A stretch of DNA of 64,000 bases from Sedimentisphaera salicampi (GTDB taxonomy: Bacteria; Planctomycetota; Phycisphaerae; Sedimentisphaerales; Sedimentisphaeraceae): the NCBI RefSeq assembly GCF_002117005.1, contig NZ_CP021023.1:2652995-2716994 (forward strand), given 5' to 3'. Positions within the stretch are counted from its first letter, which is position 1, and every line of letters starts with the position of its first letter. Position numbers and translations under genes: made by a program. A model generated the notes under the pieces. The model did no database searches. It saw nothing but the letters and a program-made list of their open reading frames with translations, and was not told where the DNA came from. Shown piece after piece: positions 1 through 64,000 of the stretch.

Positions 1-57
1 GGTCAGGACAGGAGCCAAAAAAATAATCGAAAATTGCACTAATACGATTCAAATCTT

Positions 58-666
58 TTACCTTTCAAAATCAGGCTCAACATTTTTCCAGTCTTTGGCA
101 AAACGAGCCACCGCTGAATGCAACCTGCTTTTAACTGTTCCTATAGGTATACTCAGCATTTCGGCCATTTGTTTGTATGAAAATTGCTCAAAATAAGCCA
201 GCAGTAAAATTTCACGTAATTTCTCTGGCATATTTTCCACAACTTCTCTTACTCTCTCTTCAGTTTCTTCGGTTATGTAGTGGTCAAGCGGTGTAGTGTC
301 TTCAGAGGAAACTGAGCTGAAAACGTCTTCTATAGACGACTCAGAATCATCCGCTATCGAACCTACCGAGATAGAGCTGTTGCGTTTTCTCTTACGTAAC
401 AAGTCCTTGGCTTTGTTCGCTGCTATTGTAAAAAGCCATGGTTTCAGCGGTCGGTCGAGATCGAAAGACTCTCTGGACTGATAAAGCTGCATAAAGGTGT
501 CTTGAAAAACATCTTCAATGAGGTCCTGATTGCCCACAAACCGCCTCAGGAAATTGAACAGAGGATCTTTGTATTCCTGCACAATATCCCTGAACGCTGC
601 TTCATCGCCTGAGCAGAATCTTCTGAGCAGTTCTTTTTCTTCCCGTTTATTTGCGGATTTGGTCAT
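58..666 (-). CDS. ECF-type RNA polymerase sigma factor
   Basis: A 202-residue sigma-70 family protein of the extracytoplasmic-function class, which would direct RNA polymerase to a dedicated promoter set. Region 2 lies at about residues 28-95, with the typical acidic stretch DLIEDVFQDTFMQLY and the PWLFTIAANKAKDLLR helix that contacts the -10 element. Region 4 lies at about 135-190, with MPEKLREILLLAYFEQFSY and the helix-turn-helix IPIGTVKSRLHSAVARF. Between them is a Ser/Asp/Glu-rich linker (about 97-130) longer than in minimal ECF factors. The gene is divergent from the small membrane protein to its right, with a GC-rich stem-loop in the gap. The stop is only 57 bases from the window edge, so an anti-sigma partner could lie just outside. 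The family is clear; the regulon cannot be told from this window. Confidence 0.93.
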   Translation of the reverse strand: MTKSANKREEKELLRRFCSGDEAAFRDIVQEYKDPLFNFLRRFVGNQDLIEDVFQDTFMQLYQSRESFDLDRPLKPWLFTIAANKAKDLLRKRKRNSSISVGSIADDSESSIEDVFSSVSSEDTTPLDHYITEETEERVREVVENMPEKLREILLLAYFEQFSYKQMAEMLSIPIGTVKSRLHSAVARFAKDWKNVEPDFER

Positions 667-679
667 TATTTTAACAGCC

Positions 680-726
680 CCGGGCAGTTAAGTTCCCAAG
701 AAGTAGTCCATTCTGGGTCTGCCCGG
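680..726. promoter_or_regulatory. GC-rich stem-loop between divergent genes
   Basis: CCGGGCAG (680-687) is exactly complementary to CTGCCCGG (719-726), giving an 8-bp GC stem with a loop of about 31 bases just upstream of the sigma factor start. It would lie in that gene's 5' leader if transcription starts further right. No U-tract follows, so it is not an obvious terminator. A role in leader control is only a guess. Confidence 0.4.
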
Positions 727-851
727 CTAAAAGCGGGAAGACCTTCACAGCGGGTGATTATATGGATAAGTGTATTTTTTTCAAAATTTAATTGAATCTA
801 TATTTTATAAACCTATCATAACCATTGAATTATGTTTTTTAAGGTGAGAAT

Positions 852-1169
852 ATGTTTGGTGATTATTTCTTAAGTTTGTGCGATCCACCGTGGGTGCTGG
901 GGATAGTATTCAGCGAGAAGATTCTTATAATCCTTGCGGTTTTGAATCTGCCGGTATATTTTTTTCTTGGCTGGGTGATTTTTGACGACTGGGAAGGATT
1001 CGTTGATTCTGTGAAGTATATAGTTACCAGCGACTGGATTTCTGCATTGAGAGGCGAATACTACGATGATGCGTGGGGCGAGATCAAGTTTTTGTATTTC
1101 CTCGCAACGTGCGCAGCGGCAGTTTTTGGGGAATATTTGCTGATTGAGAAGTACTTTTTGGCAAACTGA
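852..1169 (+). CDS. Small membrane protein of unknown function
   Basis: A 105-residue protein that I do not recognise. It has a hydrophobic stretch at about residues 18-45 (GIVFSEKILIILAVLNLPVY and the following FFLGWVIF) and a second near the C-terminus at about 80-97 (FLYFLATCAAAVFGEYLL), separated by an acidic/aromatic loop, so two membrane segments are likely. The start ATG follows an AAGGTGAG ribosome site. It ends 30 bases before ispD on the same strand and may be co-transcribed. The overlapping minus-strand frame at 870-1304 was discarded because it also runs into ispD. The gene is probable rather than certain. Confidence 0.6.
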   Translation: MFGDYFLSLCDPPWVLGIVFSEKILIILAVLNLPVYFFLGWVIFDDWEGFVDSVKYIVTSDWISALRGEYYDDAWGEIKFLYFLATCAAAVFGEYLLIEKYFLAN

Positions 1170-1199
1170 CATTTGAATTAACCGCTTAAAGGAGTGATT

Positions 1200-1931
1200 A
1201 TGAGAGCAGCAGTAATAATATGCGCAGCAGGCGGGAGCACCCGATTTGAAGGGAAAACAAAGAAGGTTTTTGAGAAGGCGGCGGGCAAGCCTCTGTTCCT
1301 GCATTCAGTAAATTTGTTTTCCGAGATGGAGGAAGTGGTTCAGATTATCCTCGCAGCCGCAGAGCAGGACCACGAGAAGATAAAGATCAACTGGGAGGCA
1401 AATCTTGCCTTTGCTGGCGCTGAGCTTTCTGCCGGCGGAGATACAAGGGGCGAAACTGTTGCGAAAGCATTCGAGCTTGTGAGGGAGGATATTGATGTTG
1501 CAGCTGTGCACGATGCGGCAAGGTGCTGTCTTACTGAAAATTGGGCAAGAGATGTCCTTCAGAAGGCCTATCAGAGCGGGGCGGCAATACTTGCCTCACC
1601 TGTAACCTCAACGCTTAAGCGGGTTTCTGAGGAAGGGATAATCTGCGAAACTGTTGACAGAAGCTCGCTTTACAGCGCCCAGACGCCGCAGGCTTTCTCA
1701 AGGCAGCTCTTTGCAGAGGCTCTTGATAAATGCGAAAATCCCGCTGAGTTCAGCGATGATTCTATGATGGCAGAGAAAATCGGGGCAAAGGTGCATATCG
1801 TAGAAACCGACAATACGAATATAAAAGTTACCAAAAAGTCCGATATAGCGATTGCCAATGCGATTATAAGCTCACGCGAGAAGAAAAGCCCCAAAACAAT
1901 TCACCCTTTCCGAGAAGATCAGATGTGGTAG
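1200..1931 (+). CDS. ispD: 2-C-methyl-D-erythritol 4-phosphate cytidylyltransferase
   Basis: IspD makes CDP-methylerythritol from CTP and MEP, an early step of the non-mevalonate isoprenoid pathway, in the cytosol. The 243-residue protein begins with the nucleotide-binding signature AAVIICAAGGSTRFEG. It carries AVHDAAR at about residue 103 and the family's TPQAF motif at about 162. The usual Pro-Lys-Gln after the N-terminal loop reads Lys-Lys-Val here, so the nucleotide loop is slightly atypical. I chose ATG at 1200 because AAAGGAG ends 5 bases before it; the in-frame GTG at 1194 lies inside that ribosome site. The C-terminus has a short basic tail (EKKSPKTIHPF). The assignment is strong from the overall pattern; related sugar-nucleotide cytidylyltransferases are the only real alternative. 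Confidence 0.88.
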   Translation: MRAAVIICAAGGSTRFEGKTKKVFEKAAGKPLFLHSVNLFSEMEEVVQIILAAAEQDHEKIKINWEANLAFAGAELSAGGDTRGETVAKAFELVREDIDVAAVHDAARCCLTENWARDVLQKAYQSGAAILASPVTSTLKRVSEEGIICETVDRSSLYSAQTPQAFSRQLFAEALDKCENPAEFSDDSMMAEKIGAKVHIVETDNTNIKVTKKSDIAIANAIISSREKKSPKTIHPFREDQMW

Positions 1932-1965
1932 AAGTTTCAGATGAATTTTATGCGAAGGAGAAAAT

Positions 1966-2346
1966 ATGGGTATTATTTCAGGTATAATAGGTAATGCGGG
2001 CGTCGTTCCGCCGGAGAAGCTCGAAGAGGACTACGGCAAGCTGCTCACCGATAACGAAAAAATTGAGGTTGGTTTCAAGCTCGTTCGTGATACGTATATC
2101 TTCACCAACAAGCGTATGATTCTAATCGACAAGCAGGGCGTTACGGGAAAAAAGACGCAGTATCTTTCGATTTGTTACAACAGGGTTTCGAGATTCAGCA
2201 TTGAAACCGCAGGCCATTTCGACCTTGATGCAGAGCTGAAGATTTGGCTCTCCGGCGAGGATACACCCACGATAGACAAGAAATTCAACCGTAAGGTGAA
2301 CATATACGACCTGCAGAAGGTTCTTGCGGGCTTTGTTCTGGGATGA
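1966..2346 (+). CDS. PH domain-containing protein (bacterial PH-like)
   Basis: A 126-residue soluble protein matching the bacterial pleckstrin-homology-like family (the group once called DUF1696). The central part, about residues 30-122, has the typical run of short strands: VGFKLVRDTYIFTNKRMIL, a basic turn with KKTQYLSICYNRVSRFSIET, and the C-terminal helix YDLQKVLAGFVL. Such proteins form oligomeric rings in known structures, but their cell role is generally unclear. The ATG follows GAAGGAG. The gene is 34 bases after ispD on the same strand and ends head-on with aroDE, with 5 bases between. Family assignment is good; function is unknown. Confidence 0.8.
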   Translation: MGIISGIIGNAGVVPPEKLEEDYGKLLTDNEKIEVGFKLVRDTYIFTNKRMILIDKQGVTGKKTQYLSICYNRVSRFSIETAGHFDLDAELKIWLSGEDTPTIDKKFNRKVNIYDLQKVLAGFVLG

Positions 2347-2351
2347 GGAAG

Positions 2352-3875
2352 CTACTGCTTAATCTTCTTAAGCACTTTTTTCCTGATATAGTCCTTGTTC
2401 ATTTCTCTGCCGGTAAGGAAATTGTACTGCTCAACTGCCTGCTGAACAAACATTTCAATCCCGCCGAGGGGCCTTGCGCCAACCTGCTCTGCCTCTTTAA
2501 GCAGCCTTGTTTCAGGCGGGTTGTAAACGGTATCAAATACGATGCAGCCCTTCTGGAGGAAGGTGGTATCTATGGGACACGCCTCCACCTTCGGGCTCAT
2601 CCCGAGGCTCGTGCAGTTCACCACCACCTCAAAAGCCTCGCCCATTGGGAAATACCCAATCTGGCAGGCCTTGCAGCCAAACTGCTCTGCGAGGGCCTCG
2701 GCCTTGCTGAGTGTTCTGTTGAATATCGTAACCTCTGCCCCCTTGTCTGTGAGCGCAGCAACCACCGCCTTAGCGGCTCCGCCTGCTCCCAGAACGGCTG
2801 TTTTCATTCCGTTTAACTCTCCAGCAGCCTCTTCAAGCGGCCTCTGAGCTCCGCTGTAGTCGGTGTTTTCGCCAATAAGGAAGCTAGTTTTAAGCGTATT
2901 TACAGCACCGATTTTCTTCGCCCTCTCTGTGAGTTCTCCCTTGCGGGCGGCATAGTCGAAGGCGTTTGTTTTATGGGGGAGAGTAACGGAAAAGCCCTTG
3001 AAGCTAAGCCACGGCCTTGAGAGCACGTTATCGAGAAAAGCATTAAAATTATCAGTGCCTTCCTCAAGCAGAAGCGGGAGAAAAACACTGCTTGAGCCCT
3101 CTTTTTTGAATGTCTTGTTGTATATCAGCGGGCTCATTGAATGTTCTACAGGGGAAGCGATAATTCCGTAGAGTTCTGTATGCTCGTTTATTTCATTGAA
3201 GCGGTAGAGCTTTTTCATCTGCTTAAGCGGAATTTGGCCCGGGGCAGTTTGCTTCCCGCCTTTGCTTGCATAGCAGAAAAATGAGCCGATCTTGGGAGCG
3301 AGTATTCTTGTAATCTTTCCAGCCTCGCCCATTGCCAGTATTACGGCATCTGCCCTTCTCACCTTGAGCACATCGAAACACTCGAAACACTGGTTGATAT
3401 TATCCGCCTGATATGCAATTTTTATAACGGCATCCGGAGCTGCCTGCTGCATCTTGTCGTACTGGCCTCGAAGGCTCTCGAATCTGCCGTCAAAATTATG
3501 CGCTGAGAGGATAAGTCTGCAGTCGGATTCAGCTTCAGCAGTTTGCAGCAGATTTTTGAAATCGCCTTCAAAATTTGCGAACTCGCAATCTACGAAATCC
3601 GCTCCGCTAAGGGCTGCTTCTCGAAGCACAGACACCCGAAATTCTTTGCTCATCCCGTTTTTTCCGCCTTCCCGCCGATCTCGGCAGGTGCATATCACTT
3701 TCAGCCCGGTATCCGCTGCCTGACGTGTGAAGCTGCGCACATCATCAAGGTCGAATTTAGATAAGAAGTCAAACCGCAGCTCTAAAGCCTCTGCTCCGCT
3801 TGAGGCGAGTTTGTCTATGCGTTTGGAAAAATCCTTTTTCTTTTTCTCGCAAACCGGAACTGTAAGATAGCTCAT
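2352..3875 (-). CDS. aroDE: Bifunctional 3-dehydroquinate dehydratase / shikimate dehydrogenase
   Basis: A 507-residue fusion catalysing two successive steps of the shikimate pathway. Residues 1 to about 215 are a type I dehydroquinate dehydratase, with the catalytic His in LILSAHNFDG and the Schiff-base Lys in AVIKIAYQADN. Residues about 235-507 are shikimate dehydrogenase, with the substrate loop ASPVEHSMSPLIYNKTF, the catalytic Lys in TLPHKTNAF, NTDYSGA, and the NADP-binding loop VLGAGGAAKAVVAAL. The same order occurs in plant DHQ-SDH proteins and some Planctomycetes and Chlamydiae. Its start overlaps the stop of the upstream lipoprotein gene by 4 bases, so the two are translationally coupled. 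Both domains look complete, so both activities are expected. Confidence 0.95.
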   Translation of the reverse strand: MSYLTVPVCEKKKKDFSKRIDKLASSGAEALELRFDFLSKFDLDDVRSFTRQAADTGLKVICTCRDRREGGKNGMSKEFRVSVLREAALSGADFVDCEFANFEGDFKNLLQTAEAESDCRLILSAHNFDGRFESLRGQYDKMQQAAPDAVIKIAYQADNINQCFECFDVLKVRRADAVILAMGEAGKITRILAPKIGSFFCYASKGGKQTAPGQIPLKQMKKLYRFNEINEHTELYGIIASPVEHSMSPLIYNKTFKKEGSSSVFLPLLLEEGTDNFNAFLDNVLSRPWLSFKGFSVTLPHKTNAFDYAARKGELTERAKKIGAVNTLKTSFLIGENTDYSGAQRPLEEAAGELNGMKTAVLGAGGAAKAVVAALTDKGAEVTIFNRTLSKAEALAEQFGCKACQIGYFPMGEAFEVVVNCTSLGMSPKVEACPIDTTFLQKGCIVFDTVYNPPETRLLKEAEQVGARPLGGIEMFVQQAVEQYNFLTGREMNKDYIRKKVLKKIKQ

Positions 3876-4267
3876 AAAGTTTTCGCTTCCTCTTGATTTT
3901 TTCTGCTTTTTCGCTGTTCGATATAAACCTGCATTCTCTCGCTGATTTTACTGATTCTTTCTACTGTCAGCGAAATTTCATCTTGAAGTTTATGGGCATC
4001 TTCGCTCAATTTCTTGTCGGCAGGGAGCTGCTTGAGCTGTTCTGTGGCAATGCGAAGCTTTTCTGATTCTTTATCTAGGGCTTTTTTGTAGTTTGAGATG
4101 GCCTTTGAGAGCTGCTTGTCGTTCATTCTGGACGCCAATGCCCGAACCTGATCCAGTGATTTGGAGGTATCTACGTTAACCGCATTGGCCGGGAGCTTGT
4201 CTGAGCAGCCTGCCAGAATAAACATAACGAGAAATACCGCTGATAGAAAACAAAATACCCTGTACAT
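3872..4267 (-). CDS. Small coiled-coil lipoprotein
   Basis: A 131-residue protein with a type II signal peptide: a hydrophobic stretch (SAVFLVMFILAGC) ends in the lipobox LAGC, with the lipidated Cys at about residue 21. The rest is rich in Lys, Glu, Gln and Leu and predicts one long helix or coiled coil (about 40-125). It lies directly upstream of aroDE with a 4-base overlap, so it heads a two-gene transcript. I do not recognise a domain. It could be a structural envelope lipoprotein, and no link to the shikimate pathway is evident. Confidence 0.8.
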   Translation of the reverse strand: MYRVFCFLSAVFLVMFILAGCSDKLPANAVNVDTSKSLDQVRALASRMNDKQLSKAISNYKKALDKESEKLRIATEQLKQLPADKKLSEDAHKLQDEISLTVERISKISERMQVYIEQRKSRKNQEEAKTL

Positions 4268-4390
4268 ATCGCAATCCCTGAAACAGCTATTAAATTTGCA
4301 AGGTCGTCGTTTCAGCAGTATATTGTAACAGCGAAGCGGATATCTTCAAACTCTGCCCGCGTAGTTTTCCGTATTTTGAGCAAATTCGGT

Positions 4391-6004
4391 TTAATGCCTG
4401 AAATGCCGCTTGCTTGTGAAAATCATAGCAATACCAAGCTCATCTGCTTTCGCGATAACCTCATCATCTTTTTTCGAACCGCCCGGCTGGACAATACATT
4501 TTACGCCTGCCTGAGCCGCATTTTCCACATTATCGGGGAACGGGAAGAATGCATCCGAGCCGAGAGCTGCTCCTTGAGCAAGCGTTCCTGCGTTCTTGAA
4601 TGCAATAAGCCCTGATTCTACCCTGTTCATTTGGCCTGCGCCGCAGCCTACCAGCCTGCGGCCGTTCACAAGCGTTATAGTATTGCTCTTTACATGCTTT
4701 GCGCAGATCCAGGCCATCTTGAGGTCTTCCATCTGGGCATCAGTGGGCTTGAGCTTTGTCGGATATGTTATCAGCTCAGGTTCCCAGCCGATAAGGTCTC
4801 TCTGCTGGAGCAAAAGCCCGCCTGTAATGCAGCGGACATCGTATTCTGATTCGTTTATGTTTTCCCTGCTCACCTCGCCTGTTTTGAGCAGTCTCACCCT
4901 TTTGCCCCATCCCTTGAGGGTGCGGATTGTTTCAAGGGCGTCTTGCTCGTAATAGGGGGCTATGATAACCTCAGCGAAGAAGCCGCTGGCCCCGTTTTCT
5001 TTACCGAACCGGGAGTATGATTCCATAATCACTTCTGCAAGCTCTCTATCTACAGGCCTGTTCAGAGCGATAATACCCCCGAAAGCGCTCACCACATCTC
5101 CAAGATAAGCCTTTCTGTAGGCCTCTTTGATGTCCTCATCAAATGAGCATCCGCAAGGGTTGAGATGTTTTACAACAACCGCAGCTGGGACATCGAATTC
5201 TTTTACCAGCTCGAATGCAGCGTTTGCATCAAGCAGGTTGTTAAAGCTTATGTCTTTTTCGCCTCCTTCAATAATCTCAGCATTCGCCACACAAACCTCT
5301 TTTGAATCACTTGCGCGGTAGAAAGCTGCCTGCTGATGCGGGTTTTCGCCGTAGCGAAGGTCTTTAACCTTCTCAACAGGGATTGATACCTTCTTCGGGA
5401 ATCTCTCTTCGGCTCTTCCCGAGAGGTATTTGCTTATCGCAGCGTCGTAGCCGGCAGTGAGGGCGAAGGCCTCTCTTGCAAGCCTCTCACGCAGAGGGAA
5501 GGTGGTGCTGCCGCTGTTCTGCTTCATCTGTGAGATTATTTCGCCGTAATCGGATGGGTTTGTAACTACCGTAACGAATTTGTAATTCTTCGAAGCAGAC
5601 CGAACCATACTTGGCCCGCCGATATCGATATTCTCGATAGCATCTTCAAGCGTGCAGTCTTCTTTTGCAACAGTGTTTTCAAATGGATACAAGTTTACGC
5701 ATACCAGATCTATCGGGTCTATCCCGTGCTCGCTCATTGCGGCTGTATGTTCGTCGTTGTCCCGAAGGCCGAGAAGCCCGCCGTGAATTATGGGGTGGAG
5801 AGTTTTAACTCTCCCGTTCATCATCTCCGGAAAACCGGTAACAGAATCAATGCTCACCACATCCACTCCGGCCTGCTGAATCTTCTTTGCAGTTCCGCCG
5901 GTACTGATGATCCGTACTCCCATCTCGCTGAGCTCTTTTGCAAACTCAGCCACGCCTGTCTTATCTGATACGCTAATCAGAGCTGTTTTGATTTTAATAT
6001 CCAT
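4391..6004 (-). CDS. purH: Bifunctional AICAR formyltransferase / IMP cyclohydrolase
   Basis: PurH carries out the last two steps of purine synthesis: formylation of AICAR with 10-formyl-THF, then ring closure to IMP. The 537-residue length is usual. The N-terminal cyclohydrolase (about 1-200) shows ALISVSDKTGVAEFAKEL, STGGTAKKI and GRVKTLHPIIHGGLL. The transformylase part (about 205-537) shows LRYGENPHQQAAFYR, the catalytic region VVKHLNPCG and the C-terminal FPFPDNVENAAQAGVK plus IVQPGGSKKDDEVI. It is a single gene on the minus strand, between the beta-propeller lipoprotein upstream and the lipoprotein-aroDE pair downstream, with a strong terminator just before it. Confidence 0.97.
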   Translation of the reverse strand: MDIKIKTALISVSDKTGVAEFAKELSEMGVRIISTGGTAKKIQQAGVDVVSIDSVTGFPEMMNGRVKTLHPIIHGGLLGLRDNDEHTAAMSEHGIDPIDLVCVNLYPFENTVAKEDCTLEDAIENIDIGGPSMVRSASKNYKFVTVVTNPSDYGEIISQMKQNSGSTTFPLRERLAREAFALTAGYDAAISKYLSGRAEERFPKKVSIPVEKVKDLRYGENPHQQAAFYRASDSKEVCVANAEIIEGGEKDISFNNLLDANAAFELVKEFDVPAAVVVKHLNPCGCSFDEDIKEAYRKAYLGDVVSAFGGIIALNRPVDRELAEVIMESYSRFGKENGASGFFAEVIIAPYYEQDALETIRTLKGWGKRVRLLKTGEVSRENINESEYDVRCITGGLLLQQRDLIGWEPELITYPTKLKPTDAQMEDLKMAWICAKHVKSNTITLVNGRRLVGCGAGQMNRVESGLIAFKNAGTLAQGAALGSDAFFPFPDNVENAAQAGVKCIVQPGGSKKDDEVIAKADELGIAMIFTSKRHFRH

Positions 6005-6065
6005 TTATAAACTCGTAATTTGTAATCATTTGCGGCAAAGGCCGCTCTGTTCGTAAAACTTAAAA

Positions 6066-6091
6066 AGAGACGCACCCGTAAATGCGTCTCT
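6066..6091 (-). terminator. Rho-independent terminator of the beta-propeller lipoprotein gene
   Basis: Read on the minus strand, AGAGACGCA and TGCGTCTCT form a 9-bp perfect stem around an 8-base loop, followed by TTTTTAAG. It lies 20 bases after the stop of the gene ending at 6112 and before purH, which is transcribed the same way, so the two are probably separate units. Confidence 0.85.
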
Positions 6092-6111
6092 GTAATTTGC
6101 TGTGCTTAAAT

Positions 6112-7227
6112 TCAGTCAACCGTTCTTATTGCGTCAAGGCAGTATATCCGGCCGCCCTTGCTAACAAGGAAAATTCGGCTGTCTATAGTGTTCTCCAAGG
6201 CCGTGTCGAGATTTTCAACTTTCATCTTGCCAACACATTCCTGCTCACGGAGGCTCATTTTCTTCACGATTCCGCCCTCGCAAAGAACAAACACCCTGTC
6301 GCCCTTGCGGGAGAGGAATTTGGTGCCGTCTTTAACCATCCAGAGCAGTTTGCCGTTATCTGCCTTTACTGCGCAGAGTCCGTTTCTTGAGGTCTGCTGC
6401 AGGATTACATCATCGTAAACTACGGGCTTGCTTAACAGCGGCGAGCCGAGGTGCGCCTTCCACTGAAGCGAGCCTGTATAGGCGTTGAGTTTGTAGAGCA
6501 TAGTGTCCATTGAAGCGGTGTAGATATAGTCGCCTCTGGCTGCCATATCAGCTTTTATCTCGTCTGTTGCATCGAAAGCCCAAATCCTTTTTGCCTCATC
6601 TGCGCTGCTGCAGTATATATTGCCCTGTTTGGTGGCAAACCACAGATACTCATCATTTACAAGTGCTGTAGTGATTTTTGAATCATTATCCGCTGTTACC
6701 TGAAAGCTCAGAACGCCGTCTTCAAGGCTGTAGCAGGAGATTCTCTTATCGAGCCCAATCACGTATGCGGCGTAGCTGTTGAAAACAACAGGGCTTCTGG
6801 TGGGGGATTCAAGCTCGCTAACTACCCCAATATCGGCAGATTCAACATCTATAGACCAAAGCACGTCTCCTATTGTGGTGTAAAGTATTCCTTCTCTTTC
6901 GCTTGGTTCTGTAAGAGGCAGCCCGGGGCGCGAAATCCTGCGTATGAAATGCTGCTTGCCGGTTTCGATGTTGTAGCAGAGGATTACGTTCTTGTTTGTA
7001 AGGGTGAGGAAATAGCCCGGATTGCGAAACACGAATTTAATCTCTTCGTTTTTCTTGATAGGCATATCCCGCTGCCACTCAAGCTCATAGCCGTTTTCCT
7101 CTAAAACAGGCACCGGCACCATATCAAGACCGCTTACATCAGCAGACTGCTTGTACATATTGCTGTTTTCCTGGCAGCCGGCCAGAAGAGCTGCCGCCGA
7201 GAGAAGAAGCACTATTCGACTGATCAT
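6112..7227 (-). CDS. PQQ-like beta-propeller repeat lipoprotein
   Basis: A 371-residue exported protein built of beta-propeller repeats of the PQQ/BamB type. The signal peptide MISRIVLLLSAAALLAGC has a lipobox ending at Cys18. Repeats such as GKLLWMVKDGTKFL, YTGSLQWKAHLGSPLL and GRIYCLDAI show the typical Gly-x-Leu-x-Trp blades. I chose the ATG at 7227 because it follows AAAGAGG with proper spacing and starts a clean lipoprotein signal; the frame extends upstream to 7296 but that part reads as noncoding. It resembles BamB of the outer-membrane assembly complex in fold, but propellers of this kind have many roles. The exact role is not assigned. Confidence 0.85.
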   Translation of the reverse strand: MISRIVLLLSAAALLAGCQENSNMYKQSADVSGLDMVPVPVLEENGYELEWQRDMPIKKNEEIKFVFRNPGYFLTLTNKNVILCYNIETGKQHFIRRISRPGLPLTEPSEREGILYTTIGDVLWSIDVESADIGVVSELESPTRSPVVFNSYAAYVIGLDKRISCYSLEDGVLSFQVTADNDSKITTALVNDEYLWFATKQGNIYCSSADEAKRIWAFDATDEIKADMAARGDYIYTASMDTMLYKLNAYTGSLQWKAHLGSPLLSKPVVYDDVILQQTSRNGLCAVKADNGKLLWMVKDGTKFLSRKGDRVFVLCEGGIVKKMSLREQECVGKMKVENLDTALENTIDSRIFLVSKGGRIYCLDAIRTVD

Positions 7228-7717
7228 ATAAAAACCTCTTTGAAATAGGCTAAAATCAAAAATTCCTTGGGGTAAACGCTGAAATCCTAACCGCAACGCA
7301 GGTAAATTTCAACTAAAATTTAACAGTATCAGGCCAAATATTTCCCAAACTATGCCCATTTTTTCAGAGCATTGCCTTTTGTCCACTTAGTTCTCCGCCT
7401 GCGGCGGATGGCTCGTGGCAAAATCATCAGCGAAAAATTAGAGCTGATTAGCGGCTGAAAAATATATCCCTCCGTTTCCTCCGCTGCCTCCGTGGTCAAT
7501 TTCTATTTTTTTTCCACCACTGAGGACTCGGAGGATCACGGAGGAGGATGAGATAAAGATATGGCCTGTGGCGAGTGGCAGAGCTGCAAGTCCGCCTGCG
7601 GCGGATGGCAGAGTAGCAGAGCTGCAAGTCCGCCTGCGGCGGATTGCGAGTGGCAAAATCATTAGTGAAAAATTAGTGCTGATTAGCGGTCAAAAAAAAT
7701 ATCTCCCCTCTGTGCCC
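7228..7717. other. Gene-poor gap with mosaic short repeats (left flank of IS110 element)
   Basis: No convincing gene. The stretch holds two family B units (about 7419-7470 and 7650-7705), several copies of CCGCCTGCGGCGGA, the left half of a family A-like sequence (GTCCACTTAGTTCTCCGCC at 7381) and phrases such as CCTCCGTGGTCAAT. A minus-strand frame at 7438-7662 is made only of repeat sequence and was not accepted. Confidence 0.7.
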
Positions 7718-7782
7718 CTTGTATGATTAACTTGTATGATTAACTTTATGTTATTTGATGCTATAATAAGCTTAAGTTCTAT

Positions 7783-7910
7783 GGTTCGGGTTTCTTGGTG
7801 CGGCAGCTGCCGCACCAAGAAACAGCAGCGGTGAGTTCGATTTGTGCTTTGGGATATATAAGCCCGTACGGAGTGTGATCCGCCGCTGCTATCTTCGTTA
7901 AAATCCGAAC
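7783..7910 (+). ncRNA. Candidate bridge RNA of the IS110 element
   Basis: IS110-group elements encode a noncoding bridge RNA upstream of the transposase that pairs with target and donor DNA. Here the region folds well by eye. An outer stem pairs GTTCGG (7784-7789) with CCGAAC (7905-7910). Inside it, 7791-7822 is a perfect 32-base palindrome containing GGTGCGGCAGCTGCCGCACC. Then AGCAGCGG (7824-7831) pairs with CCGCTGCT (7883-7890), enclosing a 51-base region that includes a small GGG/CCC hairpin (7851-7865) and could hold a binding loop. A further hairpin with the core CATTATATAATG lies at 7919-7939, just before the transposase ribosome site. Exact RNA ends are unknown. Confidence 0.6.
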
Positions 7911-7958
7911 AGTCGCATGGGACATTATATAATGAGCCCGAATTGCAAGAAAGGATAA

Positions 7959-8942
<984 letters not shown>

Positions 8943-9010
8943 ATACTTGACTTTTAACACAGTCACTTGTGTGCCTCTGTGGTTAATATATATCTTTTCT
9001 CTCCGTACTG

Positions 9011-9139
9011 CTGTCCACTTATTTCGCCCCGCCTGCGGCGGGTCTTCATGCGTGGCTCGGTTTAAATATCTCGTTTTGTGAAATCGCTGCGAAATACTAA
9101 CGACAATCAGAGCCGTGCGTGGAGTCCGCCGGAGGCGGA
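9011..9139. repeat. Family A palindromic repeat, copy 1
   Basis: This copy begins CTGTCCACTTATTTCGCC and ends in GGAGTCCGCCGGAGGCGGA. The inner arms, CATGCGTGGCTCGG and CAGAGCCGTGCGTGG, are imperfect inverted repeats around a conserved core with TTTTGTGAAATCGCTGCG and AATACTAACGACAATC. Other copies are at 13398, 22629 and 42099. Confidence 0.85.
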
Positions 9140-9231
9140 GATAACGGAGAGGATGTTAATATATTATATTTAAAAAAACTCTGTGTAATCTGTGGATTAT
9201 ATGTGTCCACAGTTGTGAAAGTGTTTTCATA

Positions 9232-9320
9232 CTCTTCGAGTTTGGCTTTTGGCAGTGAGTAATCTTTCCCTCCCTTCAGCACAAAAGCATATCCGGAAGG
9301 CTCGTCCACATTACTCTTTT
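9232..9320. repeat. 89-bp direct repeat, copy 1 (encodes DEPSGY peptide on minus strand)
   Basis: This copy matches 9596-9684 with about four differences. On the minus strand both copies read in frame as a peptide with DEPSGY, then FVLKGGKDYSLPKAKLEE, the first copy preceded by a possible GTG start. The conservation of the peptide suggests a fragment of a real gene that was duplicated, but I do not recognise it. Confidence 0.75.
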
Positions 9321-9340
9321 AATAGTTCTTTTCTTTTACG

Positions 9341-9590
9341 TGGGAATTTCTCCCACACTTTTGTGTACGTTTTTCCCACACCGATGGGAAGTTTTTCCCA
9401 CAGTTAGACGTTGGGGGTGTGGGATTTTCTCCCACGCTGCTGTGAACTTTTCTCCCACACTCCCTTGGAAATTTTTCCCACAGTCAGACGCTGGGGGTGT
9501 GGAATTTTCTCCCACACTGCCTTGGAAGTTTTTCCCACAGTCAGACGTTGGAGGTGTGGGAGTTTCTCCCGCACTGCAGTGAACGTTTTT
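9341..9590. repeat. 57-bp minisatellite with CCCACA/TGTGGG arms
   Basis: Units repeat the order TTTTTCCCACAGTCAGACG, TTGGGGGTGTGGGA, TTTTCTCCCAC. Clear unit starts (CCCACAGTYAGACG) lie at 9397, 9477 and 9534; the last two are 57 bases apart (19 codons) and the first interval carries a 23-base insertion. Each unit contains several TGGGA/TCCCA arms able to form hairpins. On the minus strand one frame stays open across the array and joins the DEPSGY peptide at 9596-9684. Confidence 0.8.
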
Positions 9591-9595
9591 TGATG

Positions 9596-9684
9596 CTCTT
9601 CGAGTTTGGCTTTTGGAAGTGAGTAATCCTTCCCTCCCTTCAGCACAAAAGTGTATCCGGAAGGCTCGTCCACATTACTCTTTT
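9596..9684. repeat. 89-bp direct repeat, copy 2
   Basis: This is the second copy of the block at 9232-9320. It lies immediately right of the minisatellite, so the two copies bracket the array. Both have the same orientation. Confidence 0.75.
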
Positions 9685-9709
9685 CTTTTCTTATTCTTTT
9701 ATGGTCTAA

Positions 9710-9803
9710 TTTTCGGACAGGTTCCTGTCTGGTTTTCGGGCAGGTACCTGCCTGGTTTTCGGACTGGTCGGTTTTCCCTACCGGTCGGGTTTTCGGGCAG
9801 GTT
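9710..9803. repeat. Tandem short hairpin repeats (GGTTTTCGGGCAGG type)
   Basis: Four to five degenerate units share the sequence GGTTTTCGGRCAGG and most contain a small palindrome, for example GGCAGGTACCTGCC, GACAGGTTCCTGTC and TACCGGT. Unit length is about 16-24 bases. There is no spacer structure of the CRISPR kind. Confidence 0.7.
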
Positions 9804-9892
9804 TTGTAAAAGTTTGACTACCCGATACCGTGCTGCTGTGTCGGCATACAATTTAAAGAACATCTTCAATCCTCTGTCTGCTTGCCGCAGGC

Positions 9893-9945
9893 GGAGAGAT
9901 TCGGCTTTAAAGAGCTTTGCCCAAAAACAATGTCGCACGCATTTT
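9893..9945 (-). repeat. Family E repeat, copy 1
   Basis: On the minus strand this reads GCGTGCGACATTG, then GGGCAAAGC, then CTTTAAAGCCGAATCT, ending in a CCGCCTGCGG block. It matches the plus strand at about 22571-22621. A shorter similar piece (CACGTGTGTGACAATT on the minus strand) occurs at about 22982-23002. Confidence 0.65.
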
Positions 9946-10218
9946 GAAAAAAGATGAGCAGTAATATGTTGTCATATTTGCCTCAGAATGGTATATTGAT
10001 GTTTGGCGGGTTTTATGAATTGCTGCTAATTTTTAATTAGTTTGTCGAAATTAGTTTAACTCATATCCCGCTATTTTCAAAAACTACTTATATTTAATCT
10101 TCTGTGGTGATGGCTGCGATTTTTATCCAAAAAACTACGCAATCTAAATACACCCTTTCGGATAAAATATTCGAAAGATTTTGTGGTTTATCATAAGCTC
10201 AATTATAGGCGGTATATT

Positions 10219-11679
10219 TTGGCGAAGGCAAAGATAATATTTCCCAATCAGCTTTTCGAACAGACAGGTGAAGGCTGCGAATTGTATGTTCTGATTGAAG
10301 ATTTCGAGTTCTTCGGCAAATTCAGCTTTCATAAAAAGAAGCTCATCTTTCACAGGGCTTCAATGAAGTTCTATGAGGATTATCTCAAATCCAGCGGGCT
10401 GAATACGCTCTATATCGATTCAGCAGATTCAGATTCGCTTGCGGCAATTCTTGCAGGCCGCGGGGTAAGCAAGGCGGAAACCTGCGAGATAAACAGCACA
10501 TCGCTGGAAGAAAGGCTCAAGGCGACCCTGTCAGAGCATGGTATAGCCCTGTCATTTACGCCGAGTCCCGCATTCATCCAGACAAAGCAGCAGGTAGAAA
10601 ACGATTTGGCCGGCGGGAAGAAATACTCCCTAACCAGCTACTACATCAAACGCAGGAAACAAACCGGCATACTCACAGATTCCCATGGCAAACCAGCAGG
10701 CGGGAAATGGAGCTGGGATCCGGAAAACAGGAAGAAGCTTCCCAAAGGCTGCAAACTCCCAAAAATAAGCTTTCCCGTAGAGAACAGCTTTGTAAGAGAA
10801 GCGAAGGGATACGTAAGCGAAAATTTCCCTGATAATCCGGGCGAAACGGGGCATTTCTTCTACCCCATTACCTTTGAGGACAGCAGAAACTGGCTTGATG
10901 ACTTTATCGAAAACAGGCTGAGCCTTTTCGGGCCATATGAAGACGCCATATCCAGAAATGAGCTCATAATATACCACTCTCTCCTCTCGCCGCTGATAAA
11001 CGCCGGCTTAATCACCCCGGAGGAAATTCTAAGCCGGCTCCCCGAATACAAACCTCAGCCGGAGACCTTGCCGATAAGCAGTCTTGAAGGGTTTATCCGG
11101 CAGGTAATCGGCTGGCGTGAATTTATGAGGGGGATATACCTCATTGAAGGCAGCAAACAGAAAAATTCCAACTTCTGGGGGCTTGAGAGAAAAATCCCGC
11201 CAAGCTTTTATACCGCCCAAACGGGCATCCCGCCCTTGGACGATTCAATAAGAAAGGTGCATCAAAACGCATACGCCCACCACATCGAAAGGCTGATGAT
11301 CCTCGGGAACTTTATGCTCCTTTGCGGTATCGCACCGCTTGAGGTTTACCGCTGGTTTATGGAGATGTTTATTGATGCTTATGAGTGGGTGATGGTGCCT
11401 AATGTATTCGGAATGAGCCAGTATTCAGACGGCGGACTCATAACCACAAAGCCGTATATCAGCTCCTCGAACTATATCAGAAAAATGAGCCATTACCCTC
11501 GCGGGCAGTGGTGCCAGATTTGGGACGGGCTGTACTGGAGATTCGTCAGCAGCCATCGTGAGGTGTTCGAAAACAATCCAAGGATGAAGATAATGGCAAA
11601 GCTTCTGGATTCACAAAGCGTTGAAAAATTTAAAACGCATATGAAAAACTCAGAAGACTTCCTCGGCTCAATTTTTTAA
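10219..11679 (+). CDS. Cryptochrome/photolyase family protein (FeS-BCP/DPRP-related) lacking most cluster cysteines
   Basis: A 486-residue flavoprotein related to the prokaryotic (6-4) photolyase / deoxyribodipyrimidine photolyase-related group. The N-terminal Rossmann-like part starts AKAKIIFPNQLFEQ. The FAD-binding C-terminal half has IGWREFMRGIYL, AHHIERLMILGNFMLL, WFMEMFIDAYEWVMVPN and FGMSQYSDGGLITTKPYIS. Canonical members bind a [4Fe-4S] cluster through Cys residues in a YCKGC-type loop after this; here the loop reads SHYPRGQWCQIWDGLYWRF and is shorter, so most ligands are missing. I favour the TTG start at 10219, 6 bases after AGGCGG; an in-frame ATG at 10183 has no ribosome site. DNA repair is likely but the substrate is not certain. 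Confidence 0.85.
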   Translation: MAKAKIIFPNQLFEQTGEGCELYVLIEDFEFFGKFSFHKKKLIFHRASMKFYEDYLKSSGLNTLYIDSADSDSLAAILAGRGVSKAETCEINSTSLEERLKATLSEHGIALSFTPSPAFIQTKQQVENDLAGGKKYSLTSYYIKRRKQTGILTDSHGKPAGGKWSWDPENRKKLPKGCKLPKISFPVENSFVREAKGYVSENFPDNPGETGHFFYPITFEDSRNWLDDFIENRLSLFGPYEDAISRNELIIYHSLLSPLINAGLITPEEILSRLPEYKPQPETLPISSLEGFIRQVIGWREFMRGIYLIEGSKQKNSNFWGLERKIPPSFYTAQTGIPPLDDSIRKVHQNAYAHHIERLMILGNFMLLCGIAPLEVYRWFMEMFIDAYEWVMVPNVFGMSQYSDGGLITTKPYISSSNYIRKMSHYPRGQWCQIWDGLYWRFVSSHREVFENNPRMKIMAKLLDSQSVEKFKTHMKNSEDFLGSIF

Positions 11680-11882
11680 TCTCCTGTGTTTGCAGGCAAA
11701 TTCGGGCAGGCATATTTTATCTTGCCGCAATCAGGATAAATTTAGAAATTCATTTATAGCAAACGCAAGTATTGTTCTGCAAATTTTTATGTACTTTCGG
11801 CCCGTTAAAAATATAATTCGTGGCCTGAATGCTAAAGACAAATTACCGTTTCACCCGAAAAGTGAGCCAACAGGAGCATAAA

Positions 11883-13226
11883 ATGGCAATTACAGCTTAT
11901 CAAAAATGTATAAATCCGGACTGCGGTGCAGAATTCGACCGCACCGAAGCGATATTCAAGTGCCCCAAGTGCGGCGACCTGCTGGATATTCAGTACGACT
12001 GGTCCAGGGCGGAGCTGCCGGCGAAGATGGAAGATTTCAGCAAGCGGTGGGCTAATCGCAATCAGCGTTTGGATTTTTCCGGCGTATGGCGTTTCCGCGA
12101 GCTTTTGAACTTCTGCGAAGACGAGCATAAAGTGAGCATAGGCGAGGGGCAGACCATCCTCCAGCAGAACGATTTTATCGCCAAAGAGCTGGGTATGGAC
12201 AAAGGGAACGTGCATCTGCAGTATGAGGGGCTCAATCCCTCCGGCTCTTTCAAGGATAACGGTATGACAGCGGCGTTCAGCCATGCGAGCCTCGTGGGGG
12301 CGAAGAGCTGCGCCTGCGCATCAACCGGCAATACCAGCGCAGCGGTTTCGCTGTATGCCCACAGCTGCGGGATGAAATGCACAGTTTTCATCGGGCAGGG
12401 GCGTATCGCCTTCGGCAAGCTCAGCCAGGCGATGGACTACGGCGCTCAGACAATCCAGATTGCAGGCGATTTCGACGACTGCATGAAGCAGGTGCAGGAT
12501 GTCTGCACGAAGCTCAATATATACCTGCTCAACTCGCTCAACCCATTCCGCCTCGAAGGGCAGAAGACGATTATGTACCGCATTATCGAATCGCTCAACT
12601 GGCAGGTGCCTGACTGGATCATTGTGCCGGGCGGGAATCTCGGAAATTCCAGCTCTTTCGGGAAGGCATTCAAAGAGCTCAAAGACCTCGGCCTAATCGA
12701 TAAAATCCCGCGGCTTGCAATCATCAATGCAAGCGGCGCTGATACGCTTTCGTATCTGGTAAATGAAAGAGGCCTCAAGTGGAACAGTGGATGGGTGGAG
12801 ACAAAGGAAATCAATTCGCTCTACACTGATTTTACAGCGAAGAAATTTTCGCCGCATACTATCGCATCGGCTATCGAAATTTCAAGGCCGGTAAACCTCA
12901 AGAAGTGCCTTAGGTCAATCGAGATTTGCGACGGGCTCGTTATAGACCTGCCCGACGAGGAGATCAAAGACGCCAAAGCGATGATAGGCAAATACGGCCT
13001 CGGCTGCGAGCCGGCCTCAGCTGCTTCGGTTGCAGGGCTGAGAAGGCTCGTGCAGGACGGGACAATCAACCCGGGCGAGAAGGTGGCGTGCGTGCTCACT
13101 GGACATGCCCTCAAAGACCCCGATATAACCGTAAATTACCATACAAAGCGGGAAGGCGTGCTGAGCAATCCGCCTGTGGAAGTGCCGAATGATCTTGATA
13201 AAATTATCGATATAATCAAGGCTTAA
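11883..13226 (+). CDS. thrC: Threonine synthase
   Basis: A PLP enzyme converting O-phosphohomoserine to threonine. The 447-residue protein starts with a zinc-ribbon-like segment (QKCINPDCGAEF and FKCPKCGDLLDI, two CxxC-type pairs) seen in some long threonine synthases. The PLP lysine is in EGLNPSGSFKDNGMTAAF. It is followed by CASTGNTSAAVSLYA and by VPGGNLGNSSSFGKAF, the phosphate-binding loop. The C-terminal part contains GLGCEPASAASVAGLRRL and VLTGHALKDP. The start at 11883 follows CAGGAGC; an upstream in-frame ATG at 11829 lacks a ribosome site. It stands alone between noncoding stretches. The assignment is strong. Confidence 0.94.
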   Translation: MAITAYQKCINPDCGAEFDRTEAIFKCPKCGDLLDIQYDWSRAELPAKMEDFSKRWANRNQRLDFSGVWRFRELLNFCEDEHKVSIGEGQTILQQNDFIAKELGMDKGNVHLQYEGLNPSGSFKDNGMTAAFSHASLVGAKSCACASTGNTSAAVSLYAHSCGMKCTVFIGQGRIAFGKLSQAMDYGAQTIQIAGDFDDCMKQVQDVCTKLNIYLLNSLNPFRLEGQKTIMYRIIESLNWQVPDWIIVPGGNLGNSSSFGKAFKELKDLGLIDKIPRLAIINASGADTLSYLVNERGLKWNSGWVETKEINSLYTDFTAKKFSPHTIASAIEISRPVNLKKCLRSIEICDGLVIDLPDEEIKDAKAMIGKYGLGCEPASAASVAGLRRLVQDGTINPGEKVACVLTGHALKDPDITVNYHTKREGVLSNPPVEVPNDLDKIIDIIKA

Positions 13227-13397
13227 GCAGTTTGGGCTTTATAGGGTGCAGTTGCTCCTTTGTTTATAAAAAACTTTGTGGTAGGAAAATTACTCACTAA
13301 ACCACGAAGTTCTCGGAGGAATAAACTATATTACATTTAAAAACATCTGTGTAATCCGTGTTATCTGTGGATTATATATATTTCCTCTGCGTCCTTT

Positions 13398-13543
13398 TGT
13401 CCACTTATTCTCCACCTTCGGCGGACAGGCTCTCCGCCTGCGGCGGGTCTTCATGCGTGGCTCGGTTTAGATATCTCGTTTTGTGAAATCGCTGCGTAAT
13501 ACTAATGACAATCAGAGCCGTGCGTGGAGTCCGCCTGCGGCGG
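13398..13543. repeat. Family A palindromic repeat, copy 2
   Basis: This copy matches 9011-9139 almost base for base across the core (TTCATGCGTGGCTCGGTTTA, then ATATCTCGTTTTGTGAAATC, then AATCAGAGCCGTGCGTGGAG). The left arm has an extra CCGCC block, making it slightly longer. It runs directly into a family B unit. Confidence 0.85.
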
Positions 13544-13548
13544 ATTGC

Positions 13549-13600
13549 GAGTGGCAAAATCATTAGTGAAAAATTAGTGCAGATTAGCGGCTGAAAAATT
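13549..13600. repeat. Family B repeat unit
   Basis: This unit reads GCGAGTGGCAAAATCATTAG, then TGAAAAATTAGTGCAGATTA, then GCGGCTGAAAAATT. Eight copies occur in the window, at about 7419, 7650, 13549, 13938, 37217, 37576, 37696 and 42331, all in gaps. A second, shorter unit follows at 13938-13975. Confidence 0.8.
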
Positions 13601-13710
13601 TTCTCTCCGCCTTTTCCTATATTAAATATTTATCCTGTAAATCCTGTCAAAATTACATCTTCTCTCCGCTTCCTCCGATAACTCTCCGCCGCAGGCGGAC
13701 TGGCTCTGTC

Positions 13711-13850
13711 AAAAAAAAATATCTCCAACATCAGAGCAGGATTATGTATTGCGTTTAAGCGTCCTTCCGGCAGAGAGCTTTCCCTCATTTATGTGCCTGT
13801 CCCCCTCCAAAGTAAATTTGATTTATACCGAGCCTGTCCGCCGGAGGCGG
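13711..13850. repeat. Family C repeat, copy 1 (about 140 bp)
   Basis: This copy runs from AATATCTCCAACATCAGAGC through GCGTTTAAGCGTCCTTCCGG and TTATGTGCCTGTCCCC to ATTTATACCGAGCCTGTCCG plus a CCGGAGGCGG arm. It matches 37391-37530 with few differences. I see no open reading frame conserved between the copies. Confidence 0.8.
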
Positions 13851-14167
13851 TCTAATCTCTGATGTAAAAGAGAGTTAAATATCGGAGGAAGCGGAGATAA
13901 CGGAGAGGATTAAAAAATTAAAACTTCGCCTCCTCCAAATCATTAGTGAAAAATTAGCGGGAATTAGTGGTTCGACATACCCCTTAGTGAATCTTATCGA
14001 TCCTCAGTGGCTGAGATATTTCAGAGCTGCTCAGCGGCTGAGCGTAAGGCCTCATTTACAAAAATCTTGTAATCAATACTACTGCAATTATAATGCTCAT
14101 TTTTGCGAGCCCCTTGGCGGGTTGTATTGTTGAAGCCGCCCAATCGAATGAGAATTAAAGGTTTAAT

Positions 14168-15631
14168 ATGGCAAAACTTAACAAACTTGAAGATATTGTA
14201 TCACTCTGCAAAAGACGCGGATTTATTTTCCAGTCCAGCGAAATCTACGGCGGTCTGGCAAGCTGCTACGACTACGGCCCGCTCGGCAGCGAGCTCAAGC
14301 GTAATGTCCGCAATGCGTGGTGGAAGAGCACTGTTCAGATGCGTGATGATGTTGTAGGCTTAGACAGCAGCATACTTATGCACCCGATGGTATGGAAGTC
14401 CTCCGGCCATGCAGACAAATTCGCTGATCTGATAACAGAATGCAGGAAATGCCATACAAGAACTCGAATAGACCACCTTCTCAACAAAGAGGGCAAAAAG
14501 GCCGAGGATATCGGGCAGGATCCCAGAATCACCTCAGATAAGGTATGTCCAAACTGCGGTGCGGCAGGCGAGTTTACCGAGCCGATGGCCTTCAAGCTTA
14601 TGTTTGAAACTCAGATGGGTGCAAATTCCGATGATACGATGGCCGTTTATCTGCGTCCTGAAACCGCTCAGGGGATCTTTGCGAATTTCCGCAACGTTTT
14701 AGACAGCACGCGTGTGAAAGTCCCGTTCGGAATTGCCCAGATTGGCAAGAGCTTCAGGAACGAGGTTACAACGAAGGCCTTCATCTTCCGTACCCGCGAA
14801 TTTGAACAGGCCGAGCTGGAATTCTTCTGCGAGCCGGGAACAGACGAGCAGTGGTACGAATTCTGGAAAGAGAAACGTTTCAACTGGTATGTTGAATACG
14901 GCATAAACAAAGACAATCTCCGCATGCGCGACCACGATGCAGACGAGCTCGCTCATTATGCAAAGGCTTGCGTTGATGTTGAATACCGATTCCCGTTCGG
15001 CAGCGGCGAGTGGCAGGAGCTCGAAGGCGTTGCAAACCGCACCGACTACGACCTCCGCAGACATCAGCAGGGGATGAGGAGTATGAACAACTTCATCGAG
15101 GCCGGCAGAGACCTTGCCAAAGTGGAGCTCAAAGACGAGCAGCCCGACTACCACAAAGGCCCGCTTTCTTTCTTCGATGAGCAGAAAAAGCAAAGATACA
15201 TCCCGTATGTAATCGAGCCCAGCGCCGGAGTGGATAGAAGCACCCTCGCTTTTCTCGTGGATGCATACGACGAAGAAGAGGTGAAGGGCGAAACACGCAA
15301 CCTCCTTCGTTTCCATCCAGACATAGCTCCGATAAAGGCAGCGGTATTTCCGCTGGTGAAGAAGGAGGGGATGCCCGAGATTGCCCACAATATCGTTGAC
15401 AGTCTCCGTGCAAACTGGAACGTATTCTACGACGAAAAGGGCGCAATCGGCAGGCGATACCGCCGGCAGGACGAGGCAGGTACGCCTTTCTGCATTACAG
15501 TTGACGGGCAGGTGAAAGAAGACGGCACTGTAACCGTTCGCCACAGAGATACAATGGCGCAGGAAAGGGTGCATCAGGATAAGCTTCCGGCATACCTCTT
15601 TGAGAAAATGAATAGCTGGGGAAAAGAATAG
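14168..15631 (+). CDS. glyS: Glycyl-tRNA synthetase, single-chain dimeric type
   Basis: A class II aminoacyl-tRNA synthetase that charges tRNA-Gly. At 487 residues it is the eukaryote/archaea-like alpha2 type rather than the alpha-beta type of E. coli. Motifs seen: the N-terminal GFIFQSSEIYGGLASCYDYG, paired cysteines CRKCH and CPNCG of an inserted zinc-binding region (about residues 95-140), LRPETAQGIFANF with FRNEVTTKAFIFRTREF (motif 2), and YVIEPSAGVDRSTLAFL (motif 3). The C-terminal anticodon-binding domain begins near residue 385 (IAPIKAAVFPLV). lysS follows 46 bases later on the same strand, so a synthetase operon is likely. Confidence 0.96.
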   Translation: MAKLNKLEDIVSLCKRRGFIFQSSEIYGGLASCYDYGPLGSELKRNVRNAWWKSTVQMRDDVVGLDSSILMHPMVWKSSGHADKFADLITECRKCHTRTRIDHLLNKEGKKAEDIGQDPRITSDKVCPNCGAAGEFTEPMAFKLMFETQMGANSDDTMAVYLRPETAQGIFANFRNVLDSTRVKVPFGIAQIGKSFRNEVTTKAFIFRTREFEQAELEFFCEPGTDEQWYEFWKEKRFNWYVEYGINKDNLRMRDHDADELAHYAKACVDVEYRFPFGSGEWQELEGVANRTDYDLRRHQQGMRSMNNFIEAGRDLAKVELKDEQPDYHKGPLSFFDEQKKQRYIPYVIEPSAGVDRSTLAFLVDAYDEEEVKGETRNLLRFHPDIAPIKAAVFPLVKKEGMPEIAHNIVDSLRANWNVFYDEKGAIGRRYRRQDEAGTPFCITVDGQVKEDGTVTVRHRDTMAQERVHQDKLPAYLFEKMNSWGKE

Positions 15632-15677
15632 CCGGCTCCGTTTCAAATTATTTTTTAGTATTCAAGGAATTAATACA

Positions 15678-17132
15678 ATGAGTGAATCTGTTGATCAGCT
15701 TACCCAGCAGAGAAAGGCCAAGCTCGCAAAGCTTCGTGAGCTCGGTGTAGATCCCTACGGCAGCAGAGTTGAGGGTGTTGAGCCTTCAGCGGGCATAAGA
15801 GACAGATACATTGAAGACAGCGAAGACCAGAAGGCAAAGGCCGCAGGCAGGATTGTGCTTCTGCGAGATATTGGGAAACTTATTTTTATAACTCTCCGCG
15901 ATTCTTCCGGCACTATTCAAATCGGCCTGAGCAAAAAGCGCGTGCAGGAGGATCAGTGGCCTGTTGCAAAATCTCTGGATCTTGGCGATATCCTCTTTGC
16001 AGACGGTCAGCTTGGAAGAACAAAAACAGGCGAGCTTACGATCTGGGCGGAAGAAATAAAAATCCTCTCTAAGGCCATCATCCAGCCGCCTGAAAAATTC
16101 CACGGCCTTCAGGATAGAGACCTCCGCTACCGCCAGCGGTATGTTGACCTCTGGGCGAATCCCGAGGTGATGCAGAAATTCAAGAAACGCAGCGATATAA
16201 TCGCCTCAATCCGCAGTATGCTGATTGAGAAGGGGTTTTATGAAGTGGAAACGCCGATGATGCAGTCTATTGCAGGCGGGGCGGCAGCGAAGCCGTTTAT
16301 AACCCACCACAACACCCTTGATATAGATATGTATCTCAGGATTGCCCCCGAGCTGTACCTGAAGCGTCTTCTGGTTGGCGGATTTGAGAAGGTCTTCGAG
16401 ATTAACAGAAGCTATCGAAACGAAGGCCTCAGCACCCGCCACAACCCTGAATTTACAATGATGGAGCTCTATCAGGCATACAGCGATTATCTTGGTATGA
16501 TGGATATTACAGAAGAGCTTGTTTCCAATATTATCGAAAAACACTGCGAAGGCTCAAAGCTCACATACGGCGATATGGAAATTGATTTCAGCACTCCGTG
16601 GAGAAGGGCGAGATACGCCGATCTTCTCAAGGAATATTCCGGCTGCGATATTGATGATGTTGAGGCTGTTCGCAAAAAGGCTGGCGAGCTTGGGATAAAT
16701 GAGGCAGGGATGGATGATGCTGTTGTGATAAATGAGGTTTTTGAACAGACCGTAGAGCAGCATTTGGTTAATCCAACGTTTGTTATGGATTATCCTGCAG
16801 CTATCTGCCCGCTTACCAAAACAAAGCCCGAAAGCCCCGAGACAGCAGAGAGGTTTGAGCTTTTCTGCGCTAAAATGGAGGTGGGCAATGCTTATACAGA
16901 GCTCAACGATCCGGAAGTGCAGAGAAAAAACTTTATGAGCCAGCTCAGGGGCGAAGAGGATTCAATGGCCAAGATGGACGAAGATTTCCTCACAGCGCTT
17001 GAGTATGGTATGCCCCCGGCCGGCGGGCTGGGAATTGGTATAGACAGGCTGATTATGCTCCTTACCGATTCGCCCAGCATAAGGGATGTAATACTCTTTC
17101 CCGCACTCAAACCGCAGGCGGAAAACTCGTAA
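15678..17132 (+). CDS. lysS: Lysyl-tRNA synthetase, class II
   Basis: Charges tRNA-Lys. The 484-residue protein has an N-terminal OB-fold anticodon-binding domain (about 55-150, with AAGRIVLLRDIGKLIFITL) and the class II catalytic core. Motif 1 is near MLIEKGFYEVETPMM. Motif 2 reads VFEINRSYRNEGLSTRHNPE, followed by TMMELYQAYSDY. Motif 3 reads GLGIGIDRLIMLL. The length is normal. It lies 46 bases after glyS on the same strand. The start ATG has only a weak AAGGAAT ribosome site, which suits translation from a shared message. Confidence 0.96.
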   Translation: MSESVDQLTQQRKAKLAKLRELGVDPYGSRVEGVEPSAGIRDRYIEDSEDQKAKAAGRIVLLRDIGKLIFITLRDSSGTIQIGLSKKRVQEDQWPVAKSLDLGDILFADGQLGRTKTGELTIWAEEIKILSKAIIQPPEKFHGLQDRDLRYRQRYVDLWANPEVMQKFKKRSDIIASIRSMLIEKGFYEVETPMMQSIAGGAAAKPFITHHNTLDIDMYLRIAPELYLKRLLVGGFEKVFEINRSYRNEGLSTRHNPEFTMMELYQAYSDYLGMMDITEELVSNIIEKHCEGSKLTYGDMEIDFSTPWRRARYADLLKEYSGCDIDDVEAVRKKAGELGINEAGMDDAVVINEVFEQTVEQHLVNPTFVMDYPAAICPLTKTKPESPETAERFELFCAKMEVGNAYTELNDPEVQRKNFMSQLRGEEDSMAKMDEDFLTALEYGMPPAGGLGIGIDRLIMLLTDSPSIRDVILFPALKPQAENS

Positions 17133-17252
17133 AATTATAATTTGAGGCGGGATAAGTGAGATTTTTTTCTTGAAAGCATTGCTTACTTCTCTAAAATAAC
17201 TCGTCTTCATAAAAATCAGAAACTGTGAACTCTTTATTGCAGGAGAACAGAT

Positions 17253-17513
17253 ATGTCAAGAAAGTGTCAGCTAACAGGAAGAAAGACCTCTGTCGGACGC
17301 AGTATTGTCCGTCATGGTAAGCCAAAACGTCTCGGCGGTGTAGGTTTGAACATACGCGGAGTGAACAAAAGAAAATTCAAGCCGAATACCCAGAAAATGC
17401 GGGTTATGGTGGACGGTCAGGTCAAAAAGATAACTGTCTCTGCCAAAGCCGTGAAAAGCGGTCTGGTAGTCAAGCCGCCTAAGAGAAAGTATAATAAGGC
17501 AGCACAGGGCTGA
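17253..17513 (+). CDS. rpmB: Large subunit ribosomal protein bL28
   Basis: An 86-residue basic protein of the 50S subunit. It begins MSRKCQLTGRKTSVGRSI, the family's typical N-terminus (a C-x-x-T-G start), and continues with KRKFKPNTQKMRVMVDGQVK and a basic tail. The ATG follows CAGGAG. It is followed by a likely terminator at 17535-17568. It probably has its own promoter in the 120-base gap after lysS, though I cannot point to clear -35/-10 boxes. Confidence 0.96.
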   Translation: MSRKCQLTGRKTSVGRSIVRHGKPKRLGGVGLNIRGVNKRKFKPNTQKMRVMVDGQVKKITVSAKAVKSGLVVKPPKRKYNKAAQG

Positions 17514-17534
17514 TTATCGGCTTAATCGAAGTTC

Positions 17535-17568
17535 AGAGCGGGGCTTTTTGAGTGAGTCTCGCTTTTTT
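17535..17568 (+). terminator. Probable terminator after rpmB
   Basis: AGAGCGGGG (17535-17543) can pair, with G-U pairs, with TCTCGCT (17557-17563), followed by a run of T at 17563-17568. The stem is moderate. Confidence 0.5.
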
Positions 17569-17632
17569 ACTTTTGATTATCCCACAAAAGCATTTAAAAG
17601 TTTATAAAACTTTTCTAATACTAACAAAATGC

Positions 17633-17661
17633 TTGACCTTTTACAATTTCAAAACTAAAAT
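17633..17661 (+). promoter_or_regulatory. Sigma-70 type promoter for the coiled-coil protein gene
   Basis: TTGACC (17633-17638), a 17-base spacer and TAAAAT (17656-17661), about 77 bases before the TTG start of the gene. Both boxes are near consensus and the spacing is ideal. Confidence 0.75.
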
Positions 17662-17737
17662 CTGACTGGTTCTAATTCGTCGGGTATGCCGGCGGTTATA
17701 GTTGCTAATAAAAACAATCGATATCAGGAGCAAGGCT

Positions 17738-18589
17738 TTGAGTACTTTAACAAAAACTTTAGCAGTACTTTTGTCAGTTTCAGCGATATTTCTTTGCGGG
17801 GCTGTGTTCATTTACGTTTCTAAGACAAACGACGTGAAGGCTGATTACGATCAGCTCAAGAGCGATTATAAAGTCCTTCAGGACAGCAAGAATGTGGCTG
17901 TTTCAAGTCTTAACGAGCAGAAAATGCAGATGCAGCAGCAGATTGACAAGCTTAAAGACAAGGTCAGCGAGCTCAATCAGCAGAAGGAGCAGGCGATGCT
18001 CGATCTGAAAAACGCTCAGAATAAGGCTGTTAAATGGCAGGACAGAGTGAACAGTCTATCAGGAATTGTAAAAGATTTTGAGCAGACTATCAGCGAAATG
18101 CACGCATCCCTCGAATCAACAAGAAATATGCTGCAAAAAGAGCAGGAGAAAACCCTCAAGCTCTCAAATATGCTCAACGAGAAAACTACCGCTCTGGATG
18201 AGCACATCGTGATGGTGCAGTCTCTCAAAGCTGAAAAGAGAAGGCTCAAGGAGCAAATGGCCTCTATGGAGAAAATGTTTGAGCAAAAGGAAAAAGCCCC
18301 CCAGCAGGCGCAGGCGGTTACTGTAGTGGAAGATAAGGCCAAGGCTCTGGAGCCTCGTTCTTATGCACCTGTTACAGGCCTCGTTTCAGAAGTGGGCGAG
18401 AGGCTCATTTCTGTGAGCGTCGGCAGTTCAGACGGGGTTAAGAAGGGTATGAAGCTTCATATTACAAGAGGCGAGAGCTTTGTTTGTGATATTGAAATTA
18501 CAGATGTGGATGTCGAAAAGTCTGCCGGCGTAATTAAGCTTAAGAAATCTGCGCCGAAAGTGGGCGATACCGTTTCAACAGAACTGTAA
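17738..18589 (+). CDS. Membrane-anchored coiled-coil protein with MreC-like C-terminal domain
   Basis: A 283-residue protein of unknown precise role. Residues about 8-30 form a membrane anchor (AVLLSVSAIFLCGAVFIYV). Residues about 38-195 are a long Gln/Glu/Lys-rich coiled coil. The last 75 residues form a beta-rich domain (VTGLVSEVGERLISVSVGSS, then DGVKKGMKLHITRGESFVCD) like the repeats in MreC and related envelope proteins. The start is TTG at 17738, 7 bases after AGGAG; the frame is also open to a TTG at 17702, which lacks a ribosome site. It sits upstream of mreBCD with a small membrane protein between, so a cell-shape or envelope role is plausible, though a terminator separates it from mreB. 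Confidence 0.8.
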   Translation: MSTLTKTLAVLLSVSAIFLCGAVFIYVSKTNDVKADYDQLKSDYKVLQDSKNVAVSSLNEQKMQMQQQIDKLKDKVSELNQQKEQAMLDLKNAQNKAVKWQDRVNSLSGIVKDFEQTISEMHASLESTRNMLQKEQEKTLKLSNMLNEKTTALDEHIVMVQSLKAEKRRLKEQMASMEKMFEQKEKAPQQAQAVTVVEDKAKALEPRSYAPVTGLVSEVGERLISVSVGSSDGVKKGMKLHITRGESFVCDIEITDVDVEKSAGVIKLKKSAPKVGDTVSTEL

Positions 18590-18610
18590 GGAAAGGCTGG
18601 AAGCAGTTAA

Positions 18611-18760
18611 ATGGCTAAAAAAGTTAAAAAAACGGCTCAAAGTGATATTTATACAGGATTTCTCGGAATAGCTTTCCTTTTTGTACTTACAACAGCAGTA
18701 ATTGTGCTTATGGAATGTATTAACACATTCGGTGCCGAGAACCTGCTGAAGTTTAATTGA
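18611..18760 (+). CDS. Small single-pass membrane protein (49 residues)
   Basis: A short gene running MAKKVKKTAQSDIYTGFLGI, then AFLFVLTTAVIVLMECIN, then TFGAENLLKFN and a stop. It has a basic N-terminus and one hydrophobic segment at about residues 16-34. It starts 21 bases after the coiled-coil gene and is followed by a strong terminator, so the two form a unit. No family is recognised. The clean charge pattern and its position between stop and terminator support it as real. Confidence 0.7.
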   Translation: MAKKVKKTAQSDIYTGFLGIAFLFVLTTAVIVLMECINTFGAENLLKFN

Positions 18761-18776
18761 TATAAGCTCGTTATTT

Positions 18777-18808
18777 AAGGCACGGGAAGGATACCCGTGC
18801 CTTTTTAA
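18777..18808 (+). terminator. Rho-independent terminator
   Basis: AAGGCACGGG and CCCGTGCCTT form a 10-bp perfect stem with a 7-base loop, followed by TTTTTAATT. It ends the coiled-coil/small membrane protein unit and insulates mreB. Confidence 0.9.
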
Positions 18809-18849
18809 TTATGCTAAGCATATCTTTTTCCTTCTGAAAGGGTCAATCT

Positions 18850-19905
18850 GTGATACTTGATACAATTCTTGGCTGGTTCAGTACAGATATGGGTATAGAC
18901 TTAGGGACATGCAACACCCTGGTAACTGTACGAGGTGAGGGTATTAAGCTGAATGAACCTTCTGTTGTCGCAGTGCGCAAAGGCACAAACGTAGTTTTGA
19001 ACAACGGCGAAGCAGTTGGGCTTGTGGCTAAGGATATGCTTGGAAAAACCCCCGGCTCCATTTCTGCAATACGTCCGCTCAAGGACGGTGTTATAAGTGA
19101 TTTCGAAATCACCGAAGCTATGCTCGGCTACTTCATCCGCAAGGTTCACGGCAGGGGCGGTCTGCTCAGGCCGCAGGTTGTTATATCTGTTCCCAGCGGG
19201 ATCACTGCCGTTGAGAGAAGAGCTGTGCGAGACAGCGCCGAACGGGCAGGTGCGAGGAAAGTGTTCCTGATCGACGAACCAATGGCAGCGGGCATCGGGG
19301 CAGGTCTTCCGATTACCGAGCCGACCGCTTCAATGATTGTGGATATAGGCGGTGGAACTACAGAAGTTGCGATTATGTCTCTTGCCGATATAAGCACATG
19401 CACAAGCCTTAGAGTTGGCGGGGACGATTTCGACGAAGCGATAATCAACCACCTCAAAAGAACATACAATCTCCTTATAGGTGAGTCGCGCGCTGAGCAG
19501 GTGAAGATTGAGCTCGGCTCTGCCGGTCCGCTTGAAGAAGAGATGACCATGGAAATAGCGGGAAGGGATACAATATCCGGCCTTCCCAGGAAGATTGTGA
19601 TAACAAGCGAGGAGATAAGAGAGGCTCTAAAGGAGCCGGTATCTTCTATTATTGAATGTGTTACCCAAACTCTTGAAAAGGCCGAACCCGAACTCGCAGC
19701 AGACCTGATTGATAATGGAGTTCACATTTGCGGAGGCGGAGCTATACTCAGAGGTATGGATAAAGTGCTTGCTAACGCTACAGGGCTGAATGTGAATCTC
19801 GTTGAAGACCCGCTTACATGCGTAGCCAGAGGCACGTGCGTATTCCTTGAAAACCTCGAGAGCCTCAGGGAAAGCATCGATCAGGACAGCTATAACTGGG
19901 ATTAA
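18850..19905 (+). CDS. mreB: Rod-shape actin homologue MreB
   Basis: MreB forms membrane-bound filaments that guide cell-wall synthesis along the cell. The 351-residue protein has the actin-fold nucleotide motifs: phosphate 1 MGIDLGTCNTLVTVRG, connect/phosphate 2 SMIVDIGGGTTEVAIMSL, and the adenosine loop GVHICGGGAILRGMDKVL. Other MreB signatures are NEPSVVAVRKGTNVVLNNGE and AVRDSAERAGARKVFLIDEP. The start is GTG at 18850 after GAAAGGG. It is followed by mreC and mreD in the usual order. Confidence 0.96.
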   Translation: MILDTILGWFSTDMGIDLGTCNTLVTVRGEGIKLNEPSVVAVRKGTNVVLNNGEAVGLVAKDMLGKTPGSISAIRPLKDGVISDFEITEAMLGYFIRKVHGRGGLLRPQVVISVPSGITAVERRAVRDSAERAGARKVFLIDEPMAAGIGAGLPITEPTASMIVDIGGGTTEVAIMSLADISTCTSLRVGGDDFDEAIINHLKRTYNLLIGESRAEQVKIELGSAGPLEEEMTMEIAGRDTISGLPRKIVITSEEIREALKEPVSSIIECVTQTLEKAEPELAADLIDNGVHICGGGAILRGMDKVLANATGLNVNLVEDPLTCVARGTCVFLENLESLRESIDQDSYNWD

Positions 19906-19954
19906 CCCGTTTTCTGGCAAATCGCCGGAGGTCTTTATATAAAAGCAGAGTTAT

Positions 19955-20782
19955 ATGGCAAAACGCAAACAAAACTCGAGCAACAGCGCTATTTTCTGCA
20001 GCTTGCTCCTTGCCGGGGTTGCCCTGCTTATTTTGCCGCATAAGATTACTCGAAATCTAAATTCATTTTTCATTGAGCTGTTCAGGCCAGTTATTGGAAT
20101 CGATATAAAGCTGCCCGGCAAGCCCTCAGGCGGCTCGCTTCACTCATCAGGCGATTATGTTTCAAAAAGCGAATACGACCACCTCTGGGCGGCATACCAG
20201 AACCTCTATGCAGACCTTCTCGAAGCCCAGAAGAGACTCGAGGAGGCAACTAAATTCCGCAGCTCAATGCCCAAAACAGGTGATATGTTCGTTATGGCTG
20301 ATATAATCAAACGCGAGCAGGGGCAGAAAATACTCATCAACAGAGGCTCAATTGATGGAGTTGAGAAGGGGCAGTATGCATTCGCAGAGGGGGCGATAAT
20401 TGGCAAAGTTACTGATATATCCAGCTCTTGGGCAAGGGTTACCCTCATTACAAACAACACGCTTCAGGTCCCTGTGCACATTGTCCGCCCGGGCAGAGAG
20501 GAGTACATCAGGGCGAATATGGTGGGCAACGGGCTGGATGCCTGCAAAATCCCATATATCTCAGCTGAGCTGGATGTAAAGCCCGGAGACTATGTCTATG
20601 CAAGCCCCGAGAAGAAGTATCTGGAAACTCCGAGGATAGCAGGCGTTGTTAAAACTGTGGTGGAAGATATGGAAGACCCGCTCATTTGGGATATTACAGT
20701 TGAGCCCTCAGCTGATTTTGAGAAATTGAAGAAGGTGGCGGTGATAGTGGTTGCCCCGGCTCAGGAGGTTTCGCAGAAATGA
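19955..20782 (+). CDS. mreC: Rod-shape protein MreC
   Basis: A 275-residue inner-membrane protein with a large extracytoplasmic part that links MreB to the wall synthases. One membrane segment lies at about residues 10-30 (AIFCSLLLAGVALLILPHK). A coiled-coil region follows at about 68-95, then a beta-rich MreC domain (KILINRGSIDGVEKGQYAF, AIIGKVTDISSSWARVTLIT, and PGDYVYASPEKKYLETPRIA). It starts 49 bases after mreB and overlaps mreD by 4 bases. The assignment rests on fold pattern and order. Confidence 0.88.
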   Translation: MAKRKQNSSNSAIFCSLLLAGVALLILPHKITRNLNSFFIELFRPVIGIDIKLPGKPSGGSLHSSGDYVSKSEYDHLWAAYQNLYADLLEAQKRLEEATKFRSSMPKTGDMFVMADIIKREQGQKILINRGSIDGVEKGQYAFAEGAIIGKVTDISSSWARVTLITNNTLQVPVHIVRPGREEYIRANMVGNGLDACKIPYISAELDVKPGDYVYASPEKKYLETPRIAGVVKTVVEDMEDPLIWDITVEPSADFEKLKKVAVIVVAPAQEVSQK

Positions 20783-21276
20783 AGTGGCTCTTTTTCTCAA
20801 TCACTGCCGGAATTGCTGTTTTGCTCAATTCAAGCGCTGCTATAGGCTATATCGAAATCAGCAGGTTCGATATACGTCCCGATCTTATGGTGCCTTTGCT
20901 GGGCTTTTTCTGCTATTCGCTCTCAAGGCGGGATGCCATCACAGCCGCCTTCGCTCTGGGCTTTCTTGCTGATGTTTCAAGCATTACGATGGGGCCTCAT
21001 ACGCTCGCTTTTCTTGTGGCAGGGACATTCTTCTCCAATGCCCGCGAGTTTTTGAGTATGGACAGGGTTCGAAACCGCGCTGCTGCTATTTTCTTCCTCG
21101 CTATAGTTATTGATATTCTCGTGATTCCGCTAACAGGGCTGAAAACAGAAGTGCAGATAATAAAACCGCATCTGACACTGCCGGCCGAGGCTGTATATAC
21201 CGCTGTAATCGGTGCAGTAATATGGCAGATAAATATATACGCCGCAGGACTTTTCGGCGTCAAAAGAAAACGATGA
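20779..21276 (+). CDS. mreD: MreD-like rod-shape membrane protein
   Basis: A 165-residue polytopic protein with about four to five hydrophobic segments (WLFFSITAGIAVLLNSSAAI, LMVPLLGFFCYSL, AAFALGFLADVS, AAAIFFLAIVIDILVIPLTG). The FALGFLADVSS segment resembles the conserved GLLxD motif of MreD. Overall similarity within MreD families is low, so position counts heavily: it overlaps the mreC stop as ATGA and completes mreBCD. Confidence 0.8.
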   Translation: MKWLFFSITAGIAVLLNSSAAIGYIEISRFDIRPDLMVPLLGFFCYSLSRRDAITAAFALGFLADVSSITMGPHTLAFLVAGTFFSNAREFLSMDRVRNRAAAIFFLAIVIDILVIPLTGLKTEVQIIKPHLTLPAEAVYTAVIGAVIWQINIYAAGLFGVKRKR

Positions 21277-21364
21277 TTTTTTCCCGCTGAACTGCCGTTT
21301 TTTGCGAAAATATGATTGACTTAATTCATCTCTTTATTACCATACCGGTTCTATTATTGGTGAC

Positions 21365-21438
21365 GGGGCCGTAGCTCAATTGGTTAGAGCATCGGACTGT
21401 CGATCCGAAGGCTGAGGGTTCGAGTCCCTTCGGCCTCG
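21365..21438 (+). tRNA. tRNA-Asp (GTC), copy 1
   Basis: A 74-nt cloverleaf: acceptor GGGGCCG with CGGCCTC, D arm GCTC/GAGC, anticodon loop CTGTCGA giving GTC, T loop TTCGAGT. The discriminator is G, as expected for Asp. CCA is not encoded. Confidence 0.97.
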
Positions 21439-21464
21439 CTTATCACCGCTAATAGAAAAGAAAT

Positions 21465-21538
21465 GGGGCCGTAGCTCAATTGGTTAGAGCATCGGACTGT
21501 CGATCCGAAGGCTGAGGGTTCGAGTCCCTTCGGCCTCG
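21465..21538 (+). tRNA. tRNA-Asp (GTC), copy 2
   Basis: Identical to copy 1 over all 74 nt and starting exactly 100 bases later, with a 26-base spacer. The pair is probably one transcript arising from tandem duplication. Confidence 0.97.
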
Positions 21539-21579
21539 TTTCATAACGCTCTGCGGGAAGAGATTCCTTCAGGGCGTTT

Positions 21580-21786
21580 TTTGTTCTGCCTCCACAGCGT
21601 ATAGTACGTCATATTGGCACTGCCTTCACAGAAGAAGAGGTTGCCCGTCTCAAAGATCTTGCCGAATTCGAGAAGGCCAAGTTTGAAAAGTGCAGTAACC
21701 CCAAATCCCTTATAAGCAGCTGCGGCTACAAGAAATTTATGCGAGTTAACACCGAAGTCAGGAAAAAAGAAAAAGGGATGGGATGA
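21580..21786 (+). pseudogene. Transposase remnant (IS1634/IS4-like N-terminal fragment)
   Basis: An open stretch of about 68 codons with no start codon at its beginning reads PPQRIVRHIGTAFTEEEVAR, then LKDLAEFEKAKFEK, and ends KKEKGMG before a stop. The RHIGTA and TEEEVARLKDLAE pattern is typical of the N-terminal part of IS1634-type transposases. The remainder, including the catalytic DDE region, is missing. It lies directly after the tRNA-Asp pair, a common place for insertions. Confidence 0.6.
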
Positions 21787-21854
21787 AAATACAGAAGTAA
21801 AGATCTCTGATGTGAATTACCGCTAAAGCAATTTTCAATCTTCCTCTGTATTTT

Positions 21855-22148
21855 TCAAATCAGTTCGATTTTAAGCCTTCTTCCAAGCGTTTTTGCCGCC
21901 TTGTCCAGCGTCTGCAGAGTAACGGATTTGCAAGCCGGGTCGAGCAGGCGGTCTAACGAGCTGCGTGAAGTGTTCATTTGCCTTGCCATTGCGGTTTTGG
22001 AAATTCGCTGCTTTGCCATATCTTCGCAAATTTTCATCGCCAGCACTCTTTTAGCCGCAGAGAGCGTTGATTCTTCGTAGATATTTTCTTCCTGAAGAAA
22101 ATCATCGAAAGAAGAACCAAGGGGATTTTTGTTTTCTTTTTCTTCCAT
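21855..22148 (-). CDS. HigA-type antitoxin, helix-turn-helix protein
   Basis: A 97-residue DNA-binding protein. The C-terminal half, about residues 45-90, is an XRE-like helix-turn-helix (RISKTAMARQMNTSRSSLDR, then LLDPACKSVTLQTLDKAAK). The N-terminal part is acidic. It starts 2 bases after the stop of the toxin-like gene, giving the toxin-first order typical of HigBA pairs. It would neutralise the toxin and repress its own operon. Family fit is good, though no operator was identified. Confidence 0.82.
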   Translation of the reverse strand: MEEKENKNPLGSSFDDFLQEENIYEESTLSAAKRVLAMKICEDMAKQRISKTAMARQMNTSRSSLDRLLDPACKSVTLQTLDKAAKTLGRRLKIELI

Positions 22149-22150
22149 AT

Positions 22151-22513
22151 TTATCTTCCTTTCCAGATCGCAATCTGGATTTCTCTTTTTCTTTTTTTGG
22201 CTGTGTCCAAATCACTCGCAGGCGTTTTCTGCTGCTTTTTTATAAAGCCATGAAGCAGCCACATTGTATCATCCTTAATATAAAAAATAACGCGCCCGAT
22301 CCTATTTTGGAAGTTAGACCGTACCTCCCAAAGACCCTCTCCGAGGCTCCGGCAAACAGGTAATCCAATAGGCCATCCAAATTCTACTGTTTTAATATCA
22401 GTTCCCATTTTCAATTTTTCTTCTGGCAAAAGGCTTTTAAGCCAATCACGAACAGGTTCATTGCCTGAAGGTGAGCGATAAAAACGTACTTTTATATTTT
22501 TGCCCGAGTCCAT
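22151..22513 (-). CDS. HigB/RelE-family (Gp49-like) toxin
   Basis: A 120-residue basic protein of the phage Gp49-like/HigB group, likely a ribosome-dependent mRNA interferase. Typical features are the N-terminal VRFYRSPSGNEPVRDWLKSL, then LGEGLWEVRSNF, the strand RIGRVIFYIKDDTMWLLHGF and the basic helix IKKQQKTPASDLDTAKKRK. It is the first gene of a two-gene unit with the HigA-type protein. A pair like this beside tRNA genes and an IS remnant suggests acquired DNA. Confidence 0.85.
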   Translation of the reverse strand: MDSGKNIKVRFYRSPSGNEPVRDWLKSLLPEEKLKMGTDIKTVEFGWPIGLPVCRSLGEGLWEVRSNFQNRIGRVIFYIKDDTMWLLHGFIKKQQKTPASDLDTAKKRKREIQIAIWKGR

Positions 22514-22570
22514 CTAAAGCATTGTACTATATTTGGTACACCTCGGCAAGAAAATTGTTTGGTTTTGGTG

Positions 22571-22621
22571 AATTGTGTGCGACAATATTTTTTGGCAAAG
22601 CTTTTTAAAGCCGAATCTATC
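22571..22621 (+). repeat. Family E repeat, copy 2
   Basis: This copy reads AATTGTGTGCGACAAT, then TTTTTTGGCAAAGC, then TTTTTAAAGCCGAATCT. It is the inverted counterpart of 9893-9945. Both copies touch a CCGCC-type block, here the family A copy starting at 22629. Confidence 0.65.
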
Positions 22622-22628
22622 CGCGTGT

Positions 22629-22758
22629 TCCGTCCGCTTCCGGCGGACTCCACGTGCGGCTCTGTTTAAATGTTCGCCTCGTAAAATCGCCGCGGAATAC
22701 TAATGACAATCAGAGCCACGCAAGAAGTCCGCCTTCGGCGGACGGAATAAGTGGATAC
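22629..22758. repeat. Family A palindromic repeat, copy 3
   Basis: This is the most symmetric copy. Its left arm reads CCGTCCGCTTCCGGCGGAC and its right arm GTCCGCCTTCGGCGGACGG, followed by AATAAGTGGATAC, the reverse complement of the GTCCACTTATT that begins copies 1, 2 and 4. The core keeps AATCGCCGCGGAATACTAAT and GACAATCAGAGCC. Confidence 0.85.
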
Positions 22759-23014
22759 AGACCAATTGAGAATATGCAGAAGGGAAAATAAGGCATAAGT
22801 TTTTTTTCGCAGAATTTCCACGCTGCCCAGCCGGGCGAAAACGCAGGTTCGCCCCTGCTCGCCAACAAAACCCGCAAATAAAAATCCTTTGCGAGTTTTC
22901 CGCCGCAGGCGGACAGGCTCAGTAAATAAATAGCAGTAAATTCTGCAAAGCATTGCAGCATGATGATTTGCATTTTGCCCAAAAAAATTGTCACACACGT
23001 GAAATATTTCTAAA

Positions 23015-24289
23015 TCATCGGCAGGGAGCAGCTTCTTTGCCGCTGGGGAGGATTTTTGCCAGAACGAGCTGGCCTCTTCTGAAATTGCCTTCAGTGAGTT
23101 TAATATCGAGGTATCTTTCGCATTTGCCGCTCTGGGTGTTTTCGTTTTCAATAATTACTGCTGCCTCTTGGCCTGCAAGAGAATTACGGTATTTCTCAGC
23201 GAGCCTGTCTCCCAGCTCTGCCAGCTCTGCGGCTCTTTGCTTGATCACGCCGGCGGGCAGATGCCCATTCAAATTCTCAGCTCCTGTGCCCTTTCGGGAT
23301 GAATAGCTGAAAACGTGGATTTTTGAGAACCCGCAATATCTGCACATCTCAATAGATTTTTTGAAATCTGCCTCGGTTTCTCCCGGGAAGCCGGCAATTA
23401 TATCTGTGGTTACTGCTGGTTTATGCAGACTCTCATTGATTAAGTCGATTTTCTGCCGAAAGGTTTCGCTGTCATACTGTCTATTCATCAGCTTCAGTAT
23501 TCGGCTGCTGCCGGACTGAAGCGAGATATGGAAATGCGGAGCGAGATTGGTTCGGCTCTTATAAATCTCCATCAGTTCTTCGCTTATATCCCCCGGCTCT
23601 ACAGAGCTTAGCCTGAGCCTTTCCAGACCGGGCGTTTTTGCGACAGAATCCACGAGCTTTAGAAATTCACGGTTCACGCTCTGTCTCCAGCGGCTTCTCT
23701 TTACGGTTTCTTTGCCGTATGCCCCGAGAAACACGCCCGTAAGCACAATCTCCCTGTGCCCTGAATCCACAAGCTCCTGAGCCTCATTCAAAACATTTTC
23801 CAAGGGCTTTGATGAGATATCAGTTCTGATTTTTGGGATTATGCAATAGCTGCAGAATCCGTCGCATCCGTCCTGCACCTTCAGAAATGCCCTTGTTTGC
23901 CGGCCGTAGTTTTTCAGTCCGCTCTCAAAAATCCTTTCTTCGGTTTTCAGTTTTCCGCAAACCTGCTCTAATATTTTTTCAAGCTGCTGATTCTCTCTCT
24001 GAAGTACCAGACTCTCAATATCCTGAGGTTTCTCTTCTGTTTCTGAGTCTATAAGGCATCCGTTGGCAATAATAACGCACTCCGGATTGGCTTTGTGTAT
24101 TCGTTTTATCGCCTGCCTGCTCTTGGATGAGGCGTTTCGGGTGATGCAGCACGTTCTTACCACCGCTATGTCGGCATTCTCGGGTTTGAACGTCTGACTG
24201 AGCCCTATGGACTGCAAAAATTGCCTAATTTGCTGACTTTCGTACTGGTTTACTTTACATCCCAGCGTAGTTATATAAAATGTTACCAT
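23015..24289 (-). CDS. mtaB: tRNA t6A37 methylthiotransferase MtaB
   Basis: A radical-SAM enzyme that adds a 2-methylthio group to t6A at position 37 of certain tRNAs. The 424-residue protein starts MVTFYITTLGCKVNQYES (UPF0004 domain, first cluster cysteine in GCKVNQYE). It continues with VVRTCCITRNASSKSRQ and ANGCLID. The radical-SAM motif Cx3Cx2C appears in VQDGCDGFCSYCIIPKIR. The domain then runs through DIIAGFPGETEADF, and a TRAM domain lies at the C-terminus. The frame is open upstream to 24565, but homology begins at the ATG at 24289, so I chose that; its GGAG is unusually close (one base). It is divergent from the pilM-like gene, 73 bases away. Confidence 0.92.
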   Translation of the reverse strand: MVTFYITTLGCKVNQYESQQIRQFLQSIGLSQTFKPENADIAVVRTCCITRNASSKSRQAIKRIHKANPECVIIANGCLIDSETEEKPQDIESLVLQRENQQLEKILEQVCGKLKTEERIFESGLKNYGRQTRAFLKVQDGCDGFCSYCIIPKIRTDISSKPLENVLNEAQELVDSGHREIVLTGVFLGAYGKETVKRSRWRQSVNREFLKLVDSVAKTPGLERLRLSSVEPGDISEELMEIYKSRTNLAPHFHISLQSGSSRILKLMNRQYDSETFRQKIDLINESLHKPAVTTDIIAGFPGETEADFKKSIEMCRYCGFSKIHVFSYSSRKGTGAENLNGHLPAGVIKQRAAELAELGDRLAEKYRNSLAGQEAAVIIENENTQSGKCERYLDIKLTEGNFRRGQLVLAKILPSGKEAAPCR

Positions 24290-24362
24290 ACTCCAGAAGA
24301 TATAAAAATTGTAACCAAAAACAAGCCCTGCTTTTTCAGGGCGGCTAAGGAGACTGTGATAT

Positions 24363-26612
24363 ATGGCATCTGGCAGCGAATACGTATGGGCTTTAGATGT
24401 GGGCAGTCGAGCCTTGAGAGCACTGCATCTCAGGTTAGACGGCGAAACCGTTGAAGTTCTTGAATCAGAACTCATCGAACACAGGCATCTGCTCAGCGCT
24501 CCTGAAGTGGGCGAAGAGCAAAAGGAGCAGTACGCAGCAGAAACTATAAAGAAATTCGCCTCCAAGCACGATCTGCGTGGCGAAGAGGTGGCAATATCAG
24601 TGCCTGGGCAGACAAGCTTTGCAAGGTTCGTAAAGCTTCCGCCTGTAGATAAAAAGCAGCTTACAAAGCTTGTGCGGCACGAGGCTGCTCAGCAGATTCC
24701 CTTCGACATCCATGAGGTTGAGTGGGATTATGAGCTTATGAGCGAGGAGGATTCTCCGGATACCTCCATTGGAATTTTTGCAATCAAGAATGAGCTTGTT
24801 GAGTCTATTCTTTCTCATTACACTGAGGCCGGAATTCGTGTTAATTATGTTCAGATGGCTCCTATGGCTATCTACAACTATGCCGCCTATGAATTCCCCG
24901 ATGTGCTCAAGAATCCCGGCAAGGCAATAGTTCTGCTTGATATCGGAACAGACAATACAAACCTCGTAGTATGTTCCGGAAATTCGGTATGGCAAAGGTG
25001 CATACCAATGGGCGGCAACGATTTTACAGAAGCCGTATCAGACGCTTTCAAGATTGATTTCGAGAAGGCAGAAAAGCTCAAAAGGAATTCACAGTCGAGC
25101 AAGTATGCAAAACAGATATTCCAGGCGATGCGGCGAACCTACACAGAGCTCTCAGAAGAGATACAAAGGTCTCTGGGATATTATTCTGATGCCCATAAAG
25201 TGGATTTTGTGCGTGTTATAGGCCTCGGCGGGGGCTTTAAGCTTCAGGGGCTTGCAAAGTATCTCCAGCAGAGCCTCGGGATTAAGATGTTTATGCCTAC
25301 CGAATTCAAGAAGGTAAGGCTCAGCTCAGGGGTTTCAGCAGCAAGCTTCCATCAGAATATATTAGATAACAGCGTGGCTTACGGCATCGGTCTTCAGGCC
25401 TTGGGCAAGGCCCCGATAAATGCAAATCTTCTGCCAACCAACGTAGCCAGAACTATGGCCTGGAAGCAGAAATCTGTTTATATGTACGCAGCGGCTTTCA
25501 TATTCCTCATAGCCTGTATAGCAGCATTCGGAAAGAGCATGGCAGACAAAATTGCCTACAGCGCAAATCAGGACACAAGAAGAGAGGTTAGAGCTGTAAT
25601 AGACAGGGCTCAGGATGCCATTAGCAAACTCGAACAGCAGAAGCAGAAGGACGAAAAGCTTGAAGAGAAGATCAGCAAGTATATGGATTACTTCGACAAC
25701 AGGGATATTATACCCTCTGTTGTGCAGGGGATAGGCTTTTGTATGCCGAATGCCGAGAACAACCCCGAACAGTCCGAACTCTATGAGGCCTTCCAGAACG
25801 GTAATATTGAAAAAGTTAAACAGACTCCCCGCTCTGAAAGAAAGCAGATCTTCGTATCAAGTCTCGTTATTGATTATACAGACAGCATTAAAACCACCGC
25901 CTTTTCTGAAACAAGAAAGCAGACCGATAGAGGCGGGACAGACAGAACTGCAAGCCCGTTCGGCGGAGGCGGAGGCTTCGATCCGTTTGGCGGAGGCGGA
26001 GGCGGTTTTGATCCGTTCGGCGGAGGCGGAGGAACCATGGGCGGTATGCAGACCGGCGCAGAGGGCGAGCAAAGAACCGACGAAGAGGAAACAGAAGAAG
26101 ACGGCCCCGGATTTGTGGTTGTGGTTGAAGGGTATTCGCCTTACAGCGAGATAGGCAAGATTATGGACCCTGTCGGCGTGGGCGATAACAAGGATAAATG
26201 GGGATTTGTTACACGTCTTGAGAATTTCAAGGAAGTTTTCGAAAGGTACGACATAGAGCTGTACCAGAAAGAATCCTCGAATCACTTTGAATATGAAACA
26301 GGCCCGGTTTCCCCCGAAAGCAGTGAGATGCCTGTAGGAATCGGGATTGAAAAAACTGTTGAAAGATTAGACCCTGAAGAAAGCAAGGCAAAGGCCGGCC
26401 AAGAGATACTTGAAGAAGAAACAGTTCTCATTGACCCGGTTACAGGGGAAGAGATGAGCAAGGTGGTAAAGACAGACCAGAGCGGTGTTATCCAATTCGA
26501 TGACTACGGCGAGAAAGAGTATGTTATAAGAGACCACTGGTTCAAACTCAAGTTCAAGTTCCTTTGGAAGGATGCCCCCGAAGCCGACTCTGAAACAGAG
26601 GTTTCTGAATAA
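24363..26612 (+). CDS. PilM-PilN fusion-like pilus assembly protein with Gly-rich segment
   Basis: A 749-residue protein. Residues 1 to about 345 are a PilM-type actin-like ATPase (YVWALDVGSRALRALHLRLD, VPGQTSFARFVKLPPVDKKQ, AIVLLDIGTDNTNLVVCSG, VIGLGGGFKLQGLAKYLQ). At about 351 the sequence INANLLPTNVARTMAWKQKS matches the INLLP start of PilN, followed by a membrane segment (about 369-390) and a coiled coil (about 400-445), so the two partners seem fused. Residues about 532-561 are Gly-rich with two FDPFGGGGG motifs. The C-terminal 150 residues are acidic and unassigned. PilM normally has about 350 residues. It heads an operon of three genes ending in a terminator. Confidence 0.85.
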   Translation: MASGSEYVWALDVGSRALRALHLRLDGETVEVLESELIEHRHLLSAPEVGEEQKEQYAAETIKKFASKHDLRGEEVAISVPGQTSFARFVKLPPVDKKQLTKLVRHEAAQQIPFDIHEVEWDYELMSEEDSPDTSIGIFAIKNELVESILSHYTEAGIRVNYVQMAPMAIYNYAAYEFPDVLKNPGKAIVLLDIGTDNTNLVVCSGNSVWQRCIPMGGNDFTEAVSDAFKIDFEKAEKLKRNSQSSKYAKQIFQAMRRTYTELSEEIQRSLGYYSDAHKVDFVRVIGLGGGFKLQGLAKYLQQSLGIKMFMPTEFKKVRLSSGVSAASFHQNILDNSVAYGIGLQALGKAPINANLLPTNVARTMAWKQKSVYMYAAAFIFLIACIAAFGKSMADKIAYSANQDTRREVRAVIDRAQDAISKLEQQKQKDEKLEEKISKYMDYFDNRDIIPSVVQGIGFCMPNAENNPEQSELYEAFQNGNIEKVKQTPRSERKQIFVSSLVIDYTDSIKTTAFSETRKQTDRGGTDRTASPFGGGGGFDPFGGGGGGFDPFGGGGGTMGGMQTGAEGEQRTDEEETEEDGPGFVVVVEGYSPYSEIGKIMDPVGVGDNKDKWGFVTRLENFKEVFERYDIELYQKESSNHFEYETGPVSPESSEMPVGIGIEKTVERLDPEESKAKAGQEILEEETVLIDPVTGEEMSKVVKTDQSGVIQFDDYGEKEYVIRDHWFKLKFKFLWKDAPEADSETEVSE

Positions 26613-26635
26613 TAGATGCTTAGCTGGAGAATTTA

Positions 26636-27823
26636 ATGAATTTCCTAAAAAGATACTTAACCATAATCATCCCGTCTGCTATCGCTTTGGCAGGCCTTGT
26701 TGTCCTCGTGCTTACATGGCTTTCGAATTCAGCTTTGAAAGAAAAAATGCAGGACAGCGTTTCAATGGGTTCGCAGGTTCGCCGACTGTCCTCTCAAACG
26801 CCTTCTGCTGAGCAGTACAAGGTGGAGGCTTCTTATCAGAAGATGCATGAAGAAGATGCGGCAACAATTGAAAATATGTTCCTTCAGACCACTATGAAAG
26901 AGCTCATAAGCTATCAGATATTTCCCAAGCCGGACGATACTTCAAGGCAGCTTTTCACTGACTACTCCAAGCAGTACAGAGCAGCGGTTGAGAAGATGGT
27001 GGAAGATGCAGGCGGCGTTGATGCGCCCAGCGAGCAGGAGATAAAAAATGTTAAGGCTGCCCGCGAGAGAAGATCCAGAACCGAAGAGGGCGAGGATCCG
27101 ATTGTTGAAGCCCTTTGCAGGAACAAGGCTGCTTCAAATCCGGTTTATATGAATCCCCGAAATTTCCCGTGGTACGATTTTTGGCATAAGTACGAGTTTG
27201 TATCTGAGAATATTGCCGTTCAGGACTGCTGGAATTCGCAGGTTGCTTTATGGGTGTATAAGGACGTAGTGAAGTCTGTTAAAACGGCAAATGCTGATGC
27301 CCAGAGCGTGTTTGCCTCTCCTGTTAAAAGGCTGCTTGCCGTGAGATTCCAGAAAAGAGCGGACAATGTTGATTACGTTTCAAGGGGGACAGGAAAATCC
27401 AAGATTATAGACGAGCCCTACTACGTTACTGAAAATAACAAGCCAATTCTTGTTGCCAGCTCCGTTACAAACAGGGTGGGCGATAACGAAACTCTGGATG
27501 TAATACATTTCAGCGTTTCTGTGGTAATAGAAAAGAGCAAGATACCTGAATTTGTAGAAGAGCTCTGCTCGGAAAAGATGCACAAGTTTTACGGCTGGGA
27601 CGGGAATCAGCAAGAAAAAACCTATCAGGGCAATCAGATTACAATACTCGACTGGAGCTCTATGCCGATCATTCGAGATGACAGGGCACACGAATATTAC
27701 AGGTACGGTGATAAATCTGTAGTACAGTGGACAGCTTCATGCGAGTATATATTTGCCCGAAAAGCATACGAAGAAATTATCCCTGAAAGCATTAAAACAA
27801 AAATGCAGGGCGAAGAAGATTAA
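26636..27823 (+). CDS. Pilus-operon membrane protein, PilN/PilO-like position
   Basis: A 395-residue protein with one N-terminal membrane segment (IIIPSAIALAGLVVLVLTWL, about residues 9-30), then a helical/coiled region (about 35-150) and a mixed C-terminal part. The layout (short cytosolic start, one span, coiled coil, periplasmic domain) is that of PilN/PilO alignment-complex proteins, and it follows the PilM-PilN-like gene by 23 bases. Sequence motifs alone do not prove the family, so I leave the symbol empty. It ends 36 bases before the next gene of the operon. Confidence 0.7.
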   Translation: MNFLKRYLTIIIPSAIALAGLVVLVLTWLSNSALKEKMQDSVSMGSQVRRLSSQTPSAEQYKVEASYQKMHEEDAATIENMFLQTTMKELISYQIFPKPDDTSRQLFTDYSKQYRAAVEKMVEDAGGVDAPSEQEIKNVKAARERRSRTEEGEDPIVEALCRNKAASNPVYMNPRNFPWYDFWHKYEFVSENIAVQDCWNSQVALWVYKDVVKSVKTANADAQSVFASPVKRLLAVRFQKRADNVDYVSRGTGKSKIIDEPYYVTENNKPILVASSVTNRVGDNETLDVIHFSVSVVIEKSKIPEFVEELCSEKMHKFYGWDGNQQEKTYQGNQITILDWSSMPIIRDDRAHEYYRYGDKSVVQWTASCEYIFARKAYEEIIPESIKTKMQGEED

Positions 27824-27859
27824 AAGAAATAACCCTCTTAGAATTAACGGGAAGAGATA

Positions 27860-29779
27860 ATGAGTAGATCTAAAGAAAGTCCTATAGAACGTATTGTGCA
27901 TTGGATAGTGCTGGGTGTTTCAGCGCTGTTTTCTCTGGCGGTGCTGCTCTATTTTGTAATTATGGGGCCTAACACCTTAAAGTATGGTTCTCAGGAGGTT
28001 TCACCTGCAAACGTTGACAGAGAAATACTTCAGGATACCCAGACTATTGAGAATAAACTTGAATCCTCGCCGCAGCCGAAGACGCAGTATTCAGCAAAGC
28101 TGGATGATTTCAAATCTATGATGGACAGCAGCCTCGGCGGACTCGACCTCCAGCCGATTGGAGTGCCTGCAACAGATCTTGATGCGATTCAGGGAGACAG
28201 GGAGTATGCACTGCCTGATATACCTCGCCTTGCAAATCTCGAAGCTCAAAAGGTGCGTACAGTCGGTTTTATGCCTCTCAGCAAGCTTGAGCCGGCCAAT
28301 GATTATTCTCAGGCTGAAGTAGAGCCGAGGGATATTGATGTTGTAACTCTGCAGGCAGAGTTTGATATTTCAGAGCTTTTGGCGAGCTTCAAAAGAACTT
28401 TCGCAGGCCGCGGAATCAAAGCCGAATGGCGAGACCAGACCCTTGCAAGCCCTGTTTTTGCCGGAATCGAAATGCAGAGGCAGGTTCTCACTGCCACAGG
28501 CTGGAGCGACTGGCAGACAGTTGAAAGGCCTAAGGTGGACAAGTATTCAGAGCTTATTCAGCAGGCCTATGATGTGCAGAAGGCTAATCAGCTCAATGTT
28601 CTTATGCCCCAGTTCAAAACCTCGGATGTTTGGAGAAATGCCCTGCAGCCGCAGATGTATGATATTGCAGTAGTTGATGAGAAATGGTATCCCCCGTCGC
28701 TTTATGATGAGTATGAAAAGCTGATGGAAATGCAGAGGCGTGAAGAGCTCAGAGAACTCAGAGAATCACGCAGGCAGGAAAGCGAAGAGAGAGATACCAG
28801 AAGAAGAAGGCCGCAGAGAGACACTCAAGACATCGGCGGGGGCGGCTTTGATCCATTTGGCGGAGGCGGCGGCGGAGGTGCCGGCTTCAATCCCGGTATG
28901 AACCAGCCGGATACAAACCGCGACAGAAGGACGCGCAGAAGAGATGAAAGACAGGAAGAAGAAACTCCCCAGAGACCGCAGGTGGATTTGGAAGAAGAAT
29001 ATCAGAAGCTTTTGATTGAAGAGGGGCAAGAGCTTGAAGAACTTTCCGGCGTTATAAATGTATGGTCGCACGATGATACAGTTTCGCCCGGGCAAACCTA
29101 TCGCTACAGAATGAGATGCGGCGTGTTTAATCCTGTTGCAGGAAAAGACTGGCTGAAAGAGGATTACAGCGAATATAATGATGATGTGGTTCTATGGAGC
29201 GAATTCACAGAGCCCACTAAATCCTTCGAAATACTGAAAACGCAGTATATATTCCCTTCAGACGGGAAAACCAACGGTGTTCTCTGCAAAGTTGCAAAGC
29301 TCGAGCTTGGCCAGTGGCATCTGCACGATTTCTTTGTTAAGCCCGGCGAGAGCGTTGGAGGATTGGCAGAAGAAAAGCAGGACGACAGACGCCGCCGTCC
29401 AGACCAGAGACAAGATGAGGAGGAAGAAGAAACAGAGCCTGAAGAATTTGATTACTCCACAGGAGCTGTTTACGTTGACACCGTGGATACCAGCACTTGG
29501 TCGCTGCTTGGAAACTTCGTAGAAAAGCAGTACGAGAGTATGGTATATATTCAGGATCAGGAGGTTAATGTTGTTCCGATTAGAAACCGCAACTGGAGCT
29601 CCTCTATGACAAAGGCCTATAAGACAATAACCGCAGAAGCTGAGCGAGAGGTTACAGTGAAAGAATCACGCTCAGGCGGGTTTAATCGTGGCGGTCAGCA
29701 GGGCGGGCAAGGCCAGGGCGGCTTCGACCCGTTCGGCGGCGGAGGGTTCGACCCGTTCGGCGGCGGAGGCGGAAGATAG
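27860..29779 (+). CDS. Pilus-operon membrane protein with FDPFGGGGG repeats
   Basis: A 639-residue protein, last in the PilM-type operon. It has one N-terminal membrane segment (about 12-35, WIVLGVSALFSLAVLLYFVI) and a large extracytoplasmic part. A charged Arg/Glu-rich stretch (about 290-320) precedes a Gly-rich segment with FDPFGGGGGGGAGF (about 327-345). The C-terminal end (about 605-639) again has two FDPFGGGG units. The segment at about 405-425 (VSPGQTYRYRMRCGVFNP) looks like a beta-domain. By position it could replace PilP. The same FDPFGGGGG motif occurs in the first gene of the operon. No family is assigned with confidence. Confidence 0.75.
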   Translation: MSRSKESPIERIVHWIVLGVSALFSLAVLLYFVIMGPNTLKYGSQEVSPANVDREILQDTQTIENKLESSPQPKTQYSAKLDDFKSMMDSSLGGLDLQPIGVPATDLDAIQGDREYALPDIPRLANLEAQKVRTVGFMPLSKLEPANDYSQAEVEPRDIDVVTLQAEFDISELLASFKRTFAGRGIKAEWRDQTLASPVFAGIEMQRQVLTATGWSDWQTVERPKVDKYSELIQQAYDVQKANQLNVLMPQFKTSDVWRNALQPQMYDIAVVDEKWYPPSLYDEYEKLMEMQRREELRELRESRRQESEERDTRRRRPQRDTQDIGGGGFDPFGGGGGGGAGFNPGMNQPDTNRDRRTRRRDERQEEETPQRPQVDLEEEYQKLLIEEGQELEELSGVINVWSHDDTVSPGQTYRYRMRCGVFNPVAGKDWLKEDYSEYNDDVVLWSEFTEPTKSFEILKTQYIFPSDGKTNGVLCKVAKLELGQWHLHDFFVKPGESVGGLAEEKQDDRRRRPDQRQDEEEEETEPEEFDYSTGAVYVDTVDTSTWSLLGNFVEKQYESMVYIQDQEVNVVPIRNRNWSSSMTKAYKTITAEAEREVTVKESRSGGFNRGGQQGGQGQGGFDPFGGGGFDPFGGGGGR

Positions 29780-29810
29780 CGTCAAAACTTTATGTATGAC
29801 AATGTAAGAG

Positions 29811-29840
29811 GGCCTGTTCAAAGTGAGCAGGCCTTTTTTT
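29811..29840 (+). terminator. Rho-independent terminator of the PilM-type operon
   Basis: GGCCTGTTC (29811-29819) pairs with GAGCAGGCC (29825-29833, one G-U pair), followed by seven T. Confidence 0.85.
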
Positions 29841-30153
29841 ATAGGTTAGTAAGATTATTTTCAGGTTTCTCCTGAATTTGTATGCTTCAGAACTTTTAGA
29901 TTCGAGCCCTCGATTTGACGGATTAGATTTTTAGCTGCAAGCTCCTTAAAGGGCGATTCAGAGCTTTCGCTGTTCAGCAATGAACGAAAAATTCAAGTAC
30001 AGAAGCGCAAGCGTACAGCTCCTCCGCCAGTCCCGATATTGGGGCACTGCCACAGCTTTAGACACACTAATTGGGACGGTCTCCGGTCTCGATTGTTCAA
30101 AAGACAGGGGAGAGGCACAGCCGCAGTATCATTCATATTTTCTAACATAGCGC
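29841..30153. other. Gap between PilM-type operon and rRNA terminator
   Basis: About 310 bases between two convergent transcription units. I see no gene, tRNA or copy of the repeat families. A few short GC-rich inverted segments (around TCCCGATATTGGGG at 30033) are present without clear function. Confidence 0.5.
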
Positions 30154-30189
30154 ACAAAAAAAGCTCCTCAAGTTTCCCTGAGGAGCTTT
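30154..30189 (-). terminator. Terminator of the 23S-5S rRNA unit
   Basis: Read on the minus strand, AAAGCTCCTCA and TGAGGAGCTTT form an 11-bp perfect stem with an 8-base loop, followed by TTTTTTTGTG. It lies directly after the 5S gene. Confidence 0.92.
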
Positions 30190-30195
30190 CATAAA

Positions 30196-30299
30196 GCTGG
30201 CGATCACCTACTTTCGCTTAGACTATCATCGGCCTGAAGGGCTTAGCTTCTGAGTTCGGAATGGGATCAGGCGTTTCCCCTTCAGTATAGTCACCAGCA
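30196..30299 (-). rRNA. rrf: 5S ribosomal RNA
   Basis: On the minus strand the gene starts near TTGCTGGTGACTATACTGAA, contains CCCATTCCGAACTCAGAAG (the conserved loop B/C region) and ends TAGGTGATCGCCAGC, closing helix I with the 5' end. Length is about 104 nt. It lies about 90 bases after the 23S gene. End positions may be off by a few bases. Confidence 0.95.
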
Positions 30300-30389
30300 A
30301 GTTTATTTTAAGCTCGATTGAGCTTTATATTCAATAAAAAAGAGACAGCGGATTAACGTATACCAACGTTAAGTCAATCAATGATTGAT

Positions 30390-33198
<2,809 letters not shown>

Positions 33199-33330
33199 AC
33201 ATCAATCATTAACTGACTAATGTGTTCGCCTTTATTGAAAAAACTAACTTAGGTATATGTGTTAATCTACAGTGAAATTGTACCGCTTATTTGTATGGGT
33301 ACAATTAACCTTTTCGCTATCTCTATTAAA

Positions 33331-33343
33331 TTGTCAAAGAACA
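33331..33343 (-). promoter_or_regulatory. boxA-like antitermination site before 23S
   Basis: The minus-strand sequence TGTTCTTTGACAA lies between tRNA-Ala and 23S. It closely resembles the boxA-like element of many rRNA spacers, bound by NusB-NusE in the transcript. Confidence 0.65.
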
Positions 33344-33344
33344 T

Positions 33345-33417
33345 TGGAGCTGGACGGATTCGAACCGACGACCTTCTGGATGCAAACCAGATGCTCTCCC
33401 AGCTGAGCTACAGCCCC
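33345..33417 (-). tRNA. tRNA-Ala (TGC)
   Basis: A 73-nt cloverleaf on the minus strand: acceptor GGGGCTG with CAGCTCC, anticodon loop TTTGCAT giving TGC, T loop TTCGAAT, discriminator A. It is 11 bases after tRNA-Ile, the usual spacer order before 23S. Confidence 0.97.
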
Positions 33418-33428
33418 CTGATAAGTAG

Positions 33429-33502
33429 TGGGCCCGGAAGGACTCGAACCTTCGACCTCTCGCTTATCAGGCGAACGCTCTAGCCGGCTGAGCTACGAGC
33501 CC
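33429..33502 (-). tRNA. tRNA-Ile (GAT)
   Basis: A 74-nt cloverleaf on the minus strand: acceptor GGGCTCG with CGGGCCC, anticodon GAT within CTGATAAG, T loop TTCGAGT, discriminator A. It is the first gene of the rRNA unit here; no 16S gene precedes it. Confidence 0.97.
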
Positions 33503-33553
33503 ATATCTCTATGAGCCCAAGGGGTTAACCCAAAAGCTCGATTCAGTATCCGT

Positions 33554-33566
33554 TTATTAAAGAGCT
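33554..33566 (-). promoter_or_regulatory. boxA-like site in the rRNA leader
   Basis: The minus-strand sequence AGCTCTTTAATAA matches the rrn boxA core (GCTCTTTA) downstream of the promoter. A CTCGC/GCGAG hairpin (33576-33592) precedes it, like a boxB. Confidence 0.65.
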
Positions 33567-33598
33567 CCCGAAATCCTCGCAATACAGCGAGAAACGTT

Positions 33599-33626
33599 AA
33601 TATAGCTAAGCCGCGGGTAATGTCAA
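33599..33626 (-). promoter_or_regulatory. Promoter of the tRNA-Ile/tRNA-Ala/23S/5S unit
   Basis: On the minus strand: a perfect -35 TTGACA (33626-33621), a 16-base spacer and TATATT (33604-33599). An A/T-rich tract with runs of A lies upstream, like an UP element. This shows that the unit is transcribed without an upstream 16S gene. Confidence 0.82.
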
Positions 33627-33898
33627 GAAAGTTGTTTGTTTTTTATTTTCTCGGATTCCCGTAACCTGCCTCTATCAACGAGGGAACGGCGAATTATAGG
33701 AACACATATCTATGAGTCAATCACATTTTTTCAAAGTTTTGGTTTTTTTATGAAAAATCTGTTAAAAGCTGGTTAAAATACTTCTTAGAGGGGCGGCAAG
33801 CTGAAAAAACAATAATTTTTTAGAACAAAATCAATCGAGCAGCAGAACTTAATCGTAAGTTAATAATAAGTAAGACTTAAACCTGAAAGGGGAAAGAG

Positions 33899-35326
33899 AT
33901 GTTTTACAGGATATTGATAATTACAGTTGTTTGTCTTTCGGCGGCATTGATTGCAGGCTGCTCCAAACAGTATAAGCCTGATGCCGAAAATGACAGGTAT
34001 ATAATAGACGATTTCTCCGGAGGGCAGAATAACTGGCGGTTTTTTACTGATCAGGTTATGGGCGGCGTTTCTGAGGGCAAAATGAGCATGCCGGAAGAGG
34101 GGAGGCTCAGGATGCAGGGCAGTGTTTCACTGGAGAATAACGGAGGATTCATTTTAGTCCGTAAGAAACTCAAGACTGATAAAGGATACTGTGATGCCAG
34201 CGGGTATGATGGCGTATGGATATCTGCGAGCGGTAACGGGAAGGATTATTCAGTTCACATCAGAACTTCTGTAAACTGGTTTCCATGGGAGTTCTTTAAG
34301 CAGGATTTTGAGGCCGGCGAAAAAAGCGAAACGCATTACCTTCCTTTTGAGGATTTCGAAAAATACGGGACGTGGAGAGGCTTTGATCCTTCCAAAATTA
34401 AATATATTGCAGTTGCGGCGGCTTTCGAGAAAATGCAGGCTGATATTGTAGTTGAAGGAATAGGATTCTACAGGGAGCAAGATATGTATAATGAACTTAC
34501 AGAACAGGAGAAGAGGGTGATCTTGGAAAAGGGCACTGAAAAACCTTTCTCCGGCAAATACAACGACCACTATGAAAACGGGATATATACCTGCAGGCGC
34601 TGTGGGGCGGCTTTATATCGCTCTTCGAGCAAATTCAAAAGCGGCTGCGGCTGGCCAAGCTACGACGATTCTATCAAAGGAGCTGTGAAGGAGTCTCTTG
34701 ATGCAGACGGGATGCGAACCGAAATCACCTGCGCAAACTGCGGCGGCCATCTAGGGCACGTATTCAGGGGAGAAGGCTTCACAGAGAAGAATACCAGACA
34801 CTGCGTAAATTCTATCTCAATGGATTTTGTGCCGGAGAGCAGAATAGAAAGGGCTGTATTTGCTTCAGGCTGTTTCTGGGGCGTTCAGCACCATCTGCAC
34901 AAGATTGACGGCGTGCTTGCTACGAAAGTTGGCTATACAGGAGGCGAGACAGATAATCCTACATACAAGCAAGTCTGCTCTGGAGATACAGGCCACGCTG
35001 AGGCGGTTATGGTAGAGTTCGACAGGGACAAGACAGACTACGAGACTATCGCAAAAATCTACTTCGAAACGCACGACCCAACTCAGGTGGACAGGCAGGG
35101 GCCGGACATCGGAGAACAGTATCGCAGCGAGATATTCTATTTTTCACAGCAGCAGAAGCAGACCGCAGAGAAGCTCATAAAAAGACTCGAAGAAAAAGGG
35201 CTTGATGTGGCAACTGAGCTGAGCAAAGCGAATGAATTCTGGGATGCTGAAGATTATCATCAACACTACTACAAAAAGAACGGCAAAACTCCATACTGCC
35301 ACATTTATCAGAAAAAGTTCGATTAA
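33899..35326 (+). CDS. Lipoprotein fusion: CIA30-like domain, MsrB and MsrA
   Basis: A 475-residue exported protein in three parts. The signal peptide ends in the lipobox LIAGC (Cys at about 21). Residues about 35-190 match the CIA30 (complex I intermediate-associated protein 30) beta-sandwich family: YIIDDFSGGQNNWRFFTDQV, then MGGVSEGKM and SLENNGGF. Residues about 215-320 are MsrB, with zinc cysteines CRRCG and CANCG and the catalytic Cys in RHCVNS; it reduces Met-R-sulfoxide. Residues about 322-475 are MsrA, with the catalytic Cys in ASGCFWGVQ and GYTGGETDNPTYKQVC; it reduces the S form. The order B-A differs from the Neisseria protein. An envelope protein-repair role is expected; its electron donor is not seen nearby. 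Confidence 0.93.
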   Translation: MFYRILIITVVCLSAALIAGCSKQYKPDAENDRYIIDDFSGGQNNWRFFTDQVMGGVSEGKMSMPEEGRLRMQGSVSLENNGGFILVRKKLKTDKGYCDASGYDGVWISASGNGKDYSVHIRTSVNWFPWEFFKQDFEAGEKSETHYLPFEDFEKYGTWRGFDPSKIKYIAVAAAFEKMQADIVVEGIGFYREQDMYNELTEQEKRVILEKGTEKPFSGKYNDHYENGIYTCRRCGAALYRSSSKFKSGCGWPSYDDSIKGAVKESLDADGMRTEITCANCGGHLGHVFRGEGFTEKNTRHCVNSISMDFVPESRIERAVFASGCFWGVQHHLHKIDGVLATKVGYTGGETDNPTYKQVCSGDTGHAEAVMVEFDRDKTDYETIAKIYFETHDPTQVDRQGPDIGEQYRSEIFYFSQQQKQTAEKLIKRLEEKGLDVATELSKANEFWDAEDYHQHYYKKNGKTPYCHIYQKKFD

Positions 35327-35507
35327 ATCAGCCGAAAAGCTTTCTTTCTCTTGGGATTTCGCAGTCGCTTCGGACAGGTTTTGTATTGATAAAAGGGCTG
35401 TTTTTATTAACATACCTCTCTGCGCCGCAGTTAAAAAAGCGGGCTGAGGCGGCGTGTTTGCCCGAATGCTCTGAAAGACTAATTAAGGGTTACGCGAAAA
35501 GGTAGTA

Positions 35508-36482
35508 ATGACTGAAACTTTCAAAGAAAGCAATTATCTCCCGTTTGAAAAGGAGATAATGGAAATAGACAGGCAGCTCCACAAGCTCAAAGCAGAGAAT
35601 GCCGAGAGCTCAGAGATATACAGTCTCCATAAGAGACAGGTAGAGCTGCTTCAGGAAACATACAACGAGCTCAGTGCGTGGCAGACAGTGCAGGTTTCCC
35701 GTCATCCGAATCGGCCTATACTAAGCGATTATCTCAAAAATATGGTTAAGGAATTCAGCGAGCTGCATGGCGACCGGTGTTTCGGAGACGATAAGGCAAT
35801 AGTTACCGGATTCGGTCATATCGGTATGGAACGGGTGCTGATTGTTGGCCATAAAAAAGGGCGGGACGTTAAAGACAAGGTTGAATGCAATTTCGGCTGC
35901 GCAAATCCGGAAGGATACCGCAAGGCGCTGAAAAATATGAAGCTTGCGGCAAAATTCGGCGTCCCTGTTGTAACACTGATCGACACTCCCGGGGCTTATC
36001 CCGGTATAGGGGCAGAGCAAAGGGGGCAGGCTCAGGCGATAGCTCAAAACCTTATGGAATTAGCACGCCTTCGCACGCCTGTTATATCGATCGTCATTGG
36101 AGAAGGGGGCAGCGGAGGTGCTTTGGGCATAGGCGTTGGCGACAGCTTCGCTATGCTTCAATACTCCTATTATTCCGTTATATCCCCCGAGGGGTGCGCA
36201 GCTATCCTTTGGAGAGACGGAAGCAAAGCCGACCAGGCAGCAGAAGAGCTCAAACTCACAGCGAAAGACTTAAAGAACCTCGGCGTAATACAGGATATAA
36301 TTCCCGAGCCGCTCGGCGGCGCGCACAGGGATAAATACACCGCTATTTACAATGTTGAGAGTTTTATCCTAAGCAAGCTGAACGAACTTAAATACAAAAA
36401 CATTGACCAGCTGCTCGAAAAAAGATACGAGAGAATAACTTCAATCGGGCAGCCTTCACAGTTTTCATCGGCAGGCGAATGA
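35508..36482 (+). CDS. accA: Acetyl-CoA carboxylase carboxyltransferase subunit alpha
   Basis: AccA and AccD transfer the carboxyl group from carboxybiotin to acetyl-CoA to give malonyl-CoA for fatty-acid synthesis. The 324-residue protein has the N-terminal helical region (LPFEKEIMEIDRQLHKLK), then RHPNRPILSDYLKNM, ELHGDRCFGDDKAIVTGFG, GKKGRDVKDKV-like VGHKKGRDVK, and the CoA loop TLIDTPGAYPGIGAEQRGQA with GEGGSGGALGIGVGD. The ATG at 35508 follows AAAAGGTAGT. It overlaps the phosphoribosyltransferase gene by 4 bases. accB and accC lie 8.6 kb away; accD is not in the window. Confidence 0.96.
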   Translation: MTETFKESNYLPFEKEIMEIDRQLHKLKAENAESSEIYSLHKRQVELLQETYNELSAWQTVQVSRHPNRPILSDYLKNMVKEFSELHGDRCFGDDKAIVTGFGHIGMERVLIVGHKKGRDVKDKVECNFGCANPEGYRKALKNMKLAAKFGVPVVTLIDTPGAYPGIGAEQRGQAQAIAQNLMELARLRTPVISIVIGEGGSGGALGIGVGDSFAMLQYSYYSVISPEGCAAILWRDGSKADQAAEELKLTAKDLKNLGVIQDIIPEPLGGAHRDKYTAIYNVESFILSKLNELKYKNIDQLLEKRYERITSIGQPSQFSSAGE

Positions 36483-37042
36483 TGGATGTCAAAGAGAATA
36501 ATGAAGAGCTGGTAAGGGAAGTGCTTTTTACCGAGAAACAGGTAAACCAGGCAGCTGATCGCTGCGCTGAATGGCTTGGCGGGATAATCAAAACTCAGAG
36601 AGGCGTTTTGGTTTTTTATATGCTCGAGGGGTGCAGGACGTTTGCTCAGATGCTGGAAAAAAGACTGCTCAGAGCGGGGATTGAAAAAGAGCTTATACCC
36701 ATAAGAACTTCAAGCTACCAAGAAACCACTCAGTCCAGCGAGGTAGTGAATATTGAGGACGACCATATTCAGAAAGATCAAATAAAAGGGAAAACGGTTG
36801 TATTGATAGATGATATACTCGATACAGGCGGAACAATGAGCTCCCTGAGGAAACGTATGCTTGAATATGGTGCCGCTAAGGTGCAGATTTGCGTACTGAT
36901 TGAACGAGATATCGAACGGGATGTAAATATCAAGGCAGATATGGCCGGCCTGAAAACCCAGAGAAAAGAATATCTCGCCGGCGTGGGGCTGGACTACAAA
37001 GGCCTGCTCAGGGAACTGCCTTACATAGCCGCTATTGAGTGA
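36479..37042 (+). CDS. Type I phosphoribosyltransferase (hypoxanthine PRTase-like)
   Basis: A 187-residue enzyme of the PRPP-binding type I family. The 13-residue PRPP motif is VVLIDDILDTGGTMS at about residues 104-118. The N-terminal layout (REVLFTEKQVNQAADRCAEW, then GVLVFYMLEGCRTFAQML) and the C-terminal DYKGLLRELPYIAAIE resemble hypoxanthine-guanine phosphoribosyltransferases, which convert purine bases to nucleotides. The usual flexible-loop SY appears as RTSSYQETTQSSE, in the right place. It starts inside the accA stop (ATGATG), so the genes are coupled. The base specificity is not certain. Confidence 0.87.
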   Translation: MMDVKENNEELVREVLFTEKQVNQAADRCAEWLGGIIKTQRGVLVFYMLEGCRTFAQMLEKRLLRAGIEKELIPIRTSSYQETTQSSEVVNIEDDHIQKDQIKGKTVVLIDDILDTGGTMSSLRKRMLEYGAAKVQICVLIERDIERDVNIKADMAGLKTQRKEYLAGVGLDYKGLLRELPYIAAIE

Positions 37043-37923
37043 TTCAGGCAATTTGTACGCAGCTTCCGAGGCGAACCAGTGCCAGCGCCGATCAATACGA
37101 AACTAATCAGATATAATCCGCAGATTACGCAGATTGCACGGATTTTGTGTGGCCTGTGGCCTGTGGCGAGTAGCTCGTGGCTCGTGGCAAGTTGGCTTGT
37201 GGCAAGCAGCCAGCGGCTCGTGGCAAAATCATTAGCGAGAAATTAGTGCCGATTAGCGGCTAAAAATCCCTCTCTGCCTTTTCCCTATTAAATATTTATC
37301 CTGTCAATCCTTGCCCCGTAGCCAAAGCGGTTCGGGGCTGTAAATCCTGTCAAAAAAATATCTCCTCCGTTTCCTCCGATAGCTCCGTGTAAAAAAATAT
37401 CTCCAACATCAGAGCAGGATTGTGTATTGCGTTGAAGCGTCCTTGCCGGCAGAGAGCCTTCCCACATTTATGTGCCTGTCCCCCTTCAATGTAAATTTGA
37501 TTTATACCGAGCTTGTCCGCCGAAGGCGGAGAGGGATGTGATAAAGATAGTGGCCTGTGGCTCGTGGCAGAGTAGCTCGTGGCAAAATCATTAGTGAAAA
37601 ATTAGTGCGGATTAGCGGCTTAAAATCTTTCTCATATTCAATAATCCTGTAGATCCTGTAAATCCTGTCTAAAAAATAAAACTCCGCCTCCTCCGAATCA
37701 TTAGTGAAAAATTAGCGGGGATTAGTGGCTGAAAATTCCCTTCTCATCCTTCGCGTCCTTCGTGGTTTAATACGAATTTTTCAAAAAAATTAAAAAAATC
37801 GGCGGAAATTTTATTTTTTCCTTGAATTCTCCGCGCGAATTCGGTAAGTTCAGTCCGGAAAGGGTAACTGGCGTTATTTGGGGATGATATAAAAAGTTAA
37901 TATTTTTTTATCCGGAGATAAAT
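37043..37923. other. Repeat-rich gap before the GLUG protein
   Basis: About 880 bases without a gene. It contains ATAATCCGCAGATTACGCAG (37110), runs of GTGGC-type phrases (GGCCTGTGGCGAGTAGCTCG), family B units at about 37217-37268, 37576-37627 and 37696-37736, a family C copy (37391-37530) and TCCTGTAAATCCTGTC pieces like family D ends. The last 120 bases are the leader of the next gene. Confidence 0.75.
37391..37530. repeat. Family C repeat, copy 2 (about 140 bp)
   Basis: This is the partner of 13711-13850, same orientation, about 24 kb away, with roughly ten differences by eye. Both end in a CCGCC(N)GGCGG hairpin arm and both are flanked by family B units. Confidence 0.8.
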
Positions 37924-40521
37924 ATGTGTACCCTTAGAGTTTCCCTTCTTGCAGCTATTGCCGCAGCAGGCATTGCATTCGGTTTCGCCGCAGGCGACGG
38001 CACAGTAAACAACCCATACCAAATCTCCACCCCTGACCACCTCGAAGCGGTGAACAACGACCTCTCCGCCCATTACGTCCTGACGAATGACATCGACCTC
38101 TCGGGAAGAACCTACGAACGAGCTGTTATCGCACCGGACACCGATTACAGCGATGCTGGTTTCAACGGCACATCCTTTTCCTGCTCATTTGACGGGGCGG
38201 GCTACAAGATTTTGAACCTCACAATTGACACATTAGACGTAACAGAAAATTATCCCGGCTATCTCGGCCTTTTTGGAAAAATTGATGGACAAGTTGTAAA
38301 TTTTGGTATTGAAAATGCCCTGATTACTGGTGGCGATGATTCAGGCCATCTCGGTGGCCTGTGTGCAATGAATTCGGGCGGCGCAATCGAGAACTGTTAT
38401 GCAACCGGCTCTGTCTCGGGCGGCTCGCATCTCGGCGGCGTATGTGGGTATAATGGCGGAACAATCACAAACTGCTATTCCACCGGTTCTGTTTCGGGAG
38501 ATTATAAACTAGGCGGCCTGTGCGGATATAATTATGAAGGCACAATCGAGAACTGTTATGCGACCGGTTCTGTTTCGGGAGGTGATAGTCTCGGCGGCCT
38601 TTGTGGATGGAATTCGAACGGCACAATCGAGAACTGCTATGCGACCGGCTCTGTTTCAGGCGAAGATGATGCGGACAACCTAGGCGGCCTGTGCGGATAT
38701 AATGGTAATGGAACAATATTAAATTCCTTTTGGGATAGAGATGCTAGCGGGATGATTACAAGTGATGGCGGGAAGCCTAAATCCATTGATAAAATGAAAA
38801 CTATGACTACTTTTATAGGCTGGAATGATGGAAGCTGGACAATAGATGAAGGCAATGATCACCCCCGCCTTGCATGGGAAAATGCTCAAGGTTCTGTTAT
38901 TACTACAGGCTTACCAACTAAAACTTACAGCGGCGAAGGGACAGAAGAAAAGCCTTTCGAAATCTCTGATTCTCAGGATTTAGTCTGCCTCAGCAATCGC
39001 TTGCCAGACTGGGATAAACATTTCGTTTTAACCAATGATATAGATATGCAGGGCATAAATTATTATCCTATAACGACTTTCAGCGGCAGTTTTGACGGCA
39101 GCGGATTTAAAATTTCTAATCTACAAATTAAGAGTGAAAATATAGGTCTAAGGTCTTATCTCGGCCTTTTTGGTGAAATATATGGAGGAGAAGTTCGAAA
39201 CATAGAAATACAAAGTGCTAATATTATAGGCGACGAAAATTCTCGCTATATAGGAGCTTTATGTGGAAGAAAAGAAGGTGGCTTAATTAAGAACTGCTAT
39301 GCTAATAGTAATATTTCAGGCAAATATCGCCTCGGCAGTTTATGCGGATACAATTCATCGGGCACAATTACAAACTGCTACGCTAAAGGCTCTGTTTTGG
39401 GGAAGACTTACCTTGGCGGCATTTGCGGATTGAATCATAGTGGCACAATTGATAGTTGCTATGCAAAAAGCAACTTGTCGGGCGGGGAAAATTCCAGTTC
39501 TCTTGGTGGCTTATGCGGAAAAAATTCTGGTACAATCTCGAACAGTTACACGACTGGCTTTGTTTTAGGGGGAGATTATTCAAATGGCCTCGGCGGTTTG
39601 TGTGGCAGAAATTATGATGGTACAATCTCAAACTGCTATGCCATCGGCTCTGTTTCCGGAGGCGATGATTCAGATTATCTTGGCGGCCTGTGTGGATTTA
39701 ATAATGACGGCACAATCATGAATTGCTATGCAACGGGCTCTGTTTCGGGAGATCATTACGTTGGTGGTTTGTGTGCAAAGAATTATGGCACAATTATGAA
39801 CTCCTTCTGGGATAAAGAGGCAAGCGGAATGAATCCCAGTGCGGGCGGAACGGGGCTTACTACAGCCGAAATGCAGGCGCAGAGTACGTTTACCGATGCC
39901 GGCTGGGATTTTGCGGGCGAAGCGGCTAACGGCGAGGAAGATATATGGTTTATGCCGGCGGGGAGCTATCCGCTGCTTAACGGCGTAACGGATTTGAAGG
40001 ACGGGATTGAGATTGCCCAGCTCGCTGTTGCCGATCGCCGGCGGGTTGGCCGGAGCGAATTTGAATACGACATCACGCTAAAGCTGGTGAACGGGGGCGG
40101 GGATATCAGCTCGGGGCAGATAAGCCTTGCGGCAACGCCTGCGAATATCGAGATAGCGGCGGGCGGTTCGCTCGGTCTCGGCGCTCTTGCCGGCGGGCAG
40201 GCGGGCTTCTCCACGGGCGAGCTTACGTTGCGGATAGACCGCTCCGTGCGAACGGACGAGAGCCGGCTCACATGGCAGGCAGAGCTCAGCCGCGGGCCGG
40301 GGCCGGCATCGATGGAGGTTGTAACGTGCAGCTTTGAGCCGGAGCTGTTCGGCGAAGCGGGCCTCGGCTGGCCGGAGCTTATGGAGCTTGCAGAGAGCTG
40401 GCTCGGCGAAGGGATTGCCGATGTAAACTTTGACGGGGAGGTGAACTATATCGACCTCGCAATCATCGGCGATGGACTGGATATGGAAGATTTCGAAAAC
40501 TTCGCAGACGAGATCTTTTAG
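37924..40521 (+). CDS. Secreted GLUG-repeat protein with dockerin-like C-terminus
   Basis: An 865-residue exported protein. After a signal peptide (about 1-23, LLAAIAAAGIAFGFAAG) it has two similar halves, each opening with PYQISTPDHLEAVNNDLSAH- or PFEISDSQDLVCLSNRL-type segments and SFDGAGYKILNLTI, followed by many GLUG repeats of about 22-26 residues such as GTIENCYATGSVSGGDSLGG. At least twelve repeats are seen. Nearly every one has a Cys in NCYA and another in GLCG, unusual for secreted repeats. Residues from about 690 form a beta-domain. The last 35 residues contain DVNFDGEVNYIDLAIIG, a dockerin-type calcium loop. GLUG repeats occur in adhesins and IgA1 protease-like proteins. A surface-binding role is likely but unproved. 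Confidence 0.88.
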   Translation: MCTLRVSLLAAIAAAGIAFGFAAGDGTVNNPYQISTPDHLEAVNNDLSAHYVLTNDIDLSGRTYERAVIAPDTDYSDAGFNGTSFSCSFDGAGYKILNLTIDTLDVTENYPGYLGLFGKIDGQVVNFGIENALITGGDDSGHLGGLCAMNSGGAIENCYATGSVSGGSHLGGVCGYNGGTITNCYSTGSVSGDYKLGGLCGYNYEGTIENCYATGSVSGGDSLGGLCGWNSNGTIENCYATGSVSGEDDADNLGGLCGYNGNGTILNSFWDRDASGMITSDGGKPKSIDKMKTMTTFIGWNDGSWTIDEGNDHPRLAWENAQGSVITTGLPTKTYSGEGTEEKPFEISDSQDLVCLSNRLPDWDKHFVLTNDIDMQGINYYPITTFSGSFDGSGFKISNLQIKSENIGLRSYLGLFGEIYGGEVRNIEIQSANIIGDENSRYIGALCGRKEGGLIKNCYANSNISGKYRLGSLCGYNSSGTITNCYAKGSVLGKTYLGGICGLNHSGTIDSCYAKSNLSGGENSSSLGGLCGKNSGTISNSYTTGFVLGGDYSNGLGGLCGRNYDGTISNCYAIGSVSGGDDSDYLGGLCGFNNDGTIMNCYATGSVSGDHYVGGLCAKNYGTIMNSFWDKEASGMNPSAGGTGLTTAEMQAQSTFTDAGWDFAGEAANGEEDIWFMPAGSYPLLNGVTDLKDGIEIAQLAVADRRRVGRSEFEYDITLKLVNGGGDISSGQISLAATPANIEIAAGGSLGLGALAGGQAGFSTGELTLRIDRSVRTDESRLTWQAELSRGPGPASMEVVTCSFEPELFGEAGLGWPELMELAESWLGEGIADVNFDGEVNYIDLAIIGDGLDMEDFENFADEIF

Positions 40522-40558
40522 ACAGGATTATTTCTAATTTTGGGATAAGAGATTTTTA

Positions 40559-40715
40559 GACAGGATTTACAGGATTTACAGGATTGTTTTTAATGTGGGA
40601 TTTTTTAAAGTAAGATAAGGATATGATTATCGGCGCTTAGGATTTATGTTTGAAACAATGCTGAAAAATTAAGCCAATCTATTTATCTCATCCTGTCAAT
40701 CTTGTAAATCCTGTC
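40559..40715. repeat. Family D repeat, copy 1, with inverted ends
   Basis: The left end (from 40559, GACAGGATTTACAGGATTTA) and the right end (to 40715, TCTTGTAAATCCTGTC) are inverted repeats of 26 bases with two mismatches. The inner part (GATATGATTATCGGCGCTTA and GAAACAATGCTGAAAAATTA) is shared with copy 2. The right end stops 10 bases before the ATG of the GxxExxY gene, so this repeat supplies its upstream region. Confidence 0.85.
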
Positions 40716-40725
40716 GGAAATAAAA

Positions 40726-41097
40726 ATGAAACACCAAGACCTAACGCGAAAAATAATTGCCTGCTGCTATACGGTATATAATGAGATGGGATTCGGCTTT
40801 CTCGAATCGGTCTATGAGAAATGTTTGCTGATAGAGCTTGAAAAAGAGGGCATAAAAGCCGCCGGCCAAAGCCCGATTAAAGTTTATTACAGCGGCATTT
40901 GTGTTGGCGATTTTTGGGCTGATATTCTTGTGGAGGATGAGGTTATTGTAGAGCTGAAGTCTGTAACGACGGTTGCAGATGCGCACAGTGTGCAGCTGGT
41001 GAACTATCTCTCAGCTACCGGCAAGGATGTAGGGCTTTTGATAAACTTCGGGCCTGAGGGTGTTGATGTGAAGAGGAAAGTGAAAAAGCTTGAATGA
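40726..41097 (+). CDS. GxxExxY family protein
   Basis: A 123-residue protein of the GxxExxY family, a small PD-(D/E)XK nuclease-like fold of unknown role. The name motif is GFLESVYE at about residues 24-31. The nuclease-like core is DFWADILVEDEVIVELKSV, with the acidic residues and the E-x-K triad typical of the fold. The start ATG lacks a clear ribosome site; its leader comes from the family D repeat. Copies of the same repeat lie on both sides (40559-40715 and 41199-41345). Such genes often occur singly in repeat-rich gaps or rRNA intervening sequences, which suggests mobility, but no mechanism is known to me. Confidence 0.88.
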   Translation: MKHQDLTRKIIACCYTVYNEMGFGFLESVYEKCLLIELEKEGIKAAGQSPIKVYYSGICVGDFWADILVEDEVIVELKSVTTVADAHSVQLVNYLSATGKDVGLLINFGPEGVDVKRKVKKLE

Positions 41098-41198
41098 GAC
41101 AGGATTAACATGTTTATTGTTAATTTGGGATATGGGATTTTTGGACAGGATTAACAGGATTTACAGGATTGTTTTTAATATGAGATATGAGATTTTTG

Positions 41199-41345
41199 GA
41201 CAGGATTTACAGGATTATTTTAATATGAGATTTTTTAAAGTAAGATAAAGATATGATTATCGGGGCTTAGCATTTATGTTTGAGACAATGCTGAAAAATT
41301 AAGCCAATCTATTTATCTCATCCTGTCAATCTTGTAAATCCTGTC
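41199..41345. repeat. Family D repeat, copy 2
   Basis: This copy matches copy 1 with about five differences over the last 127 bases; the left arm is one 9-base unit shorter. Same orientation. It is followed by TAAAATATCGG, where copy 1 is followed by TAAAAATGAAAC, the start of the gene. Confidence 0.85.
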
Positions 41346-41370
41346 AGAAATAAAATATCGGTTGGCCTAC

Positions 41371-41472
41371 AACTTAAAACTTAAAACTTAAAACTTACGA
41401 CTTATAACTTAAAACTTAAAACTTAAAACTTAAAACTTACGACTTATAACTTAAAACTTAAAACTTAAAACT
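41371..41472. repeat. Heptamer tract (ACTTAAA)n with 35-bp higher-order period
   Basis: About 100 bases of ACTTAAA units interrupted regularly by ACTTACGACTTATA, so that blocks of about 35 bases repeat. It ends 33 bases before the next ATG and contains many TAA stops in several frames. It could affect spacing of promoter elements or be simple slippage. Confidence 0.85.
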
Positions 41473-41505
41473 GAATACTTACAATAATACTTTCAAGGAG
41501 AACAA

Positions 41506-42006
41506 ATGAAATCTTTATCAGCAATTTTGATTTTCTTGTCTGCAGCGGCTTGCAGCGGCCAGATGATAGCGGAAATACAGGCAGACTACTCAAACATCAG
41601 CGGCAGCCGGTGGGAGGCGGAGTATGCGATATACAACAGCGGCACAGAGCAGATCAGCGAGCTTACTATATGGTTTGCTTATGAGGACTATGCGAATTTC
41701 GAGATCACTACCGCAGACCCGCAGGGCTGGGATGAGCTGATAATCGAGCCCGAGCCGTTAACCGAATCGGGGGCTGGATATGATCTGCTGAATATATCTG
41801 CCCCGCTAACAGCAGGCGGGGAGCTGAGCGGGTTTTCGCTGGAGTTTGATTATGCCGGCAGCTCACCTGCGCAGCAGAGCTTCGAGATAGTCAATCCCAA
41901 TACGTTCGAAACGCTCTACGAAGGCCAGACAGTACCAGAGCCGGCAACGATCGGGTTTTTCGCACTCGCCGGCCTCGCTATGAAGAAGCGAAAAAACACG
42001 ATATAA
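41506..42006 (+). CDS. PEP-CTERM sorted exported protein
   Basis: A 166-residue secreted protein. The N-terminus is a signal peptide (MKSLSAILIFLSAAACSGQ). The C-terminus carries a PEP-CTERM sorting signal: VPEPATIGFFALAGLAMKKR, meaning a Pro-Glu-Pro box, one hydrophobic span and a basic tail, recognised by exosortase. The middle is a beta-rich domain of unknown kind. The ATG follows CAAGGAG. No exosortase gene lies in the window. The anchoring step is inferred from the motif alone. Confidence 0.85.
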   Translation: MKSLSAILIFLSAAACSGQMIAEIQADYSNISGSRWEAEYAIYNSGTEQISELTIWFAYEDYANFEITTADPQGWDELIIEPEPLTESGAGYDLLNISAPLTAGGELSGFSLEFDYAGSSPAQQSFEIVNPNTFETLYEGQTVPEPATIGFFALAGLAMKKRKNTI

Positions 42007-42512
42007 TCCGCAGATTACGCAGGGGCAGCAAGCGGTGCGACGTCCGCCGTGGCGGATACGCTAGGCATTCGCTGCGGCCAGACTGTGATGGATATTTGCT
42101 GTCCACTTATTTCTCCGCCGAAGGCGGATTCATGCGTGGCTCGGTTTAAACATTCATTAGTTTCGTAAAATCGCTGCGTAATACTAACGACAATCAGAGC
42201 CGCACGTGGAGGTCCGCCGAAGGCGGAGAGGGATGTGATAAATTAGACAGGATTAACAAGATTTACAGGATGAGATAAAGATTTCAGATTAATTTTAAAT
42301 TGGCTTTCCCCGTCAAAAGAACTTATCTTAAATCATTAGAGAAAAATTAGCGGGGATTAGCGGCTGAAAACATCTTTCTCATATTCAATAATCCTGTCAA
42401 AAATATCCCCTTAGTGCATCTTAGCGAAGCTTAGCGGCTTATAAATCTCAGCGCGGGTTAGCGGCTGAAAAAACTCAACCTTGATAATTTGTTTTAACGG
42501 CTCAGGCATTTA
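42007..42512. other. Repeat-rich gap after the PEP-CTERM gene
   Basis: It begins with AATCCGCAGATTACGCAG, then holds a family A palindrome, a family D-like end (GACAGGATTAACAAGATTTA at 42244), a family B unit (about 42331-42372) and phrases of the TTAGCGAAGCTTAGCGGC type (42409-42475). No gene is present. Confidence 0.75.
42099..42228. repeat. Family A palindromic repeat, copy 4
   Basis: This copy begins CTGTCCACTTATTTCTCCGC, with the core TTTCGTAAAATCGCTGCGTA and AACGACAATCAGAGCCGCAC, and ends GTCCGCCGAAGGCGG. Its core has a short insertion (CATTCATTAG) compared with copies 1 and 2. Confidence 0.85.
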
Positions 42513-43358
42513 CTAAAGGCAGTTTCTATCCCAGAAGCAGCCGTCTTTATAGCCTTGTATAGATTGGCTTTCTCCTGCGTTTTCAAGCCTTTTCTCGGCA
42601 AGGCAGCAATAATATTCTTCCTGCTCAATACCTGCAAATTTTCTCCCCAGCTTTTTTGCGGCCACGCTGGTTGTTCCGCTCCCGAGGAATGGATCGAATA
42701 TAAAATCGCCCTCGTTGCTGCTTGCAAGAATGAGCTTGGCAATGAGCTTTTCAGGTTTCTGTGTGGGGTGTTCTGTATTCTCAGCCATGCTCCAGAATGG
42801 AACAGTGATGTCGAACCAGATGTTGGAAGGATGTGTGAGCCGGAAGGCATTTTCTCCTTCCCTCTGCCAGTCTTTAGGTTCGCCGAGATTATCACGGTAA
42901 GGCGCAATTACCTTTTTCTTCTGTTTCACGCTTTCAACATTGAATGTGTATTTGCTGCCCACAGTGCAAAACCAGACGTCTTCGCTTGAATTTTTCCAGT
43001 TTTTCTTTGCTCCACGCCCCTTTTCTCTCTGCCATGTGATTCTGTTTTGAATGCTGAAATGCCTTGAAGCAGCCCGCTGCACAGCACCGGAACACTGCCA
43101 TTCACTGCATATATAAACAGAGGCGTTTGGTTTCAGGGTATGCTTCAGCGAGCTTATCCATCTTTCGGTATATTCCTCATACTCGTCTTCCGTGCGTCTT
43201 GAAAAGCTTGTTCCGTTGTAGCATTTCCGCATATTGTAGGGCGGGTCTGCGATTAGAAGGTCAACAAAAGCCTCTGGCAGAAAACTGCTTGCATCAAAAA
43301 TGTTCTGATGAAATGTTTTTCCGTTCAGGTCATCTTTATCAGCGGGTCTGCTGAGCAT
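42513..43358 (-). CDS. Solitary DNA methyltransferase (N6-adenine or N4-cytosine, DPPY type)
   Basis: A 281-residue DNA methylase of the N6/N4 class. The catalytic motif IV is LIADPPYN at about residues 35-42, and the AdoMet motif I comes near the C-terminus as FDPFLGSGTTSVAAKKLG (about 220-238), so the order is of the beta type. NTEHPTQKPEKLIAKLI is the usual pre-motif I segment. No restriction gene is adjacent, so it looks like an orphan regulator-type or relic methylase. The true start may be upstream: the frame is open to CTG at 43430, which follows AGGAGGA by 4 bases and would add 24 residues (SSAKNKTIILDLGEQKKLYE). The ATG at 43358 has no ribosome site. Target sequence unknown. Confidence 0.88.
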   Translation of the reverse strand: MLSRPADKDDLNGKTFHQNIFDASSFLPEAFVDLLIADPPYNMRKCYNGTSFSRRTEDEYEEYTERWISSLKHTLKPNASVYICSEWQCSGAVQRAASRHFSIQNRITWQREKGRGAKKNWKNSSEDVWFCTVGSKYTFNVESVKQKKKVIAPYRDNLGEPKDWQREGENAFRLTHPSNIWFDITVPFWSMAENTEHPTQKPEKLIAKLILASSNEGDFIFDPFLGSGTTSVAAKKLGRKFAGIEQEEYYCCLAEKRLENAGESQSIQGYKDGCFWDRNCL

Positions 43359-43395
43359 TTCAACCCGCTCATAGAGCTTTTTCTGCTCTCCGAGG

Positions 43396-43803
43396 TCAAG
43401 GATTATCGTCTTGTTTTTCGCTGAGCTCAGATTGTCCTCCTGATTTTGTTTGATCTTTCTCTGGAAGCAGGGCTTCTACGAATTTACGCCTCGATCTTCT
43501 GCTTTGCCCGTAAGCCAGCAGCAGAAGTATAAAGGCAATTCCGAGTCCGGAGTAGAAGCCGAACATTATACACTCCTTGGTATAATAGCCAAGCATTGCC
43601 TGAAGCTGTCCGGGTTGGTAGCTTATCTCGCTTGAGTCAGTTACGGTGATGTAAAGCAGAGCGTCTTCAGTGTTTACAGAAGCGACCCTCTGTTCAATCA
43701 TATTATGACTGAGATAAAGAATCGGAATCAGGAGGATGATTGAAACACCGAGTATCCAGAAGGCAATTTTTTCCTGCAAGTGCGTTCGCACGTGATCAAG
43801 CAC
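43396..43803 (-). CDS. Two-span membrane protein of unknown function
   Basis: A 135-residue protein counting from GTG at 43803, with hydrophobic segments at about 13-32 (IAFWILGVSIILLIPILYL) and 78-98 (MFGFYSGLGIAFILLLLAYG) and a charged tail. The GTG has no ribosome site, and the frame stays open upstream through a protein-like stretch (KKKKNHPYTNDAKKYLAKRG, then YKTEELGTKELEAVLDH), right up to the end of hldD. An ATC codon at 43911, after AAAGGGA, could be the true start, giving about 171 residues. Its stop lies inside the proposed upstream extension of the methylase gene. No family is recognised. Confidence 0.65.
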   Translation of the reverse strand: MLDHVRTHLQEKIAFWILGVSIILLIPILYLSHNMIEQRVASVNTEDALLYITVTDSSEISYQPGQLQAMLGYYTKECIMFGFYSGLGIAFILLLLAYGQSRRSRRKFVEALLPEKDQTKSGGQSELSEKQDDNP

Positions 43804-43900
43804 AGCCTCGAGCTCTTTAGTGCCGAGCTCTTCGGTTTTATAGCCCCTTTTTGCCAGATATTTCTTTGCATCGTTGGTATATGGATGGTTTTTTTTCTTT

Positions 43901-44881
43901 TTAGCTGTGATAGTAGTTCCCTTTCTGCAGGTAATTTTGTACGTAGTCTCTTACAGCCTCTTCGAATTCGGTGATATCATTGCTGCAGCCGGCATCTCTG
44001 AGTTTTTTCATATCTGCTTTAGTGTAATACTGATACTTGCCTTTTAGATTCTCCGGCATATCAATGTATTCAATTTCAGGCTCTTTGTTCATTGAAGCAA
44101 ACACGGCCTTTGCGAGCCTGTTCCAGCTCTTTGTCTCGCCTGTGCCTGCATTGAATATCCCGCAGACATCCCTTCGCTCCAGAGCAAAGAGTGTCATATC
44201 AGTTATATCTTTTACGTAAACAAAATCTCTGAGCTGCTCGCCGTGGCCGTAATCGGGGTTCTCGCTTTTGAAGAGCCGAACCCTCCCTGTATCCCTGATC
44301 TGTTCAAACGCCTTAAGGACGAAGCTCTGCATAGAGCCCTTATGGTATTCGTTTGGGCCGAAAACGTTAAAATATTTGAATCCTGCTGCAAAATTCAGTG
44401 CTCCGCAGGCAAGTGCCCATTTATCGAATAAATGCTTTGAAAAACCGTACATATTCAGCGGTTCAAGGGAATTAATAATGCTGTGTTCATCGCTGAAGCC
44501 GTTTTCTCCATTTCCGTAAGTGGCTGCGCTGGATGCATATACAAACCGTGCAGCATTTTCTAAAGCCCATTTGCAAAGTATTTTGCTGTATTCGAAATTG
44601 TTCTTTATCAAATAGGTGCAGTCTGTCTCTGTGGTGCTCGAGCAGGCTCCCATATGCAAAATTGCTGATATGTTTTTCTTCAGCGAAACATCATCATCCA
44701 GAAGAAGGCTTAGAAAATCGTCCTTTTCGAGGTAGTCTTTTATTTTGAGGCGTCTGAGGTTTTTCCATTTCTCATCACTGCCTAATTCATCCACAGCTAA
44801 AATATCCTCAACGCCCCGTTTGTTGAGCTCTGCTATAAGGCAGGAACCTATAAACCCTGCCGCACCTGTTACTGCTATCAT
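43901..44881 (-). CDS. hldD: ADP-L-glycero-D-manno-heptose 6-epimerase
   Basis: An NADP-dependent sugar epimerase (RfaD/HldD) making ADP-L-glycero-D-manno-heptose, the precursor of the lipopolysaccharide core heptoses. The 326-residue protein has the Rossmann start MIAVTGAAGFIGSCLIAELN. It continues with MGACSSTTETD, the characteristic loop of HldD, the catalytic region YASSAATYGNGENGFSDE with MYGFSKHLFDKW (Tyr-x3-Lys), and KYFNVFGPNEYHKGSMQSF. The length is normal. It is on the minus strand, upstream of the membrane protein and methylase, with which it may form a unit. It implies a lipopolysaccharide-type outer membrane. Confidence 0.92.
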   Translation of the reverse strand: MIAVTGAAGFIGSCLIAELNKRGVEDILAVDELGSDEKWKNLRRLKIKDYLEKDDFLSLLLDDDVSLKKNISAILHMGACSSTTETDCTYLIKNNFEYSKILCKWALENAARFVYASSAATYGNGENGFSDEHSIINSLEPLNMYGFSKHLFDKWALACGALNFAAGFKYFNVFGPNEYHKGSMQSFVLKAFEQIRDTGRVRLFKSENPDYGHGEQLRDFVYVKDITDMTLFALERRDVCGIFNAGTGETKSWNRLAKAVFASMNKEPEIEYIDMPENLKGKYQYYTKADMKKLRDAGCSNDITEFEEAVRDYVQNYLQKGNYYHS

Positions 44882-45042
44882 TTTTACAATCCTTTTAGAA
44901 AGACATATGATTGGCTATTATCCGTAAGAAGAGTGTTGTTTCAAGAATTAAAGGTTAGTTTGCAAAGAAGATTTGCCGATTTTTGTTTTTTGTTTGCCCT
45001 GCATTAAATTAACAGGCGTATAGTTTCTTGTATTGATTTTGT

Positions 45043-45070
45043 TTGAATGAACTTAGCAATTAGTTATAAT
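45043..45070 (+). promoter_or_regulatory. Promoter of accBC
   Basis: TTGAAT (45043-45048), a 16-base spacer and a perfect TATAAT (45065-45070), about 40 bases before the accB ATG. Confidence 0.75.
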
Positions 45071-45111
45071 TCCGCAACGGTTTACCTCGTTAAAATTGAA
45101 AGGTTGCTATT

Positions 45112-45621
45112 ATGTCAGAGAAAATAAACAGGGACGATGTGAAGGTCGTTAGGGAGCTCGTTAAAATGATGAAAACAAACGAGCTTGTAGAAATAAAACT
45201 AAAAGACGAAGAGAAAACTATCCATCTGCGAAGGCCGGAGCCTCAGTCCGAGAAGATCGTGCAGCAAATGCCTGCGCAGTTTGTGAACCCTGCCCAAGGG
45301 ACACCTCAGACGACGCCTCAGCCCGCTCCTTCCCAGCAAGAACAGGTCAGCGCAGGGCAGACAGAGCAGGATGATTCCGGAATGGATGCTGTTTCAAGCC
45401 CGATTGTGGGAACTTTTTACACAGCGCCCACCCCGGAGGCGGAGCCCTTCGTTAAGATTGGCGACAGGGTAACCCCCGAAACCGTAGTATGTATCGTTGA
45501 GGCGATGAAGGTGATGAATGAAATCAAGGCGGAAACTTCAGGGGTTATAGAGAAGGTTCTTGTATCCAACGGCGAATCAGTTGAGTACGGACAGGAGCTG
45601 TTTAAGGTTAAACCCGACTAA
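45112..45621 (+). CDS. accB: Biotin carboxyl carrier protein of acetyl-CoA carboxylase
   Basis: A 169-residue carrier whose biotinylated lysine shuttles carboxyl groups from AccC to AccA/AccD. The C-terminal biotinyl domain (about 90-169) has [20 protein letters not shown] and the biotin site [10 protein letters not shown], with the target Lys in AMKVMN. The N-terminal part (about 1-45, [20 protein letters not shown]) is the usual helix region, joined by a Pro/Gln-rich linker. The ATG follows GAAAGG. accC follows after 14 bases. Confidence 0.97.
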
Positions 45622-45635
45622 GAAGGGCTTTCGAT

Positions 45636-46979
45636 ATGTTTTCAAGAATTTTGATTGCAAACAGGGGCGAGGTCGCCCTGAGGGTAATTCGTGCCTGTAA
45701 AGAGCTTGGCATAGAATCGGTAGCTGTGTTTTCTGAGGCCGACAGAAACGCCTCCTACGTAAAATTTGCAGATCATGCGGTCTGCATCGGCCCTGCCCAG
45801 CCTGCAAAGAGCTATCTGAACGTGCAGGCTATTATAAGCGCGGCGGAAATCACAGATGTTGATGCTATCCATCCGGGCTACGGCTTTCTTGCAGAGAACG
45901 CAGAGTTTGCAGAAATCTGCGCAGATTGCGGGATTACATTTATCGGCCCTTCGCCGGAATCGATGAAACAGCTCGGGGATAAGGTTAAGGCAAGGGAGAT
46001 TGCTCTGAACGCCGAAGTGCCGGTTGTTCCGGGTTCTGATGGAGCGATTGAATCTGAAGCGCAGGCTTTCGAGCTTGCAAGAGAGATTGGATTTCCAGTA
46101 ATCGTTAAGGCCTCAGCAGGCGGAGGGGGCAGGGGAATGAGGGTTGTCCACAACGACCTTAACCTCAAAAACGCTCTCACAGCTGCCAAGAGCGAGGCAG
46201 AGATTGCCTTCAAGAATGATGAGGTGTACATAGAGAAGTTCATTGAACGCCCGCGGCATGTTGAGGTGCAGGCATTGGCAGACACTTACGGAAATGCAGT
46301 GCATTTTTACGAAAGAGACTGCTCCGTGCAGAGAAGGCATCAGAAGCTTATAGAAGAAGCTCCCTGTCCGGTTATAATGCCAGAAACAAGGGAGAAACTC
46401 TGCGAGGCTGCAAAGAGGCTTCTCAAAGAGGCGAACTATCACAATGCTGCTACGGTTGAATTCCTTCTCGATAAGGATAACAATTTTTACTTTATCGAGG
46501 TTAATACAAGAATACAGGTTGAGCATCCCGTCTCTGAGCTCGTTACAGGGCAGGATCTTATCAAGCATCAGATTCTCGTGGCAGCGGGATTGCCGCTTTC
46601 TGTTTCGCAGGACGAGATCAAGCTCAATGGCTGCGCTATAGAGTGCAGGATAAATGCAGAGAATCCCGAGATGAACTTCGCTCCCTGCCCAGGTCCTATA
46701 GATGATTTTTTTGTGCCGGGCGGATTTGGAGTGCGAGTGGAAACTTTCCTAAAGCAGGGCGATTTTATCTCTCCGAATTACGATTCAATGATTGCCAAGC
46801 TCCTCGTTCACCAGCCTGACAGAGAAACTGCACTTGCAACTATGAAACGGGCATTGCAGGAATTTCAGATATCTCCGATTAAAACCACAATACCTGCTTC
46901 TCTAAAGATAATTGATCATCCATCATATAGAAACAACCAGATTGACACCGGCTTTCTTGAAAGCGAAATGGAATTTTGA
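45636..46979 (+). CDS. accC: Biotin carboxylase subunit of acetyl-CoA carboxylase
   Basis: The ATP-grasp enzyme that carboxylates biotin on AccB. At 447 residues it is of standard length. Motifs: the start [37 protein letters not shown], the ATP loop [55 protein letters not shown] and [20 protein letters not shown]. It is co-transcribed with accB. accA lies elsewhere in the window, so the four subunits are encoded in at least two places. Confidence 0.97.
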
Positions 46980-47129
46980 TATAGGTTAATAAAAACTGAG
47001 CAGCAAATTGCTTAGGCCTGTTTTTAATCGGGTATTATTGACTTGTTAATCAGCGGCTTTATGTTAGAATACCTTCGATTTCTAAGGTTTTCTTTCCCAG
47101 ATTTTTTACTTTAAAAGGATGGATTGATA

Positions 47130-47564
47130 ATGTCGGAAGTACCTCCAGTCATGCTCTCAGCGATTACCTGCGACAGGGTGATTTTTGACCGGATATCCGG
47201 AATGCCGAGCATTATAAATATTGTGCAGGTAGTGAATTCTGTGAACTTTCCCTTGCGTCATTCCGAGCTCGTTTTTTTCTGCGAGCTTACAAATGGCCAT
47301 GGGCAGACGGAAATTGAGATAGTGCTGGTTGATTTGGAAGAAGACGACAAAATCCTGTTCAACCAGAAAAAGACTGTCGAATTTCGCGATGTAAGACACA
47401 TACTCACCCTCGCCCTCAAAATGCAGGGCGTAGTTTTCCCTGAGCCCGGCGAATACCGCTTCCAGATTTACGCCAACGGCACTATGCTCGGCGAGAGGAG
47501 GATTGTCTGCCGGAAGGTTGAGAAGCCGCCTCAGAAAGATGCAGACGGCGGCGTGAGTTTTTAA
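47130..47564 (+). CDS. DUF6941-like protein
   Basis: A 144-residue beta-rich soluble protein with no signal peptide. The pattern (CDRVIFDRISGMPSIINIVQ, then VNFPLRHSELVFFCELTNG, then FPEPGEYRFQIYANGTMLGE) matches the small family known as DUF6941, whose function is unknown. I chose ATG at 47130; a TTG at 47124 is also in frame, but the AAAAGGATGGA ribosome site suits the ATG. It stands alone between accC and the HU gene. Family fit is moderate. Confidence 0.7.
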   Translation: MSEVPPVMLSAITCDRVIFDRISGMPSIINIVQVVNSVNFPLRHSELVFFCELTNGHGQTEIEIVLVDLEEDDKILFNQKKTVEFRDVRHILTLALKMQGVVFPEPGEYRFQIYANGTMLGERRIVCRKVEKPPQKDADGGVSF

Positions 47565-47746
47565 TTCTAAGACCATTGAAGGTTTGTGAATTCAGAGTGA
47601 TTATGGCTTTTATGGGCAGCCGCGGTAAGATGTATGCTTAGCTTGTTTGCTCTCTGAAAGGGGAGTTTTTAACGGTATATTTTGATTAACACAATCTTAA
47701 TTAACAATAAAAATTAAAAGCAGGCTTAAAAGTTAAGGTTTTTTAC

Positions 47747-47775
47747 TTGCCGACTGGAAGTCTTTGCGTTATAGT
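47747..47775 (+). promoter_or_regulatory. Probable promoter of the HU gene
   Basis: TTGCCG (47747-47752), a 17-base spacer and TATAGT (47770-47775), about 72 bases before the ATG. The boxes are fair and the spacing is ideal. Confidence 0.55.
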
Positions 47776-47847
47776 TATTTGCCGCGTTTGGCTTTGTAGA
47801 AGAAAAGATGGCTGATTTTAAGATCATACATTACTGAAGAGGGTCTA

Positions 47848-48135
47848 ATGGATACCGTCACCAAAAAAGAGTTGATTGACAGAATAGCAGAACAGACTGG
47901 CGAGAAAAGAGTTGCGGTCAAGGTTGTAGTACAGGCATTCCTTGACGAAATTGTTGAAGAGCTCGAACAGGGCAACAGGCTTGAGTTCCGTGATTTCGGA
48001 GTGTTTGAAACAAAAAAGAGAGCTCAGAGGGTAGCCCAGAACCCCAAAACTCTTGAGAAAGTTCAGGTGCCTTCAAAGAGGACAGTGAAATTTAAGCCCG
48101 GAAGAATGATGAAAAATAAGGTTTCCGGCGATTAA
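47848..48135 (+). CDS. HU/IHF-family DNA-binding protein
   Basis: A 95-residue nucleoid protein that bends DNA as a dimer. It has the N-terminal helical pair (VTKKELIDRIAEQTGEKRVA and VKVVVQAFLDEIVEELEQG), then RLEFRDFGVFETKKRAQRVA and NPKTLEKVQVPSKRTVKFKP, with the conserved GxF and the Pro of the arm tip slightly altered (NPKTLEKVQVP). The ATG follows AGAGGG. A terminator follows. Whether it is HU or IHF-like cannot be settled from the sequence. Confidence 0.93.
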   Translation: MDTVTKKELIDRIAEQTGEKRVAVKVVVQAFLDEIVEELEQGNRLEFRDFGVFETKKRAQRVAQNPKTLEKVQVPSKRTVKFKPGRMMKNKVSGD

Positions 48136-48163
48136 AAGGCTTTTAGTTTAGATTATAAGGCTT

Positions 48164-48194
48164 CGACGGCCTTTCGGCCGCGGGGCTTTTTTTA
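48164..48194 (+). terminator. Terminator between HU gene and cinA
   Basis: CGGCC (48166-48170) and GGCCG (48176-48180) form a GC stem, with weaker extension outside, then GGGGC and a run of seven T. The T run is followed within 10 bases by the cinA start codon. Confidence 0.6.
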
Positions 48195-48199
48195 TTTTT

Positions 48200-49423
48200 A
48201 TGAAAAAAGCGGCGTTAATATCTGTAGGAAACGAACTCATTAACGGCAGCTGTTATGACAGCAACGCCGAATGGCTTAAGTCTAAGCTTATAGACCTGAG
48301 CTTTGAGCTCTCACTTTCAATCAAACTTCCTGATGAACAGCAGTGTGTGGCGAAGGCTCTTAAATATGCCTCTGAGTTTTCCGATGTTTGCATAATCACT
48401 GGAGGCTTAGGTCCAACCAAAGATGATATCACGCGTGAAGCCCTCTCGCTATTCGCAGGCGAACCGCTGGTTTACAGGGATGACCTCTATGCCCGCATTG
48501 CAGAATATTTCCAAAAACGCGGCCGCACGATGAGCAGGGTAAACTCAGTGCAGGCATATATTCCCGAAGGCAGTGAGCCGCTTTTAAATAATCAAGGAAC
48601 TGCCCCGGGTATAAAAATCACCTCCGATTCATTTGTCCTATATTCGCTTCCGGGCGTGCCTTCTGAGATGAAGGCGATGTTCGAAGAGCATATCGCCCCT
48701 GAGATTTCGGGTAAAGCCTTTGCTTTTAGAAAAACGCTCAAGGTTTTCGGGCTCGGCGAATCAAGCGCAGCAGAGCTGCTCGGAGATATGATGAACAGAG
48801 GCTCCAACCCGGAAATCAACTGCACGGTAAAAGAATACGTTATAACCCTTTCGTTTTTGGCAAGGGCCGGCCGTGAGGATCCTGAAAAATTGCTCCATCT
48901 TTCAGTTGATAAGGCAAAATCTCTATTGGGTGAGTGCGTTTATGCGGATGAGGATATAAGCCTTCCCGAAGCTGTTGCCCGCAAGCTGCTTGATTCTCGC
49001 AAAATTGTAACCACCGCAGAATCCTGCACAGGCGGCCTGATTGCAAAGCTGCTCACTGATATCTCCGGTTCAAGCGCCTATTTTCAAAACGGCTGGATTA
49101 CCTATTCCAATGAGGCAAAGTCCCGTCAGCTCGGTGTCCTCTCGGAAACACTAAAACAATATGGAGCGGTGAGCGAGCAGACTGTTAGTGAGATGGCGGA
49201 AAATGCACTGAAAATCTCAGAGGCAGATTTTTCTATATCTGTTTCAGGGATTGCAGGCCCATCAGGCGGGAGTGAACAAAAACCGGTTGGGACGGTATAT
49301 ATCTGCGTTGCTTCTAAAGAAAAATCTGTTGTAAGGAGGCTATTCTACCCTGGAGGGAGAAAAGCATGCAGGCTTAGAACAGCCCTTACAGCACTCGACG
49401 TTCTCCGCAGAGAATTTTTATAG
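48200..49423 (+). CDS. cinA: CinA-like nicotinamide-nucleotide amidase / competence-damage protein
   Basis: A 407-residue protein with two domains. Residues about 1-170 are the MoaB/MogA-like (COG1058) domain, with ALISVGNELINGSCYDSNAE and IITGGLGPTKDDITREAL. Residues about 255-407 are the CinA C-terminal amidase, with TTAESCTGGLIAKLLTDISG (catalytic Ser in ESCTGG), the segment FQNGWITYSNEAKSRQLGV and VSGIAGPSGGSEQKPVGTVY. The C-terminal domain converts NMN to nicotinate mononucleotide in NAD salvage. The ATG lies right after the T tract of the HU terminator and has no good ribosome site, so translation may be weak. Confidence 0.93.
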   Translation: MKKAALISVGNELINGSCYDSNAEWLKSKLIDLSFELSLSIKLPDEQQCVAKALKYASEFSDVCIITGGLGPTKDDITREALSLFAGEPLVYRDDLYARIAEYFQKRGRTMSRVNSVQAYIPEGSEPLLNNQGTAPGIKITSDSFVLYSLPGVPSEMKAMFEEHIAPEISGKAFAFRKTLKVFGLGESSAAELLGDMMNRGSNPEINCTVKEYVITLSFLARAGREDPEKLLHLSVDKAKSLLGECVYADEDISLPEAVARKLLDSRKIVTTAESCTGGLIAKLLTDISGSSAYFQNGWITYSNEAKSRQLGVLSETLKQYGAVSEQTVSEMAENALKISEADFSISVSGIAGPSGGSEQKPVGTVYICVASKEKSVVRRLFYPGGRKACRLRTALTALDVLRREFL

Positions 49424-49429
49424 CTTTGT

Positions 49430-49457
49430 TTGACTAAAAACAAAGCCTTTATATAAT
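49430..49457 (+). promoter_or_regulatory. Promoter of the pilus/secretion operon, overlapped by a hairpin
   Basis: TTGACT (49430-49435), a 16-base spacer and TATAAT (49452-49457), 54 bases before the ATG. The -35 lies inside a hairpin (GCTTTGTTT at 49423-49431 with AAACAAAGC at 49438-49446) that also looks like the cinA terminator. Terminator and promoter therefore share sequence. Confidence 0.78.
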
Positions 49458-49510
49458 TCCAAAAATGCAGGCTTTAATTTTGTTAACGATTCAATTCAGG
49501 CTTAAATCCA

Positions 49511-51223
49511 ATGGCTAAGAAAAAAAGAATTGGAGAAATTCTTTACGGGAGAAACCTCGTTGAAAAGCTGCCTCTGGCGAAAGCAGTGAAAACTGCTCAG
49601 AAGTCAGACCGGCTTACAGGTGAGGTGCTTGTGGAAATGGGCGCGGTAACCGAGGATGATGTGGCCTCGGCGCTTGCCAAGCAGGCAGGAATGAAATACG
49701 CCGATTTCGATCAGATCAGGCTCCCTGAAAACGTAGAGACTTATCTCCCCAAGGATATCGTAAAATCACTACAGGCAATCCCGTTCGGCGAAGAAAACGG
49801 GAAGATGAAAATAATCATCTCAGACCCTCGAAACCTCGAGGCTCTCGATACCCTCCGCTTCAAATTTAATAAAGACCTCGAATGCTATGTAGGCAGTCCC
49901 ACTCGAATACGCGAATACATCAATAAGGCTACAGATGTAATTCGAGACAGCATCGATAAGGCTACCGAAGACCTCTTCGAAGAGGGTGAAACGATCGAGA
50001 GCACAATCAAGATTGCAGGGAATGCTGCACAGGCCGACGATGACGGGCCTGTGATTAAGCTTGCAAACCTGATTATTGATGAGGCGGTTAATATGGGTGC
50101 TTCGGATATCCATATTGAATCGATGGCATCAAGGGTGCGAGTTCGCTACAGAATCGACGGCGTGTGCATAGAGAGAAGCGATGTGCCCAAGAATATGCAG
50201 AATCCTCTCATCGCCCGCTTTAAGATCCTATCCAATATGGATATTGCTGAAAGAAGAATACCTCAGGACGGCCGTATTAAGAGGGAATACAAAGGCACTC
50301 AGATCGATTTTCGTGTGTCCTGCCTTCCCGGTTACCACGGCCCCAGCATTGTGCTTCGTATTCTGCGTCCGGACAATGTCAATATTGGTATTCAGGCTCT
50401 CGGCTTCGACAACGAGCTTTACAGCAGGTTTGAAAGAATCATCAAACGTCCAAACGGCATCTTCCTTGTTACAGGGCCTACAGGTTCAGGTAAAACAACA
50501 ACCCTCTACTCCGCCCTCAAAGAGCTTAATCGTCCGGATAAGAAGATTATTACTGCTGAAGACCCCGTTGAGTATATGGTAGGGGGGATAAATCAGTGTC
50601 AGGTTAATACTGAAATCAAACTTGATTTTTCCACTATCCTGCGGTCTATGCTTAGGCAGTCGCCGAATGTGATTCTGGTTGGTGAGATTCGAGATGGTGA
50701 GGTGGCAGATATCGCTATTCAGGCAGCTCTCACAGGACACCTTGTTTTCAGTACGCTGCATACAAACGACGCCTCAAGTGCTGTAGCACGTTTGATTGAT
50801 ATGGGCGTTAAGCCTTTCCTCGTAGCGAGTTCAATTCAGGCTATTATGGCTCAGAGACTCGTAAGGAGGATCTGCTCTGAATGCAAGGAGATTGATGAAG
50901 AACCAGATACAAGATATCTGCGTGCATTGAACCTCAAAAAGGAAGACCTTGCAGATAAGCCAATATACAAGGGACAGGGGTGCAGCAGGTGCAACGGAAC
51001 TGGTTATAAGGGACGTATGGCAATTTTCGAGCTCCTTGAGATGAATACCGAGCTTCGAGAACTCGCATTTGCCTGCGCTCCGACTCAGGAACTTCGAAAA
51101 GCTGCGCTTTCAAGCGGAATGAGGCCGCTGGTGGAAGACGGTATAAATAAGATTTTCGCCGGCTACACAACTCCTGAAGAGGTTGCAAGAGTGGCTCAGA
51201 GCGATGAGATTGTGATAGAATAA
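49511..51223 (+). CDS. PilB/GspE-type assembly ATPase (first copy)
   Basis: A 570-residue hexameric ATPase powering pilus or pseudopilus extension. The N-terminal MshEN-like domain (about 1-150) begins with KKRIGEILYGRNLVEKLPLA. The catalytic half has SDIHIESMASRVRVRYRIDG, Walker A GPTGSGKTTTLYSALKEL, the Asp box EDPVEYMVGGINQCQVN, Walker B NVILVGEIRDGEVADIAIQ and the His box VFSTLHTNDASSAVARLID. A tetra-cysteine zinc segment (RICSECKEIDEE, then GCSRCNGTGYKGR) follows. It is the first gene of the operon; PilT and a second ATPase follow. It may serve type IV pili or type II secretion. Confidence 0.93.
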   Translation: MAKKKRIGEILYGRNLVEKLPLAKAVKTAQKSDRLTGEVLVEMGAVTEDDVASALAKQAGMKYADFDQIRLPENVETYLPKDIVKSLQAIPFGEENGKMKIIISDPRNLEALDTLRFKFNKDLECYVGSPTRIREYINKATDVIRDSIDKATEDLFEEGETIESTIKIAGNAAQADDDGPVIKLANLIIDEAVNMGASDIHIESMASRVRVRYRIDGVCIERSDVPKNMQNPLIARFKILSNMDIAERRIPQDGRIKREYKGTQIDFRVSCLPGYHGPSIVLRILRPDNVNIGIQALGFDNELYSRFERIIKRPNGIFLVTGPTGSGKTTTLYSALKELNRPDKKIITAEDPVEYMVGGINQCQVNTEIKLDFSTILRSMLRQSPNVILVGEIRDGEVADIAIQAALTGHLVFSTLHTNDASSAVARLIDMGVKPFLVASSIQAIMAQRLVRRICSECKEIDEEPDTRYLRALNLKKEDLADKPIYKGQGCSRCNGTGYKGRMAIFELLEMNTELRELAFACAPTQELRKAALSSGMRPLVEDGINKIFAGYTTPEEVARVAQSDEIVIE

Positions 51224-51270
51224 TAAAGAATTTATTTTAGTATCATTATATAATTACAGGACTTACGTAA

Positions 51271-52407
51271 ATGGCAACTATACAAATTGACAGGTTACTT
51301 GACGCTTGTATCAGGATGGGGGGCTCAGATATACATATTGTGGTAGGCCGTCCGCCGACACTCCGTATAAGCGGCTCTCTCAAATCATTGGACACAAAAG
51401 TGTTAGATTCCGAAGACACTACAGCGCTTATGAAAAGTATCACACCGGAGAAAAACCAGCAGCAGCTTCAGGAAGACGGAAGCTGCGATTTTGGTTTCGC
51501 TTTCGGTGATTACGGGCGTTTTCGTGTTGCTGTGTTCAGACAGAAGAGCAATATCTCGATGGTTCTTCGTCTTATTCCCTCAAAGTTTTTGTCCTTTGAT
51601 CAGATCGGTCTTCCCGGTCCTACGGCCAGCCTTTGCAGGCGTCCGAGAGGTCTTTTCCTCGTTACCGGCCCTACAGGTTCAGGTAAAACGACAACGCTCG
51701 CCAGTATGATCAATTACATCAATGAAAATCTTGATACACATATCATTACTGTTGAAGAGCCGATTGAATATTATCATGACCACAAAAGGGCGGTTATAAA
51801 TCAGCGTGAGGTTGGGCTTGATGTTCCAACGTTTGCCGAAGCACTGAAGAGGTCGCTCAGGCAGGACCCAGATGTTATTCTTGTGGGTGAGCTTCGAGAC
51901 CTTGATACTATAGAGGCTGCTATCAGTGCAGCGGAGACTGGACACTTGGTATTTGGAACACTCCATACGACAGGTTGTCAGGGAACAGTAAACAGGATTA
52001 TCGACGCATTCCCTACAAATCAACAGGAAATGATCAGGGTGCAGCTTAGTACGAACCTTATTGCTGTGCTCTCTCAGACGCTCTGTCCGGTTAAAAATGC
52101 AAAGGGCAGGGTAGCTGCATACGAGTTTATGCTTGTTACCCCTGCTATTTCAAACCTTATCAGGGAAAACAAGACTTACAGGATTGAGTCAACCATTCAG
52201 ACCTGCCGAAATCTGGGGATGAGGCTCCTTGATGACCACCTCTGGGAGCTCTATCAGAAGGGGCAGATTTCCCTTATGGAGCTGGTTGACAAATCCAGAA
52301 ATCCCGCAGAGATGCTCAAGAAGGCAAGGGAAAACTTCCCGAAAGACCCCGACCACGCAAAAATGGGGCCGATTATCGGAGAGATGCAGGCTCTTGGACA
52401 GACCTGA
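51271..52407 (+). CDS. pilT: PilT-type twitching motility/retraction ATPase
   Basis: A 378-residue ATPase that depolymerises pili. It lacks the long N-terminal domain and zinc cysteines of PilB. Motifs: GGSDIHIVVGRPPTLRISG, Walker A GPTGSGKTTTLASMINYI, the Asp box EEPIEYYHDHKRAVINQREV, Walker B DVILVGELRDLDTIEAAIS, and VFGTLHTTGCQGTVNRIID. The PilT C-terminal signature appears as AISNLIRENKTYRIES, matching the AIRNLIRE motif. A terminator follows at 52457-52494, so it may end a sub-operon. A second PilB follows. Confidence 0.93.
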   Translation: MATIQIDRLLDACIRMGGSDIHIVVGRPPTLRISGSLKSLDTKVLDSEDTTALMKSITPEKNQQQLQEDGSCDFGFAFGDYGRFRVAVFRQKSNISMVLRLIPSKFLSFDQIGLPGPTASLCRRPRGLFLVTGPTGSGKTTTLASMINYINENLDTHIITVEEPIEYYHDHKRAVINQREVGLDVPTFAEALKRSLRQDPDVILVGELRDLDTIEAAISAAETGHLVFGTLHTTGCQGTVNRIIDAFPTNQQEMIRVQLSTNLIAVLSQTLCPVKNAKGRVAAYEFMLVTPAISNLIRENKTYRIESTIQTCRNLGMRLLDDHLWELYQKGQISLMELVDKSRNPAEMLKKARENFPKDPDHAKMGPIIGEMQALGQT

Positions 52408-52456
52408 TAGATTCCTTTTTTTGGTCTTATCAAAAACTGAAATATGGGAAAATTAC

Positions 52457-52494
52457 AAAAAGGCTGTTTCATTTACTAAGTGTCCAGCCTTTTT
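52457..52494 (+). terminator. Probable terminator after pilT
   Basis: AAAAAGGCTG (52457-52466) can pair with CAGCCTTTTT (52485-52494) around an 18-base loop. The T tract is inside the stem, and the loop is longer than usual. Confidence 0.5.
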
Positions 52495-52583
52495 ATTGCT
52501 TGTAATACCGTTTTTCAGTGTTATATTAATGTTAGAGCTTCAATTATGCTCGAGTTTCATAAAGAAGACGGAGAAAGCTAATT

Positions 52584-54332
52584 ATGGCTAAAGAAGTCCC
52601 ATTAGATCAACTCAGGGGAAGATACCTTGGAAGGGTCCTTATCAAAAAGGGCATCCTTACAAGGAATGTTCTGCATGAATGTATCAAGCTGCAGAAGTCC
52701 GAGATGGCGGGACAAAAGCTTGGGCAGATCCTGATATCTCAGGGGCACATCACCGAGCAGCAGCTCAATGTAGCATTGGCAGCGCAGCGGGGGATGGAGT
52801 ACACCGAGATCGAAGGTATGGAGCTCAGCGATGAGGTGGCAAGCACGATTCCCCAGCAAATGGCAACTTCATACAGGATCGTGCCTGTGGATTTCAGCAA
52901 GTCTGACAATCTTCTCACCATAGCAATAGACGACCCGAACAATTTCAGGGCTACAGATGAGCTCAAAAGTTTGATGGGGTATAATGTCAAGGCTGTGGTA
53001 ACATCGAAAAACTCACTTGATCAGGTGCTGGATAGATACTACTCTAAAGACAAGGGCAACATCAACGAAATTATCGGAGAAATCGAAAAAGATTCCTTCC
53101 TTACAAGTATGGAAGGCCGCGATGAGAGTATCGACCTCGATGAAATCTCCGAGCTCGCAGAATCCAGCTCTGTTAAGAAGCTTTTGAATCTTGTTTTGAT
53201 TCAGGCTATAAACGACAAGGCCTCCGATATCCACTTCGAGCCGTTTGAAGAGAGCTACCGTATGCGATACCGTATAGACGGTGTTCTCTACGAGATGGTT
53301 CCGCCGCCGAAACATATTGCTGTAGCTCTCAGTTCGAGGGTTAAGGTTATGGCGGATCTGGATATTTCCGAAAGAAGGCTTCCGCAGGACGGACGTATCT
53401 CGCTTACTCTCAACAACAGACAGGTGGATATGCGTGTGAGCATTCTGCCCACCGTATTCGGCGAGAGTGTAGTTCTGCGTGTATTAGACCGCTCTCAGAT
53501 TGAGCTTACAATGAGCGAACTTGGCCTCGGGCCGAGAGAAGTTGATCTTATGGAGCAGGTTATCGGGAGGCCGAACGGGATTATTATCGTTACCGGCCCA
53601 ACCGGCTCCGGAAAAACAACCACCCTTTACGCAGGTCTCAAAGAGCTCAACAGCATTGAAAGAAAAGTAATAACAACTGAAGATCCTGTGGAATACGACG
53701 TTGAAGGGCTTCATCAGGTTCAGATAAGAACGGATATCGGCCTTACATTCCCCGCCTGTCTGAGGTCAATATTAAGGCAGGACCCCGATGTGATAATGGT
53801 TGGTGAGATTCGAGATTTCCAGACAGCCCAGATCTCTGCAGAGGCCGCCCTCACAGGACACCTCGTTTTAACCACGGTTCACACAAACGACGCCCCGAGT
53901 GCTGTAGCACGTCTTTTAGACCTCGGCCTTGAGAAATTCCTCGTTACTGCAACTGTAGAGGCAATTGTAGCCCAGCGTCTTGTAAGGCGTGTATGCCAGA
54001 ACTGCAAAAGGGAATATGAGCCTGCAGAAGAAGAGCTTATGGAACTCGGCCTCACACCGTCGGATGTAAAGGGCAAAAAGTTTTACAGGGGCAGGGGCTG
54101 CGATGTCTGCAACAACACCGGCTATAAAGGCAGGCTCGGCATTTTTGAAATTATGGCCTTTAACGATGAAATTCGTGATTTGATTATGAACGACGCCTCC
54201 ACTGCCGTTCTCAGGAACGCTGCAAGAAAAGGCGGTATGAGATTACTTAGAGAAAGCGGGCTCAGGGCAATATACGATGGCCTTACGACCATTGAAGAAG
54301 TTGTCAAAGAGACTATAGCTGATGAAGAGTAA
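52584..54332 (+). CDS. PilB/GspE-type assembly ATPase (second copy)
   Basis: A 582-residue paralogue of the first ATPase. The N-terminal domain (about 1-155) is LGRVLIKKGILTRNVLHECI and the following helices, again MshEN-like. Catalytic motifs: Walker A GPTGSGKTTTLYAGLKEL, the Asp box EDPVEYDVEGLHQVQIRTD, Walker B DVIMVGEIRDFQTAQISAE, and VLTTVHTNDAPSAVARLLD. The cysteines RRVCQNCKREYEPAEE and GCDVCNNTGYKGRLG form a zinc site. PilC follows after 10 bases, so this copy is the one most closely coupled to the inner-membrane platform. The two ATPases may drive different systems. Confidence 0.93.
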   Translation: MAKEVPLDQLRGRYLGRVLIKKGILTRNVLHECIKLQKSEMAGQKLGQILISQGHITEQQLNVALAAQRGMEYTEIEGMELSDEVASTIPQQMATSYRIVPVDFSKSDNLLTIAIDDPNNFRATDELKSLMGYNVKAVVTSKNSLDQVLDRYYSKDKGNINEIIGEIEKDSFLTSMEGRDESIDLDEISELAESSSVKKLLNLVLIQAINDKASDIHFEPFEESYRMRYRIDGVLYEMVPPPKHIAVALSSRVKVMADLDISERRLPQDGRISLTLNNRQVDMRVSILPTVFGESVVLRVLDRSQIELTMSELGLGPREVDLMEQVIGRPNGIIIVTGPTGSGKTTTLYAGLKELNSIERKVITTEDPVEYDVEGLHQVQIRTDIGLTFPACLRSILRQDPDVIMVGEIRDFQTAQISAEAALTGHLVLTTVHTNDAPSAVARLLDLGLEKFLVTATVEAIVAQRLVRRVCQNCKREYEPAEEELMELGLTPSDVKGKKFYRGRGCDVCNNTGYKGRLGIFEIMAFNDEIRDLIMNDASTAVLRNAARKGGMRLLRESGLRAIYDGLTTIEEVVKETIADEE

Positions 54333-54342
54333 GGAGTGAGAA

Positions 54343-55596
54343 ATGCCAGTTTTTGAATATACAGCGCTTGATGCCAACGGCAAGGAATTCAAGGCCGAGA
54401 TTGAAGCCCTCAACAGCAAGGAAGCCGGGAGCAAGATCCGCAATCAGGGCAATTACCCCACCAAGGTAAAGGCCAAAGGCGGGGCAAAGAAGGTTAAAGT
54501 TGATACCAGCAGGCGAAGAGGCCGGTTCGGTGTTAATAAAAAGGTCGGCACAAAAGCCGTTACGCAGTTCGCAAGGCAGCTCAGTACGCTTCAGGACGCA
54601 GGTCTTTCGGTTTTGCGTTCTCTTCAGATTCTTGAAGAGCAGCAGAAGAAGGGTAAGCCGCTCAAGAAGATCATTGCTGCTATGTCTGAGGATATTGAAG
54701 GCGGTTTGAGCCTTTCTGAATCAATGGCGAAATACAACAAATGCTTCGACACCCTTTTTGTAAATATGATTGCTGCCGGCGAGCTCGGCGGTGTTCTCGA
54801 TGTAATTCTCAATCGTGTTGCAGATTTCTATGAATCAGCCGAAAAGCTCAAATCAAGGGTGAAAAGTGCTCTTACTTATCCTACGGTAGTTCTTGCGATT
54901 GCAATTATAATCCTTCTTGGTTTGATGAAATTTATTGTTCCTCAGTTTGCTGAGGTGCTTGTAGATATGACTGACGGAAAGGCCGAACTGCCCGCAATCA
55001 CGCTCGCTCTTATGGACTTGAGCGACTGGATCTCAAATCAGTACGGCTGGGTTTATGTTGTAGCCTTTCCGATAGCATTCAAGATTTTCCTCAAGTTTGT
55101 ACGAAAATTTAGGTATGGAAGGCTGATTCTCGATAAGATAAAGCTCAGACTCCCCGTTGTGGGCGTTCTTTCATACAAGATATGTGTTGCACGCTGGACG
55201 AGAACGCTTGGTACGCTTATCAGTGCAGGTGTTCCGATTCTCGATGCGATAAATATTACGAGGGACACTGCTAACAACGAAGTCTATGCAGGAGTGCTTG
55301 ATAAGGTGCATGTGGCCATCAGGCAGGGTGATACATTTGCCAATCCGCTTAGAAAAACTAAAGCCGTTGACCCGCTCGTTGTCAATATGATTGATGTGGG
55401 CGAGGAAACTGGCGATCTCGATAAAATGCTCTACAAGGTTGCAGACAACTTCGACGAAGACGTGGATGTGCTTGTAGGTTCGTTGATGTCTCTTATTGAG
55501 CCTTTGATGATTGTAGGTCTCGGTCTTATCGTGGGAACAATCGTTCTCGCTATGTTCCTGCCGATTGTAACTATCATTACAGCTCTTATGGGATAA
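54343..55596 (+). CDS. PilC/GspF-type inner-membrane platform protein
   Basis: A 417-residue polytopic protein on which the ATPases act. The N-terminal part (about 1-65) is a short domain PVFEYTALDANGKEFKAEIE typical of the family. Two GspF repeats follow: KAVTQFARQLSTLQDAGLSV with LRSLQILEEQ, and RWTRTLGTLISAGVPILDAI. Three to four membrane segments (ALTYPTVVLAIAIIILLGLM, YVVAFPIAFKIFL, MIVGLGLIVGTIVLAMFLPI) are seen. The ATG follows AAGGAGTG. The length (about 400) is normal. The pseudopilin genes follow. Confidence 0.94.
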   Translation: MPVFEYTALDANGKEFKAEIEALNSKEAGSKIRNQGNYPTKVKAKGGAKKVKVDTSRRRGRFGVNKKVGTKAVTQFARQLSTLQDAGLSVLRSLQILEEQQKKGKPLKKIIAAMSEDIEGGLSLSESMAKYNKCFDTLFVNMIAAGELGGVLDVILNRVADFYESAEKLKSRVKSALTYPTVVLAIAIIILLGLMKFIVPQFAEVLVDMTDGKAELPAITLALMDLSDWISNQYGWVYVVAFPIAFKIFLKFVRKFRYGRLILDKIKLRLPVVGVLSYKICVARWTRTLGTLISAGVPILDAINITRDTANNEVYAGVLDKVHVAIRQGDTFANPLRKTKAVDPLVVNMIDVGEETGDLDKMLYKVADNFDEDVDVLVGSLMSLIEPLMIVGLGLIVGTIVLAMFLPIVTIITALMG

Positions 55597-55689
55597 TCTT
55601 AAAAATTATAATGAATTTGAATTGCCGTTTGCCGGCCGGCCAGTAAAGCCGGGCTTGTTAAAAAAAGTAATATCGAAAGGACAGGAATT

Positions 55690-56661
55690 ATGAAAAGGTC
55701 TAAAGGTTTCACAATCGTGGAGATGCTTACCGTTATGGGGATCATTGTGATTCTCATCAGTCTGCTTCTTCCGGCACTTCAGCAGGTGCGCGACTATTCC
55801 AAGGTAATCCAGCAGAAGGCTCAGTTCCACAGCATTGAAGTGGGCATTGAGCTTTTCCAGTCGGACTTCGGCGAGATGCCGGATTCATACGACAACATCA
55901 ATGAAGACAATACCGACCTCACTCCTGAGAGAACCTGCCAAGGGAGCTCGCAGGAAGACACAAATCATTATGTTGGTGCTAATAAGCTTGCTGAGGCTAT
56001 GATGGGCTTAGATATGCTTGGCTTCCATCCATCATCAGGTTTCTGGAGCGATGGAGAAGCCTGCGTAAGATATGATGACGGCTCAAGAGGGCTTGAAGAG
56101 GTTTACAGTGCAGAAACAGACACTGCGGACTGGCAGACAGCAGAAGAAAATCTTGATGCAAGAACAGGCCCGTATCTCGATCTTGAAAACGCCAACGCTT
56201 TCCAGATGAGCGATGTTTACGAAAATACAACTAACTTTTCTGCTGATTCTCTGGTTCTCTGCGATATCTATGCAAAGACAAGAAGAGCCAGCGGGCTGAA
56301 AACCGGTATGCCTATTCTGTATTTCAAGGCAAGAACCCAGTTTAGCCGTCAGGACTACGAGCACGACGAGAACGACCAAGACGACCTCGATGAATATCAG
56401 GACGACATCTACTATTCTATCGACAACTATGCACTTATAGATGAAGGCGTTCCCGGTTCACAGAATGAGGATCATCCATTTATCTACGAAGCAGACGAAA
56501 CATACAGCGAAGATAAGCTTGAGGATCTCATCCTCAACGAGAAGGTTGATTCAATCAAAAGACCGTACAGAGCAAATTCATACATCCTCTGGTCTGCCGG
56601 AAAAGACGGGCTCTACGGAACTGCTGACGACCTTACAAACTTTGACAACGAAAAAGAATAA
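55690..56661 (+). CDS. GspG-like pseudopilin 1
   Basis: A 323-residue pseudopilin, longer than the usual 140-150 residues of GspG. The type III signal KRSKGFTIVEMLTVMGIIVI has Gly at -1, Phe at +1 and Glu at +5, with the hydrophobic N-helix following. The mature region is acidic (many Asp/Glu). The C-terminus has LWSAGKDGLYGTADDLTNF, a motif shared with three other pseudopilins here and similar to the calcium-binding end of GspG. It starts a block of seven pseudopilin-type genes. The ATG follows AAAGGAC. Confidence 0.88.
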   Translation: MKRSKGFTIVEMLTVMGIIVILISLLLPALQQVRDYSKVIQQKAQFHSIEVGIELFQSDFGEMPDSYDNINEDNTDLTPERTCQGSSQEDTNHYVGANKLAEAMMGLDMLGFHPSSGFWSDGEACVRYDDGSRGLEEVYSAETDTADWQTAEENLDARTGPYLDLENANAFQMSDVYENTTNFSADSLVLCDIYAKTRRASGLKTGMPILYFKARTQFSRQDYEHDENDQDDLDEYQDDIYYSIDNYALIDEGVPGSQNEDHPFIYEADETYSEDKLEDLILNEKVDSIKRPYRANSYILWSAGKDGLYGTADDLTNFDNEKE

Positions 56662-56682
56662 TCCTGTTTTGATTTAATAAGC

Positions 56683-56703
56683 CCGGCCGCTCCCTGCGGC
56701 CGG
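56683..56703 (+). promoter_or_regulatory. GC hairpin between pseudopilin genes 1 and 2
   Basis: CCGGCCGC and GCGGCCGG form an 8-bp perfect stem with a 5-base loop, without a T tract. It might stabilise the upstream mRNA 3' end so that the first pseudopilin is made in larger amounts; this is a guess. Confidence 0.5.
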
Positions 56704-56727
56704 CTCACTGCAGGAAAGGAATGTCTT

Positions 56728-57345
56728 ATGCGCCCACGCAAACAAAAAGCTTTTACGATTGTTGAGCTGCTGATTGTATCAGCGGTTCTGCTTATCATTG
56801 CAGGCGTGGCGGTGCCGTTTTCTGTCAAAGTGAAGAATCAGTTTAAGCTTAAGGATACCAAAGCACTTGTAACGGTTCTTGCCGATGCGGTTGAGCGTTA
56901 TCAGAATGCACGAGGCGAAGCCCCTTTTGCAACAGTAGATGATTCAGGGAATATTAAGCTTACAGGGCCAGAAGACCTCAAAGAGATTATTGAGGCCGAA
57001 ATTTCGGGAAATCCGACCCCTGACGGCGATGCGGTTGATCTTTTGCCCGATCCAACCGATCATAACGGTTTTGCCGGCTCGGAAGCGCTGTATTTTGTGC
57101 TTTCAAGATGTCCCGATTCGGAGGAGTTTCTCGAAAGGATTTCCTCTGATATGCTCACAGCGAAATTCTCGGGTGAAACGATCAAGGCGGTTTATTCCGG
57201 CAGGGAATATATACTCCCGAGGATAATAGACTCCTGGGGCAATGAGCTTAGGTATTATTACAAAGCTGGATGGACGTTCCCGAGGATTGTCTCAGCGGGG
57301 CCGGACGGTGAGTTCAATACCGAAGATGATATAAGTAATTTATGA
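56728..57345 (+). CDS. GspG-like pseudopilin 2
   Basis: A 205-residue pseudopilin. The signal RPRKQKAFTIVELLIVSAVL has Ala rather than Gly at -1 and Glu at +5. The mature part has the segment LYFVLSRCPDSEEFLERI, with one Cys, and ends SAGPDGEFNTEDDISNL, the shared C-terminal motif. The ATG follows AAAGGAATG. It is 66 bases after the first pseudopilin, with a GC hairpin between. Confidence 0.87.
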   Translation: MRPRKQKAFTIVELLIVSAVLLIIAGVAVPFSVKVKNQFKLKDTKALVTVLADAVERYQNARGEAPFATVDDSGNIKLTGPEDLKEIIEAEISGNPTPDGDAVDLLPDPTDHNGFAGSEALYFVLSRCPDSEEFLERISSDMLTAKFSGETIKAVYSGREYILPRIIDSWGNELRYYYKAGWTFPRIVSAGPDGEFNTEDDISNL

Positions 57346-57363
57346 TTTTATGGAAGGTTTCAA

Positions 57364-58323
57364 ATGAAAGCTCCTGAGAAAAATAAAGGTTTTACAATCA
57401 TTGAGCTTCTCGTGGTGATTTCAATTATCGCCATGCTGATGTCTGTGATTGGAGTGGCTGCTGGAAGGGTGCGGATTGTATCCAAGAATATGCAGCAGGC
57501 CGCAAATATTCATTCTATGGGAGTGGGGCTGGAGCTTTTCGAAAAGGAATTCGGCTTTTTCCCCGATTCCACGCGTATGCCTCTGGGCGGGAGTTATGTT
57601 TACGGAGCCCAGCAGCTTGCTGAGGGGCTTGTAGGCAGAGACCTTGCAGGTGTTGATGAGGATTCCGGCTTCTACGTTGCCTCAAGAGAGCAGAAAAGAA
57701 TTGATAACGAGCCCACATACTACGATGTTGAAGAGGAAAAGAGCCGGAACAACAGGGTAGGCCCGTACCTGAATATAGACAGAGAGAGCATAAACGTTGT
57801 AGAGCCAAGCCAGCTTTACGATGATTACGCAGACGGCGGAATCTACTGTCAGTATAACGCAGATTCTCACAGCATCAGCAATGGATATCTGCGAGCTCCC
57901 GTAATCAGCGATAACTACAATATGAAGCGTGTGGAGCTGGAGAGCGGCTCGGTCGTTCAGGCCGGAACACCTGTTCTTTATTTCAGGTCTAATCCTTCCG
58001 CAAAATATTTCCGCCCGGGTGAAAACACAAGCTGGACGAGCATGGACGAAGAGGCGTGCAGCTATTCGGTTTACAACTACTACGACAATATCGGCTTTTT
58101 CGAAATGGAAAACCTCAAGAACCCCGAAGAGCCCCACAGATTCGCAGAAGGTGATGCAGACGGAAACGGCAAAGACGGCAAGCAGGAATTCTACGAGTTT
58201 ATTACAAGCCGAAAGGTCGGTTCTTATGATATGCCTGTCCGAAAAGATACATACATAATAATTTCTGCCGGCTATGACGGTGCTTTCGGTACCGATGATG
58301 ATATCACGAATTTTGATAATTAA
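57364..58323 (+). CDS. GspG-like pseudopilin 3
   Basis: A 319-residue pseudopilin. The signal EKNKGFTIIELLVVISIIAM has Gly at -1 and Glu at +5. The N-terminal helix is followed by MQQAANIHSMGVGLELFEKE and FGFFPDSTRMPLGGSYVYGA, similar in layout to paralogues 1 and 4. The C-terminus ends SAGYDGAFGTDDDITNFDN. It is 18 bases after pseudopilin 2. Paralogues 1, 3 and 4 share the order helix, ELFxxDFGxxPDS, GAxxLAEAxxGxDxxG, GPYL, and the C-terminal motif. Confidence 0.88.
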   Translation: MKAPEKNKGFTIIELLVVISIIAMLMSVIGVAAGRVRIVSKNMQQAANIHSMGVGLELFEKEFGFFPDSTRMPLGGSYVYGAQQLAEGLVGRDLAGVDEDSGFYVASREQKRIDNEPTYYDVEEEKSRNNRVGPYLNIDRESINVVEPSQLYDDYADGGIYCQYNADSHSISNGYLRAPVISDNYNMKRVELESGSVVQAGTPVLYFRSNPSAKYFRPGENTSWTSMDEEACSYSVYNYYDNIGFFEMENLKNPEEPHRFAEGDADGNGKDGKQEFYEFITSRKVGSYDMPVRKDTYIIISAGYDGAFGTDDDITNFDN

Positions 58324-58359
58324 GGCTTAAAGCAAGGCTTTTCTTTAGAGGATTGAAAT

Positions 58360-59211
58360 ATGAAAAAGATAAATAAAACAAAGGCTTTCACGCTCGCTGA
58401 GCTTCTAACGGTGATATCAATAATTGCTGTTTTGCTGGTGCTGCTGATTCCTGCTCTGAATCAGGTGGCAAATGTAGGCCAGAAGGTAAGGCAGACATCC
58501 CAGCTAACAACAATCTCAGTTGCCCTTGAAACCTTCAGCAACGATTTCGGCCAGTACCCCGATTCTGGTAATAATGACAGAGACGGCGAAGCTTATTACG
58601 GCAGCCAGAAGCTCTCAGAAGCCCTTCTCGGCTATGATATGCTAGGCTTGAACGCTGATGCGCTCCCTCAATTCGATAGAGATGATGATAATAACCTCTA
58701 TGCAGACGATGACGGGAATGTGCTAAATCTGGACTCCCGCTCCGGGCCATACATTGAGCCGGATAAGATAAACCCAGTTGAATCAGGCAATACCCAAGAC
58801 GCTCTGGATTTAGCGGAAGGCGGATACTATATCGCAGACGTATTCAAGAGAGACTCCGCCGAATACGGTATGCCCGTTTTGTACTACAGGGCTAATACAA
58901 ACAACAAGCTCCAGCGAGCATCAGGCGCTGCCAGCGTTTATGATGTGAGCGACAGCAATGTGCCTTTTGATACGGACAACTCAAATTACTCTCAGTTCTT
59001 TAATGGCCTTGAACACCCTTGGGAAGACCCGGACGGGGCTATCAGCAATCAGGAAGTGTTCAGTCAGTACATTAAGAATGAGTCTATCTCTTCAGCGGAT
59101 GACAGTAAAATCGTACCATACCGCCCGCAGTCTTTCCTTCTCATTACAGCGGGCAAAGACGGGAAATTCGGGACGGAAGACGATATAACGAATTTCAGCC
59201 AAAATCAGTAG
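58360..59211 (+). CDS. GspG-like pseudopilin 4
   Basis: A 283-residue pseudopilin. The signal INKTKAFTLAELLTVISIIA has Ala at -1 and Glu at +5. The mature part has TFSNDFGQYPDSGNNDRDGE and AYYGSQKLSEALLGYDMLGL, the same layout as copies 1 and 3, and ends TAGKDGKFGTEDDITNFSQ. The ATG follows GAGGATTG. It is 36 bases after copy 3. Confidence 0.88.
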   Translation: MKKINKTKAFTLAELLTVISIIAVLLVLLIPALNQVANVGQKVRQTSQLTTISVALETFSNDFGQYPDSGNNDRDGEAYYGSQKLSEALLGYDMLGLNADALPQFDRDDDNNLYADDDGNVLNLDSRSGPYIEPDKINPVESGNTQDALDLAEGGYYIADVFKRDSAEYGMPVLYYRANTNNKLQRASGAASVYDVSDSNVPFDTDNSNYSQFFNGLEHPWEDPDGAISNQEVFSQYIKNESISSADDSKIVPYRPQSFLLITAGKDGKFGTEDDITNFSQNQ

Positions 59212-59263
59212 AAACTAAAGCGGCTGGTGCGCTTGGTTTTAGCTTGAGAAGCAGAGGCCGCAG

Positions 59264-60058
59264 ATGGATATAAATTTGAACAAAAAAGCCTATACAATCG
59301 TTGAGCTCCTGGTGGTTCTGTCATTGATGCTCGTTTTGGCATTTCTGGCAATCCCGCCGGCAGCCGCACTCAAGGATTCCTTCATCTCCGAGGGTATCGT
59401 TGTTAATACGGTTGAATCTGCCCTTGCAAATGCCCGTGCGCGTGCAGTCAGCGAGGGAAGGCCTGTCGGCGTGCGGTTCCAGCGGGGCATAGACGGGAGC
59501 CAGTATATGGTTTTCGTGCAGTTTATAGGCGATATTGAAGGTATGCACTCAAGCAGGCAGTATGCCTTCGAGCCCGTTCCGGGCAGGAAGCCCGTAGAGC
59601 TCCCAGCAGGTTATTCAATCTGCGATATGCGCAAAAGAAGCAATTATTCAAACGAAACGATATACGGTAGTGTTCCGCTTGCAAATCCAGTTGAACCCAA
59701 GAACCTGAACGATACTACCACCTTCACTGTTTGCTTCAGCCCAGCGGGCAAAGCGGTTGTCAGAAAGGTGCGTATCTTCCCTGATTACCGAAAGACAGAC
59801 CGAGAAGATATTCTCTTCGCAGGTTACGACGATTATTCCAATCAGGGCAATTTGCAGGAATCAAAGATACTTCTCAGCGCAGATGACAGCGCAGCAAACG
59901 GCTACGGCGGCGAAGAAAGCAGGCTGAGCAGAATAACTGTTTTCAAAAATCTCGACTACCAGAAGGCTGAAAACAAGGGCGGTTTCTTGTTCCAGCTGCC
60001 TAAATACCGGATCAACGCATGGACAGGCGGCCTTCTTAAAACAGAAGCGGTGAACTGA
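59264..60058 (+). CDS. GspH-like pseudopilin
   Basis: A 264-residue pseudopilin. The signal NLNKKAYTIVELLVVLSLML has Ala at -1, Tyr at +1 and Glu at +5. The next segment, VNTVESALANARARAVSEGR with PVGVRFQ, matches the GspH/FimT pattern of a helix followed by a strand. It lacks the calcium-like C-terminal motif of the GspG-like copies. It overlaps the next gene by one base (TGATG). A minor tip pseudopilin role is likely. Confidence 0.85.
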   Translation: MDINLNKKAYTIVELLVVLSLMLVLAFLAIPPAAALKDSFISEGIVVNTVESALANARARAVSEGRPVGVRFQRGIDGSQYMVFVQFIGDIEGMHSSRQYAFEPVPGRKPVELPAGYSICDMRKRSNYSNETIYGSVPLANPVEPKNLNDTTTFTVCFSPAGKAVVRKVRIFPDYRKTDREDILFAGYDDYSNQGNLQESKILLSADDSAANGYGGEESRLSRITVFKNLDYQKAENKGGFLFQLPKYRINAWTGGLLKTEAVN

Positions 60059-60828
60059 TGAGCAAAAGAACAAACAAAAAGGCATTCACTCTCACTGAGG
60101 TTCTCATGTCTATGGGTATCTTTGTGATAGGTATGTCTCTTGTTGCAAGCGTTTTCCCGCTCGGAATCTCGCTTACCGCAAAGAATGCCGAGAAAACTGT
60201 CGGCTCGCTCGCCGCTGATAAATTTAAGGCGGATATGCAGATCCTCGCTAAGCAGTCAACTGCTGCTGATTTTGGAGATGTATTCAGTAATCTAAGCGAG
60301 GATATTTTCGAATACAGGGTAAAAGATGAAGAAGGCAGAAGCGAGTATCTTATAGCTGCGCTTCTGAGTCCGCCAAGCGGTCATGCAAGGAGGCTTATAA
60401 TCGTTCCGTGCAGGAAGATATTTGAAAACAGCCTCTACAGAACTAATGATAACAAATTCTCTCAAAATACGGATGACTTCTCAGATTATCCGAACCTCGT
60501 TGCCCTTGCTCTTGATAAGGATATAGACGACTCAAGGCCGGGCAATCTTCTGAAGCTCGATAATGCCTTTGCCGGAGAAACTGACCCTTCTTGGAGAGAT
60601 TTTTTGGTGAAAGAGGCCATTATTATAGCCGATAACACAGGAAATGATTATGAGATAGAAGAAATCTTCACGGAAGGCTCAGATGTTTATCTAAGGATAG
60701 ATGAGTTCCTTGGAGATTCCGAGAGGGAAGATATTACCAGTATCTGGACAGTTCCTCCCGCAGCGAACGGCGGTATGCGTTCGCCCGCTATAAGCGTTTA
60801 CGAAACAGTTTTGAATTTTGAAAGCTGA
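60058..60828 (+). CDS. GspI/PilV-like minor pseudopilin
   Basis: A 256-residue protein. The signal RTNKKAFTLTEVLMSMGIFV has Ala at -1 and Glu at +5, followed by IGMSLVASVFPLGISLTAKN, typical of GspI/PilV proteins. The rest is of mixed type and acidic, with no recognised domain. It overlaps both neighbours (start in the gspH-like stop, end inside the next gene), so translation is tightly coupled. Confidence 0.83.
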   Translation: MSKRTNKKAFTLTEVLMSMGIFVIGMSLVASVFPLGISLTAKNAEKTVGSLAADKFKADMQILAKQSTAADFGDVFSNLSEDIFEYRVKDEEGRSEYLIAALLSPPSGHARRLIIVPCRKIFENSLYRTNDNKFSQNTDDFSDYPNLVALALDKDIDDSRPGNLLKLDNAFAGETDPSWRDFLVKEAIIIADNTGNDYEIEEIFTEGSDVYLRIDEFLGDSEREDITSIWTVPPAANGGMRSPAISVYETVLNFES

Positions 60829-61864
60829 GAATATGAACAGAAAAGCAATGACAATTGTTGAAATGCTTATATCAGCGGCTCTGGTGGTTATTATTCTTGC
60901 CACGGGGGCAGCGGTGTTTCACGAGGCGGCGAGAGCTCAGAAGGCCTCCTCGCACGTGAATTCTGTTATGGACAGACTCAGCGTTTCTAAAGACGTTTTA
61001 TCAAACGACCTTGAAGCTCTGATAAAAGATGCCCCGTTTGCCGTGTGGTTCAGTGAAAACGGGAATGCCCGAATGCAGTTCTTCTCTGCCGCAGGCTTCA
61101 GCGGATATGCAAACCCGCTTGCCGAGGCTGAGGAGATAGAAGGCTCGTCTGCGAGGATTCTTTATTCGATAGATGCAGCGAATAATAAGCTTATCCGGCA
61201 GGTAAACATAATCGATCAGTATCAATACGACCTCGGGCATACTAACGCAGACCCGTTTCCTACAATAAACGGGCCGATGATAGCACCCCAGAGCCTTTTT
61301 GACAGCCATAAAAAGGGCTACGACAGTATTGCCCTTCTTCGCTGGCGTTCGCTTCTGCAGAATGACTTTAATGTATTGGCGTTCCTCGGATATCTGCGTG
61401 ATTTTAATACTGAATTGTTTTCGCCTGAGATGGCGGATTCAGAGTGGAACAGTAAATTCTGGCCGATCCTTCTTTTCGACGGCGTAAAGAGCTTCGAGAT
61501 CCAAATAGGCCTCGGAGCAGAGAAAGACCGCCTCGCAGACGGCAGCGAGCCGTATATAACAAGGTGGTTCCCCGATTCAGACCCATACACCTCCCATTCC
61601 GGAAATGATTCGGATTTCGATTTGATGGGCGGTGAATTCGGCGTTTACTTAAATATGCCTGATATCGATTTTACAGGCGAAGGTTGGTACGCACCGGGCG
61701 ATGGGGAGCTCGAGCGAACAGAGCTCAGCGGCAATTCCGCTCAATCTGCTCCAATAGAAGCCGGCATGGAGCCGAGAGCCGTCAGGTTCCGGTTTGCATT
61801 TGAAAACGAATCGGACGAATCAGGAAACGTGAAAACATTCAGCCAGACAGTTTATTTAGACTGA
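60818..61864 (+). CDS. GspJ/PilW-like minor pseudopilin
   Basis: A 348-residue protein counting from ATG at 60818; the ATG at 60833 (MNRKAMTIVEMLISAALV) may be the true start, with the signal Ala-Met at -1/+1 and Glu at +5. The helix LVVIILATGAAVFHEAARAQ and the following SHVNSVMDRLSVSKDVLSND match GspJ layout. The C-terminal part (RAVRFRFAFENESDESGNVK, then TFSQTVYLD) is the beta end of GspJ. It overlaps the preceding gene and ends 22 bases before the GspK-like gene. Confidence 0.83.
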   Translation: MKAENMNRKAMTIVEMLISAALVVIILATGAAVFHEAARAQKASSHVNSVMDRLSVSKDVLSNDLEALIKDAPFAVWFSENGNARMQFFSAAGFSGYANPLAEAEEIEGSSARILYSIDAANNKLIRQVNIIDQYQYDLGHTNADPFPTINGPMIAPQSLFDSHKKGYDSIALLRWRSLLQNDFNVLAFLGYLRDFNTELFSPEMADSEWNSKFWPILLFDGVKSFEIQIGLGAEKDRLADGSEPYITRWFPDSDPYTSHSGNDSDFDLMGGEFGVYLNMPDIDFTGEGWYAPGDGELERTELSGNSAQSAPIEAGMEPRAVRFRFAFENESDESGNVKTFSQTVYLD

Positions 61865-61886
61865 TTGCCTTGATTAAGTGAGTGAT

Positions 61887-64000
61887 ATGATGAGCTATCG
61901 CAAAGAAAATAAAAAAGCCTCAGCGATGATTATTGTGCTGGTTCTTATGGCAGTTCTTGCAGCTGTAGGCCTTACAATGCTCTCTGTTGCGAGGATTAGC
62001 AATCTAAAGCTCACAGCAGAGAAAAAAGACAGCTACACTGAAACCGCCTCGAATGTGCTGGTTGAGCTTATCTCAGATGAGATCGCTCAGGACTGCTCAG
62101 CTTCAAGCGAACCGTTTGATTATCCGAGCGCCGCCGACCCGTGGCTTGCAAGCCTTGAGCCGTATTATTCCGGCCAAGACCTAAGCGGCGCCGGCGATAC
62201 TGCGGAGTATCAAAACGAGTCCGGCAGAGACGTTGTAAAATGGCGGCAGATAAGCAAGCTGAGCTTCGCAGAATTCGGCGGGGCTTCTCAGCAAGATTTT
62301 CACGATTTTAATGTTGACCCTCCCGGAGATGAGAAAAATATCCCGGACTATCAGGAGTTTTACAAATTCATTCCCGGCAAAGGAGAATACGATGAGCTTA
62401 CAGCGGAAGACATAAAGGGGCTCCCCGCAGATGCTGATGGAGACGGCGTGGCCGATGCGAGGTGGTTTGAAATCCCGAATATGAAAACGCAAGCAGGGGA
62501 GAGCTATTTCGCAGCAGTGCGGATTATAGACAACTCCGCTATGGTCAACGTGAATACCGCTTACTATAATGACATTGAAAGAATTAGCGGGAATGAGGAA
62601 TATAAATATTCCGGCGAGTCTCCGCTATGCGTTGGAATGAATTTCCTGCTCAATACCAATGACAATACTTACGGCGAGCCTTTCTGGTCGGCAGCAGTTG
62701 TTCCAGAAGCCGATAATATAGATGATTTCCACAATTCCAGATGCAGCCCGGTAATCCCTGATGGATGGTTCGGCTATACTCAAAACGCAGCGGTAAGGCT
62801 CGAAAACACCGCTTCAGGCGGACTTAACTACTATCGTCCATACAGCTTTGATGATGAGTTTGAGCTGAGGCACCGCTTCTGCATAAATTCAAGTTTTACA
62901 TCACGCTTTGAATCACTGCTTCCGGCAACCATTGGAGCAGACGAGGATAATCCCGCAAATGACAACTACTGGGGCGATATGTACAAGATGTACGGCGTTG
63001 ACACCCGTGTTTCAGGAGTTGATGCGCTCGAGAGCTGGTATGTGGGTATTTTCGGAGGAGGCGAGATCGATTCAGGCGGCGGCGTGAGAACCGTTAATCC
63101 CGAAAGACGCCATCTCTTTACGACCCTGAGCAAATCTCGCCAGATTACGCCTGATATGAAAGCAAAGGCGTTCACCGAAGAAATCGGAAATGAAGAAGGC
63201 GTTGCCGATTTCGAGTTTGATAATATCAGGCAGGCTGTTTTCAGCGTATTAAATCAAAACCCCCACGAAGAGTTCGGAGCGGGGTATCCGGCAGCAAAGC
63301 TCAGCAATCAGTTTGCCCTGAACCTCCTCGACTGGCAAGACTCCGACACCGAAGGCAGGGAGCATTACGTAACCTCTTCCCAAACCCTTTACTACGGTTA
63401 TGACGGGGCTGAGGAGCTCAAGGATATAACGCTTCACTGCAGCGGAGTTGGTATCTATGAGCATACAGACCCGCAAAATGCAGGCACTGTTCCTGCGGGC
63501 ACATACTATCTGCTTGAATTCTACCACGAAGGAGGTATGGTTGTGGCCCCTGCAAATGAATATGAAATTCGGGTTGTCAGAGGCGGATCTGTTGTTAATG
63601 AGTTTAATTTTTCAGATGTAGTAACTGATGATATCCCCGCAGAAGGGTTTGCCGCAGTAACAAACCTTGCAGATGAGCAGGATGCAGAAGAGATCTTCAA
63701 GGATACCTTCGATTACTACTCCTACCCAGCCCTCTCCCTGCAGAACGGTGATATTGTAAAGGTTTATAAAAAGGACTTCCCTGAATCAGGAGATATTCTC
63801 CTTGTTGACTGGGCAGAGGTTAAGATAAACACCCCAGTTGCCCCTGATGCAGAGAAGTTCCAGAAGAAGGAAGGCCAGCTCGTTGATGAAGACGGCGAGA
63901 ATACCGGCCTCCTGCTCCCTGAATCTTTCGTTCAGGTTAATGCCTTTGCTTTGATTGGGATGGATCTTACAGGCGAGCTGAATAATATCCAGATGCAGCT
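61887..64000 (+). CDS. GspK-like pseudopilin, partial (runs off the window)
   Basis: An open frame of 704 codons from ATGATG at 61887 to the window end without a stop. The N-terminus KENKKASAMIIVLVLMAVLA and AVGLTMLSVARISNLKLTAE is a pilin-like helix lacking Glu at +5, as in GspK, with Ala-Ser at the cleavage point. Later segments such as VRIIDNSAMVNVNTAYY match the GspK substrate-capping domain, with the DxxxxVNVNTA pattern. At more than 700 residues it is about twice the usual GspK length; the extra part is acidic and not assigned. It is the last pseudopilin gene in view and follows the GspH-I-J order, which supports a type II secretion tip complex. Confidence 0.85.
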   Translation, partial: MMSYRKENKKASAMIIVLVLMAVLAAVGLTMLSVARISNLKLTAEKKDSYTETASNVLVELISDEIAQDCSASSEPFDYPSAADPWLASLEPYYSGQDLSGAGDTAEYQNESGRDVVKWRQISKLSFAEFGGASQQDFHDFNVDPPGDEKNIPDYQEFYKFIPGKGEYDELTAEDIKGLPADADGDGVADARWFEIPNMKTQAGESYFAAVRIIDNSAMVNVNTAYYNDIERISGNEEYKYSGESPLCVGMNFLLNTNDNTYGEPFWSAAVVPEADNIDDFHNSRCSPVIPDGWFGYTQNAAVRLENTASGGLNYYRPYSFDDEFELRHRFCINSSFTSRFESLLPATIGADEDNPANDNYWGDMYKMYGVDTRVSGVDALESWYVGIFGGGEIDSGGGVRTVNPERRHLFTTLSKSRQITPDMKAKAFTEEIGNEEGVADFEFDNIRQAVFSVLNQNPHEEFGAGYPAAKLSNQFALNLLDWQDSDTEGREHYVTSSQTLYYGYDGAEELKDITLHCSGVGIYEHTDPQNAGTVPAGTYYLLEFYHEGGMVVAPANEYEIRVVRGGSVVNEFNFSDVVTDDIPAEGFAAVTNLADEQDAEEIFKDTFDYYSYPALSLQNGDIVKVYKKDFPESGDILLVDWAEVKINTPVAPDAEKFQKKEGQLVDEDGENTGLLLPESFVQVNAFALIGMDLTGELNNIQMQ

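Follow-up and report, generated by a model that had tools for sequence, protein, structure and literature searches.

A GxxExxY nuclease gene and its word-like repeat arms appear to form a very small mobile DNA element of a type not described before

In a 64,000-nucleotide stretch of the Sedimentisphaera salicampi genome (hereafter the window), a small gene of the GxxExxY family lies among structured repeats, and the question arises whether gene and repeats belong together and, if so, as what. The first-pass annotation had placed the gene between two direct repeat copies, the left one ending 10 bases before the ATG, and had seen the same arm sequences standing alone elsewhere in the window. All three observations hold: the intact gene occupies 40726-41097 between direct copies (40588-40725 and 41218-41355) that are 95% identical over 138 nt, the last base of the right arm of the left copy is 40715, and lone arms are found at 13632, 37644-37669 and 42246-42271. 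Once the arms are counted, the hairpin pair extends outward to 40559 on the left and 41345 on the right. The features of the locus and the lone arms are as follows.

40559-40715, plus strand: left gene-free hairpin, arms with the loop between them
40559-40585, plus strand: left arm of the left hairpin, GACAGGATTTACAGGATTTACAGGATT
40690-40715, plus strand: right arm of the left hairpin, ATCCTGTCAATCTTGTAAATCCTGTC
40726-41097, plus strand: GxxExxY gene, 123 aa, predicted PD-(D/E)xK nuclease fold, motif residues intact
41098-41170, plus strand: extra left-arm copies after the gene, GACAGGATTAACA at 41098 and GACAGGATTAACAGGATTTACAGGATT at 41144-41170
41199-41345, plus strand: right gene-free hairpin, matching the left hairpin at 95% identity over 138 nt
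41371-41472, plus strand: (AACTTAA)n tandem array of 7-bp units adjoining the unit, of the 7-bp kind found around S23 genes
13632-13648, plus strand: lone right arm, ACAGGAT word family, within a repeat mosaic
37644-37669, plus strand: lone right arm, ATCCTGTAGATCCTGTAAATCCTGTC, within a repeat mosaic
42246-42271, plus strand: lone left arm, GACAGGATTAACAAGATTTACAGGAT, downstream of the unit

The arms of both hairpins are made up of the iterated word ACAGGATTT with a period of 9. Each hairpin has a perfect outer stem of 18 bp, which reaches 25 bp in the left copy, and the minimum free energies calculated for DNA are -23.9 (left) and -22.6 (right) kcal/mol, with a z score of -5.1 for both and 0 of 200 shuffles as good. 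The sequence ATCCTGTAAATCCTGTC is matched 12 times in the window with at most two mismatches, compared with 0.01 matches expected from shuffles, and the 3.19-Mb genome contains 10 exact copies of the arm word and none of the reversed pattern. Chance or an assembly artefact as the source of the window repeats is ruled out by the shuffles, the reversed-pattern controls and independent genomes. The GxxExxY gene is the only plausible gene between the two hairpins, and the unit is flanked by protein genes rather than being located within 23S rRNA. The open reading frame directly upstream (37924-40521) encodes a protein of 865 aa that contains numerous internal repeats and whose C-terminus is dockerin-like. 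At the corresponding locus, the sister species G199 (L247) retains the right arm and the adjacent gene, together with only one or two units of the AACTTAA array.

The protein itself is readily assigned. It matches TIGR04256 with 141.3 bits (cut-off 35; E = 1.6e-41) and PF13366 (PDDEXK_3) with 138.8 bits (cut-off 22; E = 1.3e-40). The invariant or nearly invariant columns of the family, G24, E27, Y30, D66, E76, K78, Q90 and Y94, are all intact in the window protein and follow the order known from RecB, Cas4 and lambda exonuclease (GxxE, D, ExK, QxxxY); the full motif is present in 151 of 159 GxxExxY proteins. A structure predicted with a pLDDT of 93 has Cas4 SSO0001 as its best structural match (Z = 9.7), followed at lower rank by lambda-type exonucleases, restriction enzymes and Hjc; a search by sequence found no solved structure of a relative. 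Based on motif and model, the GxxExxY protein is predicted to be a minimal RecB/Cas4/lambda-exonuclease-like PD-(D/E)xK nuclease. This is the sole family that the gene matches, and the HUH tyrosine transposases of the IS200/IS605 group are not among its matches. In the sampled phylum half of the genomes encode GxxExxY proteins, with up to 15 copies per genome. Cargo of phages or plasmids was considered and rejected, as PHROGs yielded no match and a search with one relative as query retrieved 0 of 50,697 phages and 8 of 72,556 plasmid records. A defence system was likewise rejected: the window protein has no match in PADLOC, and one relative has a weak match to Cas4 (E = 7.6e-4).

In addition to a remnant, the genome from which the window is taken harbors four intact GxxExxY genes. 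Inspection of the flanks showed each of the five to be bordered left and right by word-like arms, yet with different words: ACAGGAT at the window locus, CGGAG at L009, CACAGAG at L010, CACTAAT/ATTAGTG at L012 and CACAGATT at the remnant L013. The four words of the intact genes are also found away from genes, as arms in intergenic mosaics. At L005, CACAGAG arms lie outside ACAGGAT arms, which in turn lie outside a CACTAAT arm; this is the one clear case in which word families are strictly nested like parentheses, and the count of such nesting is illustrative only. Within the window, intergenic mosaics of several word families occupy positions 7394-7708, 13430-13990, 37199-37750 and 42150-42470, and those at 13.7-14.0 and 37.4-37.7 kb have segments of 87-96% identity in common. 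For each of the GxxExxY-type mosaic families (ACAGGAT, CACTAAT, CACAGAG and CGGAG) the genome contains an intact gene with that word.

Arms around GxxExxY genes are widespread. The left flank of each gene was aligned to the reverse complement of its right flank, and a score of at least 20 was taken to indicate matching arms. By this measure 64.5% of 93 genes in the phylum have arms, as opposed to 0.8% of 654 shifted intervals from the same loci (p = 5e-36) and 4.3% of 186 flank pairs swapped between loci (p = 1e-25). In a collection of named genomes with 76 usable loci from 18 named phyla the proportion was 50%, compared with 0.2% of 585 controls, a figure that is biased towards the CRYRRAG word class by the use of a sub-clade as query; the sub-clade was chosen because an alignment of diverse proteins was too variable for scanning the collection. 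Clear arms (score of at least 18) were present in 13 of the 18 named phyla, including archaea of the Methanobacteriota. Thus, the proposed enrichment of repeats around GxxExxY genes was borne out. Among other small ORFs in the same loci 2% reached a score of 20, the top one being an unmasked GxxExxY gene. Ordinary terminator hairpins were dismissed as an explanation since they would not match across a gene, and other small ORFs score at background level. Rfam families produced no matches here. Clear arms are missing from about 30-35% of the phylum's GxxExxY genes and, elsewhere, from as many as half.

A typical unit has a median span of 503 bp (445-673 bp for the 10-90% range), and its arms consist of two to four copies of an 8-10 bp word which is one and the same on both sides of a gene; the unit L023, for example, reads ACCACAGAGGCACAGAGGACACGGAG - gene - CTCCGTGTCCTCTGTGTCTCTGTGGT. 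The usual layout elsewhere is left arm, gene, right arm, and the two complete hairpins in direct orientation are a local peculiarity of the window, whose locus is a composite larger than the usual unit. The first-pass annotation had described two full direct copies framing the gene, which is correct for the window, whereas inverted arms around the gene are the general arrangement. Its notion of a composite of nuclease and structured repeat is supported, except that the repeat sequence is not fixed: the word differs by nuclease lineage.

How closely the word follows the lineage was evident from a protein tree of 105 loci with clear arms, 76 of which were assigned to the CRYRRAG class and 22 to the GAT-type class, with seven unclassified; the word classes had been set after inspection of the arms, and proteins were not used for this purpose. 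Word class changes once on this tree, compared with a mean of 20.2 changes for shuffled labels, none of 500 shuffles being as low. Both classes occur side by side within single genomes (G180, G081, G185, G142 and G012), so that the host does not account for the concordance of clade and word. On the tree the window protein clusters with L095 (66% identity, 97% support), the word of which is also ACAGGAT. Linked inheritance of gene and arms explains part of the concordance and could account for it alone. Among CRYRRAG loci, the left arm is more similar to the right arm of its own locus than to arms from elsewhere (median 26 versus 13). The word has been preserved across phyla whereas the rest of the flanking DNA has diverged, suggesting constraint on the word itself.

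The repeats are also tied to the gene at the level of whole genomes, as the first-pass annotation had implied. The common word pattern ACCACRRAGN{1,2}CACRRAGN{1,2}CACRRAG is present in 61 of 199 genomes of the phylum, and its reversed form in none. The gene was found in 54 of these 61 genomes; seven contain the pattern without a detected GxxExxY gene, and 96 of the 199 have neither. This corresponds to an odds ratio of 17.6 (p = 6e-15) with kinship of the genomes ignored. As in REP/RAYT systems, the repeats flanking the gene also occur alone in many copies, the extreme being G044 with up to about 420 pattern matches and two GxxExxY genes. Gene-free hairpins of G178 and G001 have common arms and unrelated loops, and loops in G044 are mostly not shared; the gene-free hairpins of G004 and the window pair share both arms and interior. 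The sharing of arms without loops is unlike simple copying of one internally deleted element.

Comparison of related genomes revealed the unit in the presence and absence states. The search for empty sites that the first-pass annotation had called for was successful at the groL-dnaJ junction (L264-L270, L350), where seven species of one genus differ: two contain a unit of 485 bp, three have 47-77 bp between the genes, and two have other content. The empty sites are without arms as well as without gene. The other content includes an ORF that we read as macro-domain-like in G225 and a different short ORF in G172, and in G095 an S23 unit is located about 2 kb upstream of the junction. Between atpA and atpG, the species of the window has a decayed GAT-type unit and a congeneric species has, at the same junction, a unit of the CACGAAG type whose gene is truncated and belongs to the other clade; none is found in 12 other relatives. 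The window's species also has a unit between rmlB and rmlA, two genes that are adjacent without a unit in G208. The alignment of two loci from different families, L023 and L045, covers 444 bp; it begins at the outer edge of the left arm and stops at about that of the right arm, and the DNA outside this unit is unrelated. The gene that it holds is GxxExxY and not a transposase gene of the kind which defines insertion sequences. The data show that gene and arms belong together, that word class follows protein clade and that the unit is either wholly there or wholly missing.

Target-site duplications were not visible at 59 loci, where direct repeats of 2-9 bp were not above expectation; sister genomes share about 85-89% identity in genes, and intergenic divergence is too great to fix insertion edges or duplicated bases. 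Some element families make no target-site duplication. The genomes were sampled at one per species, and no transposition event was caught among them. In a few loci, for example L026 and L072, flank similarity goes on outside the arms in inverted form (e.g. gatgaggatgtc and gacatcctcatc), which is not expected from simple insertion.

We propose, with a probability of roughly two in three, that the GxxExxY gene and its repeats constitute one very small mobile element, with a nuclease that acts on the word-bearing ends of the element itself; word recognition, cleavage, transposition and action in trans are parts of this mobile-element reading that we infer. Such an element, about 450-670 bp long in most relatives, would comprise a single nuclease gene inside inverted arms, and the arms, each an 8-10 bp word repeated two to four times, would bound it. 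Most likely, the nuclease would recognise the word array or the hairpin formed by the words. It would then cut at the arms, whereupon the unit would insert between genes and be moved or copied. Probably it would also mobilise gene-free hairpins with the same word in trans, a model that fits their abundance. The window copy is a composite, its gene being located between two such gene-free hairpins.

That last feature can be read in another way. If the hairpins spread by other means, GxxExxY might be a passenger or homing-type gene which inserts into, or is retained in, hairpins of its preferred word. The position of the window gene between two complete hairpins is compatible with such a guest, as are the large excess of gene-free hairpins over genes (about 420 versus two in G044), the genomes with the pattern and no gene, and the frequently unrelated loops of gene-free hairpins that have the same arms. 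We nevertheless regard a passenger gene as unlikely. Where related copies with the gene stand at unrelated sites, they have the entire unit in common, both arms included. At empty sites the arms are missing along with the gene, and the match of word class to protein clade extends across phyla, which argues against a random guest.

The location of units between genes of operons (groL-dnaJ, rmlB-rmlA, atpA-atpG) is in line with a function of the arms in RNA, as in 23S rRNA intervening sequences (IVS): folding and processing of the transcript would protect the host operon, and the nuclease would have no part in spreading. Architecture and size resemble those of the Coxiella IVS of 428 nt with its 28-bp terminal inverted repeat and S23 ORF (PMC4990558), and arms of the same kind occur at S23 genes. 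A stem, however, needs complementarity and not an iterated word that stays the same in members of one protein clade from different phyla, and no Rfam family matches; we therefore consider this interpretation improbable. Iterated words are, on the other hand, typical of protein-binding iterons, and the arrays might be operator-like sites of a nuclease which regulates itself or serves the host, for instance in defence, without being mobile. A Cas4-like fold could suit such a role, considering the weak PADLOC match of the one relative. Operators are hardly expected to form hundreds of gene-free hairpins per genome, as in some species, to be inverted on both sides of a gene, or to come, go and move to unrelated sites as a unit; near-absence from plasmids and phages in the search with one relative and the lack of a PADLOC match for the window protein also speak against defence. 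Of the explanations considered, we deem this one very improbable.

Several known systems resemble the proposed mobile element in part. In REP/RAYT and TIRYT systems (REPtrons, TIRtrons) a gene lies in palindromic or inverted repeats, and gene-free hairpins are thought to be mobilised in trans (PMC3733652). Like GxxExxY units, they combine a small single gene in repeats with scattered intergenic gene-free hairpins. The enzyme of RAYT and TIRYT is of the HUH tyrosine type, whereas GxxExxY is PD-(D/E)xK, and their repeats are GTAG-tagged palindromes or single terminal inverted repeats instead of arms with iterated 8-10 bp words. Insertion sequences and MITEs likewise have terminal inverted repeats around one gene and non-autonomous copies. 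By contrast, GxxExxY units have no known transposase domain and, at the 59 loci, no target-site duplication; their arms are iterated words, and the loops of gene-free copies are often unrelated. The RecB/Cas4/lambda-exonuclease branch has fold and motif order (GxxE..D..ExK..QxxxY) in common with GxxExxY, but GxxExxY proteins are shorter (about 120-135 aa) and encoded alone in a repeat-bounded unit rather than in an operon for CRISPR, helicase or recombination functions. The 23S rRNA IVS are similar in size (about 430-500 nt), in their one ORF of approximately 120 codons and in their terminal inverted repeats of about 28 bp; they differ in residing within rRNA genes and encoding the unrelated S23 protein, while the GxxExxY unit is found between protein genes and encodes a nuclease. 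The Coxiella IVS is itself a suspected selfish element (PMC4990558). A search of openly licensed literature returned no relevant paper for six repeat words and two unrelated papers for GxxExxY.

Our analysis adds to the comparison with IVS that intergenic S23 genes carry arms of 7-bp words. In the same phylum, S23 four-helix-bundle genes (TIGR02436) reached a score of at least 20 in 31 of 45 loci; in the initial batch of 27 loci, 3.7% of the shifted intervals did so. Identity along all S23 arms peaks at lags of 7 and 14 (0.48 and 0.44; background about 0.25), whereas GxxExxY arms have a broad peak at lags 8-10. A published study presents the TAACTGA heptamer repeats of Beggiatoaceae as direct repeats that have no partner gene, and no mechanism was evident there (PMC4679880). 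These heptamers and the cyanobacterial STRRs are, like the GxxExxY words, short, iterated, intergenic and scattered phylogenetically; their period is 7, which here marks S23 genes, as opposed to 8-10 for GxxExxY. S23 units could thus be a source of heptamer repeats such as TAACTGA which have lacked an explanation.

It is tempting, if still tentative, to go one step further and see in the GxxExxY units a new class of transposable element, in which a lone Cas4/RecB-like PD-(D/E)xK nuclease would read iterated words or hairpins with branch-specific words, in parallel with an S23 class using 7-bp words, both classes together being the source of a large part of those word-like and heptamer repeats between genes that have lacked an explanation. 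If true, the nuclease-word and S23-heptamer classes would explain a good deal of such repeats in bacteria. A common gene family of unknown role gains a concrete repeat partner and a testable activity, and widespread word-like intergenic repeats, including the heptamers left without a mechanism in the published study, gain a possible origin. A protein-to-word code that varies by clade in a nuclease of 120 residues would, if real, help to learn how compact nucleases choose a DNA sequence or structure.

The 45 S23 loci in which arms of 7-bp words were sought are L294-L323 and L349-L363, among them the S23 gene of the window's own genome (L295; G000:C1:2182265-2182585). A further repeat in the window, at 21365-21550, consists of two nearly identical tRNA-like genes in tandem (94% over 86 nt).
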